39,338 bases of DNA from a virus (IMGVR_UViG_3300010157_000009:1-39338); one strand, 5' to 3'; numbered from the stretch's first letter, positions 1-39,338 are shown. The notes: generated by a model from the sequence alone, not told the origin. Numbers and translations: made by a program.

Positions 1-113
1 CGTTGCCTGTGTTGGAGTTTTGAATGCAAATCCACGTCTCGCGCTGCGAGGTTGCCACCAAATCACCCTGCGTGTAGGTCGCGCCAGCCGACCACGCACG
101 CCCGCCGATGTCA
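1..113. repeat. Terminal direct repeat, left copy
   Basis: Bases 1-113 are identical to 39226-39338. A fibre gene reads in frame across the join, so this is most simply the overlap of a circular assembly, that is, a circularly permuted or circularised genome. It lies inside a coding region, which argues against true short terminal repeats at a packaging end. Confidence 0.95.
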
Positions 114-508
114 GGGCTACCACTACCGCCGCCGATGCCTTTAAGTATTGCTCGGATACTTACCTCGGCCCCTACTGGAGGCGGCTCGCTAAACGTCAAC
201 GTGGTGCCTGCAACCGTCCAGCCGCTCGGCTGATCAATGCCATCAACGCTCACCAAATAGCCTCCAGCAGCATTGCCAGATCCACCAGTAAACTCAAACT
301 GTGTGTCTGTTCCGTTGCCAGTGCCAATTGTCAAATACGTTCCAGCCGCCAATGCAACGCCAATTTGAGCTACGCCAGTATCTGCTCCAAGATAAATATC
401 TCCTGTAGTAGTATTGACGGCAAGCTCTCCTAACGCGAGCGAAGTAGGATACCCCGATCCAGTTGCGGCATTGCGCTTGGGAACGACTGGGACGATTTGA
501 TTAGACAT
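1..508 (-). CDS. Gly-rich tail fibre, N-terminal part (gene wraps the contig ends)
   Basis: Reading the minus strand from ATG at 508, the frame is open to base 1 and has no stop. Base 1 joins the copy of the same sequence at the right end, and the frame continues there to a stop at 38381, giving about 450 residues on the circle. The first residues, MSNQIVPVVPKRNAATG and then LALGELAVNTTTGDIYLG, resemble the start of the neighbouring fibre at 512-1468, so this is probably a shared virion-attachment module. A carbohydrate-module-like stretch ([12 protein letters not shown]) follows. The start lies 3 nt after the stop of the 318-aa fibre frame's downstream boundary motif (see the ACYTAYTAR finding). 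The role as a fibre or adhesin is inferred from composition and position; the receptor is unknown. Confidence 0.8.
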   Translation of the reverse strand, partial: MSNQIVPVVPKRNAATGSGYPTSLALGELAVNTTTGDIYLGADTGVAQIGVALAAGTYLTIGTGNGTDTQFEFTGGSGNAAGGYLVSVDGIDQPSGWTVAGTTLTFSEPPPVGAEVSIRAILKGIGGGSGSPDIGGRAWSAGATYTQGDLVATSQRETWICIQNSNTGN

Positions 509-511
509 GGT

Positions 512-1468
512 TTAGTAAGTTCCGCCTGTAATTGTTCCAATGGACAAAAGTCCAGATCCATCAATTGCAAGTCCTGCACCAACCTTGATGCCACCCAACT
601 GGGAGGTGGTTGCTGCTGGCAAGGTATAAGTGCCTTGAATTGCGCTCAACACACCTCCAGCAGTGATTGCAAGATTTGCACCAACGGAGATTGCACCAAG
701 CTGGGCAGTGGTTGCAACTGGAAGTTGCGAACTAGTTAAGACACCAGCACCATTCAACGAAGCAACACCGTTAAGTGCGCCGAGTTGCGAAGTGGCAAGT
801 GCGCCAATGTTGTTAGGAGCAAGCGTTACATTTCCATTAACTGGAGAAACATTATTAACGCTAATTACCTCGGATGTAGCACCGTTAATCTTGTCCCAAG
901 TGGTTCCGTTAAAAGCCAGAACATCACCAGCAATAAACGATGTCTTACCATCAATTGGAGTACCTACAGTTGCGGTATTAGCGCAGACATAATAGTCACC
1001 AGTTGCAGCAGTTCCGCCACCTACAACGCCACCAGAAGCAATAACTGGCGAGGTATTGACTGTCCATGCGCCTTTATAATGAAGCTGTCCAATTACACTC
1101 GGAGGCAACTGAGCCAAAGCAATGTACCCAGATCCATCAAGTTGAGGAATGCCACCAGCAACAGCAGATTGTGTAAGGCCAGGAATTTGAGACGTTGATA
1201 AGACAGGAATCTGTGCAGTAGAAATCTTACCAGAACCATCGAGTTGCACTACACCATTTGCGGTGCTAGTGGTCGTCAGTTGTGTAAGTTGCACACTACC
1301 TGCCGTAACGTCTACGGGAGCGGCTGAGTTGCCTTGTAGATAAAGGCGACCAGAAGCCGTATTAACGGCAATTTCACCCAACGTCATGCCCGTAAGAGCT
1401 GTTGGGGCTACTGTGGATAGTGCTGTCGCGTTTAAGCGAGGTACAATTGGAACAATTTGATTCGACAT
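512..1468 (-). CDS. Tail fibre / receptor-binding-type protein, 318 aa
   Basis: The protein starts MSNQIVPIVPRLNATALS and then TLGEIAVNTASGRLYLQG, a paralogue of the N-terminus of the next fibre gene downstream. The body is built from repeated beta-rich fibre units such as GNGVxxLDGSGKISTAQIP, ATTSQLGGIKVGAGLAIDGSG and STSQIPGLTQSAVAGG. These are typical of phage tail-fibre shafts that assemble as trimers. It ends in TITGGTY. The frame is preceded by the 125-aa fibre gene, whose stop lies 3 nt upstream of this ATG. There is no Shine-Dalgarno. The fibre assignment is secure at class level; shaft versus tip role is not resolved. Confidence 0.8.
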   Translation of the reverse strand: MSNQIVPIVPRLNATALSTVAPTALTGMTLGEIAVNTASGRLYLQGNSAAPVDVTAGSVQLTQLTTTSTANGVVQLDGSGKISTAQIPVLSTSQIPGLTQSAVAGGIPQLDGSGYIALAQLPPSVIGQLHYKGAWTVNTSPVIASGGVVGGGTAATGDYYVCANTATVGTPIDGKTSFIAGDVLAFNGTTWDKINGATSEVISVNNVSPVNGNVTLAPNNIGALATSQLGALNGVASLNGAGVLTSSQLPVATTAQLGAISVGANLAITAGGVLSAIQGTYTLPAATTSQLGGIKVGAGLAIDGSGLLSIGTITGGTY

Positions 1469-1471
1469 AAA

Positions 1472-1849
1472 CTAATAAGTGCCTGCGGTTATGGTTTTGG
1501 GAGTCCATTGCGAGCCATTAAAGACAAGCATTTGACTGGTTGTTGGAGTTAATGAATCGATTGGTTTTCCTTGAAGAGCCACAACTGAGGCTGTGACGCT
1601 ACCAGCATTGATAATAATATCGCCAGAAATTGCTGGTATTTGTGATGTCTGAAGATGTCCGCTGCCATCTAGTTTTGCAAGCGAAGAAAGTTGCGTAGTA
1701 GCTATTGCGCCAATGCTTTGTGGCGTAACAGTAGAAACAAGCAGGGACTGGGCAGCTGTCTTTGTGATGCCTTCCTGATTCAACACAACAATATCATCTG
1801 CGTTGATCGTACTTGCCGTTGGTAAGGCAGATATTTTTATTTCATCCAT
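1472..1849 (-). CDS. Short tail-fibre module protein, 125 aa
   Basis: This small protein is nearly all fibre-repeat sequence. Residues from about 43 on ([20 protein letters not shown], then SGDIIINAGSVTASVVALQG, then KPIDSLTPT) closely match the 898-aa fibre at 35682-38378 over some 80 residues, so one is a duplicated module of the other. The N-terminus, MDEIKISALPTASTINADD, resembles capsid- or tail-binding leader segments of fibre and whisker proteins. It ends in TITAGTY, like its downstream neighbour. It may be a stand-alone chaperone-like fibre segment or an adaptor between fibre types. Fibre relation is clear; exact role is inferred. Confidence 0.7.
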   Translation of the reverse strand: MDEIKISALPTASTINADDIVVLNQEGITKTAAQSLLVSTVTPQSIGAIATTQLSSLAKLDGSGHLQTSQIPAISGDIIINAGSVTASVVALQGKPIDSLTPTTSQMLVFNGSQWTPKTITAGTY

Positions 1850-1881
1850 AAATTGCCCTTAAAGTCGCATGAATTAAACCA

Positions 1882-2103
1882 TCATTCTACTGGATGTAAA
1901 GCGGAATCACAACAGCCACTTATCCTTTGAGCATGCTCAGGCCATGCCCGTTCCCAACGCATTTCGTCTTCAAGTGATGGATGCGCGTTGATAGGACAAG
2001 CCGTATTGTCTTGCATGATTGTATGCGCTGTCTGGCAACGGCGTTTTCTGTCGCAAGCCTTGCATACTTCAGATCTTTTGTCCAATAACCAACGCGGAAT
2101 CAT
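1882..2103 (-). CDS. Small Cys/His-rich protein of unknown function, 73 aa
   Basis: I do not recognise a family. The protein has six to seven cysteines, including CKACDRKRRC near residues 14-23, CPINAH in the middle and GCCDSALH near the C-terminus, so a small zinc-binding or knuckle fold is plausible. Its ATG overlaps the stop of the 230-aa gene by 4 bases (ATGA-type), which implies translational coupling. It sits within the fibre cluster, where small accessory proteins are common. It could be a structural accessory or a non-virion small protein; no function is claimed. Confidence 0.6.
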   Translation of the reverse strand: MIPRWLLDKRSEVCKACDRKRRCQTAHTIMQDNTACPINAHPSLEDEMRWERAWPEHAQRISGCCDSALHPVE

Positions 2104-2792
2104 GTGATTGTAAGGTAGTCAATAATTGCAATCCCACTTTGTAGGCCTTCCCCCGCATATATTTTTCCAACAGATCCAGTTTCAAGAAATTCAAATGTAA
2201 GATCAAGTTGTGAAATATCTGTATTTCCAAAACATAAATTAAATATATGTAAATTTGACTGCAAATTACAATATTGACTTGTTTTTTTTCCAGATAAATT
2301 TGGTATATTTAATTTCATTTTTTCAGTTCCATTTATATGCAATCCTTCCCTAAGAGGAAATTCATTATTTTTTGGAGCATTTCCTGCATATAATGGAAAA
2401 TATGATAGCCCACGAATTAACCATGATCTACAACTTGTAGTTGCTTGGTTTAATTCAAGCCTACGAAAATAACCGCTATTATTTGATAATTCATATTTTC
2501 CAGTCATTGAAAATTCTTTAACAAAACCATACAATGCACATGTAGCACATTTTCCAAAAACTTGTCTATTGTTATAAGAAAATCCTGCAACAATAGAATT
2601 TTTTGTAGAATTATCTGATGAAATATCAAATAAAGTAGAACAAATAAGTTCTCTGTTTGAGATTTGCCTTAATGCGGAATTTGCTATGTAATTAAATGTA
2701 AAAACATGTAAATCATGAAATGCATCAATATATTGCATTGCAACTCTTATTGAAAGCGCAAATGAATTTATCTTACGATTACATGGATTCAT
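2100..2792 (-). CDS. Unknown protein in the fibre cluster, 230 aa
   Basis: No family is recognised. The gene lies between two fibre genes, begins directly after the stop of the 226-aa fibre-like gene at 2793, and overlaps the 73-aa gene downstream by 4 bases. The protein is rich in Asn, Ser and aromatic residues and predicted to be beta-rich by eye. It contains several cysteines (ICSTLF, GKCATCALYG). The DNA is visibly more AT-rich than its neighbours, with long A/T runs around 2200-2330 and 2640-2700, which suggests separate acquisition of a variable receptor-binding tip. A receptor-binding or tip role is inferred only from position and composition. Confidence 0.6.
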   Translation of the reverse strand: MNPCNRKINSFALSIRVAMQYIDAFHDLHVFTFNYIANSALRQISNRELICSTLFDISSDNSTKNSIVAGFSYNNRQVFGKCATCALYGFVKEFSMTGKYELSNNSGYFRRLELNQATTSCRSWLIRGLSYFPLYAGNAPKNNEFPLREGLHINGTEKMKLNIPNLSGKKTSQYCNLQSNLHIFNLCFGNTDISQLDLTFEFLETGSVGKIYAGEGLQSGIAIIDYLTIT

Positions 2793-3473
2793 TTATGTAA
2801 ATTTTAAATCGCATACATTTGGATATGGTTGCTGACAAGAATTTGTAATAGTTTTTACGCCATCAATTTCTTCCAAATATCCAGCAACATAATACGAATT
2901 TGTAGTGGTATTTGATGGCAGCGATTCTTGCCCAAACAAAATATCAATGCTGGAAATTGTTACGTCATTAGTAACAAAAAAGCACTTAAATAGTACCCAT
3001 CCGACAATCCAATCATTTACAAGTCCAGTGCTTGGATTCATGCCATTTGGAAGAACTGGCGGACTGCCAATGGTTCCAGATGCCATGCGTACCTTTGCGC
3101 CATTTTCTTCTAGCGTCATCTTAAATGGGCATGCTGCTCGTTCGGCGGAAATTACACCACTACCGTTTACAGTAATGCCATCTCCAATGATCACAGAGCC
3201 TCTTGCAGAGGTTGTTGCAATTGGTATCGACAATGACCCGCTTCCATCTACAAGCGTGCCAGAACCCGCTTTTACAACGCCGACATTAGATGTAGTTGCA
3301 ATTGGCAATCGGGCACTATTAACAGTGCCAGTTACAAGATCACCTGCATCAGTTGTCTTAAATTGAAAAGAGGTTGTCTTTTTTGTCTCACCATCCTGCA
3401 CAAGTGGAACAAACTCACCACCAGTCAATTGATTAGCGTTAATCAGCTCTGAAATTGAAACTTGATCAAACAT
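2793..3473 (-). CDS. Tail-fibre-like structural protein, 226 aa
   Basis: The first half has fibre signatures: MFDQVSISELINANQLTGGE, then FVPLVQDGETKKTTSFQF, then ATTSNVGVVKAGSGTLVDGSG and SVIIGDGITVNGSGVIS. The last two are the GDGI-x-VNGSGVIS units seen in many phage tail-fibre shafts. From about residue 110 the sequence changes to a non-repetitive region (CPFKMTLEENGAK to the C-terminus), probably a globular head domain. The gene abuts the 230-aa gene with no gap, so the two may form one fibre. The class assignment is good; the partner relation is inferred. Confidence 0.7.
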   Translation of the reverse strand: MFDQVSISELINANQLTGGEFVPLVQDGETKKTTSFQFKTTDAGDLVTGTVNSARLPIATTSNVGVVKAGSGTLVDGSGSLSIPIATTSARGSVIIGDGITVNGSGVISAERAACPFKMTLEENGAKVRMASGTIGSPPVLPNGMNPSTGLVNDWIVGWVLFKCFFVTNDVTISSIDILFGQESLPSNTTTNSYYVAGYLEEIDGVKTITNSCQQPYPNVCDLKFT

Positions 3474-3475
3474 AA

Positions 3476-3691
3476 TTAACCAGTAATCAATCTATTTCCC
3501 AATTCGCTTGTCAAAAAAAAATCCTGTTCAGTAATAATTGCGCTATCTGCTGGAGGTATTGGTGAACTTGCAATGCGCTTAGTAAACTTAAAAGTCTGCA
3601 AACCATCGGCATGAACTTGCACGCGAGCAAAGTTCCTAGAGAACGGTAAGTTCGTGTTTACGTTACGTTTTCTGATGAATTTGGTAATCAT
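3476..3691 (-). CDS. Small basic virion-region protein, 71 aa
   Basis: The protein is unrecognised. It opens with a basic segment (MITKFIRKRNVNTN) followed by FARVQVHADGLQTFKFTKR, a short beta-rich stretch. Its start lies one base after the stop of the 412-aa neck protein, at a boundary carrying the shared ACCTACTAAT-ATG motif, so the two are translationally linked. The fibre gene follows after 2 nt. Short basic proteins at this position in podophages are often head-tail joining or tail-completion factors, but nothing in this sequence proves that. Confidence 0.6.
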   Translation of the reverse strand: MITKFIRKRNVNTNLPFSRNFARVQVHADGLQTFKFTKRIASSPIPPADSAIITEQDFFLTSELGNRLITG

Positions 3692-3692
3692 A

Positions 3693-4931
3693 TTAGTAGG
3701 TATACACCATGTTCATGCGTTGCACTTGCCCCTGTTGTCTCATTAAGACATCAATCTGTTGTTGTAGGGCCATTTCTGCTGATCCATCAAGCATGTTTGC
3801 CTCTTCTGCTCGACCTTCAGAGCGCATAAAGTCAGCAGAGATACCGTTGATTAAGTAATCCTTAAAACGATACGGAATAGAAATCATTTTCCAAAACTGA
3901 CTGTCTTCTGCTGGTGCATGTGCGCCAGCAACTGGAACAGTTTGCCTAGCAATAAAAAAGTTGCCGCGAGATGGCAATTGTTTTTGAGTTGGATTGTAGG
4001 CGCTACTTGCCTGACCAGTGTCGTAATACACTATAGATCCAGTTGAATACTGAAGGTATTGATCATACTTAACTCCAGTAAATCTTGGGCAAGTAGTGCG
4101 ATACTTAATGTGCTTGCGTCCGTTTGTAAGAAACCGCAAGTACGAGTATTCTTCCTGAATAATGCCACCTTCAAATCCAGTATCATTCCTGTCATTAAAG
4201 TCCTCGACCAAGAATGACTCATTCTTAAACCGTGTGCTGTTTCTGTGATCGCCGCTAAAAGCTTCTAGTCCTTGAAGTGCATCAGACTCAAGCTGAACAA
4301 GAAGGTTTAGATTAGAATTAAATACGACCTTTGTGGTAAAGTCAGAGTTTGGCCCCTTGTATGTGTAGGGATACTCAACAGTTCCAGGCACAAGAGACAA
4401 GATCTCAATTGTGTTTATAAACGGCCCGCGTTCACCTTCAAGCGTGGTGTAATTAAACGTATAATTCTTGTCTGTAATAGGAACTCTTGTCCCATCATCC
4501 TTTAGTATGTAAAAAGGATTGTTAAAGCTTATATACGTTTGCTCAATTGCATCACGCTTGTATGCATTATCCGTAAAATCAATCAAATAAATACGCTGAA
4601 AATCAATATCAAGATTTAACCGTATCAGCATAGAATTACCACCTTGCGGATCAGTAACAATCTGCTCATTAGTAATTTCTGTGATAATTGGGTCTGAGTT
4701 TTCCGTAATTAGCACTCTAGAAATAAAGTCGATAGACTTAATTGGATTTCCAGTAAACGTGTTAATTCTGCGCTCGGAGTCAGGCCATTCTTCCCTATCC
4801 CAAATAGAACTGATGCGCCTACCGCAAAAGTCTCTGATAGTACCAAAAGACTTGTCATTCAGTGAAGGACGATCAAGGCCGATCAACTGACACACTTGAC
4901 CTAAAATATCACTAAATGGAACAGTTTTCAT
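3693..4931 (-). CDS. Neck / head-tail adaptor-like protein, 412 aa
   Basis: This gene sits downstream of the capsid gene, where connector proteins are usual. The N-terminal segment (KTVPFSDILGQVCQLIGLD) resembles the helical start of phage neck or adaptor proteins, with WDREEWPD soon after. The C-terminal segment (YRFKDYLINGISADFMRSEG, then RAEEANMLDGSAEMALQQQI) is a long helical tail like that of neck and adaptor proteins found between portal and tail. The long centre is beta-rich. It ends in MVYTY and runs into the 71-aa gene. Assignment as an adaptor is by architecture and order; a tail-side assembly protein is the alternative. Confidence 0.55.
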   Translation of the reverse strand: MKTVPFSDILGQVCQLIGLDRPSLNDKSFGTIRDFCGRRISSIWDREEWPDSERRINTFTGNPIKSIDFISRVLITENSDPIITEITNEQIVTDPQGGNSMLIRLNLDIDFQRIYLIDFTDNAYKRDAIEQTYISFNNPFYILKDDGTRVPITDKNYTFNYTTLEGERGPFINTIEILSLVPGTVEYPYTYKGPNSDFTTKVVFNSNLNLLVQLESDALQGLEAFSGDHRNSTRFKNESFLVEDFNDRNDTGFEGGIIQEEYSYLRFLTNGRKHIKYRTTCPRFTGVKYDQYLQYSTGSIVYYDTGQASSAYNPTQKQLPSRGNFFIARQTVPVAGAHAPAEDSQFWKMISIPYRFKDYLINGISADFMRSEGRAEEANMLDGSAEMALQQQIDVLMRQQGQVQRMNMVYTY

Positions 4932-4934
4932 GCG

Positions 4935-5252
4935 TTACTTGCCAGAAGTCCAGCCAACAGAGATTTCTTTGGTTCCACCACTATTGACTTTAAGCTCAGG
5001 ATTGTCACGAAGAAACTCGTCCATAAACGCTTGATCGTTCCAACAGCCATATCCAAGTTTTTGTCCCCAGAAATGGAACGCAGTCATGGGGATTCTAGCT
5101 TTAAGTTGACCCAGTCCTTCAACTGACTTGTGGCGTTGCTTGTTGATCTCTCCAATCCGTTTAGCTTCAATTTCAGCCTGAACCCTATTTTGGTTCCAAC
5201 CTACACGAAGTTCTTTATCCAGTTGATCAGCAAGTTTAGCGTCTAGTTCCAT
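4935..5252 (-). CDS. Unknown small protein after the tRNA, 105 aa
   Basis: A longer open frame reaches 5318 but would translate through the tRNA, so the start chosen is the ATG at 5252 (MELDAKLADQLDKELRVGWN). That ATG is only 5 nt from the CCA end of the tRNA. The protein has a helical, charged N-terminal half (QAEIEAKRIGEINKQR) and a mixed C-terminal half (AFHFWGQKLGYGCWNDQAFM) that resembles small phage proteins encoded near capsid genes. It ends 3 nt before the neck protein gene. The function is unknown. Confidence 0.7.
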   Translation of the reverse strand: MELDAKLADQLDKELRVGWNQNRVQAEIEAKRIGEINKQRHKSVEGLGQLKARIPMTAFHFWGQKLGYGCWNDQAFMDEFLRDNPELKVNSGGTKEISVGWTSGK

Positions 5253-5257
5253 AAAAG

Positions 5258-5332
5258 TGGTTGCGGGGGCAGGAATCGAACCTGCGACATGCTGCTTATG
5301 AGACAGCCGATCTACCACTGAGCTACCCCGCG
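5258..5332 (-). tRNA. tRNA with CAT anticodon, initiator-like acceptor end
   Basis: The minus strand folds into a 75-nt cloverleaf. It has a 7-nt acceptor strand CGCGGGG facing CCCCGCA, a D arm GCTC/GATC, anticodon stem GCTGT/GCAGC with loop CTCATAA, a 5-nt variable region, T arm GCAGG-TTCGATT-CCTGC, discriminator A and encoded CCA. The anticodon is CAT. Position 1 is C and position 72 is A, the unpaired C1:A72 hallmark of bacterial initiator tRNA. The acceptor strands match those of E. coli initiator tRNA. The anticodon stem lacks the three G:C pairs of initiators, and the D stem has a C11:U24 mismatch. It could be initiator-like, elongator Met, or Ile (lysidine) tRNA. Confidence 0.93.
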
Positions 5333-5381
5333 ATTAAAAATTGTGCTGTCTCTCCAGCAGTCACACCACTTTTGTATCAAC

Positions 5382-5395
5382 TGGCGCACGCGCCA
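5382..5395 (-). other. Small GC hairpin after the capsid gene
   Basis: TGGCG-CACG-CGCCA is a perfect short inverted repeat in the 93-bp gap between the capsid stop and the tRNA. It has no clear U tract on the minus strand, so it may stabilise the capsid mRNA 3' end or guide processing instead of terminating transcription. Confidence 0.4.
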
Positions 5396-5425
5396 ATCAA
5401 CACTCGCAGGTGTCGCGGAAGTGAA

Positions 5426-6502
5426 CTAAGCAGCAGAGCTGTAGTCAAACTTGCCAAGACCCAATGGGTTCCCGACAACCAGACCAGCAACTGCTTCGAT
5501 TAAACGAGCAGGGCCACCGCCAAAGTCAGGCAATGCCGTGACTTGGGCAACATTACCACCATAACGTACTTCGATGAGGTTCATGTCAAGAACCAGACCT
5601 TTGTACGGAGTGGCAGTGTAGCTGCTTCCGCTGACCGTTCCAAGGAACGTGGTAGGATGCAAGCGCACCGTGCCAAAGTCACCTTGGAATACATCCATGG
5701 ACTGGATGTAAGTGTCAGCAGCAGCATCACGCTGGAAGGTCTGTACTTTCGTTGCTCCTGCACCAGTAACGGTGGAACCAGTCGTTGTGGTCAACGCAGT
5801 AGTGCCCAGCAAGCCCGTGAAGGCACGCTTCAAATCAGTTCCAACAATACAGTCAAAAGACTTGTACTGACCAGTCTGATCAAAGATGGACTTCAGCAAG
5901 CCCTGCACAGCAGAGTCTGTAATCGTAGAAGCAGCATCACCAGTTCCAACGATAGAAGCAGAAGGCGTGATGAACGAAGGAGTTTTGGAGCCAGAACCAA
6001 TATTCAGTCCAGTACCAATGTTATCTCCGCCGATCCAAGCCTGTGCGCCAGCCGTAAGGTAAGGAACGCCACCTGCACCAGTGTCCTGCTGACCAAGCTG
6101 ATTGGAGGTAAAGGTCACTTCCATGTCACGCTTGAGGCCGATGATAGCTTTTGCTACGTTGTCAGACAACGAATCACGCACGCCAGCAACATCTGCCAAG
6201 TCCTGCGCGAGTTTGGAAACACGCACCTGACGACGGAAGATCTGCGCGTAGTTAGCGAGTTCTTTACGATAGCCATCAACGTAGTTGCTGTAGCTGGAAA
6301 CATCCGTACCGTCAATGGTTCCACCGACAACGGGCTGTGGGTTTTGATCTGCCTGCCAACGGAAATACATATTTCCAGGCTTGCTGCCCTTGCGGGCCAT
6401 AGAGGTGAAAGGCGTGTCGCGAGCGTCCACAAGGGCGATCATGTCAGCCAAGTCTTCGCGTTTACCGCGACCAGAGAGCGTAGGTTCAGTTAAAAGAGCC
6501 AT
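5426..6502 (-). CDS. Major capsid protein, SU10/DUF5309-like HK97 fold, 358 aa
   Basis: The sequence opens with MALLTEPTLSGRGKREDLAD and continues to RDTPFTSMARKGSKPGNMYF and RWQADQNP. This pattern of an early TPFTSM segment followed by xWQxD is typical of the DUF5309/SU10 family of HK97-fold capsid proteins. Residues around 80-110 (YRKELANYAQIFRRQVRVSK) match the helical spine segment of that family. The length of 358 aa is normal. The scaffold gene lies directly upstream and the tRNA and neck genes downstream, the usual order. The start is preceded by a non-SD leader (CAACTCAATTCATTCTT). It forms the icosahedral shell. Confidence 0.88.
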   Translation of the reverse strand: MALLTEPTLSGRGKREDLADMIALVDARDTPFTSMARKGSKPGNMYFRWQADQNPQPVVGGTIDGTDVSSYSNYVDGYRKELANYAQIFRRQVRVSKLAQDLADVAGVRDSLSDNVAKAIIGLKRDMEVTFTSNQLGQQDTGAGGVPYLTAGAQAWIGGDNIGTGLNIGSGSKTPSFITPSASIVGTGDAASTITDSAVQGLLKSIFDQTGQYKSFDCIVGTDLKRAFTGLLGTTALTTTTGSTVTGAGATKVQTFQRDAAADTYIQSMDVFQGDFGTVRLHPTTFLGTVSGSSYTATPYKGLVLDMNLIEVRYGGNVAQVTALPDFGGGPARLIEAVAGLVVGNPLGLGKFDYSSAA

Positions 6503-6525
6503 AAGAATGAATTGAGTTGAGAGGG

Positions 6526-7509
6526 CTACACAAGCCCCATTGCTTTGACCAAATCTGTCAATCCGCCTTTGTCTGAAGTATTCTTAGCGAAGTTCTGACG
6601 AGCTTTTAAAAGATCTGATTGAGTACTGGCTGCTGGAGTGGCACGAACGCTTGGTTGCGCTGGGGCACGTTTAATTGGAGTGGGCATGTTAGCTTTCTTT
6701 TTTGTCTGCATTTCTGCATAGGCTTTTGCACCTAAGACAACTAATCCAGTAACATGTTTCCAATCTGCTCTGCGCTTCTTTAGCTCTGGAAACTCGCGCA
6801 AAACCTGTTGAGCAACTTGATACTCTTCAGTTTCTGGCTTATTCCACCAAGGAAAGTTCTGTGCAATTTCAGGTTCCGCAGCAGCAGCCTGCTGTAAGAA
6901 CCGCATTCGTTGCGGCAGTTCAATTTCCTTGCGCTTCATTGCTACCTTCTTCATGGCACGAACTTCACTTGAGGTAAGCTCTTGCTCTTCACCGTTAGGC
7001 AAAGGAATTACTCCACCATCAATATTATCTTCGCACCACATTAGAACTTCCAAAGCTTTGCCATATTCTTCTTCTACCTTTTGAGTGGTATCCAAAGATT
7101 CAACAAACTCTGAGACATCCTGCTGTCTTACTGGCGTTGTATTCTTTGCGGAATCCAACTCTGCCTGTAATTTAACAAGAGTAGCTTTTTGGGCGTCTAA
7201 TTCAGCTTGAGCGGCTTTCTTCGCAGCAACCAATTTGTTGATGCGCTTCTGCACGCCTTTACTCAAAGAACTTTCATCAGCTTCAGGCTGATCGGTGACT
7301 TCTTCAGAATGATCGACATCCTCTTCAGAGGTATCGGTTTCTTCAGTAGTCTCCTGTTGCTCCACTGGAGCGGGAGCAGGCTGCTCCTCCTCGTTAAGGA
7401 AGCCATCAAGCAGGCTTGTTAGGCTTGCGTGATCTAAACCGAGTTTTGGTGCAACGGAATTATCTGCCTCCTGACCCGTAGAATCAGGCTGTGTAGTTTC
7501 ATCATTCAT
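6526..7509 (-). CDS. Capsid scaffolding protein, 327 aa
   Basis: The N-terminal third is very acidic (EEEQPAPAPVEQQETTEETD, then TSEEDVDHSEEVTDQPEAD). A coiled coil follows around residues 80-120 (QKRINKLVAAKKAAQAELDA, then QKATLVKLQAELD). The C-terminus is basic and Ala/Pro-rich (KKANMPTPIKRAPAQPSVRA). An acidic start, central coiled coil and basic capsid-binding end is the classic layout of phage scaffolds. It sits immediately upstream of the capsid gene. It is predicted to chaperone procapsid assembly and be lost on maturation. No protease gene is seen nearby. The role is inferred from layout and order and is strong. Confidence 0.8.
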   Translation of the reverse strand: MNDETTQPDSTGQEADNSVAPKLGLDHASLTSLLDGFLNEEEQPAPAPVEQQETTEETDTSEEDVDHSEEVTDQPEADESSLSKGVQKRINKLVAAKKAAQAELDAQKATLVKLQAELDSAKNTTPVRQQDVSEFVESLDTTQKVEEEYGKALEVLMWCEDNIDGGVIPLPNGEEQELTSSEVRAMKKVAMKRKEIELPQRMRFLQQAAAAEPEIAQNFPWWNKPETEEYQVAQQVLREFPELKKRRADWKHVTGLVVLGAKAYAEMQTKKKANMPTPIKRAPAQPSVRATPAASTQSDLLKARQNFAKNTSDKGGLTDLVKAMGLV

Positions 7510-7578
7510 GGAGTTCAGGTTCCAAGATCCTTTATAACTAAAATCAATCCAGTAACGCTGGAAAGCCCGTTAGTGGCT

Positions 7579-7833
7579 TTATGCCAAATCTTCCTCAGAA
7601 GTCAAACCATTTAATACTCTAGCTTCTTTTCTTAATGAAATAAGTAACGAATAAATCATGTTTACACCATCAGCTTGACCACAAGCATGTACTCGATCTT
7701 CGCCTTTAACTTCAGAGCTAATTGCCTGCATCCAAAGTTGTTCTTGAGTTTGTTGAATAGCTTTAATTACTTCTTTCCACAGGAGAGATTCTTCTCCACC
7801 AAATGCTTTATACTGATCTTCAGTTATATTCAT
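7579..7833 (-). CDS. Small protein between portal and scaffold, 84 aa
   Basis: The protein begins MNITEDQYKAFGGEESLLWK and is predicted to be mostly helical, with QTQEQLWMQAISSE in the middle and a conserved-looking CGQADGVNMIYSLLISL segment. Similar-sized helical proteins occur between portal and scaffold genes of uncultured podophages; no function is established to my knowledge. The start codon overlaps the last base of the portal stop, so the two are translationally coupled. A 69-bp gap follows to the scaffold ATG. A capsid-assembly accessory role is only a positional guess. Confidence 0.65.
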   Translation of the reverse strand: MNITEDQYKAFGGEESLLWKEVIKAIQQTQEQLWMQAISSEVKGEDRVHACGQADGVNMIYSLLISLRKEARVLNGLTSEEDLA

Positions 7834-9947
7834 TAAACAGGTTGTTGTTGAATGGGACTAACGCCAATTCTGCCAATTTGTGCGTTTTGCTGCTGCATAA
7901 TCGACATCTGCAAACTCTTCACATAGTTCTGGAACAACTGCTGAAAGTTAGGATCACTCTGCAAAGCCTGCTGCGCTTTAGGGTTTTGCTGCAAAATCTG
8001 CTGTGAGTACTGCAACTTCATTTGCGCCGCAGGATCGTTTTGTTGATACAATGCCTCGTTGCCTAACAACATGTTGCCAATGTCGTTCTGTACGTCCTTG
8101 TACATCTTCTGTGATGCCTGTGCTTGATTCATCACAAGCTCCTGAGCCATTTCTGGTGCAATAGCTTGAATCATCATTTCAGTAAGACGATTGCGGTTAA
8201 GCACACCACCAGCATCCATCTGTGCAATCTGACTTAGGAACTGAATCTTTTGAGCAACATACTCTTTATCCATGTTCATCACATCAAACCTGACATTAAT
8301 GTCAAATTCATCGTGAATGGCAGAAATGTTTTGCGGCAACTGTGATCCAGTAATTTTGTAAATCTCGTCAGGGGACATGTACTGGCAACACAACGAAAAC
8401 ATCTGTCTAAACACTGCTCTCCATGCTGTAAGCCATGAATTTACCAACGATTGCTGGGCAAGTTGTGTCTTAATTGGTGGCACTGCTGCATTAGCTGTAC
8501 CAAAGTAAGCCGCATGATTAGCTTCAACGCGGTTAATCAAGTTAAACGCCACAGTAGGTTCACGGGCAGGTGGCTCCATGAACGTATAATCATTTTGATT
8601 AGTTACAGGTAATGCAACTCCTGGCCCTACTTTATTAATAGAACCTATTCTTTTGACGACTTTGATGGGTGGAAGTGTCGAAAAGGCTGTGTGATCTCGG
8701 ATCGAGTCATGCTGCGCCTTAATCTCATCTTGATCAGTGCTGGAAAGCTCAGGAATACCACGGGTATCCACAATAGCACGTCTAAGTTGCTCGCGGCGAA
8801 ACTCAACAAAGGGATATTCTCCATGGGCATAATCAAGTCGTTCATGTTTTGCCCAAGATGCAGTATCTTCTTTGCGATTTGATGCTGCTTGCGGACAAAT
8901 TACAGTATAAAAGATAGCTGGAGCATTGCCATCTATTTGCTTCGTATAGCAATAAACAACTTCAACCATGTTGTTATAGTTGATGCCATTGTATACGAGC
9001 ATTGTCGTAGTTGGTAGCAGGTTGATGTTGTAAAATGTGCTACTCTTACCGAGTTGTTGAAGCGCACGTTCAACCCAATCTGGATTCCAACCTTCAGTCG
9101 TGATTTTTTCACGCAATTCAACCTCGGACATCCATGTTCTACGAAAAATAACACGCGCACGCTGAAGGTCAGCTACTTCTGGAGGGAAAATAATCTCGTC
9201 CCATGGCTTTAAGGCAACGATTTCAGGGAGGTTGCGACTGACGTACTCCTGATCATAAGAAGTATTGCCAGTCGCACCCAATTCCTTGACCATTCTCTTA
9301 GCCTCGGACATACCGAGGTCAGGAATAGCAGCATCTAAAATTGCAGCAGCCTCTTCAGGCGCATTCATAATCAACTGTGGCAACTCCATCAGTGTCTGGC
9401 TACCAGTCTGCTGGGCCATTTGCATGATCTCTTCCAAGCTAATTGGCTGTGTGCGCTTGGAGATATGCTGTTGCCATCCCACAAAAAAAGCACTCCAGCC
9501 ATACTGCATGGCATATTGAGCGCCTAACTCAGCCTCTTTACGCAGTTGTTGAGGCATTTTAGCATCACGAACCCAACGCAATAGTGTAGTTGCTACGCTT
9601 GACACTACAGCATCATTTAACTCGTTTGGATTAGCGCGTATATCGGCCTTTTCAAACGCAGAAACAAGTAAGTTGGTAAGTTCGTTACAGCTTGAGTCAA
9701 TTAAACGGTTGCGAACGTCAGAAGCACCTTCAAAAGGCCAAGCTGGGCTACCTTCTGGACGGTTTTCGCTATGCTTTTTTCCGTCATCCGTTTGTCCAGG
9801 CCACCGAGAAAAGCGGATATTATCAAACTTAGTTACCAAATTTCCCTGACTAGAATTAACCATTGCACGGTTATATTCATCCAACAAATCGCCTACATGT
9901 GGTGTAACAGAGGCAATGGCTAAAGGATCAGTCTTTGAATTTGGCAT
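7833..9947 (-). CDS. Portal protein, P22-like, 704 aa
   Basis: The 704-residue length and the location directly after the terminase gene fit a podovirus portal. Near residue 45 it has FSRWPGQTDDGKKH and then PAWPFEGASDVRNRLIDSS, a segment common in P22-type portals of environmental phages. A region around NQNDYTFMEPPAREPTVAFN and the C-terminal Gln-rich helix (QYSQQILQQNPKAQQALQSD) fit the crown and barrel region. It forms the dodecameric DNA channel at one capsid vertex and docks the terminase. The ATG lies 3 nt from the terminase stop, in the shared ACTTATTAG boundary motif. Confidence 0.87.
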   Translation of the reverse strand: MPNSKTDPLAIASVTPHVGDLLDEYNRAMVNSSQGNLVTKFDNIRFSRWPGQTDDGKKHSENRPEGSPAWPFEGASDVRNRLIDSSCNELTNLLVSAFEKADIRANPNELNDAVVSSVATTLLRWVRDAKMPQQLRKEAELGAQYAMQYGWSAFFVGWQQHISKRTQPISLEEIMQMAQQTGSQTLMELPQLIMNAPEEAAAILDAAIPDLGMSEAKRMVKELGATGNTSYDQEYVSRNLPEIVALKPWDEIIFPPEVADLQRARVIFRRTWMSEVELREKITTEGWNPDWVERALQQLGKSSTFYNINLLPTTTMLVYNGINYNNMVEVVYCYTKQIDGNAPAIFYTVICPQAASNRKEDTASWAKHERLDYAHGEYPFVEFRREQLRRAIVDTRGIPELSSTDQDEIKAQHDSIRDHTAFSTLPPIKVVKRIGSINKVGPGVALPVTNQNDYTFMEPPAREPTVAFNLINRVEANHAAYFGTANAAVPPIKTQLAQQSLVNSWLTAWRAVFRQMFSLCCQYMSPDEIYKITGSQLPQNISAIHDEFDINVRFDVMNMDKEYVAQKIQFLSQIAQMDAGGVLNRNRLTEMMIQAIAPEMAQELVMNQAQASQKMYKDVQNDIGNMLLGNEALYQQNDPAAQMKLQYSQQILQQNPKAQQALQSDPNFQQLFQNYVKSLQMSIMQQQNAQIGRIGVSPIQQQPV

Positions 9948-9950
9948 ATA

Positions 9951-11699
9951 CTAATAAGTTCCACACTTAGCGGCATTCTGCCATTGTTTTTTCCACTTGT
10001 CACCACTTGTGTGCTTGGGCTGCATTACCACTAAATATCCCAAAGCATCAATAGGATCTTTGCTAGCACCTTTTTGTCCATCTGCTCCAGTCCACTCCCT
10101 AAGCGAGTAAATTAAATTATGGCACTCAGCATGTACCATAAGTCTGGGGTGATTTGTCTGAATGTCTAATGGATTTTCTCTATCATAACACAAAAGGTCA
10201 TTAAGAATTAAGACACGTTCATCAACTGAAACCGATACACTAGGCAAAAAATGCAAGGGATCTGTAGCATCTGCCAGTAGGTCTAACAATGTTATACCAC
10301 CTTCTTTGCTTGTTGTTTCTGTGCCTGCGCTTCTTGGATCAATATATCGCTCGGCAATTTCTTCCCTTTTGTCTTTATCTGTCTCAAGATGCCAAATCAT
10401 TTCAGTATATTCATTGACACCTCTTCCTGCTCCTTGACGCTGTGCTGGGCCAGCTTTACCATCAGCTTTTTCGCTAGGAATAGCCCATTCTCCATAACTG
10501 GCATCGGGAAACTCTCTGTACACCCAGATTGTGCCATGTTCATCTACCCTAGCCCAAAGCATGAACCAGTTTCGTGCGCCCGCTGGGTCTGCAACCATGT
10601 AGTTAGTACCATCTGATACCAACTCGGTAACTGGCTCATTAAAGATGTTCACTTCACCAAACATGGGAAACTGACTGCCAGCAGTCTGCTCCGCCCAACC
10701 ATAAGCACGAATCTTAATGTCGTGAGTGCTTCTAGTCTTGAGCGTCTGCTTCATGCGCTCCCAGTTGTTGTACGGATTCAACTTTGAATGAAACCAAATA
10801 CAACCATGCTTCCCATACACGCTTTCAGACATATAAGGCATGTTACCTTTGGGTACGCCAATGACATTATTATTGGGAAGAAGTTCAGACTCTTTCCATG
10901 CTGTAATTTTACTTGTGGAAATAAACTCCTTAACTGTCTGGGTGTATCCCAAGATGGGAGTAAACGTGACAAGTAACTTACCATTACGAGTCACAAGACG
11001 ATACCGCAGCGTTTCCAGCCAATCAGCAGGAACCAACTCGTCACACCAGACAAAATCTACCTCGCCACCTTCAACAACCTTAATATCCTGACTATAGTTA
11101 AGGAACCAAATCTGGTTCTTGTTATATACGGCAGTATTGTCTGAAAAACCGTTCTTCTGCGTCCAAGCTACTTGAATCTGATGACTGCGCTTGGCTTCCT
11201 TTAGTTCTTGAGGAAGGTATTTGTGAAACACATTTTGCTGCATGCTCACACTTGTCATGTGAGTGGTATGTAAGCACCAGATGTTAAGTCCACGTTTCTT
11301 TGCCTTCTCTTTCAACCATTCTGGCATGGTGCCATCTATATCCTGACCAACAAAAATTTGTGCAATCCTCTTGGCAGCATACTCAGTCTTACCAGCTCGA
11401 TTGCCACCAAGGATAAGAAGCTCGTTGTGCTTGTTCAACAAACTATCCGCGTCAGGCCAAGCTTCAAGCTCAATACCGTACCTGTAGGGATCTTCCTGCT
11501 CTGCTCGTATGCGCTGCTCTCTAGCCAAGAACATCCGCATAGTCTCCTGCACACCTACCTTGTTGATTATCTTCATCCGCTGCTCTTCATTTGGAGCAGG
11601 CATAATGGGATGATCTTGAAGGCGAAACTTAAGGATTCTATCCACCAACCTAGCCTCCTCAGACGGGTATAATTTTTTTTCTGTTGGAGGTGTTGACAT
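9951..11699 (-). CDS. Terminase large subunit, 582 aa
   Basis: ATPase and nuclease domains are both present. Walker A is GGNRAGKT at residues 98-105. Walker B is VDFVWCDE at 214-221, with the catalytic Glu at its end. The coupling motif LLVTFTP is at 242-248. The RNase H-like nuclease has candidate acidic residues in MVADPAGARN (D371), RYIDPRSAG (D454) and KDPIDALGY (D548/D551). It packages DNA through the portal and cuts concatemers. The start follows an A/C-rich, non-SD leader that itself lies downstream of the structured non-coding segment. It ends in AAKCGTY, in the boundary motif shared with the portal start. No obvious small-subunit gene is adjacent. Confidence 0.93.
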   Translation of the reverse strand: MSTPPTEKKLYPSEEARLVDRILKFRLQDHPIMPAPNEEQRMKIINKVGVQETMRMFLAREQRIRAEQEDPYRYGIELEAWPDADSLLNKHNELLILGGNRAGKTEYAAKRIAQIFVGQDIDGTMPEWLKEKAKKRGLNIWCLHTTHMTSVSMQQNVFHKYLPQELKEAKRSHQIQVAWTQKNGFSDNTAVYNKNQIWFLNYSQDIKVVEGGEVDFVWCDELVPADWLETLRYRLVTRNGKLLVTFTPILGYTQTVKEFISTSKITAWKESELLPNNNVIGVPKGNMPYMSESVYGKHGCIWFHSKLNPYNNWERMKQTLKTRSTHDIKIRAYGWAEQTAGSQFPMFGEVNIFNEPVTELVSDGTNYMVADPAGARNWFMLWARVDEHGTIWVYREFPDASYGEWAIPSEKADGKAGPAQRQGAGRGVNEYTEMIWHLETDKDKREEIAERYIDPRSAGTETTSKEGGITLLDLLADATDPLHFLPSVSVSVDERVLILNDLLCYDRENPLDIQTNHPRLMVHAECHNLIYSLREWTGADGQKGASKDPIDALGYLVVMQPKHTSGDKWKKQWQNAAKCGTY

Positions 11700-11727
11700 G
11701 GTTTTGAGGATGTTTTAATTTGATCGC

Positions 11728-12060
11728 GCAGGTCAGTAAATGCCCTGCCGTGTACGCTCTGAGATTTCACCTGAAAGACGGACTCACAGCCGAAGACATA
11801 GTTCCAACTATCCCTCTGGGGTTGGATTAAAAATTGTAGGTGTCGAAAAACTTACAAGTACTACGCAGTTGTCCACGATAGAGACTAAGACTAGGCTGAA
11901 CGGGTAGCTATGGGTCATTACTGCGGATGCGAAACGAGGATGATACTTTATACAGAGTATGTCACTTGAAGCTAGTACACTCCCAAGATAAGCAGTAATG
12001 CTGAGTCTTGGGGGTACTATGCTCACTCGGAATCCTCATTACCAGAGTATCTTACGTCCT
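11728..12060 (-). ncRNA. Structured non-coding element upstream of terminase (candidate RNA)
   Basis: The 365-bp gap 11700-12064 has no credible gene but many complementary segments. A long hairpin spans 11974-12018 (AGTAC/GTACT, CCCAAGA/TCTTGGG, AGCA/TGCT, 4-nt loop). Segments 11934-11941 and 12032-12039 pair over 8 bp if read on the minus strand, where the odd pair is G:U, but leave C:A on the plus strand, favouring a minus-strand RNA. Bases 11916-11924 are perfectly complementary to 11992-12000 (9 nt), which include the apical loop, so a pseudoknot or switch is possible. Further hairpins are at 11728-11748, 11804-11825, 11834-11857 and 11943-11960. It would lie in the 5' untranslated region of the terminase message. 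No known RNA family is assigned. Confidence 0.5.
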
Positions 12061-12064
12061 TTTT

Positions 12065-12337
12065 TCATTTGCAGTTCCACCTCTTAAGGCTAGCAGCCTT
12101 GCGTGTAGGGTTGCCATTCTTGTCTTTCATAGGGCCAGCCATGCCACTCATCCTAGCACAAAAAGACTTCTTTCTAGCTGCGTCTTTAGCTGTCTTAGGA
12201 TGCGGAGCAGGAGCTTTAAGATGGCTGCCAGTGGCAGAATTATACTTAGCCCTGCCCTTAGCGGTAAGTCCTGCACCTTGAGATACAGGCAGCTTCTCTC
12301 CCTTCTTCACCGATAGGTTGACTTGTTTCTTAGCCAT
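12065..12337 (-). CDS. Small basic DUF6321-like phage protein, 90 aa
   Basis: The protein is very basic and ends with the signature SFCARMSGMAGPMKDKNGN followed by PTRKAASLKRWNC. With the preceding KYNSATGSHLKAPAP this matches a small family (DUF6321 type) found in many phages near packaging genes. Its function is unknown; the charge suggests nucleic-acid or capsid-interior binding. It is the second gene of the late block, 1 nt downstream of the 162-aa gene, and is followed by the structured gap before terminase. Its length is normal for the family. Confidence 0.75.
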   Translation of the reverse strand: MAKKQVNLSVKKGEKLPVSQGAGLTAKGRAKYNSATGSHLKAPAPHPKTAKDAARKKSFCARMSGMAGPMKDKNGNPTRKAASLKRWNCK

Positions 12338-12338
12338 A

Positions 12339-12827
12339 TCAAATTCTTACAAGACTGTTTGTTTGGTTAGCCAACTTAGTCACAAGCTGACCGTTTAACA
12401 CTCGGATCACTTGTCCAACTCGCAGCTTCGTCCCTTTAAGCCCAGCAAATACCCTGCCCCTGTCTGTCTCAACCCAACGCTGGTTAGGATAAAGCCGCTT
12501 AACCTTGCACTCCTTTACCTCATCCTGCTGTTCAATTTCTTTACACTCAGGTACTGATGCTCGCCAATCTTCTGGATTTGGCTCAGCAAACACAACCTTC
12601 ATGCCTTGTTCACCAAGCTCAAGTATGGCACTTGGCTCTTGCTTGTGTTCAACAAGACTAGGATCAACGACACTTATGCCAAGTATGTCCGATCTAAACA
12701 CACGCTTGAACGATGAAAAGCACTTGCGTGATACATAATCTTCTCCCTCACGATACAAGTCGATGCTGTATGTATCACCGTCACGCTTGCGAACATCAGC
12801 TTCTGATACAGTAAATTTATTGGACAT
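12339..12827 (-). CDS. Unknown protein, first gene of the late block, 162 aa
   Basis: No family is recognised. The N-terminal half (VSEADVRKRDGDTYSIDLYR) and the following charged segment look like a small mixed alpha/beta fold. The C-terminal part (VETDRGRVFAGLKGTKLRVG, then QVIRVLNGQLVTKL) looks like a small beta-barrel segment, perhaps SH3- or KOW-like. It is the first minus-strand gene after the divergent non-coding region and may be expressed early in the late transcript. The ATG follows ACATAT without an SD. No function is claimed. Confidence 0.65.
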   Translation of the reverse strand: MSNKFTVSEADVRKRDGDTYSIDLYREGEDYVSRKCFSSFKRVFRSDILGISVVDPSLVEHKQEPSAILELGEQGMKVVFAEPNPEDWRASVPECKEIEQQDEVKECKVKRLYPNQRWVETDRGRVFAGLKGTKLRVGQVIRVLNGQLVTKLANQTNSLVRI

Positions 12828-13500
12828 ATATGTTATGTGGCATTCCTACGGCAAATTTTGCTCATAGGCAAGGCTTGTGACATGAAAATTTTTCAGGTGG
12901 CTGGTTGCATTGCGATTTTTATTTAGGGCCGATGCTTCGATCCCCCCCCGCCCGTCTTGTCTGGCTGCATGTCTGGCCGTTGTCTGGCTTGGCTTGTCTG
13001 GCTGGCTGGCTGGCTGGCTTGTCGGATGCCTTGGCTGGCTGGCAGGGGGCTTGCAGGCTTGTCTGGCGGGGAGCAGGGCAGGCTGACGGGGAGCAGGCTG
13101 GCTTGCGGGGAGGCTGGGAGGCTAAGACAGGCCGAGCGGGGAAGGCTGACTTGAGCGTGAGCAGGCTGGGGGCCGAGACGCATCCCCAAGCACATACCAG
13201 ACTGCCACAGTCCATCTTTGCACATACTACACAAGCCTAATCTCAACCAAGCCAGTCTACTTTAACCCACTCGCCTAGGCTTTTGATGCATCCTATGCCA
13301 TAATGATCATGCTACCAAGAAAGTGCGCTTGCAACATGCTGTAAACAAACGACTTACAAGCCATGTCGTCAGGATGCCCATGAAGGCCAGTTTCAGACAA
13401 AAGGAAGGTAGGTTAGCGGAGACTGTCAAACTGTCAGGAAGCATTGTTTCTGCTCATTTAAAAGGGATAAAAAGAATGTGAGGAAATAGTGAGAATTAAC
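12828..13500. other. Divergent non-coding region, left part
   Basis: No credible gene is present; the open frames here are low-complexity products of a G-rich repeat. From 12828 to about 12940 the sequence is AT-rich and should hold the promoter for the late minus-strand block (I see only weak matches such as TTGCCG upstream of ATATAT at the start codon). A run of eight C residues starts at 12942. The G-rich repeat array follows at 12955-13170. The rest, to 13500, shows no clear structure. The position between divergent transcripts fits an origin or control region. Confidence 0.5.
12955..13170 (+). repeat. G/T-rich iteron-like array (TGTCTGG, GGCT and CGGGGAGCAGG repeats)
   Basis: TGTCTGG occurs at 12958, 12970, 12981, 12995 and 13060; the first four are 12, 11 and 14 bp apart, close to one helical turn. 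A run of GGCT tetranucleotides covers 12999-13019, with more at 13033-13043. CGGGGAGCAGG occurs at 13067 and 13087, 20 bp apart, with a partial third copy at 13106. The array is much more GC-rich than the rest of the genome and strongly G-skewed on the plus strand. Spacing and location fit an origin or a regulator-binding array; a simple slippage repeat is the alternative. Confidence 0.7.
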
Positions 13501-13501
13501 T

Positions 13502-13531
13502 TTGCCGATTAACGAGAACGTCCGATATTGT
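13502..13531 (+). promoter_or_regulatory. Possible promoter for the plus-strand block
   Basis: TTGCCG (13502-13507) is followed after 16 bp by GATATT (13524-13529), a plausible but imperfect sigma-70 pair. Transcription from about 13537 would give a leader of about 310 nt ahead of the AAA ATPase, covering the foldable segment at 13565-13698. Support is by pattern only. Confidence 0.25.
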
Positions 13532-13564
13532 TTGTAGTTGATCGTGCTACACGGTCAACGGGGT

Positions 13565-13698
13565 CTGGGGCGGTCTCCCCAGCGTAGGCTAGACGATACT
13601 AGTTGCTCCAAGGGGGGCTGCTTGGGACGCGCTAGAATCCTCCCCTAACAGATGCGGGGAAAGAGTCTGTAAGCTTGGAGCAGCCTGACTGTTGCTCC
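13565..13698 (+). promoter_or_regulatory. Foldable leader with mutually exclusive hairpins
   Basis: A hairpin CTGGGG/CCCCAG lies at 13565-13582. Downstream, TGCTCCAAG (13604-13612) is perfectly complementary to CTTGGAGCA (13674-13682). The central GGAGCA (13677-13682) can instead pair with a second TGCTCC at 13693-13698, and AGCAGCC (13679-13685) can pair with GGCTGCT (13616-13622). One segment with three competing partners is the architecture of an attenuator or riboswitch-type leader. It lies about 150-285 nt before the AAA ATPase start. No ligand class is recognised. Confidence 0.45.
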
Positions 13699-13849
13699 CG
13701 TAGGTCGAAACGAAAGGTACGCGGATACAACGGGATGCAAACGGATTGCTTCGCTGTCTGGCCTTTGCTGCTTGGGTAAATGAGCGGCAGAGGCTAGCAG
13801 GCGGGACAAACTCGCAACACAAACAACACAAACTAGAAAGACAAACAGA

Positions 13850-15043
13850 ATGAACACATTCACTTACAACGAAACATCATACAGCCGATTCGAGCTACTC
13901 AAAGGCTTGGAAGCACGCAAAGCGGGACGTGCTTGGGCGAAGCATGTGGGAGCAGCCAGCACAACGGTAGACGCTCTGACGATGGACGACCTTAACGCTA
14001 TCTGGCTCGATACCACAAACGCTCTGATTGCTGACCTAGTGGTAGGCAAACTGCCTGCCCTACAGGCTCAGGCTGATAAGCCAGCCAAGCCAGTTAAGGT
14101 GCAGGACGATGGCCTGAACGTAGACGATGCCATGACGATTCTGAGCATCCTTAACAAGGCCAAGGGGGGAAAGGCTGAATTGGACGAAGCCCGCGTACTT
14201 GAACTTATCGCAGAACATGCGCCCAAGGCAGAGCCTTACGTCAAAGGCTACGAATTCAAGACAGAGGCTACAACCTACCTTACAGAAGGCAGGCAGCATG
14301 CATACTTCCCGCTCGTTGTCGCTGCTCTGGCTGCACGTCAGCATGTATGGCTTGTGGGGCCAGCGGGAGGCGGTAAGACAACGCTTGTTTCCAAGGCAGC
14401 CGAGACGCTTGGGCTTCAGCACCGAGCCATCTCTGTCTGTGGTCAGACAACCAAGACAGACTTGCTAGGCTTCATCGACGCTCACGGTGTGTATCGTGGC
14501 ACTGCCTTTCGCGAAGCCTTTGAACACGGCTTCGTGTTCCTCCTTGATGAGGCGGACAACGGCAACGCCAACGTCCTTGCTGTGCTCAACGCTGCTCTTG
14601 CCAATGGGGAAATGACTTTCCCCGACAAGACAGTGAAGCGTCATCCTGACTTCGTCACAGTGGCATGCGCCAATACCTACGGCGGAGGCGCTACAAGCCA
14701 GTATGTGGGGCGTAATCCAATAGATGCTGCCACATTGGACAGGTTCTTTTTCATTCAGCTTCCCTACGACGAAGGTCTTGAGGCTTCCTTCGTTGGACTG
14801 AATGTGCCTTCGCCAGACTTTAACCTGTCTGACGGTGGGTTCATGGACGCTGGAGCTTGGTTCTCGCTTGTCACAACAGTGAGAGAGAACGCTGATAAAA
14901 ATGCCATCAAGGCTGTTATCTCTCCGCGTGCTACAATCGCAGGTGCAAAGCTTGCTGCTTTGGGAGTTGGCAAGGCTTGGCTGGTTAAAGGCTTGGTCGT
15001 TAAGTCTCTAGACTCCGTTTCGGCTGGCAAGCTTGGCATCTAA
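13850..15043 (+). CDS. MoxR/CobS-like AAA+ ATPase, 397 aa
   Basis: The N-terminal 140 residues are a helical, phage-specific region. The AAA+ core follows: Walker A GPAGGGKTTL around residues 170-179, Walker B FVFLLDEADN around 228-237, sensor 1 in VACANTYGGG near 271, LDRFFFIQL near 302 and a sensor-2-like SPRATIAG near 364. This fits the MoxR/CobS branch, which usually works with a VWA-domain partner to remodel or load client proteins; the next gene is such a partner candidate. The start is preceded by an A/C-rich leader (AACACAAACTAGAAAGACAA) without SD. The client is unknown. Class is secure; role is inferred. Confidence 0.88.
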   Translation: MNTFTYNETSYSRFELLKGLEARKAGRAWAKHVGAASTTVDALTMDDLNAIWLDTTNALIADLVVGKLPALQAQADKPAKPVKVQDDGLNVDDAMTILSILNKAKGGKAELDEARVLELIAEHAPKAEPYVKGYEFKTEATTYLTEGRQHAYFPLVVAALAARQHVWLVGPAGGGKTTLVSKAAETLGLQHRAISVCGQTTKTDLLGFIDAHGVYRGTAFREAFEHGFVFLLDEADNGNANVLAVLNAALANGEMTFPDKTVKRHPDFVTVACANTYGGGATSQYVGRNPIDAATLDRFFFIQLPYDEGLEASFVGLNVPSPDFNLSDGGFMDAGAWFSLVTTVRENADKNAIKAVISPRATIAGAKLAALGVGKAWLVKGLVVKSLDSVSAGKLGI

Positions 15044-15062
15044 CAATCAGACAATCAGACAT

Positions 15063-15869
15063 ATGAGGACGTACAATTCAAAGTTCGATTCGGTGGGCGA
15101 TTTTCTCGCTTATCTACATGGCTGCAAGATGACGTTCAGCGCATCAGCCCAGCGCAAGAATTCTGACGGCTTCCACGAGTTTCAAGGCTGGCAAGAATGC
15201 CAGACTGCTCTACGCACTGGCTGGCAAGATGGAGTTGACGCCGTAAACGCTAAATCTGCAAGGCTAGAGGCTATCCTAGGTTCCAGCGTCATGCGCGAAT
15301 CCTACTCACCTGCAACCACAGGCCAGTTTTTCGACGTTGGCCTAGTCATGAGCGGTGAGCCAGAATGCTGGCTAGAGACAACACAAGAAGAGACAGGCTC
15401 CAAGGTTGTCACGATTGGCATTAACGCTTGCATCTCTGGCGCAGTAAACAAGCGGACAATCATAGAGCGGGGCGCTGCAACATGCGCCTTAGTTAAGCTA
15501 CTAGAGACTCAAGGCAAGAGCGTCCGCGTTGTCTATGGTGTGGGACTTAACGTCAAATCAGACATGTCAGGTGACAAGTTGCAGTTAGAGATTGTTTTGA
15601 AGCGTGAAGGTGATCCCCTTGACCTTGACACGTTAGCCTTCTGGCTTGTCTGTCCTGACGCCTTTCGCAGGCTTTGCTTTCGCTTCATTGAATCGCAGGG
15701 GCCGATTTGGTCACAGGTAGGGAGCAGCTACGGCTTTCCTGATAAAGCTTGGAACCCAGAGGCTGACGTTAAGATCCCAGCCATCTACTCTTCCTCTGAC
15801 TGGACAGAGGAGAGAACACAAGGATGGATCAAGAGCATCCTGAAGGCTCAAGGTATCGCACTAGACTAG
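15063..15869 (+). CDS. VWA-like partner of the AAA ATPase (DUF7192-like), 268 aa
   Basis: The frame opens at 15033, inside the ATPase gene, but the ATG at 15063 follows an A/C-rich leader and gives MRTYNSKFDSVGDFLAYLHG, so it is preferred. The segment GQFFDVGLVMSGEPECWLE, followed by a VxIGINACISGAVN strand and later VRVVYGVGLNVK, matches proteins that accompany MoxR-like ATPases in phages and plasmids (DUF7192 type, related to VWA folds). The canonical DxSxS metal site is not obvious. Stop and start spacing from the ATPase (19 nt) indicates one operon. It probably delivers or recognises the ATPase client. Confidence 0.65.
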   Translation: MRTYNSKFDSVGDFLAYLHGCKMTFSASAQRKNSDGFHEFQGWQECQTALRTGWQDGVDAVNAKSARLEAILGSSVMRESYSPATTGQFFDVGLVMSGEPECWLETTQEETGSKVVTIGINACISGAVNKRTIIERGAATCALVKLLETQGKSVRVVYGVGLNVKSDMSGDKLQLEIVLKREGDPLDLDTLAFWLVCPDAFRRLCFRFIESQGPIWSQVGSSYGFPDKAWNPEADVKIPAIYSSSDWTEERTQGWIKSILKAQGIALD

Positions 15870-15885
15870 ACTGACAAGCTGTCTG

Positions 15886-15917
15886 GCTTCCCCCCGAAAG
15901 GGGAGAGGCTAGGAAGC
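15886..15917 (+). other. Intergenic hairpin after the VWA-like gene
   Basis: TCCCC (15889-15893) and GGGGA (15900-15904) form a stem around CCGAAA. GCTTCC (15886-15891) can alternatively pair with GGAAGC (15912-15917). There is no U tract, so mRNA processing, stability or attenuation is more likely than termination. Confidence 0.5.
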
Positions 15918-15957
15918 TGATCAGACAATCAGCGCAAACAATAAACACAAACAAACT

Positions 15958-16161
15958 ATGAGAACACTCAAATCCTACGAAGTACATTGCAGAATGCCGA
16001 TAAGCATTGAAGCTAGAAACGCTGGCGCAACTGGACGCACTCATTGGTGGGCGTTAGTGGGCTACTTTATTGCCTATAGTAAACATCATGCATGCGCCAA
16101 GGCTCGCAAAATGGCGATTTGTCCCGCGCATGCCGACAAGCTCAAAGCTTATACCCGCTAA
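15958..16161 (+). CDS. Small basic protein of unknown function, 67 aa
   Basis: The protein is unrecognised. It is strongly basic and His-rich (SKHHACAKARKMAICPAHAD), with two cysteines near the end and a possible short hydrophobic stretch (WWALVGYFIAY) in the middle. The ATG follows CAAACAATAAACACAAACAAACT, the A/C-rich leader typical of this block, which supports it as a real gene. It lies between two hairpin-bearing spacers. Small basic proteins in early blocks are often host-takeover factors, but no function can be read from this sequence. Confidence 0.6.
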   Translation: MRTLKSYEVHCRMPISIEARNAGATGRTHWWALVGYFIAYSKHHACAKARKMAICPAHADKLKAYTR

Positions 16162-16184
16162 ACATACAAACACACACAAACCCA

Positions 16185-16466
16185 ATGAACCACACACCTA
16201 ACTTCGTTTCAATTGTAGTCAGCTACGTCCCTGCTTCAGCCTGCAAAGGCTCGCGCATCAAGTTGACTATGTCCCTTACAGGCAAGAGCAGGTTCCTGCC
16301 TTACGACCACGCTTTTAACTCTTGCGAAGAGGCTGCCTTGGGCTACTTCAGAGAAGCGGGCGCATGGCCCGTTGGCAGGACAAGCCTACCCAAGGGAAAT
16401 GATGCTGCTCTGCTGTTCCTCTTCAGTTCCATGGATGCCTTGCAGGCTGCAATGTCTAAACGCTAG
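16185..16466 (+). CDS. Unknown small protein, 93 aa
   Basis: The chosen ATG at 16185 directly follows the leader ACAAACACACACAAACCCA; an upstream ATG at 16092 overlaps the previous gene and lacks such a leader. The protein begins MNHTPNFVSIVVSYVPASA and continues KGSRIKLTMSLTGKSRFLPY, suggesting a small alpha/beta fold. The second half (SCEEAALGYFREAGAWPVGR) looks helical. I do not recognise a family. It is part of the plus-strand block of small genes and is followed by a strong hairpin. Confidence 0.65.
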   Translation: MNHTPNFVSIVVSYVPASACKGSRIKLTMSLTGKSRFLPYDHAFNSCEEAALGYFREAGAWPVGRTSLPKGNDAALLFLFSSMDALQAAMSKR

Positions 16467-16478
16467 GCTGTTCCCATG

Positions 16479-16504
16479 CTGCTTCCTCTACGGAGAGGGA
16501 GCAG
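16479..16504 (+). other. Strong intergenic hairpin
   Basis: CTGCTTCCTCT (16479-16489) and AGAGGGAGCAG (16494-16504) form an 11-bp stem with one wobble around ACGG. No U tract follows. It lies between the stop at 16466 and the ATG at 16542, the same position as hairpins in the other spacers of this block. Confidence 0.6.
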
Positions 16505-16541
16505 AAGGGAGCAATTACGCTCCGACAAACAAACCAAAAAC

Positions 16542-16733
16542 ATGAAAGCAAAACTAACACTAGAACAAATCTGCAAGAGCCTTTCCCTGTGGCTTAAATA
16601 CATAGACATAGACGGTCTAAACACGCGCCGCGCCTTCCGTTCCATGCCATACGAAGAAAGGCTAGACATAGCTCAAACGCTTTATTGGTACGAAGGTGAT
16701 GATACGTTCGGGGAAGCAGAGCAGAGAAACTAA
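16542..16733 (+). CDS. Unknown small protein, 63 aa
   Basis: The ATG at 16542 follows CGACAAACAAACCAAAAAC, matching the block's leader pattern; the longer frame starting at 16476 would translate the hairpin. The protein (MKAKLTLEQICKSLSLWLKY, then SMPYEERLDIAQTLYWYEGD) is predicted to be helical, with a charged C-terminal tail. No family is recognised. It sits 24 nt before the small membrane protein gene. Confidence 0.6.
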   Translation: MKAKLTLEQICKSLSLWLKYIDIDGLNTRRAFRSMPYEERLDIAQTLYWYEGDDTFGEAEQRN

Positions 16734-16757
16734 ACTAAGACAAATAATCCCAAGACA

Positions 16758-16928
16758 ATGAAACTAATTCTAATCATCCTAATTAGCATGGGAATGTTCA
16801 TGCTTGACGCAATGATCTTGCGTTTCACTCAACTTTCTGGCATAGAATTAATCTCAATTCTTGGCTGTTTTATCGCATCCGTTGCGGTGTGGGTGACAGC
16901 CATGAACGCTTACATAAACAAAAAATAA
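16758..16928 (+). CDS. Small membrane protein, 56 aa
   Basis: This short frame begins MKLILIILISMGMFMLDAMI and has a second hydrophobic run (LISILGCFIASVAVWVTAM) before a basic end (YINKK). Two transmembrane helices with a short Arg-containing link are predicted, so the protein is probably in the inner membrane. The ATG follows ACTAAGACAAATAATCCCAA, the same kind of A/C-rich leader as its neighbours, and the next gene starts 3 nt after its stop. Roles such as superinfection exclusion or host takeover are possible but unproven. Confidence 0.65.
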   Translation: MKLILIILISMGMFMLDAMILRFTQLSGIELISILGCFIASVAVWVTAMNAYINKK

Positions 16929-16930
16929 AT

Positions 16931-17269
16931 ATGATCACTATTGAATTACAGGAACCAAAAACCGAATCGGAAGTGGGTATGCTTGGCATGCTTTCGCGCA
17001 AGCATGGAAAGTTTGAAATGGGCGACCTAATTACCACAAGGAATGTTGCCGAAAAGTTTGAGCATCCTTTCATCATCCTTTGTCTTACTCGTCACCTACT
17101 TGGCGACTGGGGAGACTTAGACGAAGAGGATAAGGAGCAGAATGAAATTGCCCTTTTGAACGAAGACCGTCTTTTCTCGGCTTACCTCGATAGGCTTGGG
17201 CGTAAGGTGTACGTCATCACCGAACGTGGAAGGGATGTTACTATCATTCTTGAACCTGACGAATACTAG
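16931..17269 (+). CDS. Conserved single-domain phage/plasmid protein, 112 aa
   Basis: The start is the ATG at 16931, 3 nt after the membrane-protein stop. From about residue 50 the sequence (CLTRHLLGDWGDLDEEDKEQ, then NEIALLNEDRLFSAYL, then VYVITERGRDVTIILEPDEY) matches a widespread family in mobile elements with RHxxGDWGDL, RxxSAY and LxPxEY signatures. Many database entries call it a type I restriction subunit M, but it has no methyltransferase motifs and that name should not be used as a function. Family membership is secure; the function is unknown. Confidence 0.75.
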   Translation: MITIELQEPKTESEVGMLGMLSRKHGKFEMGDLITTRNVAEKFEHPFIILCLTRHLLGDWGDLDEEDKEQNEIALLNEDRLFSAYLDRLGRKVYVITERGRDVTIILEPDEY

Positions 17270-17284
17270 GGCTTGTCTCGCTGT

Positions 17285-17329
17285 CAGCCCCTTGTCTTAA
17301 AGCAGGGGGCTGCAAGCGGAATAAACCGC
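17285..17329 (+). other. Two intergenic hairpins
   Basis: CAGCCCC (17285-17291) pairs with GGGGCTG (17306-17312). A second small stem, GCGG/CCGC, lies at 17316-17329. The first loop contains a TGTCTTAA motif. As in other spacers of this block, the hairpin comes before an A/C-rich leader and the next start, with no U tract. Confidence 0.5.
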
Positions 17330-17348
17330 AACCAACCAAAAACAAAAC

Positions 17349-17645
17349 GTGAACAAACCCAATAACAATACCAAAGCAAAACTTGATCAGGTCTTAATTG
17401 AAATTAACAAGGCCACAAACTCGCCAGAGTTTCCGTGGACAACCTCGGAGGGAAAGGCCATTCCCAATAAGGGAAATTTCCATTCCGAATACATTCCAGA
17501 CAAAGGCTACGCCATTCACCGTTTTGGCGAAGTGACTAGCGAAGGGGTTCAAATCCTTGAACCCATTTTTAGTGGACAAATGCCGATTCGCGCAACGGTC
17601 AACGCCGCACAAGCATTCCTTAACGGTTTGAGTTTCCAAAAGTAG
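17349..17645 (+). CDS. Unknown protein with GTG start, 98 aa
   Basis: The frame starts at GTG (17349) after AACCAACCAAAAACAAAAC and reads MNKPNNNTKAKLDQVLIEIN. The start context is almost the same as that of the GTG-started gene at 22922. The protein has a helical start, a central segment rich in Pro and Gly (EFPWTTSEGKAIPNKGNFH) and a C-terminal helix (ATVNAAQAFLNGLSF). I do not recognise a family. It is the last gene of the plus-strand block and is followed by a 19-bp direct repeat and a terminator. Confidence 0.65.
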   Translation: MNKPNNNTKAKLDQVLIEINKATNSPEFPWTTSEGKAIPNKGNFHSEYIPDKGYAIHRFGEVTSEGVQILEPIFSGQMPIRATVNAAQAFLNGLSFQK

Positions 17646-17680
17646 ACAGACGCCAGCACAGAAGTAGACAGACGCCAGCA
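17640..17680 (+). repeat. Tandem 19-bp direct repeat
   Basis: AAGTAGACAGACGCCAGCA occurs at 17640-17658 and again at 17662-17680, with a 3-nt gap. The first copy contains the stop codon of the 98-aa gene. It lies just before the terminator. The origin may be a local duplication. Confidence 0.9.
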
Positions 17681-17688
17681 AACAAAAG

Positions 17689-17722
17689 ACCCACCCTGAC
17701 ACGAATCGGGGTGGGTTTTTTT
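17689..17722 (+). terminator. Intrinsic terminator of the plus-strand block
   Basis: ACCCACCC (17689-17696) pairs with GGGTGGGT (17709-17716) around a 12-nt loop, and the plus strand continues with a run of T to 17722. This is a textbook Rho-independent terminator after the last plus gene. On the minus strand the tail is only CTTTTGTT, so it may be weakly bidirectional and also end the replication transcript arriving from 17752. Confidence 0.9.
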
Positions 17723-17751
17723 GTGTCTTAATTTTTGATTGTTAAAAATTT

Positions 17752-17958
17752 TTAATTGTCCTGCCTCCAGGCTTCAATGATTTGCTGTCTGATGTTGTCT
17801 GGGCAACCAAACAACCTGACTTCTCGCCAGTCTTGAGACGGATGCTTCTCTCCAACATACGTTGGACTAACGGCCCCCTTTCCATCTCTTGTAATCACTA
17901 GCGTTTTGCTTCGATCAATTCGCGCATCGTATCCGTTCTTTTTGTAGATGATTTTCAT
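17752..17958 (-). CDS. Small unknown protein, last gene of the replication block, 68 aa
   Basis: The protein (MKIIYKKNGYDARIDRSKTL, then VITRDGKGAVSPTYVGEKHP) looks like a small beta-rich fold with a helical end (NIRQQIIEAWRQDN). The family is not recognised. It begins 2 nt after the stop of the HTH protein gene, so the two are co-transcribed, and it faces the plus-strand terminator. It may be a DNA-associated accessory, judged only by position. Confidence 0.6.
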   Translation of the reverse strand: MKIIYKKNGYDARIDRSKTLVITRDGKGAVSPTYVGEKHPSQDWREVRLFGCPDNIRQQIIEAWRQDN

Positions 17959-17960
17959 TC

Positions 17961-18527
17961 TTAAATGTCTATAACTTTTTGCTGTTCTTCTGTTTCACCC
18001 ATGGCTTCCAAAAACTGTCTTTGAATGTCTGACGGATGAAAGTGGAAACTGTTTACTTGAATGTCTGGCATCTTAACGGCCTCCATTTGTCCCAAGGCTT
18101 CGATGCTTTTTGCAAGAGCAAGCGTTGCATCTCTGGCGTTCATCTCTGGAATCAACTCGGCTACTTTATCGGCGGACAATTCAGCTACGTTCTGAAGCTT
18201 CTTTCGGATGTTCACTTTGAACATAGCGTTGGCAAACTGCGTATCCGTGTCCAACGCCCGTAACTTTACGTCACCCACTACTGTCTTGCTGATGTTCAGT
18301 TTTTCCGCAATTGCGGTGATAGTGTTGCCCGCACAGTAAAGATCTAGGATTTGTTTGCGTTGTTCTTCCGAAACAGACGCCCAATCTCCCCTTCCATTAA
18401 TCTTTTCAATGTGCCCACAACCTTCAACATGATCCTCAATCCTGACTCCAGACAAGCCAGCAAGTTGTCTGGCTCGCGTTTCAGCAGATTTATACTTCTT
18501 TGGTTTTGGTTGTTTTTTGTCACTCAT
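17961..18527 (-). CDS. HTH protein, possible small terminase or regulator, 188 aa
   Basis: The ATG at 18527 is 2 nt after the DnaB C-half stop; a TTG two codons earlier would overlap that stop. Residues about 50-90 (SEEQRKQILDLYCAGNTITA, then IAEKLNISKTVVGDVKLRAL) form a clear helix-turn-helix. The N-terminus is basic (KKQPKPKKYKSAETRARQLA). The rest is helical (VAELSADKVAELIPEMNARD). Small terminase subunits often have an N-terminal HTH followed by an oligomerisation helix, and no other candidate lies near the large subunit. A transcription regulator is the alternative. Confidence 0.55.
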   Translation of the reverse strand: MSDKKQPKPKKYKSAETRARQLAGLSGVRIEDHVEGCGHIEKINGRGDWASVSEEQRKQILDLYCAGNTITAIAEKLNISKTVVGDVKLRALDTDTQFANAMFKVNIRKKLQNVAELSADKVAELIPEMNARDATLALAKSIEALGQMEAVKMPDIQVNSFHFHPSDIQRQFLEAMGETEEQQKVIDI

Positions 18528-18529
18528 AA

Positions 18530-19120
18530 TCAATTTAAAAACGACGCGGTTCTTCCGTTAAATCGTAGCGAAGTCTGTACGCCACAAGGGCCGTTGCGCT
18601 GATAGGGTATCACGATTGTCCTGTTCTCGGAATTCTCTTTTCCTTCTTCCATTTTGATTGCGACAATCGCAGTTGCATCCTGTTGGATTGCTCGACTCTC
18701 ACGCGCCTTTCCCTGCTCATTAAGCTGGGTAATGCTGATGACTAGACAGTTCAACTCAAGCCCCAGCAAACGAAGGGAGCGGCTCACCTCGGCCACCTCG
18801 CGTTCCCGTGTACCTTCGCGTCCAAGATCGCAGCGAACTAGCTGTAGATAGTCTACAAACAAAAGGGAAAGCCCCGTCTGACTCTTTGCCATGGCTCTGG
18901 CAGTGGCGCAGATACTTGCAATGTCGTACAGGTCGTCCCTTACTACGAGTTTACTCTGGCTCAACTTGGTCAACGCCTTCTGCACTCCCCGCATCTCCGA
19001 TTCCGTCTTTACCCCTTCGCTTAGGCTTCTTAACGAGACGCTTCCGATCTTTGCTACCAGCCTGTCTATGATCTGACTTGCTGGCATCTCTAGCGACACT
19101 ATCAATATTCCTTTTTCCAT
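18530..19120 (-). CDS. DnaB-like replicative helicase, C-terminal half, 196 aa
   Basis: Starting at ATG 19120 the protein reads MEKGILIVSLEMPASQIIDR, aligning with the strand after the Walker A helix of DnaB (xxVxIFSLEMPxEQIxxR). Walker B is LLFVDYLQL (residues 86-94), followed by EVSRSLRLLGLELN, ITQLNEQG, ESRAIQQDA (141-149) and the Arg-finger region YQRNGPCG (173-180). It ends normally for DnaB. It has no Walker A. The missing part, including the N-terminal domain and Walker A, is encoded at 21323-21973. The two would together make about 412 residues, near normal DnaB size. A longer frame reaches 19234, but its extra residues do not resemble DnaB. Confidence 0.88.
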   Translation of the reverse strand: MEKGILIVSLEMPASQIIDRLVAKIGSVSLRSLSEGVKTESEMRGVQKALTKLSQSKLVVRDDLYDIASICATARAMAKSQTGLSLLFVDYLQLVRCDLGREGTREREVAEVSRSLRLLGLELNCLVISITQLNEQGKARESRAIQQDATAIVAIKMEEGKENSENRTIVIPYQRNGPCGVQTSLRFNGRTASFLN

Positions 19121-19352
19121 TGTTTTTTGTAAATGTCTGACTGTTATGTGTTTTCTGTCCCTGCCACTTGGTAATGTACAGGGTAACCTCAATTTGATCC
19201 GAACTCTGGTTCTCGGGAAGCAGGGCCATATCATCTAGTATAGCCCTGCACCCTGCTTCACTCCCATAAACTATTACCTCTTGAGTAATCTTAGGACGGG
19301 GCAATCGAAGAGAATCATCAATGACCTCCGTCCTTCTTAGCAAAACCTTCAT
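18951..19352 (-). CDS. Possible protein overlapping the DnaB C-half start, 133 aa or shorter
   Basis: The ATG at 19352 overlaps the exonuclease stop by 4 bases, like every other junction in this operon, which supports it. The first 75 residues (MKVLLRRTEVIDDSLRLPRP, then EVIVYGSEAGCRAILDDMAL) look like a small alpha/beta fold. The remainder lies in another frame over DnaB C-half for 170 bp and is low-complexity and basic. Just before the DnaB start the frame contains A-AAA-AAC, a canonical -1 slippery heptamer; a -1 shift ends it at a TGA about six codons later. The real product may be about 85 aa. Not recognised. Confidence 0.45.
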   Translation of the reverse strand: MKVLLRRTEVIDDSLRLPRPKITQEVIVYGSEAGCRAILDDMALLPENQSSDQIEVTLYITKWQGQKTHNSQTFTKNNGKRNIDSVARDASKSDHRQAGSKDRKRLVKKPKRRGKDGIGDAGSAEGVDQVEPE

Positions 19353-20113
19353 GCGAATCTACTCATCAATACTCGCGTCAACGGAGGCTCGGGCCAATGG
19401 TTCTGCTCAACACAATCAAGGTACTGCTCAAGACCTTCGTCAATTCTGGCGTTCGCCTTCTCGATTGCTTCTCCAGACAGCAGCACCCATTGGGCAAAGT
19501 GTGGCTCCTCGGTATCTACAACCAAGAACCAGAAGTCGCATTGCGTACCAATAATTTCCATCAACCCACGTTGATACCATGCGGCTTGCATGTCGTAGTT
19601 GAATGACCAAAACTTTTGGTCAAACTTGTTGAAGTCAGATGTTGTCTTAAGATCTACAATACACGGCTTCCCGTTGAACTCTCCAATAATGTCTGGTCTG
19701 CCCTTGCAGAGAACTCCTGACCTGCTCCAATACATCGAGCTTTCAACGTGTTGAATCTTGCAGGAAGCCAGTAAGTTTCTGGACTTGGAAACAGCACCGT
19801 TGATCCTGCGCTCCTCATCAACTGTGATGATCTCTTTGCCCACATTTTCTTCACAGAAAATCTGCCACTCTTCCTTGCCCGCCTTAGTTCGTTTGTCAAC
19901 CTCTGGCCCAATGGCATAGTCAACGCGCCCTTCGATGGCAGCACTATGGATCAGCGTGCCAAGGATCATTTCACGGGACGGCTTCCACTCTTTGGTTTTC
20001 TTGAACTTGTAGTAAGCGGGAGCGACAAGGAAGTTGTCAAACTCATGCTTGCTAAGTCCTTCTGCTGCTCGATAAACGTGCATGGGCACATCTTGAATCA
20101 TGTATGGTTTCAT
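19349..20113 (-). CDS. PD-(D/E)XK exonuclease, RecE/RecB-like, 254 aa
   Basis: The nuclease motifs appear in order: GTLIHSAAIEG (52-62), KGRPDIIG with Asp at 141, IVDLKTT with Asp154 and Lys156, and the QAAWYQRG motif (176-183) typical of the RecB/RecE family. The length fits phage-type exonuclease VIII-like proteins that resect double-stranded ends for recombination-dependent replication. No partner annealase (RecT or Erf type) is recognised; the OB-fold protein at 23363 may provide the ssDNA partner. It overlaps both neighbours by 4 bases and lies between the DnaB halves. Confidence 0.85.
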   Translation of the reverse strand: MKPYMIQDVPMHVYRAAEGLSKHEFDNFLVAPAYYKFKKTKEWKPSREMILGTLIHSAAIEGRVDYAIGPEVDKRTKAGKEEWQIFCEENVGKEIITVDEERRINGAVSKSRNLLASCKIQHVESSMYWSRSGVLCKGRPDIIGEFNGKPCIVDLKTTSDFNKFDQKFWSFNYDMQAAWYQRGLMEIIGTQCDFWFLVVDTEEPHFAQWVLLSGEAIEKANARIDEGLEQYLDCVEQNHWPEPPLTRVLMSRFA

Positions 20114-20454
20114 ATTTTTGCTTCTGTTATTTTTGTTTCCAATTTTTTGGCGACACTAAGTACACCTCTTCTAAAATCCTCGTCAATAAAACAAGCTGCT
20201 TTTTCCAAATAATACGCAAGCTCCTCAAACGCAGATTTGTACATTGCTCTTTCAAGCTTTGCCTTGTCTAGTTGACGTTCAGTTTCAGCAAGCAAAATCT
20301 CGATGGCAGCAAATGCTGCTGCTTCAGGCATACTGTCGTTTAGTCGCTGCAACTCCTCCAACCTGTCAGCGGCGGCTCGCATCTCCCTTACGGGCGCGTA
20401 ATCTGGCATCGCGGCTAGCTCGCGCAGTGATTCGATTATCTGTTGTGTAGTCAT
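20110..20454 (-). CDS. Helical protein of unknown function, 114 aa
   Basis: The ATG at 20454 overlaps the upstream stop in an ATGA junction, so it is preferred over the ATG at 20469. The protein is almost entirely helical and coiled-coil-like: MTTQQIIESLRELAAMPDYA, then VREMRAAADRLEELQRLNDS and AIEILLAETERQLDKAKLER. Such short coiled coils are common accessory proteins in phage replication operons. The family is not recognised. The 3' end overlaps the exonuclease start by 4 bases. Confidence 0.65.
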   Translation of the reverse strand: MTTQQIIESLRELAAMPDYAPVREMRAAADRLEELQRLNDSMPEAAAFAAIEILLAETERQLDKAKLERAMYKSAFEELAYYLEKAACFIDEDFRRGVLSVAKKLETKITEAKI

Positions 20455-20816
20455 TTTGCCTCCTCCCATTTGTCCAACGTCCGCAGAAACGCCTCTGCGC
20501 GTTGGCGCGCTGTGGCATCTAGTAAATCGACGGCTTCCGCCCTGTAACCAATAGTTGGCAACAAGATTTTGCCCAATTCATGCACAAAATCATACCTAGC
20601 ACCGTAACTCTTGGCCCATAACTGTGTCTCCGCCTCATGCATGGAGTTGAGGTCGTTGCAGTAGTCTGGTATTGGCGTATGCACGTCAAAGGTAACTTTC
20701 ATCCCTTTGTGTGTGCCCACCAATTTTTTGTGCAACCAACCGTTTGATGCAATCCGCGTAATGTCTGCCCACCCGCACGCCTCCGCTATCGCTACGTTAA
20801 TTTGTTCGTTGGTCAT
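20451..20816 (-). CDS. Phage ABA-sandwich domain protein, 121 aa
   Basis: The sequence IPDYCNDLNSMHEAETQLWA followed later by LDATARQRAEAFLRTLDKWE matches the conserved core of the small ABA-sandwich proteins (Phage_ABA_S, PF18066) widespread in phages and prophages. The N-terminus (MTNEQINVAIAEACGW) is also family-like. Its molecular role is unknown, though members often sit in early or replication regions. It overlaps the previous and next genes by 4 bases each. Length is normal. Confidence 0.8.
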   Translation of the reverse strand: MTNEQINVAIAEACGWADITRIASNGWLHKKLVGTHKGMKVTFDVHTPIPDYCNDLNSMHEAETQLWAKSYGARYDFVHELGKILLPTIGYRAEAVDLLDATARQRAEAFLRTLDKWEEAK

Positions 20817-21010
20817 TCTCGCTCCTCCTGCACATCAATGGTGACTCCGAAATGTTCTTCCATTGATCCACGAACACTTTCAAGAATTCGTTCGATTTCT
20901 CGCAATCTGGCATGGGCGCGGTCTGCACTGAGAGCCAACTTAGCATTAAGAACGTCAAGACGTTCAATTTGCACCATCAAAGCGCGTTCGTTAGCAGTTA
21001 ATGTTTCCAT
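20813..21010 (-). CDS. Small coiled-coil protein, 65 aa
   Basis: From the ATG at 21010 the protein reads METLTANERALMVQIERLDV and then LNAKLALSADRAHARLREIE, a single long coiled coil with heptad leucines, ending in HFGVTIDVQEERE. An upstream ATG at 21043 would add 11 residues inside the preceding gene; either start is possible. The stop overlaps the next start by 4 bases. It may oligomerise with the helical protein at 20110. No family is recognised. Confidence 0.6.
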   Translation of the reverse strand: METLTANERALMVQIERLDVLNAKLALSADRAHARLREIERILESVRGSMEEHFGVTIDVQEERE

Positions 21011-21326
21011 GTTCAGGATTGATTTCAAAGCCAACGCATCCAACCACTACTCCAATGTTGTTTCGAAGAAGTTTTGCGGGTGAAACTAAGTCCCTGCGAG
21101 ATGGAAAATATTGTCTTACCATCGAAGGGACAACATACACCGTATTTTTAGTCTTTGGAGGGAGTCCGCTAATCCCGTGGGCAATGGTTTCCATGACGGG
21201 AATTCCGTTGATTTCTCCAGACTGGATGATCTGGAAGTTGACTCTGGCAATTTCGCCAGACGGCATGATTGGGGCATGACCCGCAATGTTTATGGTATGT
21301 GGAGTTAGGTTTACGATTTTTGTCAT
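20991..21326 (-). CDS. NLTPH-family conserved phage protein, 111 aa
   Basis: The protein begins MTKIVNLTPHTINIAGHAPI, then PSGEIARVNFQ, then GISGLPPKTKNTVYVVPSMV and RRDLVSPA. This is the pattern of a conserved phage and mobile-element family with an N-terminal NLTPHxI motif and a later YVVSxxV and RxDxxxP. No function is established. Its ATG overlaps the DnaB N-half stop by 4 bases, so the broken end of dnaB is tightly joined to this gene. Confidence 0.75.
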   Translation of the reverse strand: MTKIVNLTPHTINIAGHAPIMPSGEIARVNFQIIQSGEINGIPVMETIAHGISGLPPKTKNTVYVVPSMVRQYFPSRRDLVSPAKLLRNNIGVVVGCVGFEINPEHGNINC

Positions 21327-21973
21327 AATAGGTGTGCTATAATGTTTAGTGCTAGCATTGTCTTACCGCTTTTTGTTTCGCCACCAATAACTAAGAAGTC
21401 ACCGAGGCGAATGGGTGTAAGGTTATCAAGCTTGTCAAAGCCTGTCTTAATTACTTGAGACTGATCTCCTCCAGTTTCATAAACTTGAAGCCGTTCCATG
21501 ATGATGGACTTGGTATCCATGATGGCAGGAGGATTTAACTCGTTCTGAATCGCATCCACTTGCATCTGGACTTGATTCACCAAGTCATGCGTCTTGGTAT
21601 CAAGTGCATCTATCTTGGACAAGCCTTCCTGCATGACCATCATCAAGGCTCTGCGCTTGGCAGTAGCCTTCACGACATCAAGCAATTGTGGCAACGCGCC
21701 TTCAATCGGCATAAGCGTATAAAGCACGCTCAAGTCCGCAAACTGAGTGGTGGAAATTCGCTCACGAAGGTTCTCAAAAACTATGCGAATATCACAAGGT
21801 ACTGACCTGGACGTTAAGTCTAAGACAACTTCAACCACAGCCTTGCTAAGTGGATCGAATATGTCCGCGACATTGAACCGTTTCTCATCAAGTCGATTCA
21901 AGAACGTGGTTGGGTTGTTGAGCGCAACACTGGCAATGCCACGCTCGGCTTCTGTAGCCGTTGGAACCTGCAT
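21323..21973 (-). CDS. DnaB-like replicative helicase, N-terminal half, 216 aa
   Basis: Residues 1-100 match the DnaB N-terminal domain (TEAERGIASVALNNPTTF, then DIFDPLSKAVVEVVLDL). A linker helix follows, then KTGFDKLDNLTPIRLGDFLV and Walker A GETKSGKT at 198-205. The protein then stops after MLALNIIAHLL, exactly where the next DnaB segment should begin. That missing segment, starting at the SLEM strand, is encoded at 18530-19120. No degraded DnaB sequence follows the stop; instead the stop overlaps the next gene's ATG by 4 bases. The half carries ATP-binding residues but lacks Walker B and the Arg finger, so it should need its partner. Confidence 0.88.
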   Translation of the reverse strand: MQVPTATEAERGIASVALNNPTTFLNRLDEKRFNVADIFDPLSKAVVEVVLDLTSRSVPCDIRIVFENLRERISTTQFADLSVLYTLMPIEGALPQLLDVVKATAKRRALMMVMQEGLSKIDALDTKTHDLVNQVQMQVDAIQNELNPPAIMDTKSIIMERLQVYETGGDQSQVIKTGFDKLDNLTPIRLGDFLVIGGETKSGKTMLALNIIAHLL

Positions 21974-22557
21974 TACCAGCCCTCCTGACTGTCAGTTGAA
22001 GCTGAAAGCAAACTGCCTGTAGTCACAGCCTCCTTCACCTTGTTAAAGTGTGCGTTGCTCTGTGCCCTGCTTAACCAAGCGTTCAAGAACCTACCAGTGC
22101 CTTGGTGCGTCTTGCGCTTCTTTGGGTTCGTAGCAAGCCAAGCCTTGGCAATCGGAAACTCATGCTTGATAAGCTCGATGCCATAAGCGGAGATGAAGTC
22201 CTTGAGGGTCTTGATGGGGACATAATAACAAGTCGTCTGGGTTTCAAACGGCACTTGGCACAAGTCAGCTTCTTGGTCGGGTTTTTCCTCCTCCACTCCC
22301 CTCTCCTTCCTTTCCCCCATACCCCCTATCCTACCTTTCCCCTCTACCTCCTCCTTTTCCCTAGTAGCTTCGACCATATCCATTTTGACATATCGAGCGT
22401 ACTCGGCATCTAGCTCGTCCTGCGTCTTGGAGGGGGTTTCTTGGCACTTGTCATCCTCTCCTTGATAGGAGACAGCAGTCAGTGTCTTTTCTTCCAAAGG
22501 AATCAAGATTTCAGTAACCGTGCCAGAAGCATATGTGACCTTAATCTGGATATTCAT
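21973..22557 (-). CDS. Replication-organiser-like protein, 194 aa
   Basis: The N-terminal half is charged and probably disordered (EATREKEEVEGKGRIGGM to about residue 100). The C-terminal half has LKDFISAYGIELIKHEFPIA and then KAWLATNPKKRKTHQGTGRF, followed by LNAWLSRAQ. The xxWLxxNPxxRKTxxGxxRFLNxWLSRAQ pattern recurs in phage replication-initiation and DnaD-like proteins encoded next to DnaB helicases. It is therefore a likely helicase loader or origin-binding partner. The stop overlaps the start of the DnaB N-half by one base (TAATG). Function is inferred. Confidence 0.6.
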   Translation of the reverse strand: MNIQIKVTYASGTVTEILIPLEEKTLTAVSYQGEDDKCQETPSKTQDELDAEYARYVKMDMVEATREKEEVEGKGRIGGMGERKERGVEEEKPDQEADLCQVPFETQTTCYYVPIKTLKDFISAYGIELIKHEFPIAKAWLATNPKKRKTHQGTGRFLNAWLSRAQSNAHFNKVKEAVTTGSLLSASTDSQEGW

Positions 22558-22922
22558 TTCGATACTCCTTCCACAGCAGCAGCGTTACGGGGACGGTGAC
22601 GAGGGGCTTTATCTCTAGAAAGACGCTTCATGTTGAGCCTTATAAAGGCAATTTTTGGCGTATAACCACACTTGAGCAATGCGTCATACAAGTCATGTAC
22701 GTCAGCAATAACGGTGACACGTTGGCTTATAACATCGTCAAAGTGATGCCATCTCTCATGCTGCAATTTAAGACCAAAAAAGTCCCACCAAATGATGTTG
22801 ATGACTTGATTGCGAATACTTTCGTCAATCTGATTTGTTAACCTTACCCACTCCTCTGGGGTAACAGATTTAAGGCGAAGTATGTGTTCCCTATCTTGTT
22901 TTTCGTTTGGGTTTTTGTTCAC
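22554..22922 (-). CDS. Unknown basic protein with GTG start, 122 aa
   Basis: The frame starts at GTG (22922) after an A-rich leader (AAATAAACAAAAAAC). The protein reads MNKNPNEKQDREHILRLKSV, then TPEEWVRLTNQIDESIRN, with a central aromatic segment (IIWWDFFGLKLQHERWHHFD) and a basic C-terminus (LSRDKAPRHRPRNAAA). A DNA-binding accessory is plausible from charge and position. No family is recognised. It overlaps the replication-organiser gene by 4 bases, and a hairpin-rich leader lies upstream. Confidence 0.6.
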   Translation of the reverse strand: MNKNPNEKQDREHILRLKSVTPEEWVRLTNQIDESIRNQVINIIWWDFFGLKLQHERWHHFDDVISQRVTVIADVHDLYDALLKCGYTPKIAFIRLNMKRLSRDKAPRHRPRNAAAVEGVSK

Positions 22923-23036
22923 GTTTTTTGTTTATTTTATATTAAGTGCGCGTTGTCGAGACGCGCCCCTCGGCTGTGTTTCATGCAGCCCAACAAATGG
23001 CTAGTTGCAGGATCTCCCTGCACACTATGCAGCAAA
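22923..23036 (-). promoter_or_regulatory. Hairpin-rich leader within the replication block
   Basis: This 114-bp gap holds four inverted repeats. They are GCGCGT/ACGCGC at 22948-22966, GGCTG/CAGCC at 22972-22990, TGCAGG/CCTGCA at 23006-23022 and CTGCA/TGCAG at 23018-23032. The last two overlap and cannot form together. An AT-rich segment (TTAATATAAAAT on the minus strand) before the GTG start could be a -10 region. An attenuator, internal promoter or origin is possible. Confidence 0.5.
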
Positions 23037-23363
23037 CTACTTCAGACAATCCATGCCTTCACGGAGCAACTGAAAGAACGTGCCAGCATCCATTGTAACC
23101 TTCCAATGTTTGCGATCTTTCTTGTGAGCAACGATCCAAGCCTTCTTACCTGCATCGCGTTCAGCCTGTTCACAAGCTTTATCGAGGTTGAGTGCTTGAA
23201 CGCACTTAACTTCCATATGCAGATTCTTTAGCTCTTCGCAAATCACATCTGGCGAATCAGTACCTCCAGCGAATTGCTGGCCTCGCCTTGCGGTAAACCC
23301 AGCTTCGCGAAGTTCATCACGCCAGAGACGTTCACCTCTCGCTCCTTTTTGGCGGGAGTTCAT
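23037..23363 (-). CDS. Hjc-like Holliday-junction resolvase / PD-(D/E)XK nuclease, 108 aa
   Basis: From ATG 23363 the protein reads MNSRQKGARGERLWRDELRE, then RGQQFAGGTDSPDVIC and HMEVKCVQ. The catalytic pattern of E11, D39, E51-x-K53 fits archaeal-type Hjc resolvase or VRR-like PD-(D/E)XK nucleases, with the usual RxGxxxE start. It likely resolves recombination or replication branches before packaging. The TTG two codons upstream would overlap the OB-fold gene more; the ATG shares one base with that gene's TAA. Length is normal for single-domain resolvases. Confidence 0.78.
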   Translation of the reverse strand: MNSRQKGARGERLWRDELREAGFTARRGQQFAGGTDSPDVICEELKNLHMEVKCVQALNLDKACEQAERDAGKKAWIVAHKKDRKHWKVTMDAGTFFQLLREGMDCLK

Positions 23364-24028
23364 TACCAACCAATTTCTTCGCTAAGGTCATCAGAGCTTG
23401 ACAAAGGAATCTCATCCTCAACAGGAGGCTTCTCAGGCTTTGCACCGTCAGGGAAACATGCCGAAAGACCTGCCTTGTCTGCGCTGATATACATCGAGGC
23501 GACTGCCGCTTGAAAATGATCATCGCTGATCTTGATCTGGTCACGGATATATCCAGCGGCCTTGATGCACTCCACATAAAGTTGTGCTTGCTGGAACAGA
23601 CGCTTGCGTGCAGCAGATGGATTTGGCGCAACTGAAGCAGTAGTTTGAGACTTGCCAGCAACATACTGAGCCAAAGCAGGGCCAGCACCAGCATCACCTT
23701 CATAGATGCCCGCTTTGTCGGTGATCTTTAACTCGTTTGCATCGCTATGCTTGGAAAACTGAACAGCCAAGCCTTGCAATCCCTTGTTGCCTGCTTGCGA
23801 CTTGATGGTCACGGTTTTGCCCACCAGACCCTGCATATCATCTGGAGTCCAGAATGATGCTCGGATTTCTCCCGTTGCGTCTTTAAGAATGCAAGCCTGC
23901 ACTCTCCATGGGCCGTATTTCCCTTCGCCAGTCTTGGGGGGAAATGCAGCCTTAATCTGCACCTTCATTTCACCGATTACACTGCCATCAGCTAGATTGG
24001 CAATATCCTGAATTTTAGCTACTTTCAT
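23363..24028 (-). CDS. OB-fold ssDNA-binding-like protein, 221 aa
   Basis: The N-terminal domain (KVAKIQDIANLADGSVIGEM, then GKYGPWRVQACILKDATGEI, then RASFWTPDDMQGLVGKTVTI) is a typical OB fold of the RPA/SSB type found in phages. Residues about 120-145 form a linker rich in Gly, Ala and Pro. The C-terminus is acidic and ends PPVEDEIPLSSSDDLSEEIGW, the kind of tail that SSBs use to recruit partners. It opens the replication block and probably coats single strands for the helicase and exonuclease. The start follows a non-SD leader (CTAAGCATAAACAC). Confidence 0.75.
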   Translation of the reverse strand: MKVAKIQDIANLADGSVIGEMKVQIKAAFPPKTGEGKYGPWRVQACILKDATGEIRASFWTPDDMQGLVGKTVTIKSQAGNKGLQGLAVQFSKHSDANELKITDKAGIYEGDAGAGPALAQYVAGKSQTTASVAPNPSAARKRLFQQAQLYVECIKAAGYIRDQIKISDDHFQAAVASMYISADKAGLSACFPDGAKPEKPPVEDEIPLSSSDDLSEEIGW

Positions 24029-24137
24029 GTGTTTATGCTTAGTTGTAGGTTAGCCTTGGGGGAGTGGCATCTGTGCCATTCCCAATCACCAAAGCTGCGC
24101 CAACACTATAACTTTTCGGTTTCCCGTCGAGAAAACT
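24029..24137 (-). promoter_or_regulatory. Spacer with hairpin and possible promoter for the replication block
   Basis: This spacer separates the last internal-virion-region gene from the ssDNA-binding gene. GGGA and TGGCA (24060-24069) pair with TGCCA and TCCC (24074-24083), giving a hairpin of about 10 bp with a 4-nt loop and one G:T position, with no U tract. TATAGT on the minus strand (24105-24110) could be a -10 box; the -35 is weak. A promoter here would separate early replication genes from late genes. Confidence 0.35.
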
Positions 24138-24308
24138 TTACTTCTTTTTTTGGCAACAAGAAGATTTTTTTGCGTGAGCCTCTCTAATTGCTTGTTTTTG
24201 AACTTGATATGCAATTGCCAGGGCTTGCTTTTGTGGCTTACCTGCACCTAGTTCTGCCTTGAGATTTGCCGTAAATGCTTCTGCTGACTTGGAGTGTTTA
24301 AGTGGCAT
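24138..24308 (-). CDS. Small conserved basic phage protein, 56 aa
   Basis: Starting at ATG 24308, one base after the stop of the large internal protein, it reads MPLKHSKSAEAFTANLKAEL and then GAGKPQKQALAIAYQVQKQA. The MPLKxGxSxxxFxxNxxxExxAGKPQKQAxAIA pattern recurs in many podophages as a short basic protein. It ends in a Lys- and Cys-rich tail (KKSSCCQKKK). No function is established; DNA binding in the virion or host is plausible. The longer frame to 24374 is not used because it overlaps the internal protein without a leader. Confidence 0.75.
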   Translation of the reverse strand: MPLKHSKSAEAFTANLKAELGAGKPQKQALAIAYQVQKQAIREAHAKKSSCCQKKK

Positions 24309-24309
24309 A

Positions 24310-27300
24310 TTATCGTCCTGTTTTCTTTTTGGTGATGCTCTTGTTGTAGTCCTTAACAGCCATCTGCCTAGCATCTTCTAGGTTGTCAAAGATCCCAATC
24401 TGTAAGCCTTTGTCGTTAAATGTGCGGAACTTGTTTTTGCTGTTTTGAATCATGTACCCTGTGACTCCATCCTTGAGCAGCTTGCCATTTGCCAACTGAA
24501 CATCCTTGGTATTCAAGCTGTTAAATGGAAGCACGGTAGGCTGTTCAATCATCTGATCCTTTTGCATTACATAGGCTCGGATGAACGACTTGGCGCGTGG
24601 TGATGCGGGATTATTCTGCAACATTTCAACGCCAACGGTACTTGGATTTAACATGGCATCCACAAGCAACTCGGATGCGCGTTGTCCCATGCGCTTGCCA
24701 GTCAAGCCAAGCCACTCTTCTGTAAAGCTTTTTGCGGCATTAAGAACGCGACTATTGGGCCGATTCCTTAACTCTGGCTGACCGTAATATATCCATTGCA
24801 CAAAATCTGTAAATCTTGATTGCTTGTTTTGAATGTATTTTTCAAGGTTTCCCCCACGGGCAATTTTTCCCAGAATTCCTACCAAGTTTCCGTCTAATTC
24901 TTGCTCAATTGCGCGAAGAATAGCTATGTTTTGGGAAGTGATTGGTTCGCCACTTACTGTTCTAAATGGGTTAGTAATGTATTGAACCTGTTGTCTTAAG
25001 ACATCTAGGGCTTTCATTTCATCTGGAGGCAATACAGCTTCCATAACAGACCTAAGCTCGCCACCATTAACTAAAGCAGTATTAAGCTTTCCACTCATTA
25101 CCTGCAACTGATCGTGGCTTAGTGGATCGTCTATATTTAAGCCAGATGTCAATGCCTTAGATCCACGGACAGCTTCTTTGTAATGCTGACGTAGTGCATT
25201 TTGAAATCCAGTTGTAGCCTGCCCCGTTGTATCAGCGGCAGTCATTTTCATAATTTGCTGCGCGACACCAACAGGATCTTTGGATGTCATTATTGTCTGA
25301 ATGGCATTCCTTGGATCTGCGCCAACAAAGGCAGTAAATGCTTTACCAGCTATTTTGTCTTTTTCTGCTCGGTATTGAAGCTGTGCTGTTTCTCTAGCTT
25401 GTTCTTTAACTTGTCTTGCACGTTCAAGTTCAAGTTTGTCTGGTTTGGCTACAGGGACTCCGCGTGCAGCGTCAAGTTGAGCCGTTGCCCTGCCAGACAT
25501 AACTTCAGCATCACGAACTTGATTAATTACATGTTCAAGATCATTCCTGAGCGGAAATGTATCAAGAACCCTAGAGACCTTGTCGCTGTTAATCCACTTT
25601 TCAAGCGATGCGCTAGTGCCTCCACCATGCTGGGCCATGTCATTCATCAACTGCTGAAGGATCATGTCCTGACCGTTGCCATTCAATGCTGCCAGCAGTT
25701 GTTGCGGGCCATTCAGCTTCTGATGTTCAGAGCTTGTAGAGTACAACATTTCAGGCAATCTCAAATCTTTATCTAAAGACTGAGATGCATGCAGCATATT
25801 TCCAACTGTACCGTTCACATACTTTTGTGCGTATTGGTAATATAAATTTTTTGCTGTTTTAATTCCCTGCCAAGTTTTATCAGCTACAGCTAAATCTTTT
25901 TCAATTCCATCTTTAATTTTACCAAGCAATCTTGCTGTGGTATTTTCTTTGGCTAAAACAGCTTGCGAGATTTCTTCTGTAACTGTCTCAAGATCCTTCA
26001 TCATCACCGAGATGCGCTCTTTAGGCAGCACAATTTTGCCCCTCACAATCTTTGGGGCATACTTGTTGATGATGTCCTTAATTACGGGAGGTGCTTCCTT
26101 AAGACTCCCAAGGCTTGTTTTAGATGCAGCTCTTTTTGCTGCTTTATAGGTGTTCTGGTAGTCAGTTCTGGCACTCTTATCAATTGCAGCATAAGCCTGC
26201 TTAACAGGCACATAAGCGGCAGTTTTTAAAGTATCCAGCAAGTTGACTGCTCTTGTGGATGCAGTTGTGCTTGTGCCCCGTTGAGAGTGAATGTCTTCAA
26301 TGGCCTGAGCAAATACACTATTGGCGGAGGTAACTGCGTTTTCTGCGGTTAAGATGCCCTGCTCACGCGCAACATTGAGTGCCTGCGACTGTGCTTCTGC
26401 TTGTGCTATAATGGTGGCAGCTTGCGCGTCACCTTGGCTGATCAAGTTTAATCTTGTCTGCTCGGCAGCAGCGTTAAGAACTTGATGTTGATGCTCAAAA
26501 AATGCGCGTGTAGGCTGCTCATCAATTGTTGTCTGATGACCAGTAATTCGCTCATTAGCAGCAGCAGCAGCAACTTGGTTATCAAACTGGCGTTGCCGCA
26601 TCTTTGCACCTTCTTTGGTATTTTGAAGGGCTTTCTGGAATGAAACGATTGCTTGGTTTTCCAAGTATTCACCCATCATTGGGGCAATACCATTTACGGA
26701 TGCCTGACCATATTTTCCTAATTGAGCAATGGCTTTCTGTTTTTCAGCTTTACCCGAAAGACCACTAAAGCGTTCATCTTGAAATATTTTGTTTGCAGCT
26801 TCAGTTGCAAGCATCTCGGTTCTTGCAAACTTGTCAAACATAGCCTGCCCCAATCTGTTTGGAGTAAGGAAAGCGGCACTACCAGCTCCCCAAGCAAAAC
26901 GCTCTGGATCAAATTTGTCCCCTTGAAAGTAATCTACTGCGGCAGGAAACCCTGCTGTTATGGCACTCGTTGCAATAAAATTACGAACTGCCGTTGGGTT
27001 TAGCTTAAACAACTCTGAATTTAAAGTTGGCTTTAAAGTGGCAAGAGAGGGAAGGATTTCTCCAGCAAGTCGAGCATTTCTTGTGAGTGCCCTATTCTGG
27101 TCAAACGCAAGTTGGGAATTTTCCTCGGAGTTTCGAGGAAAGAACTGCTCTTGCAATGCTGACGCTCCAATCCCCGCTGCTGCGCCTAGTCCAATTGCGC
27201 CAGCAACGGAAGGTGATCCTATTAATGCACCACCAGTTGCAGCAAGGGTCGGCAATACAGAACTCTTGGCTCCACGGTACATAGCGCCAAGTGCAGAGCT

Positions 27301-27822
27301 TTCCATGTCTGACTTGTACTGATCCCACTTTGTCTCAAAGTTCTGAAACTTGTCTGCAAGTTCGCCTTGCTTAAAATCGGGTTTAATCAAACCACCTGCA
27401 ACAGCAGCATCAAAAGCGTCTTTAGCAGAAGCAGCAAACCGCTCGTTATTTGTACCTTGATCAACAACAAGTGTCTCAGGATGAACTCCAGTAATAGATT
27501 TAAAGTCACGGATAAAATCCTGACTCATTTGTGGAGCAGCCATTGGAAGCCCATCATTTGGGTTGCTAGGCTTTATGTTACCAAGAATTGCAGCTATATT
27601 CTGACGATCATCAGAGGAAATCGGCTGTGGAAGGTTCTGTGTGTTCTCCTGTATGGACGACTGTGCAGCCTGCTGCTGACGCGCAAACTCACGCATCACC
27701 TCTTCCTCAGACATTTTTGAATAGTCTGTCTGAACAGGTTGTTCGGCTTGTTTGGCTGCATTCACCTGCTGATCATAAAGTGCCTGAGCTTGTTCAGCAG
27801 TTAAGTTTGAGTAGTCAGGCAT
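24310..27822 (-). CDS. Large internal virion / DNA-ejection protein, 1170 aa
   Basis: The ATG at 27822 (MPDYSNLTAEQAQALYDQQV) is one base after the upstream stop; an ATG 8 codons earlier overlaps that gene. The N-terminal 70 residues are Gln-rich and coiled. Around residues 190-230 a hydrophobic Gly/Ala-rich segment (LAATGGALIGSPSVAGAIGL) could cross a membrane. Long helical regions rich in Ala, Gln and Lys follow to the C-terminus. Size, composition and place after other internal proteins match the large ejection protein of podophages, comparable in role to T7 gp16, which builds the channel for DNA entry. No lysozyme motif is seen in it. Confidence 0.75.
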   Translation of the reverse strand: MPDYSNLTAEQAQALYDQQVNAAKQAEQPVQTDYSKMSEEEVMREFARQQQAAQSSIQENTQNLPQPISSDDRQNIAAILGNIKPSNPNDGLPMAAPQMSQDFIRDFKSITGVHPETLVVDQGTNNERFAASAKDAFDAAVAGGLIKPDFKQGELADKFQNFETKWDQYKSDMESSALGAMYRGAKSSVLPTLAATGGALIGSPSVAGAIGLGAAAGIGASALQEQFFPRNSEENSQLAFDQNRALTRNARLAGEILPSLATLKPTLNSELFKLNPTAVRNFIATSAITAGFPAAVDYFQGDKFDPERFAWGAGSAAFLTPNRLGQAMFDKFARTEMLATEAANKIFQDERFSGLSGKAEKQKAIAQLGKYGQASVNGIAPMMGEYLENQAIVSFQKALQNTKEGAKMRQRQFDNQVAAAAANERITGHQTTIDEQPTRAFFEHQHQVLNAAAEQTRLNLISQGDAQAATIIAQAEAQSQALNVAREQGILTAENAVTSANSVFAQAIEDIHSQRGTSTTASTRAVNLLDTLKTAAYVPVKQAYAAIDKSARTDYQNTYKAAKRAASKTSLGSLKEAPPVIKDIINKYAPKIVRGKIVLPKERISVMMKDLETVTEEISQAVLAKENTTARLLGKIKDGIEKDLAVADKTWQGIKTAKNLYYQYAQKYVNGTVGNMLHASQSLDKDLRLPEMLYSTSSEHQKLNGPQQLLAALNGNGQDMILQQLMNDMAQHGGGTSASLEKWINSDKVSRVLDTFPLRNDLEHVINQVRDAEVMSGRATAQLDAARGVPVAKPDKLELERARQVKEQARETAQLQYRAEKDKIAGKAFTAFVGADPRNAIQTIMTSKDPVGVAQQIMKMTAADTTGQATTGFQNALRQHYKEAVRGSKALTSGLNIDDPLSHDQLQVMSGKLNTALVNGGELRSVMEAVLPPDEMKALDVLRQQVQYITNPFRTVSGEPITSQNIAILRAIEQELDGNLVGILGKIARGGNLEKYIQNKQSRFTDFVQWIYYGQPELRNRPNSRVLNAAKSFTEEWLGLTGKRMGQRASELLVDAMLNPSTVGVEMLQNNPASPRAKSFIRAYVMQKDQMIEQPTVLPFNSLNTKDVQLANGKLLKDGVTGYMIQNSKNKFRTFNDKGLQIGIFDNLEDARQMAVKDYNKSITKKKTGR

Positions 27823-27823
27823 A

Positions 27824-28948
27824 TTATCTAGGAGGAGCAATTCCAAGTTCTTTCATACGCTCAAGCAGAGCTGGATCTACTCCTCTAGGCGCATTCTGTG
27901 ATGGTACTTGAGGTGCTTGAGTTGTTCCAGAAGAAACTGCACTACTGCCACCACCACTTACAGGTGTGCCCAATGGTGCTGTCTGACCGTATGGAATGCT
28001 TGTGCTAGAGGCAGGCTGTGCAGTTGGGGCCGCTTGTTCAGGAAGCCGTTGTGGCATGTTTGCCTGCATTAATTTGGCATGATACGGGCTAGTCCTTTTT
28101 ACAACACGCTCTACATTTCTGCTTGCTGTATCCGCAGCGGCATTATGCAACTCATATGCTATCCTGTAAAAACGAGAAGGATCAGCTTCAATTGCTCCTT
28201 TTGCTAAAGCATTAAGTTGATCTGCTGCGTTATTATATGATTTATTATCTTTTTGATACGTTATTGCCATTCTTTGTATCAAAGTATTAATAGTGCTTTG
28301 TCCTGTTGTATTTTGAATTAAAAGATCTGGAAGACTAAGCAACTCTTGATACCGAGTAGCCTGTTCGCTTGGGCTAACTGCATCTTTCCCCTGTAGGGAG
28401 TTAATGCTTTTCATAATCCCAGTTTTACCAATGTTAGCTGCAAGCGCATTGTCCCCAGAATCAAGGGCAGATTTCATCTTTAGCAACTGATCGTAAAGAT
28501 TGTTTGCCATAGTAACACGTTCCTTGTTGGAGGTGTTTTCTTGTTCAGCACTCTTAAACAAATCTGTATCAACAAAGTCCTGACGTTCCTTTGCTGGCAT
28601 TCTTTCGTTAAGGAGCTTTATGCGTGTATCCGCGCCAGCATCAGTCGGGTTAATCAAAGACAACTGATGGTTAAACTGAATTCTTTTGGCTGCTGCATTA
28701 AAATCATGCTCAATAGCAGGATAAAGCCTTTTTTCATCTGGAATTATCTTGCTCTCATTAGGAATAGCCTCAAATTGTTTCTTCAAATCATCCTCTGCCA
28801 TTTGTTTGGCATTAGCAGCCTGTGCTGCGGCATTTGATCTTGCATTTGCATACTGATCCATTGCTGCTTGTTTGAACTCAAGCAACTTATTTGCCATTTC
28901 TGCATTCTGAGGGTCTTTAAGACCGTAGGTGCTAAAAACCTGTTCCAT
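27824..28948 (-). CDS. Internal virion protein, 374 aa
   Basis: The protein begins MEQVFSTYGLKDPQNAEMAN and is helical and Gln/Ala-rich for about 290 residues (KQAAMDQYANARSNAAAQAA, then NAKQMAEDDLKKQFEAIPNE). The C-terminal 80 residues are disordered, rich in Pro, Ala and Ser (TAQPASSTSIPYGQTAPLGT). This composition and its position between two other internal proteins support a role as an ejection protein delivered with DNA. No enzymatic motif is visible. The start follows the 205-aa gene by 3 nt. Confidence 0.65.
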   Translation of the reverse strand: MEQVFSTYGLKDPQNAEMANKLLEFKQAAMDQYANARSNAAAQAANAKQMAEDDLKKQFEAIPNESKIIPDEKRLYPAIEHDFNAAAKRIQFNHQLSLINPTDAGADTRIKLLNERMPAKERQDFVDTDLFKSAEQENTSNKERVTMANNLYDQLLKMKSALDSGDNALAANIGKTGIMKSINSLQGKDAVSPSEQATRYQELLSLPDLLIQNTTGQSTINTLIQRMAITYQKDNKSYNNAADQLNALAKGAIEADPSRFYRIAYELHNAAADTASRNVERVVKRTSPYHAKLMQANMPQRLPEQAAPTAQPASSTSIPYGQTAPLGTPVSGGGSSAVSSGTTQAPQVPSQNAPRGVDPALLERMKELGIAPPR

Positions 28949-28951
28949 ATA

Positions 28952-29569
28952 TTACCTGTTGTAAATTCCTCCACCCATTTGAGTCCCAATGGTAAACGGA
29001 GTGTCTGAAAATGCTGTATTTTTCTGTATATTAAGCATCGTTGGGCTATTGTAACTACTGAAAAATCCTTGCATTCTTTCACGCTCTGCTTGACCAGCAA
29101 TGCTTGCTGTGTTGCGTTCATTAGCACCACGCTCCGCTTCTATTGTTCTCCAGTTTTCTGCTGCAATACGATTTTCAGCCATATCTTTTTCAAGATTACT
29201 TTTCTGCTGAAACAAGCCTTGTTGCATAGCCATGGGAATAAACGTGGAAAACAAATTGTGCTTTTCCTTTGTTCCAAGATTATCGGCTTGCATCAAAAAC
29301 TGTTGAGCAGTATCGGCATTTAAGCCAAGAGCTTTTTGAGCAACAGGATTCTTGACCAAGTTCTCGTAAGCCTTGTTAGTCTGCTGCATCTCTTTATGCT
29401 TGGCGTAAGCATCTGCAATGCTGGCGATACCTGCGCCAATACCCTTAGCCATGCCTTCGTAGCCAGCAAGCGTACTGTTGGCAATACTTGCTCCAACTTG
29501 AGGCCAACCAGCACCCATCTGAGCCATTGCTGCTGGTGCTTGTCCTGCAAACATTTGTTCTGGTTTCAT
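28952..29569 (-). CDS. Internal virion protein, 205 aa
   Basis: The sequence opens MKPEQMFAGQAPAAMAQMGA and continues with Gly/Ala-rich and helical segments (LAGYEGMAKGIGAGIASIAD, then AYAKHKEMQQTNKAYENL). This small, helical, Met/Ala-rich type of protein is typical of the ejection-protein set in podophages. Its C-terminal end (TQMGGGIYNR) is short and Gly-rich. It lies 2 nt after the 361-aa gene and 3 nt before the 374-aa gene. The role is inferred from location. Confidence 0.65.
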   Translation of the reverse strand: MKPEQMFAGQAPAAMAQMGAGWPQVGASIANSTLAGYEGMAKGIGAGIASIADAYAKHKEMQQTNKAYENLVKNPVAQKALGLNADTAQQFLMQADNLGTKEKHNLFSTFIPMAMQQGLFQQKSNLEKDMAENRIAAENWRTIEAERGANERNTASIAGQAERERMQGFFSSYNSPTMLNIQKNTAFSDTPFTIGTQMGGGIYNR

Positions 29570-29571
29570 AA

Positions 29572-30657
29572 TTAAACAGCAATTTTAGAGTCCATCCATT
29601 TACGGATTATAGCTTTTAAGCGAGGCTTGTTGCTAATAAACTTAGCAAATTGTTCTCCAAATGCAATATACATAGCAAGCAGCCATTTAGGAGCATCATT
29701 TAACATCCAGTCACGGAATAACAACCAAGCTGGGTTTTCTTCACCATAAACTTCGCGAGCTACCCAACAAAAGATGCTGCCGATTGCGCCAAGTCCTCCG
29801 CCAATAATCGAACCAAACATGCTGCGACTTCCTGCATTCTGTGCTGCTGCTGCCTGCTGGCCTGCCCCAGCATAGCCCATTTGAGCGTTGTAAGCTCCGT
29901 AGATGCTTCCCATGCCTGTCTGAGACTCTGGGTTGAAATACTGCGGGCCAGCCTGCTGTTGAGCCATTAGTGAGGTCTGCGCCGTATTGCCAGCAAAATT
30001 CTGGGCGTACATAGGCTGCTGATAGAACGAAGTCAGTGCAGCACCAGATTGTCCGCCAAGGTGTGATGCAATTCCGCTCATCTGCTGCAAGCCTTGTGCT
30101 TGACGTTGCTGTTGAAATTGATAGCGGTTTAAGACACTAGAAAGATTAGCCTGTTGTCCAAGTGCAGTTCCGCGTCCAGCGTATCCAGACAAACTGGCTT
30201 GATCAATAGATCTTTGCTGTTCGGGCGTAAGCTGAAAATTGTTTTGAAATTGTTTTGCAAGATTTCCCTCTGCATAATCTTGAAGTGCCTTGTTGGCTCC
30301 ATAAGTGCCCTGAGCCTTTTGAAAAGCCTGTATGTAATTAGGCGCACGTTCCTGTAGCCCTTGAAGCTGGTTTGCTTGCGTTTGTCTGGTGTACGCATTT
30401 TCAAGATCAGACATTCCAGGCTGCAATTGCCCATACGTTGCAAGTTGCGACTTAGCTTGCTGCGCTTGTATTTGATTCTGGAGATCTTGATACTTTGGCT
30501 GATACTCTGCCTCCCTTTGATACATCTGAGGGGCAAGGTCAATTTGTGCTTGTAACACATTACGCATTGACTCCCCATAATTAGGAGCGGCGGGGGCAGC
30601 GGGAGCAGCAGGAGCAGATTGCTGCGGTGGGTTAAAGATACTAGATAGCCAGCTCAT
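29572..30657 (-). CDS. Internal virion / ejection protein with CWVAREVYG C-terminal domain, 361 aa
   Basis: The N-terminal 240 residues are Gln- and Ala-rich helical repeats (QQQRQAQGLQQMSGIASHLG is a sample). A hydrophobic Gly-rich segment near residue 280 (GSIIGGGLGAIGSIFCW) leads into CWVAREVYGEENPAWLLFRD, then WMLNDAPKWLLAMYIAFGEQ and FAKFISNKPRLKAIIRKWMD. This C-terminal domain is recurrent in internal proteins of diverse podophages and probably anchors to the membrane or portal. It starts the run of internal proteins in transcription order. Function is inferred. Confidence 0.7.
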   Translation of the reverse strand: MSWLSSIFNPPQQSAPAAPAAPAAPNYGESMRNVLQAQIDLAPQMYQREAEYQPKYQDLQNQIQAQQAKSQLATYGQLQPGMSDLENAYTRQTQANQLQGLQERAPNYIQAFQKAQGTYGANKALQDYAEGNLAKQFQNNFQLTPEQQRSIDQASLSGYAGRGTALGQQANLSSVLNRYQFQQQRQAQGLQQMSGIASHLGGQSGAALTSFYQQPMYAQNFAGNTAQTSLMAQQQAGPQYFNPESQTGMGSIYGAYNAQMGYAGAGQQAAAAQNAGSRSMFGSIIGGGLGAIGSIFCWVAREVYGEENPAWLLFRDWMLNDAPKWLLAMYIAFGEQFAKFISNKPRLKAIIRKWMDSKIAV

Positions 30658-30660
30658 AAT

Positions 30661-31209
30661 TTAGTTTCCGATAAAGTTAGCCATCACGATGATAGTTTGC
30701 CCAGTTGTCTCAAGCGGTTGTCCAAATGTTACCTGAAGTCTTGTAGAATCAACAGCATCACTCCATGGATATGCAATAGGTTTTCCAAACGAAACTGGAA
30801 CAGCAACAGTATCTTTTTGAACTGAAGATATGCCGTTCATGTTGTAGTAAATATTGGAAAAAGGTTGCAAAAAACTTACCGCAAAAATAGCACCACCAGA
30901 TCCAGCAGTTACTAAATTAACTGCACTTACATTATTTTGATTTCTAATTATAATAGAATTTCCATTGTAATTATATTCAAAGTAAACAAATGCACGAACA
31001 GACTGAATATCAATGACACTCTGTACGGTTACCTTCTTTAATGAATTGTTTTTAGATACCAAAAGAAGATCAGTTCCACTTGCCAGTCCAGATGCCTGAT
31101 CCGTAATTGCTCCAGACAAAAGGATAGCACCATCGACATGGGCGTTTAAGTTGTCGCCCGTGACAACCATTCCAGTAGAGAAAGTAACTCCTTTTTGTAT
31201 CTGCGACAT
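30661..31209 (-). CDS. Unknown beta-rich virion-region protein, 182 aa
   Basis: The protein starts MSQIQKGVTFSTGMVVTGDN, then LNAHVDGAILLSGAITDQAS, a fibre- or tail-spike-like leader that recalls phage proteins attached to the tail. The centre is beta-rich (YFEYNYNGNSIIIRNQNNVS), and the end (RLQVTFGQPLETTGQTIIVM) is a strand-rich segment. It lies between the nozzle-like protein and the internal proteins and overlaps neither. It might be a short tail or fibre adaptor. No family is recognised. Confidence 0.6.
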   Translation of the reverse strand: MSQIQKGVTFSTGMVVTGDNLNAHVDGAILLSGAITDQASGLASGTDLLLVSKNNSLKKVTVQSVIDIQSVRAFVYFEYNYNGNSIIIRNQNNVSAVNLVTAGSGGAIFAVSFLQPFSNIYYNMNGISSVQKDTVAVPVSFGKPIAYPWSDAVDSTRLQVTFGQPLETTGQTIIVMANFIGN

Positions 31210-31210
31210 A

Positions 31211-33154
31211 TTATTCCTCGGAAATCATGTTTCTGTTAGCGACAATGGCATAGATTACAGCAGTTTTCAATGCTGGTCTTCCTGTGATGAATTGTACTTC
31301 AGAATCCATGCACGCGCCTCTAAGGCCGATTCTTGGACGCAATGTTGAATCTGCGGCAGTTGATCCAGTAAACTCGTATTCCATAATAAAGTCAGCAATG
31401 TCAGGATCATGTGTTTTTATTAGGATTTTGATGAAGTCACCAGCTATGTTGTTAAACTGATATTCAGCACGGGAAAACCGCTTTTCGTTTACGTTGTCAA
31501 AGGTGTACTGCCTAGACCGTATCCTAGCGTCAATCGGGATTGTCTGAAGCGTGTCTGGAGTCAGCTTTGCTGGCAGCACAAAATCAAGGACAGGATTGCC
31601 AAACAATGGCGAAAATTCGTCACCACCTTCCGATTCTTCCGTTAAAAAGATGCCACCATACGAGGATGTCCCTGTGAACCTAGTCAGTATGAAAAGCCGT
31701 CTTTTTTGCTGATACTGACACACGGCATAGTTGTCAATGTACAGCCCATCTGGATAGGTGTCTATCGTTTCCCATGCTTGATTTAGCGTGTTGTACACGA
31801 TAATCGCGTTTGGCCGTGCGCTTTCATTGATTGGAAGTGCCATAAAGAATCTGTTGTCGTAGTAACTCGACACAGTCTTACCAGCAGCATTGAAATTTAC
31901 AGAATCAAAAAAGTCATCAATTGGCTCACTAAGCGGAAGCGTGTTGCCAATGAGTTTAAGGTCAAGAGCTGGAGTAAGCATGTTTACCCCCTTGCCAGAC
32001 ATGAAGAATATGAACTGTCCAGCACTTGCAATGCTTTTCCTAGACAAGCAACCCACTTGAGTGGTTACTACCGTCACTTGGCTTTGGTCTGGAGCAGTAG
32101 GATCAAATCGTGGATCAAGGTATGCAACGTAGATAGACTTCTGCATGAAAACCACAAACTGGTTTTCAATCCAAGGCAGTACACCAACAATAGTGTCGTT
32201 ACCACCTTGGTTGATAATAAAGTTATTTAACGTAAAATCAAATACGTCAGACAATATATCGCTAACTACAATCTCTGTTCTTGATACCTTGCAAACAAGT
32301 CGATTCTGAAAATAGAAACCAAAGTCAGCAGGAGGTACAGATCCAGTACCAGCATCGTCTACACCTTCAGTAGTTTGACTGTTTCCGAGTATGGAAGACT
32401 GTTTTGCTAGCGTGACTAAATTTGTCTCAGAGTCCCAAATCAACGGTGGTTTTACCTTAACGCAGCAAGAACTTACAGTTTGAGCAGGTATAGTTGCGCT
32501 GGTTGTATTCTTGAAGCTAAACGTAAATCCGCTAGAACTTGCTGATCCAATAATATAGCTATTATTAACAGATTTTGCGCCAGTTGTGTTGATGTTAAAA
32601 ATGGTTATTTCATCACCATTGGCATACCCAGTTAAGACATTTCCATTAACTGTTGTTGCGGTGATTGTCTTAGTTTCACCAACTTGAACCTCTGGAATGT
32701 CTAAACTTAATCCAGCAGTTTCCGAGGTGATTCCAGTGCCAATCCGAGGATTTGTTTCTTCCCCTCTCCAGACGTAAAGACGACCAAGTGCTTGAGTCAC
32801 CTCTGCAACATCATCAACCTCAATAATACGACCAGCAGGAAAGAAGTACTCTGCCGTTGCTGCCGTGGAAGTGTTGTAGAAATAAAGGAAGTCTTTAAAA
32901 ATTAAGACAATATTATCATCTCCATTTTTATCCACAAACACACCAGATCCAACCATGATCTCAGACAACAAGGTGTCATCTGTGAGCCGCTTTGTGCCCT
33001 TGCGAGGTTGCGCTGTGCCTCGTTGCAACCTTACATTCCTAGAAGCCTGTGCATATCCTGGCTGTAGATTTGACGGGTCGAGACGACTGTTAAATCCAAT
33101 GAAGTTGTTATCAACTTCTTGCAAGACATTTGTTGCAGCTTCAGGCTTGGGCAT
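31211..33154 (-). CDS. Tail nozzle-like beta-rich protein, 647 aa
   Basis: The N-terminus (NNFIGFNSRLDPSNLQPGYA, then QASRNVRLQRGTAQPRKGTK) matches a large family of podophage tail proteins of about 600-700 residues. The body is beta-rich with repeated strand pairs, consistent with the propeller-type nozzle proteins of P22 gp10 or T7 gp12. It would form the tubular tail below the neck and contact the fibres. It precedes the internal proteins and follows a zinc-ribbon protein. It starts 1 nt after the preceding gene's stop. The fold is inferred from family-like sequence and length. Confidence 0.68.
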   Translation of the reverse strand: MPKPEAATNVLQEVDNNFIGFNSRLDPSNLQPGYAQASRNVRLQRGTAQPRKGTKRLTDDTLLSEIMVGSGVFVDKNGDDNIVLIFKDFLYFYNTSTAATAEYFFPAGRIIEVDDVAEVTQALGRLYVWRGEETNPRIGTGITSETAGLSLDIPEVQVGETKTITATTVNGNVLTGYANGDEITIFNINTTGAKSVNNSYIIGSASSSGFTFSFKNTTSATIPAQTVSSCCVKVKPPLIWDSETNLVTLAKQSSILGNSQTTEGVDDAGTGSVPPADFGFYFQNRLVCKVSRTEIVVSDILSDVFDFTLNNFIINQGGNDTIVGVLPWIENQFVVFMQKSIYVAYLDPRFDPTAPDQSQVTVVTTQVGCLSRKSIASAGQFIFFMSGKGVNMLTPALDLKLIGNTLPLSEPIDDFFDSVNFNAAGKTVSSYYDNRFFMALPINESARPNAIIVYNTLNQAWETIDTYPDGLYIDNYAVCQYQQKRRLFILTRFTGTSSYGGIFLTEESEGGDEFSPLFGNPVLDFVLPAKLTPDTLQTIPIDARIRSRQYTFDNVNEKRFSRAEYQFNNIAGDFIKILIKTHDPDIADFIMEYEFTGSTAADSTLRPRIGLRGACMDSEVQFITGRPALKTAVIYAIVANRNMISEE

Positions 33155-33155
33155 A

Positions 33156-33470
33156 CTAAGATTTCATCGAACGCGGCCCTTGACGAACAAAAGTAGTGGT
33201 CATTACTGGCTCTTGCTGTTGTTCACTATCCTCAGCAGCATTATCAACAATCATACGGTCAATCATTTTGATTGCAGATTGAAGAGTGTCGCGTAAATCA
33301 AGCAGGCTTTGAGTTTCCATGCTTTCGTGTTCAGAGTCCATGTTGTCCTCTTCTCCGTAGCCACAATCAGAACAGCATCCATTTGAACCAATTGGATTGC
33401 CACAATCTGGGCAGTAATTCTTAGAAGAAACAGCCCCAAGTGAGCCAAGTGCAAGCATCAATTTTTTCAT
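33156..33470 (-). CDS. Zinc-ribbon protein, 104 aa
   Basis: Residues 18-38 carry four or more cysteines in a compact pattern (NYCPDCGNPIGSNGCCSDCG), a typical zinc ribbon. The rest is acidic and helical (ESMETQSLLDLRDTLQSAIK) and then disordered. In the late block such proteins can bind nucleic acid or partner proteins; the exact role is unknown. The first residues (MKKLMLALGSLGAVSS) are weakly hydrophobic and may mimic a signal peptide. It ends 1 nt before the nozzle-like gene. Confidence 0.65.
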   Translation of the reverse strand: MKKLMLALGSLGAVSSKNYCPDCGNPIGSNGCCSDCGYGEEDNMDSEHESMETQSLLDLRDTLQSAIKMIDRMIVDNAAEDSEQQQEPVMTTTFVRQGPRSMKS

Positions 33471-33525
33471 AAGACAAGATCTTTCGATAATATATACATA
33501 AACTAAAACAAATCAACCAAACTAT

Positions 33526-33792
33526 TTAGCCTTGTGGTATGCGATAATAAGTTGTCACTATAATTTTTCCATCAGTTCTAGCAAATTTGAATTTGCGAGA
33601 TTCAGCATTTTTGTCTTTTAAAATCTTGCGAATTGTTTGGTGATCACGTTCAGTTTGTTCGCAAATTTCACTCATTGTATACCATCTCTCTCCTTCTGGG
33701 GGAAATGAAACATTAACTTCATCAACTAATTGCTGTAACCAGCTTATATTGGAAGACGGAATGTCCCGTTCTTTGTTTCTTTTGCTAGCCAT
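33526..33792 (-). CDS. Small HTH protein, 88 aa
   Basis: The N-terminus is basic (MASKRNKERDIPSS). A helix-turn-helix appears around residues 38-65 (WYTMSEICEQTERDHQTIRK). The end (KFKFARTDGKIIVTTYYRIP) looks like a wing. It overlaps the 3' end of the phosphoesterase gene by 49 bases, so its start is uncertain. It could regulate late genes or bind virion DNA. No family is recognised. Confidence 0.6.
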   Translation of the reverse strand: MASKRNKERDIPSSNISWLQQLVDEVNVSFPPEGERWYTMSEICEQTERDHQTIRKILKDKNAESRKFKFARTDGKIIVTTYYRIPQG

Positions 33793-34487
33793 ATTTGAGT
33801 TTCGTTATCGCAATACTCTCCCCAAGCAAAGCCTCTACTCCAAGAAGTTGTTGCCCTTCTATTTGCGGCATATCCTGCTTGTTTGGGATCACCTAGCCAT
33901 CCTACACAATATCCCGTTGGATGCGCTCTATTGCGTCCCTCTGCTTGTGTTACCCTGTGCAAGTGCGCTATCAGCACCTTGTTGTGTGTTCCTGTACAAA
34001 TAGCTTCCGCATGATCTCTTACAGCCATTTCGTTTACCATGTATCCATGACCTGCGAGCGTATCTCCAAACGCAAACCAACCGTCCTGAAAATTGTAATC
34101 TATTACTTTGCACTTAATCTCTTTTGCTCGATCTTGAATTTGTTGATATACGCGGCATGCTAAAGCTGACACAATTGCCCTAGGAGACTCCATTAAGACA
34201 TTTAACCGAGCTTCATGGTTGCCAAGTAGATAAACCTGTGGCCGTAATTGTGAGAGAAATGAAAGTCCATCGTTCAAATCTCCTTCTGGATCGGCAGCTT
34301 CATCTGCGCTACCAATAGCTCCAGTGCGAAGACATGCTAAATCAATAGCATCACCCAAGTGAATGGTAAGCTGTGGTTTAAACCGTTCTTTAAATGCCAA
34401 TACCTGACGCAACAATGTCTGATCCGCCAAATGACCATGCGTGCAGCCAACTGCAATAAACCGCTTCCATTTGCGAGTTACGTTCAT
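33744..34487 (-). CDS. Calcineurin-like metallophosphoesterase, 247 aa
   Basis: The metal-binding motifs appear in order: VGCTHGH (13-19), LTIHLGDAIDL near 40, LLGNHEA near 92, a GHGYM segment in the middle and AHLHR near 175. These fit the calcineurin-like phosphoesterase family, which hydrolyses phosphoester bonds using a two-metal centre. Phage members may act on nucleic acids or nucleotides during takeover or on host DNA. The start overlaps the lysozyme stop by 4 bases, and its 3' end overlaps the HTH gene. Substrate unknown. Confidence 0.8.
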   Translation of the reverse strand: MNVTRKWKRFIAVGCTHGHLADQTLLRQVLAFKERFKPQLTIHLGDAIDLACLRTGAIGSADEAADPEGDLNDGLSFLSQLRPQVYLLGNHEARLNVLMESPRAIVSALACRVYQQIQDRAKEIKCKVIDYNFQDGWFAFGDTLAGHGYMVNEMAVRDHAEAICTGTHNKVLIAHLHRVTQAEGRNRAHPTGYCVGWLGDPKQAGYAANRRATTSWSRGFAWGEYCDNETQIWLAKETKNGTFRLPI

Positions 34488-35035
34488 GCAGTGGCAAATT
34501 GTTCCGCGTCTCTATTTCGATTAAGCCATCCTTCTAAAAACTTCTTTTGCGTTGGATTTTCTGCTGCAATCGCACGGTAACGCTGTTCCCTGCGTTCGCA
34601 TAAAGCTTTAATAACTGGAGTTCCAGCTAATTTACACGCTTCAAGTGTCTTAGGGCCAAAGATGCCATCTGGCATACAGTGGATACCAAGCTTGCAAAGA
34701 GCATCTTGTAGCATTTGAATGCCGTTGCCACCGTTGACTTTAATGTCAAAAAGCAACTCTCCAACTCCAACGGGGAAATCTTCAGCATGGGAGGGAATCC
34801 AATACTCTTTGTGGTAGATCTCAACTGCCTCATCTTTGGTGAGATTTTCTACATCCACTTTAGGATGTGAGCGTTCATCAATTCCGTACTTGGTAACCCC
34901 TCCCTTGTCTGCGCTTACGTTTTCAGACACTACAAAATTCCAATCTCCGTAATGCCCACGGGCAAAAACTGCTTCATGTTTTAAGACAAAATCAACTGCT
35001 CTTAAAAAACGGTAAGAGTATTTATTTGAGTTCAT
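34484..35035 (-). CDS. GH108-type endolysin (N-acetylmuramidase), 183 aa
   Basis: The start is the ATG at 35035; a TTG three codons upstream is weaker. The segment VDFVLKHEAVFARGHYGDW carries the family catalytic Glu (about residue 21), followed by SADKGGVTKYGID, which matches the DxGGxTxxGIT consensus of GH108. The C-terminal part (GIFGPKTLEACKLAG and the following helices) fits the PG_binding_3 domain of this family. No signal peptide is seen, so it needs a holin, which is encoded just upstream. It cleaves the glycan backbone of peptidoglycan at the end of infection. Confidence 0.83.
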   Translation of the reverse strand: MNSNKYSYRFLRAVDFVLKHEAVFARGHYGDWNFVVSENVSADKGGVTKYGIDERSHPKVDVENLTKDEAVEIYHKEYWIPSHAEDFPVGVGELLFDIKVNGGNGIQMLQDALCKLGIHCMPDGIFGPKTLEACKLAGTPVIKALCERREQRYRAIAAENPTQKKFLEGWLNRNRDAEQFATA

Positions 35036-35204
35036 GCGTTGCAATTCTTTCCCAAAGTCTCAGGCGATCATTCTCGCATTCCTGTATCTTCTTTCCCAAA
35101 TCCAACAACCTTCCATTCAAATACCACACCGCCGCACAGAGCAGCAGCATACTCAACCCCTGCTCTGACAGCTTTTCTACAAGGTGCGAAATTAGTTGAT
35201 CCAT
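35022..35204 (-). CDS. Small membrane protein of the lysis cassette, 60 aa
   Basis: The protein has an N-terminal amphipathic part (MDQLISHLVEKLSEQGLSML), a single transmembrane helix (LLLCAAVWYLNGRLLDL) and a charged coiled C-terminus (GKKIQECENDRLRLWERIAT). The layout is like a small inner-membrane spanin or antiholin. It lies between holin and lysozyme genes, overlaps the lysozyme start by 14 bases and starts 2 nt after the holin stop. Whether it works as spanin or holin modulator cannot be told. Confidence 0.65.
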   Translation of the reverse strand: MDQLISHLVEKLSEQGLSMLLLCAAVWYLNGRLLDLGKKIQECENDRLRLWERIATHELK

Positions 35205-35206
35205 AA

Positions 35207-35680
35207 CTATTTAGGCTGTTGGTGACTCGCGCCGTAATAAAAAGCAATTACCGCTGTAACAGAGCCAGTTAATTGCCCCAGAAGCATGGTTAATGTCTGA
35301 TTATCCCAAAGCTTCATATCTCCAGTTAATAAAAGGCAGATAATTGTTAGGAACGTGCCAACTAAAACAAAACCTAACACCGCTGGCACTGGCGATTGAG
35401 TAGCAGTCTGCATTGCTCTAGCATCTGCTCGATCTTGTACTGCTAGCTTTTCTGTCTCAATTCCTAGTTCCGCCAGCCTTTGCTTTAAAGCTGTATCGGC
35501 AGCTTGAAGTGCGGCAATCTGCTCTGGAGTGAGGTTGTTGCTAGACAAAACTTTTTCTACGCTGGCTTTTGTCTTATCACTAAGACCAAGCGCAGAACCA
35601 ACAGCCTCTACTGCTGCGCCACCAAGCGGCCCACCAAGTAGAGTGCCAATGGTTGGGATGATTTTGTTAAGCCATTCCAT
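35207..35680 (-). CDS. Holin-like protein, 3TM family, 157 aa
   Basis: The protein has an N-terminal Gly-rich hydrophobic segment (IPTIGTLLGGPLGGAAVEAV), a long charged helix (LTPEQIAALQAADTALKQRL) and two transmembrane helices near the end (PAVLGFVLVGTFLTIICLLL and MLLGQLTGSVTAVIAFYYGA). This fits the Holin_3TM/GTA_holin family. It would make membrane lesions to release the GH108 endolysin. It is the first gene of the lysis cassette, starting 1 nt after the long fibre gene stop. The assignment is well supported. Confidence 0.78.
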   Translation of the reverse strand: MEWLNKIIPTIGTLLGGPLGGAAVEAVGSALGLSDKTKASVEKVLSSNNLTPEQIAALQAADTALKQRLAELGIETEKLAVQDRADARAMQTATQSPVPAVLGFVLVGTFLTIICLLLTGDMKLWDNQTLTMLLGQLTGSVTAVIAFYYGASHQQPK

Positions 35681-35681
35681 A

Positions 35682-38378
35682 TTAGAAAATGCTTAAAGCC
35701 GCTTTACGCCAAGTGTTGGCCCCGACGCACACATAAATCGCAGTCGAATCAATTGCCACTTGACCAAGTGCCCCCAAAGATGTGGTGGTCAGCGCATGTG
35801 TTGCTGTTGTAGTGAGTGGCTGGATAGCAGACATGTTAATGGTGCGGAGTGCGCCTGTAATTGTGACACCAACAGACACTGTCTGAGAAATTGAAACAAT
35901 GTAAGTACCTGTTCCGCCTGCTCCTGTTCCTAAAGCAGTAATCTGCGTTCCAGCCGTAATTCCTGTGCCAGAAATATACATCCCAATACGGAGGATGCCA
36001 CCTGTCACTGCCGTAACTGTAAGTACCGTTGTTGCAATGGTTCCTGTGAAGAAGGCTGATTCGGTGAAATACTCCAACTTCCCATCCCACTCCACATTCC
36101 CTGCTGTTGGTATGGTATTTAATGGTTGTACGCTAGCTGTATTAAATCCAAAAGGACTTACAGTCGTGGTGTTTGCAGGAAAAACTTGCTTGCCCGAAAA
36201 TGTGTTTCCAGACAATGTGGCATTTGCCGCGCGGTTAAACAAAACAGCAGAACTCAAAGGTGTCTGCCCAACAATAATGTCAGTATCCGTTCCTGATAGT
36301 GGGTAAATTGCAAAAATAGCTCCCTGCGAGACATTTCCGCGCAAAATACTTACATAAACCGAAGACGTTGTACCAGTAAACCACGATGGTCTCTGGAACA
36401 CGGGAGCAACGCCAGCAGCTCCAGCCACCGTACAAACCCACGGGCCTGTCATCAAAGTGTTAATCTGCGCCGTAAACACCACAGTGTCCCCAACGGCAAC
36501 GGGATGTAACTCCAACGTGTAAACGCCTGTCACGCCCAGAGTAAACTGCGTAGCAGTGTTGTTATAGATCGTTAAGGCTGTAGGCGTTGCCTGCGTTGTT
36601 GTTGAGTTAGACAGACTTACCTGCGTGCTGTTTAGTACACTAACAATTGAAACACCAGTTAAACCAGTGGTGCCAAAACACATGCCCGCTGCGAGAAGGC
36701 TCGTATCGCCCACGGTCAACGTCAGCGTTGTACCTGTCCAAGTCCCAGTGTATGGCCCTGCTAACGTGCTGGGCGACTGGTTGGTCGAGGCGCGGACGGT
36801 TACGTTGTGCAGCGGAGAGCCAAGGTTGTACAAAGCATCGTGCGGATTGTTTGCGCCTGTACCACCATTTGAAAGTCCAATAATTTGACTGGTGGCAAAA
36901 GCGCCAATGCTTGCAGGTGTAATTGCTGCAACACTAGCCGTTGTGGCATAAGAACCAATTTGAGCCGTGCTAATATAACTTGTACGCTCGCTAGTTGCCA
37001 TTGCGCCAATACTCGCGGGAGTTATGCCAGCAACTCCAGCAGTGACCAATGCTTGCGCCTGAGTCGATGTGATAAATGCTGAGATCTGCTGCGTTGTAGC
37101 ATACGCGCCAATCTGGGCCGTGCTAATGTAATTTGTGCGCTCGCTTGTAGCCATCGCGCCGATTTGCGCGGGAGTAAGTCCAGCCACAGCCGAGCTGACA
37201 GCAGTTACGCTTGCGATGCTGGCAGCGCCATTGACCTTACTGAGCGCAATAGCGGCGTTAGTAACAATGTCAGCGTCAACAATCAGCCGTGCTGGTGATT
37301 GGAATACACCGTTTACGACAAATACCGATCCCGATCCACCCACACTAGGAATGGTGGTGTGTACATGCGAGGGCGTTCCATCTCCAAACGATACAGTGAT
37401 CGTGCGATTGTTGCTTGTGGCTTTGGCCCGTAACTCAACGTAGATACGATCATTTAAGTCAAGCGTGGTTTGCGGAACCACTACGGACATAATATATTGC
37501 GCCGTAACTGCTGGATCGTAAATGCTAACATCGTCCGAGGTTGCAAGCAACGTGGCCGTGGTGCCGTTGTATTTGTAAACGCGCAACTGCAATACTGTCT
37601 GATTTGCGGCGTTGGCGTTGCTGGATGCCCAGACGTTAAAATCAAACAGCCCTGCTGGCAGCGCAATGATGTCAGGATCAAGGATGTCGGTTATAAATCC
37701 TGCGATAAGGTCGTAGTTGGATTGTGACAAATGACCAGAGGTGTAGGTTGTCTGGCTGACATTCCCAGCGCGCCCTAACTCATAAGGCACGTTAGGCGTT
37801 GTCGGTAAACCCGTTATTGGCGCATCTGCTGCTGTACCAAAATTGAGGTAAAACGTCACACCACCACCACCAGATCCACCGTTCGCAACCGCGCCTGGTA
37901 CCCACGCCGAGCCAGTCCATTGTAAAACCTGCCCATTTGTTGGCGTTGCCGTTGAGATTGGTTTACCTTGCAACGCCACGACCTGCGCCGATACAGCGCC
38001 TGCGGCGAGCTTAATGTCGCCATCTAGCGCAGGGATCTGATTTGTTGCCAATAGTCCGCTACCATTGAGTTTTGCGAGACTGGAAAGCTGACTGGTTGGT
38101 ATTGCACCAATGCTATCAGGTGTAATTGTTGCTACACCCGCAGTCACCAATGCTTCAGCCTGCGTGCTGGTAATAAATGCTGAGATCTGTTGCGTTGTAG
38201 CATACGACCCAGCCTGAGAGGTGCTAATAGCACCAACGTCAGCGGCTGATGGCATAGCATGAACGTGATCAGCTCTGGAGTAGCTGAGATCTGTGCCTGC
38301 TGCCGCTACACCGAGTGCTGCTGGAGCAGATGTTGCCCCAGCATTTAGCATTGCGCCTGTTGGTCTAATGAGTGCCAT
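35682..38378 (-). CDS. Long tail fibre with repeated modules, 898 aa
   Basis: The start is [20 protein letters not shown]. Fibre repeats with [20 protein letters not shown] and [20 protein letters not shown] patterns occur several times (residues about 45-90 and 400-500). A segment around 85-170 ([20 protein letters not shown], then [16 protein letters not shown]) is almost the same as the 125-aa protein at 1472. Beta-rich domains with [18 protein letters not shown] and [19 protein letters not shown] sit in the C-terminal half. Such organisation fits a trimeric tail fibre with host-binding tip. It starts 2 nt after the Gly-rich fibre stop, in the shared boundary motif. Confidence 0.8.
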
Positions 38379-38380
38379 AA

Positions 38381-39338
38381 TTAGTAAGTGATTGTGCAGG
38401 ATGCTGTTCCCGCGCCCGCTCCAATTGTAATTTCGTAGACCGCAAATGGCACAACAGTAGTGAGTTGATCATATGTCTCGCCAGCACTACCAGAAGTTCC
38501 AGCAGTTCCTGCTCCACCTGCGCCAGAAGCGCCATTGCTTCCACATCCATCTCCACCATTTCCACCATTTCCGCTCCACCGCTGTCCGTCAAAACCTCCA
38601 GCACTACCAGTACCACCAGATGACCCACCAGAACCTGACGCACCTGCGCTGCCACCGCTGCCTCCCATAGGCCCACTTCCATTTCCTCCAGCCGCTGCGC
38701 CACTACAGTAATATGCACCGCCTGCTCCACCGCCGCCACCTCCACCGTATCCGCCAAATCCCTTGGTTCCGCCAGTCCCGCCTATCAAAGTAATTGGGCT
38801 AAAACCACTTCCAGAAATACTTAGATTTTTTCCAGAAATACCATCAACCCCATCTTGCCCATCAGCGCCATTTGCACCAGTTGATCCCCCTGTGAATGGC
38901 GGATCATAGTCGGGAGGAGAACCTCCAAATGCTGATGTACCCTGTTCTCCGCTATTTCCATTTTGCCCCGCTGTACCATCAGATCCAGTACCTGCATTTG
39001 CAGTAATCGTAACAGATTTAACCCACGCTGGTGCAGTCCAATAATGTGTTCCCTCTGTGTCAAACGTCACGGAGCCATTAAGCGATGTCGGCTCCCATTG
39101 GTTATTTGCCGCTGACCACATTAAAAATTGCCCATCATTAGGCGCCGTTGTCGATACCGCCTTAAGCTGCAAGGACACCGCATCCGCTGGCTGAGGTGCC
39201 CACCACGTTGGCGAGGTTGCTGGATCGTTGCCTGTGTTGGAGTTTTGAATGCAAATCCACGTCTCGCGCTGCGAGGTTGCCACCAAATCACCCTGCGTGT
39301 AGGTCGCGCCAGCCGACCACGCACGCCCGCCGATGTCA
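38381..39338 (-). CDS. Gly-rich tail fibre, C-terminal part (gene continues at base 508)
   Basis: This is the downstream part of the fibre whose start lies at 508. A segment [20 protein letters not shown] with [10 protein letters not shown] is followed by a [20 protein letters not shown] region and then a long Gly-rich stretch with runs such as [19 protein letters not shown]. Gly-rich ends of this kind resemble the polyglycine-II adhesin domains of phage receptor-binding proteins. It ends in ASCTITY. Bases 39226-39338 repeat 1-113 exactly. The role in receptor binding is inferred. Confidence 0.8.
39226..39338. repeat. Terminal direct repeat, right copy
   Basis: Identical over 113 bases to the left end; see the entry for 1-113. 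It marks the overlap of a circular sequence. Confidence 0.95.

Follow-up and report, generated by a model that had tools for sequence, protein, structure and literature searches.

The window analysed here, a virus genome of 39,338 bases, carries a 113-base direct repeat at its ends and is therefore a closed, complete phage genome. A cluster of replication and recombination genes lies on its minus strand, in the transcription order 194-aa gene, dnaB-N, NLTPH gene, three small genes, exonuclease VIII-like nuclease, a further small gene, dnaB-C, and HTH gene (Table 1). The initial annotation had described dnaB-N and dnaB-C as one replicative helicase gene split in two inside its RecA fold, with about 2.2 kb between the halves, genes joined mainly by 4-base overlaps, and a combined product of about 412 aa, near the size of an intact DnaB. 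This description holds in coordinates, sizes, and content: a PF03796 search finds exactly the two pieces, the spacer measures 2,202 bp, and the summed length of 412 aa compares with 431–471 aa in intact phage DnaBs. The exception to the short overlaps is the 133-aa ORF, which shares 170 bases with dnaB-C in another frame. Directly upstream of dnaB-N, the 194-aa gene has no family match, its homologues are present in 161 fetched loci (repeat fetches counted), and from its position it is a putative replication initiator or loader. No polymerase or primase was recognised among the phage genes scanned.

Table 1. Genes of the replication/recombination cluster around the two dnaB pieces, in order of transcription
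Feature	Position	Strand	Remarks
194-aa gene directly upstream of dnaB-N	21973..22557	-	stop/ATG overlap TAATG with dnaB-N
dnaB-N	21323..21973	-	216 aa; stop TGA overlaps the ATG of the next gene
NLTPH gene, first in spacer	20991..21326	-	111 aa; 4-base ATGA overlap with the dnaB-N stop; matches phrog_30542/21731, function unknown
Small coiled-coil ORF	20813..21043	-	76 aa with a TTG start, or 65 aa if begun at an internal ATG near 21010
121-aa spacer gene	20451..20816	-	also in some relatives
119-aa spacer gene	20110..20469	-	window-specific
Exonuclease VIII-like PD-(D/E)XK nuclease (DUF3799)	19349..20113	-	present in 77/77 spacers
133-aa ORF adjoining dnaB-C upstream	18951..19352	-	first ~80 aa conserved; relatives in 34/77 spacers
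dnaB-C	18530..19120	-	196 aa; own ATG conserved in relatives
190-aa HTH protein gene directly downstream of dnaB-C	17961..18533	-	4-base overlap

The N piece consists of a DnaB N-terminal domain (residues 1–95), a linker (96–172), and the start of the RecA core (173–216), the last of these comprising strand 1, the P-loop GETKSGKT, and the Walker A helix; its C-terminus, SGKTMLALNIIAHLL followed by the stop, lies just past that helix. The C piece opens with MEKGILIVSLEM, at the strand 2 that carries the catalytic Glu (SLEM), and contains the rest of the RecA core: Walker B (FVDYLQL), ITQLN, the RES..QQDA loop, and the arginine finger (QRNGP). PF03796 matches the C piece with 117 bits over profile positions 42–254 and covers positions 2–48 on the N piece. 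The match of the N piece to PF00772 (DnaB N-terminal domain) is weak (E 5.6e-4, under the curated cut-off); phrog_19 matches its residues 1–215 (E 1.6e-19), and hhalign aligns residues 1–216 with intact DnaB (prob 98.4), such that both the collar domain and the linker helix of DnaB can be recognised in it. The single chain of DnaB is replaced by two separate ORFs in every member. A structure model of the C piece (pLDDT 67, good for residues 1–90) matches DnaB structures (Foldseek E about 1e-9, TM ~0.6); the model of the N piece is of low confidence (pLDDT 52), and its weak DnaB matches (E 0.035) are given no weight.

When aligned by hhalign to the columns of intact DnaB, the N piece occupies 6–223 and the C piece 227–433, which places the break in one surface loop, where helix 1 leads into strand 2, with almost nothing lost. 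The distance from the Walker A Lys to the catalytic Glu is 24 residues in 14 of 21 intact proteins, and 24 is the commonest value when the two members of a split pair are summed (most others falling at 22–27, with three pairs that total 48 residues, in which the N frame runs on into the next gene). PDB sequence matches agree with this placement, the one for the N piece running up to residue 225 of 2vye and the one for the C piece starting at residue 234 of both 2vye and 2r6a.

The initial annotation had proposed looking for the same split in related phages, and had named a contiguous dnaB or a second intact helicase as findings that would tell against its reading. Viral contigs scanned with each piece yielded the same break in 77 distinct N–C pairs from many metagenomes, a recurrence that rules out chance. 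Order and strand are identical in all fetched loci holding both pieces (158, with repeat fetches of the same contigs counted), none of which has a contiguous copy, and spacer length ranges from 1.3 to 3.8 kb; loci with a single piece are each ended by a contig edge within one spacer's length. Nor does the PF03796 search find any other DnaB_C in the window's genome. A DnaB-independent test, in which relatives were chosen by terminase and then searched with PF03796, gave two separate pieces in 21 of 31 records, the C piece alone near a contig end in 2, and an intact gene in none (the remaining 8, without a DnaB_C match, are probably fragments, being 16–35 kb long).

The split proteins group together as a single clade (support 100/100) when the joined sequences are placed on a tree, and the stem leading to them is very long, at about 3 changes per column. 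The other side of the terminase family is represented by C75C1 (OQ984151; terminase about 33–35% identical) and nine contigs, with a single intact DnaB of 431–454 aa. Nearest intact relatives were sought via the C profile, the terminase profile, and tblastn with the joined pieces, and these routes returned no intermediates between split and intact C pieces; the split ones lie at 68% identity or above and the intact ones at or below about 36%, with nothing in between to date the split.

Both pieces are under strong purifying selection, with a median dN/dS of 0.049 for the N piece and 0.041 for the C piece. Within the N piece, the ratio falls to 0.025 in the RecA fragment (residues 173–213), whereas the N-terminal domain and linker are at about 0.054. 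Given that this P-loop fragment is unable to form an ATP site alone and has no obvious use without the C piece, its low dN/dS is the strongest sequence argument for the N piece working together with the C piece. The residues invariant in the clade are divided between the two pieces: Walker A in the N piece; catalytic Glu, Walker B, Q motif, and arginine finger in the C piece. ITQLN, RES..QDA, and the QRNGP arginine are conserved throughout the split clade. The earlier claim that all key residues are kept is not fully right, the exception being the lysine of the trans-acting K-x-R motif (Lys sensor and Arg finger, K418/R420 in Geobacillus DnaB numbering). This lysine is present in all intact DnaBs aligned and is replaced by Tyr, Phe, Ile, or Trp in all split sequences aligned (as in IPYQRNGP), the arginine being kept, such that split DnaB lacks a complete K-x-R motif. 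The lost lysine and the long stem together indicate that the enzyme has changed in more than being cut. Profile and fold evidence place it within the DnaB family by descent, as a K-x-R variant and not as a canonical DnaB.

The locus very probably encodes a conserved two-chain DnaB that functions by non-covalent assembly in trans. The initial annotation had put forward this reading, with the chain broken at the loop that follows the Walker A helix. It is favoured because the split is fixed in the lineage, purifying selection on both pieces is strong, the genome has no intact or second DnaB, and neither intein nor intron is apparent. From conservation and selection, we infer reassembly into an active enzyme, that is, physical assembly of the pieces, ring formation, and helicase activity.

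What speaks against the two-chain reading, besides the changes to the enzyme noted above, is that such a phage might in principle rely on the DnaB of its host. It is unlikely, by comparison, that the pieces have ceased to be a helicase and taken on another role, such as modulating or loading host DnaB. As no polymerase or primase was recognised in the genes scanned, host machinery is probably used anyway; a change of role would also suit the long divergent stem of the split clade and the loss of the K-x-R lysine. It would leave unexplained, however, why Walker A, catalytic Glu, Walker B, Q, and arginine finger stay invariant though neither piece alone makes an ATP site, why constraint on the P-loop fragment so far exceeds that on the remainder of the N piece, and why the pieces are found apart only at contig ends.

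Covalent rejoining, which would restore an ordinary single-chain DnaB through a split intein, a (split) intron, or trans-splicing, is very improbable. Fractured genes that carry split inteins do occur in phages, the T4-type gp41 helicase among them, but here the N piece stops a few residues past the Walker A helix without an intein-length tail and the C piece starts at strand 2 without an intein head; there is no extra coding sequence at either edge, in agreement with what had first been read from the sequence. Moreover, the NLTPH protein is coded after the N piece, and the genes before the C piece differ between groups. Across positions 18300–22300, no Rfam intron match was obtained up to E=5, and an intron-interrupted gene is further discounted by a spacer that is protein-coding and variable in content. 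Frameshifting or readthrough into dnaB-C was also considered and rejected, since many loci have a stop directly before its ATG or overlapping it; at the A AAA AAC preceding dnaB-C in the window, a shift would enter the wrong frame.

Recent gene breakage or metagenome misassembly, an explanation that a view of a single genome would permit, is refuted by the 77 distinct pairs from many metagenomes, the circular closure of the window through its end repeat, a dN/dS of about 0.04–0.05, and the restriction of the split to one old clade, and the age and conservation of the split likewise dispose of the earlier suggestion of a helicase broken by insertion and tolerated.

In the loci read, the NLTPH gene follows dnaB-N (concealed by the ORF caller in one group), and a small gene precedes dnaB-C in 34 of the 77 spacers. 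The remaining content varies; among these genes, named by eye, are a Dcm-type methyltransferase in 26 spacers and a dNMP-kinase-like gene in 20. A homing endonuclease is rejected as the present cause of the split, an HNH endonuclease gene occurring in one of the 77 spacers (L039); no endonuclease gene was recognised between the halves in the window. A homing endonuclease since lost may nonetheless have been the cause. C75C1 has an exonuclease and an initiator gene in its replication cluster, yet its dnaB is uninterrupted; the split may have originated by movement of the cluster into dnaB, or by movement of half of dnaB.

Expression of the second piece appears tied to its neighbour. The dnaB-C start reads ATGA in 45 of 60 distinct loci, and in many of them an ORF lying upstream terminates at that point (stop end at +4), an arrangement that is the usual sign of translational coupling and is suggestive of it here. 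Relatives of the 133-aa ORF often end in ATGA at the dnaB-C start; in other loci, the stop falls directly before the dnaB-C ATG or further inside. In the window itself, dnaB-C lacks a clear Shine-Dalgarno site.

For a two-chain DnaB, we propose the following arrangement. The helicase would be made as two polypeptides, never covalently joined, from genes in one replication/recombination operon, each translated from its own start, with translation of dnaB-C mostly coupled to that of the preceding gene. The N piece would supply the collar domain, linker helix, strand 1, P-loop, and Walker A helix; from the C piece would come strand 2, bearing the catalytic Glu, together with Walker B, the DNA loops, and the arginine finger. 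The contact between the two would run through the middle of the RecA sheet, at the surface loop that links helix 1 to strand 2, such that each ATP site would be built from two chains and the neighbour's finger, and six N–C pairs would form a ring of 12 chains. It is doubtful that the split is an adaptation as opposed to a tolerated scar, whereby the ring would be assembled around ssDNA (N collar first, C pieces then added) without a ring-opening loader and the altered K-x-R would reflect changed subunit coordination.

Replicative ring helicases are textbook single-chain motors. If the two-chain reading is true, a lineage that has long kept one cut would show that two chains can permanently make up a RecA core; the break would be a naturally occurring division point for the design of controllable helicases, and ring loading by assembling chains on DNA would become directly testable. 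Among open-access papers, a search for split DnaB returned no publication on one that is free of inteins; the papers that came up dealt with inteins or with unrelated subjects.

Comparison with intact phage DnaBs (C75C1 OQ984151, phi297, Lbo-JY16, and P1 Ban) shows that they share the domains and motifs of the split form and align collinearly with the two pieces; these proteins differ in being one chain, in keeping the K-x-R lysine (in those aligned), and in sequence, with 23–29% identity to the joined pieces. The heads of SMC/Rad50 proteins provide an analogy for the divided active site, in that one ATPase is formed from Walker A and Walker B lobes that are far apart in sequence. Fractured genes with split inteins resemble the present case where, as for gp41, a phage replicative helicase gene lies in two distant parts; there the intein rejoins the protein, whereas split DnaB has no intein sequence.

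Intein-free split replication enzymes that work in trans are already known, from NrdA, gp43, and gp39/60 of T4-type phages and from Pol III and RNAP of jumbo phages. T4-type genes in pieces include split nrdA (Aeh1), the 43A/43B DNA polymerase (Aeromonas phages 25/44RR), and the gp39/gp60 topoisomerase; full activity has been shown for the Aeh1 NrdA, and 43A and 43B have been shown to purify together and to polymerise (PMC2988022). In jumbo phages, the minimal Pol III alpha is divided, as are RNAP beta/beta', and the parts are thought to reassemble (PMC7824862); these systems share with split DnaB the lineage-wide division of a core enzyme into separately encoded proteins, although those are polymerases of large-genome phages and the enzyme here is a ring helicase. 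Like the T4-type examples, split DnaB is a replication or nucleotide enzyme encoded as two genes without inteins. In the T4-type cases, the split goes with a homing endonuclease or with an insert that is not translated, whereas the spacer of split DnaB is an operon segment with exonuclease VIII and no general endonuclease; its split, moreover, is fixed in a whole lineage and cuts a hexameric RecA-fold motor inside the ATPase core. On balance, the two-chain DnaB is best read as the hexameric-helicase counterpart of the T4-type "genes in pieces".

The C piece of the split helicase gene departs from intact DnaB at the K-x-R motif (IPYQRNGP in the window), in which the lysine is replaced by Tyr, Phe, Ile or Trp in all aligned sequences of the split clade, the related viral contigs that carry dnaB as two separate genes, whereas it is present in all of the intact DnaBs aligned. 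The arginine of the motif is retained in the aligned split-clade sequences.

Coordinates of features in the window
Feature	Position	Strand	Remark
MoxR/AAA_5 ATPase, then DUF7192 protein	13850-15869	+	CoxD/CobS-like pair
dnaB C piece	18530-19120	-	K-x-R motif
133-aa ORF	18951-19352	-	overlaps dnaB C piece start in another frame
A AAA AAC run	19122-19128	-	

Just before the C piece, and in frame of the 133-aa ORF, lies an A AAA AAC run; a -1 shift at this site would end the ORF early without entering the dnaB-C frame, and the run is probably a chance occurrence.

The 3' end of dnaB-N varies in one subgroup (loci L030, L032 and L034): the stop that usually closes the N piece is missing there, and its reading frame continues for ~24 more residues into the NLTPH gene, the first gene of the spacer between the two pieces, which it overlaps in a different frame. 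By eye, we spotted an HNH endonuclease-like gene (IHHINGDKTDNRIENLELL) in the spacer of locus L039, the only spacer to hold one.

A split pair is also present on a contig of a bacterial Pedosphaera MAG (L167, JAFMIZ010000069.1), probably a phage contig whose host is a Verrucomicrobiota bacterium or which was binned together with one. Among PHROG families, the profile of phrog_23150 (217 positions) resembles the N-terminal part of DnaB, cut off beyond the Walker A helix, and that of phrog_11530 (184 positions) a C-terminal DnaB fragment; judged from these profiles, the two may represent truncated or split DnaB genes of other known phages.
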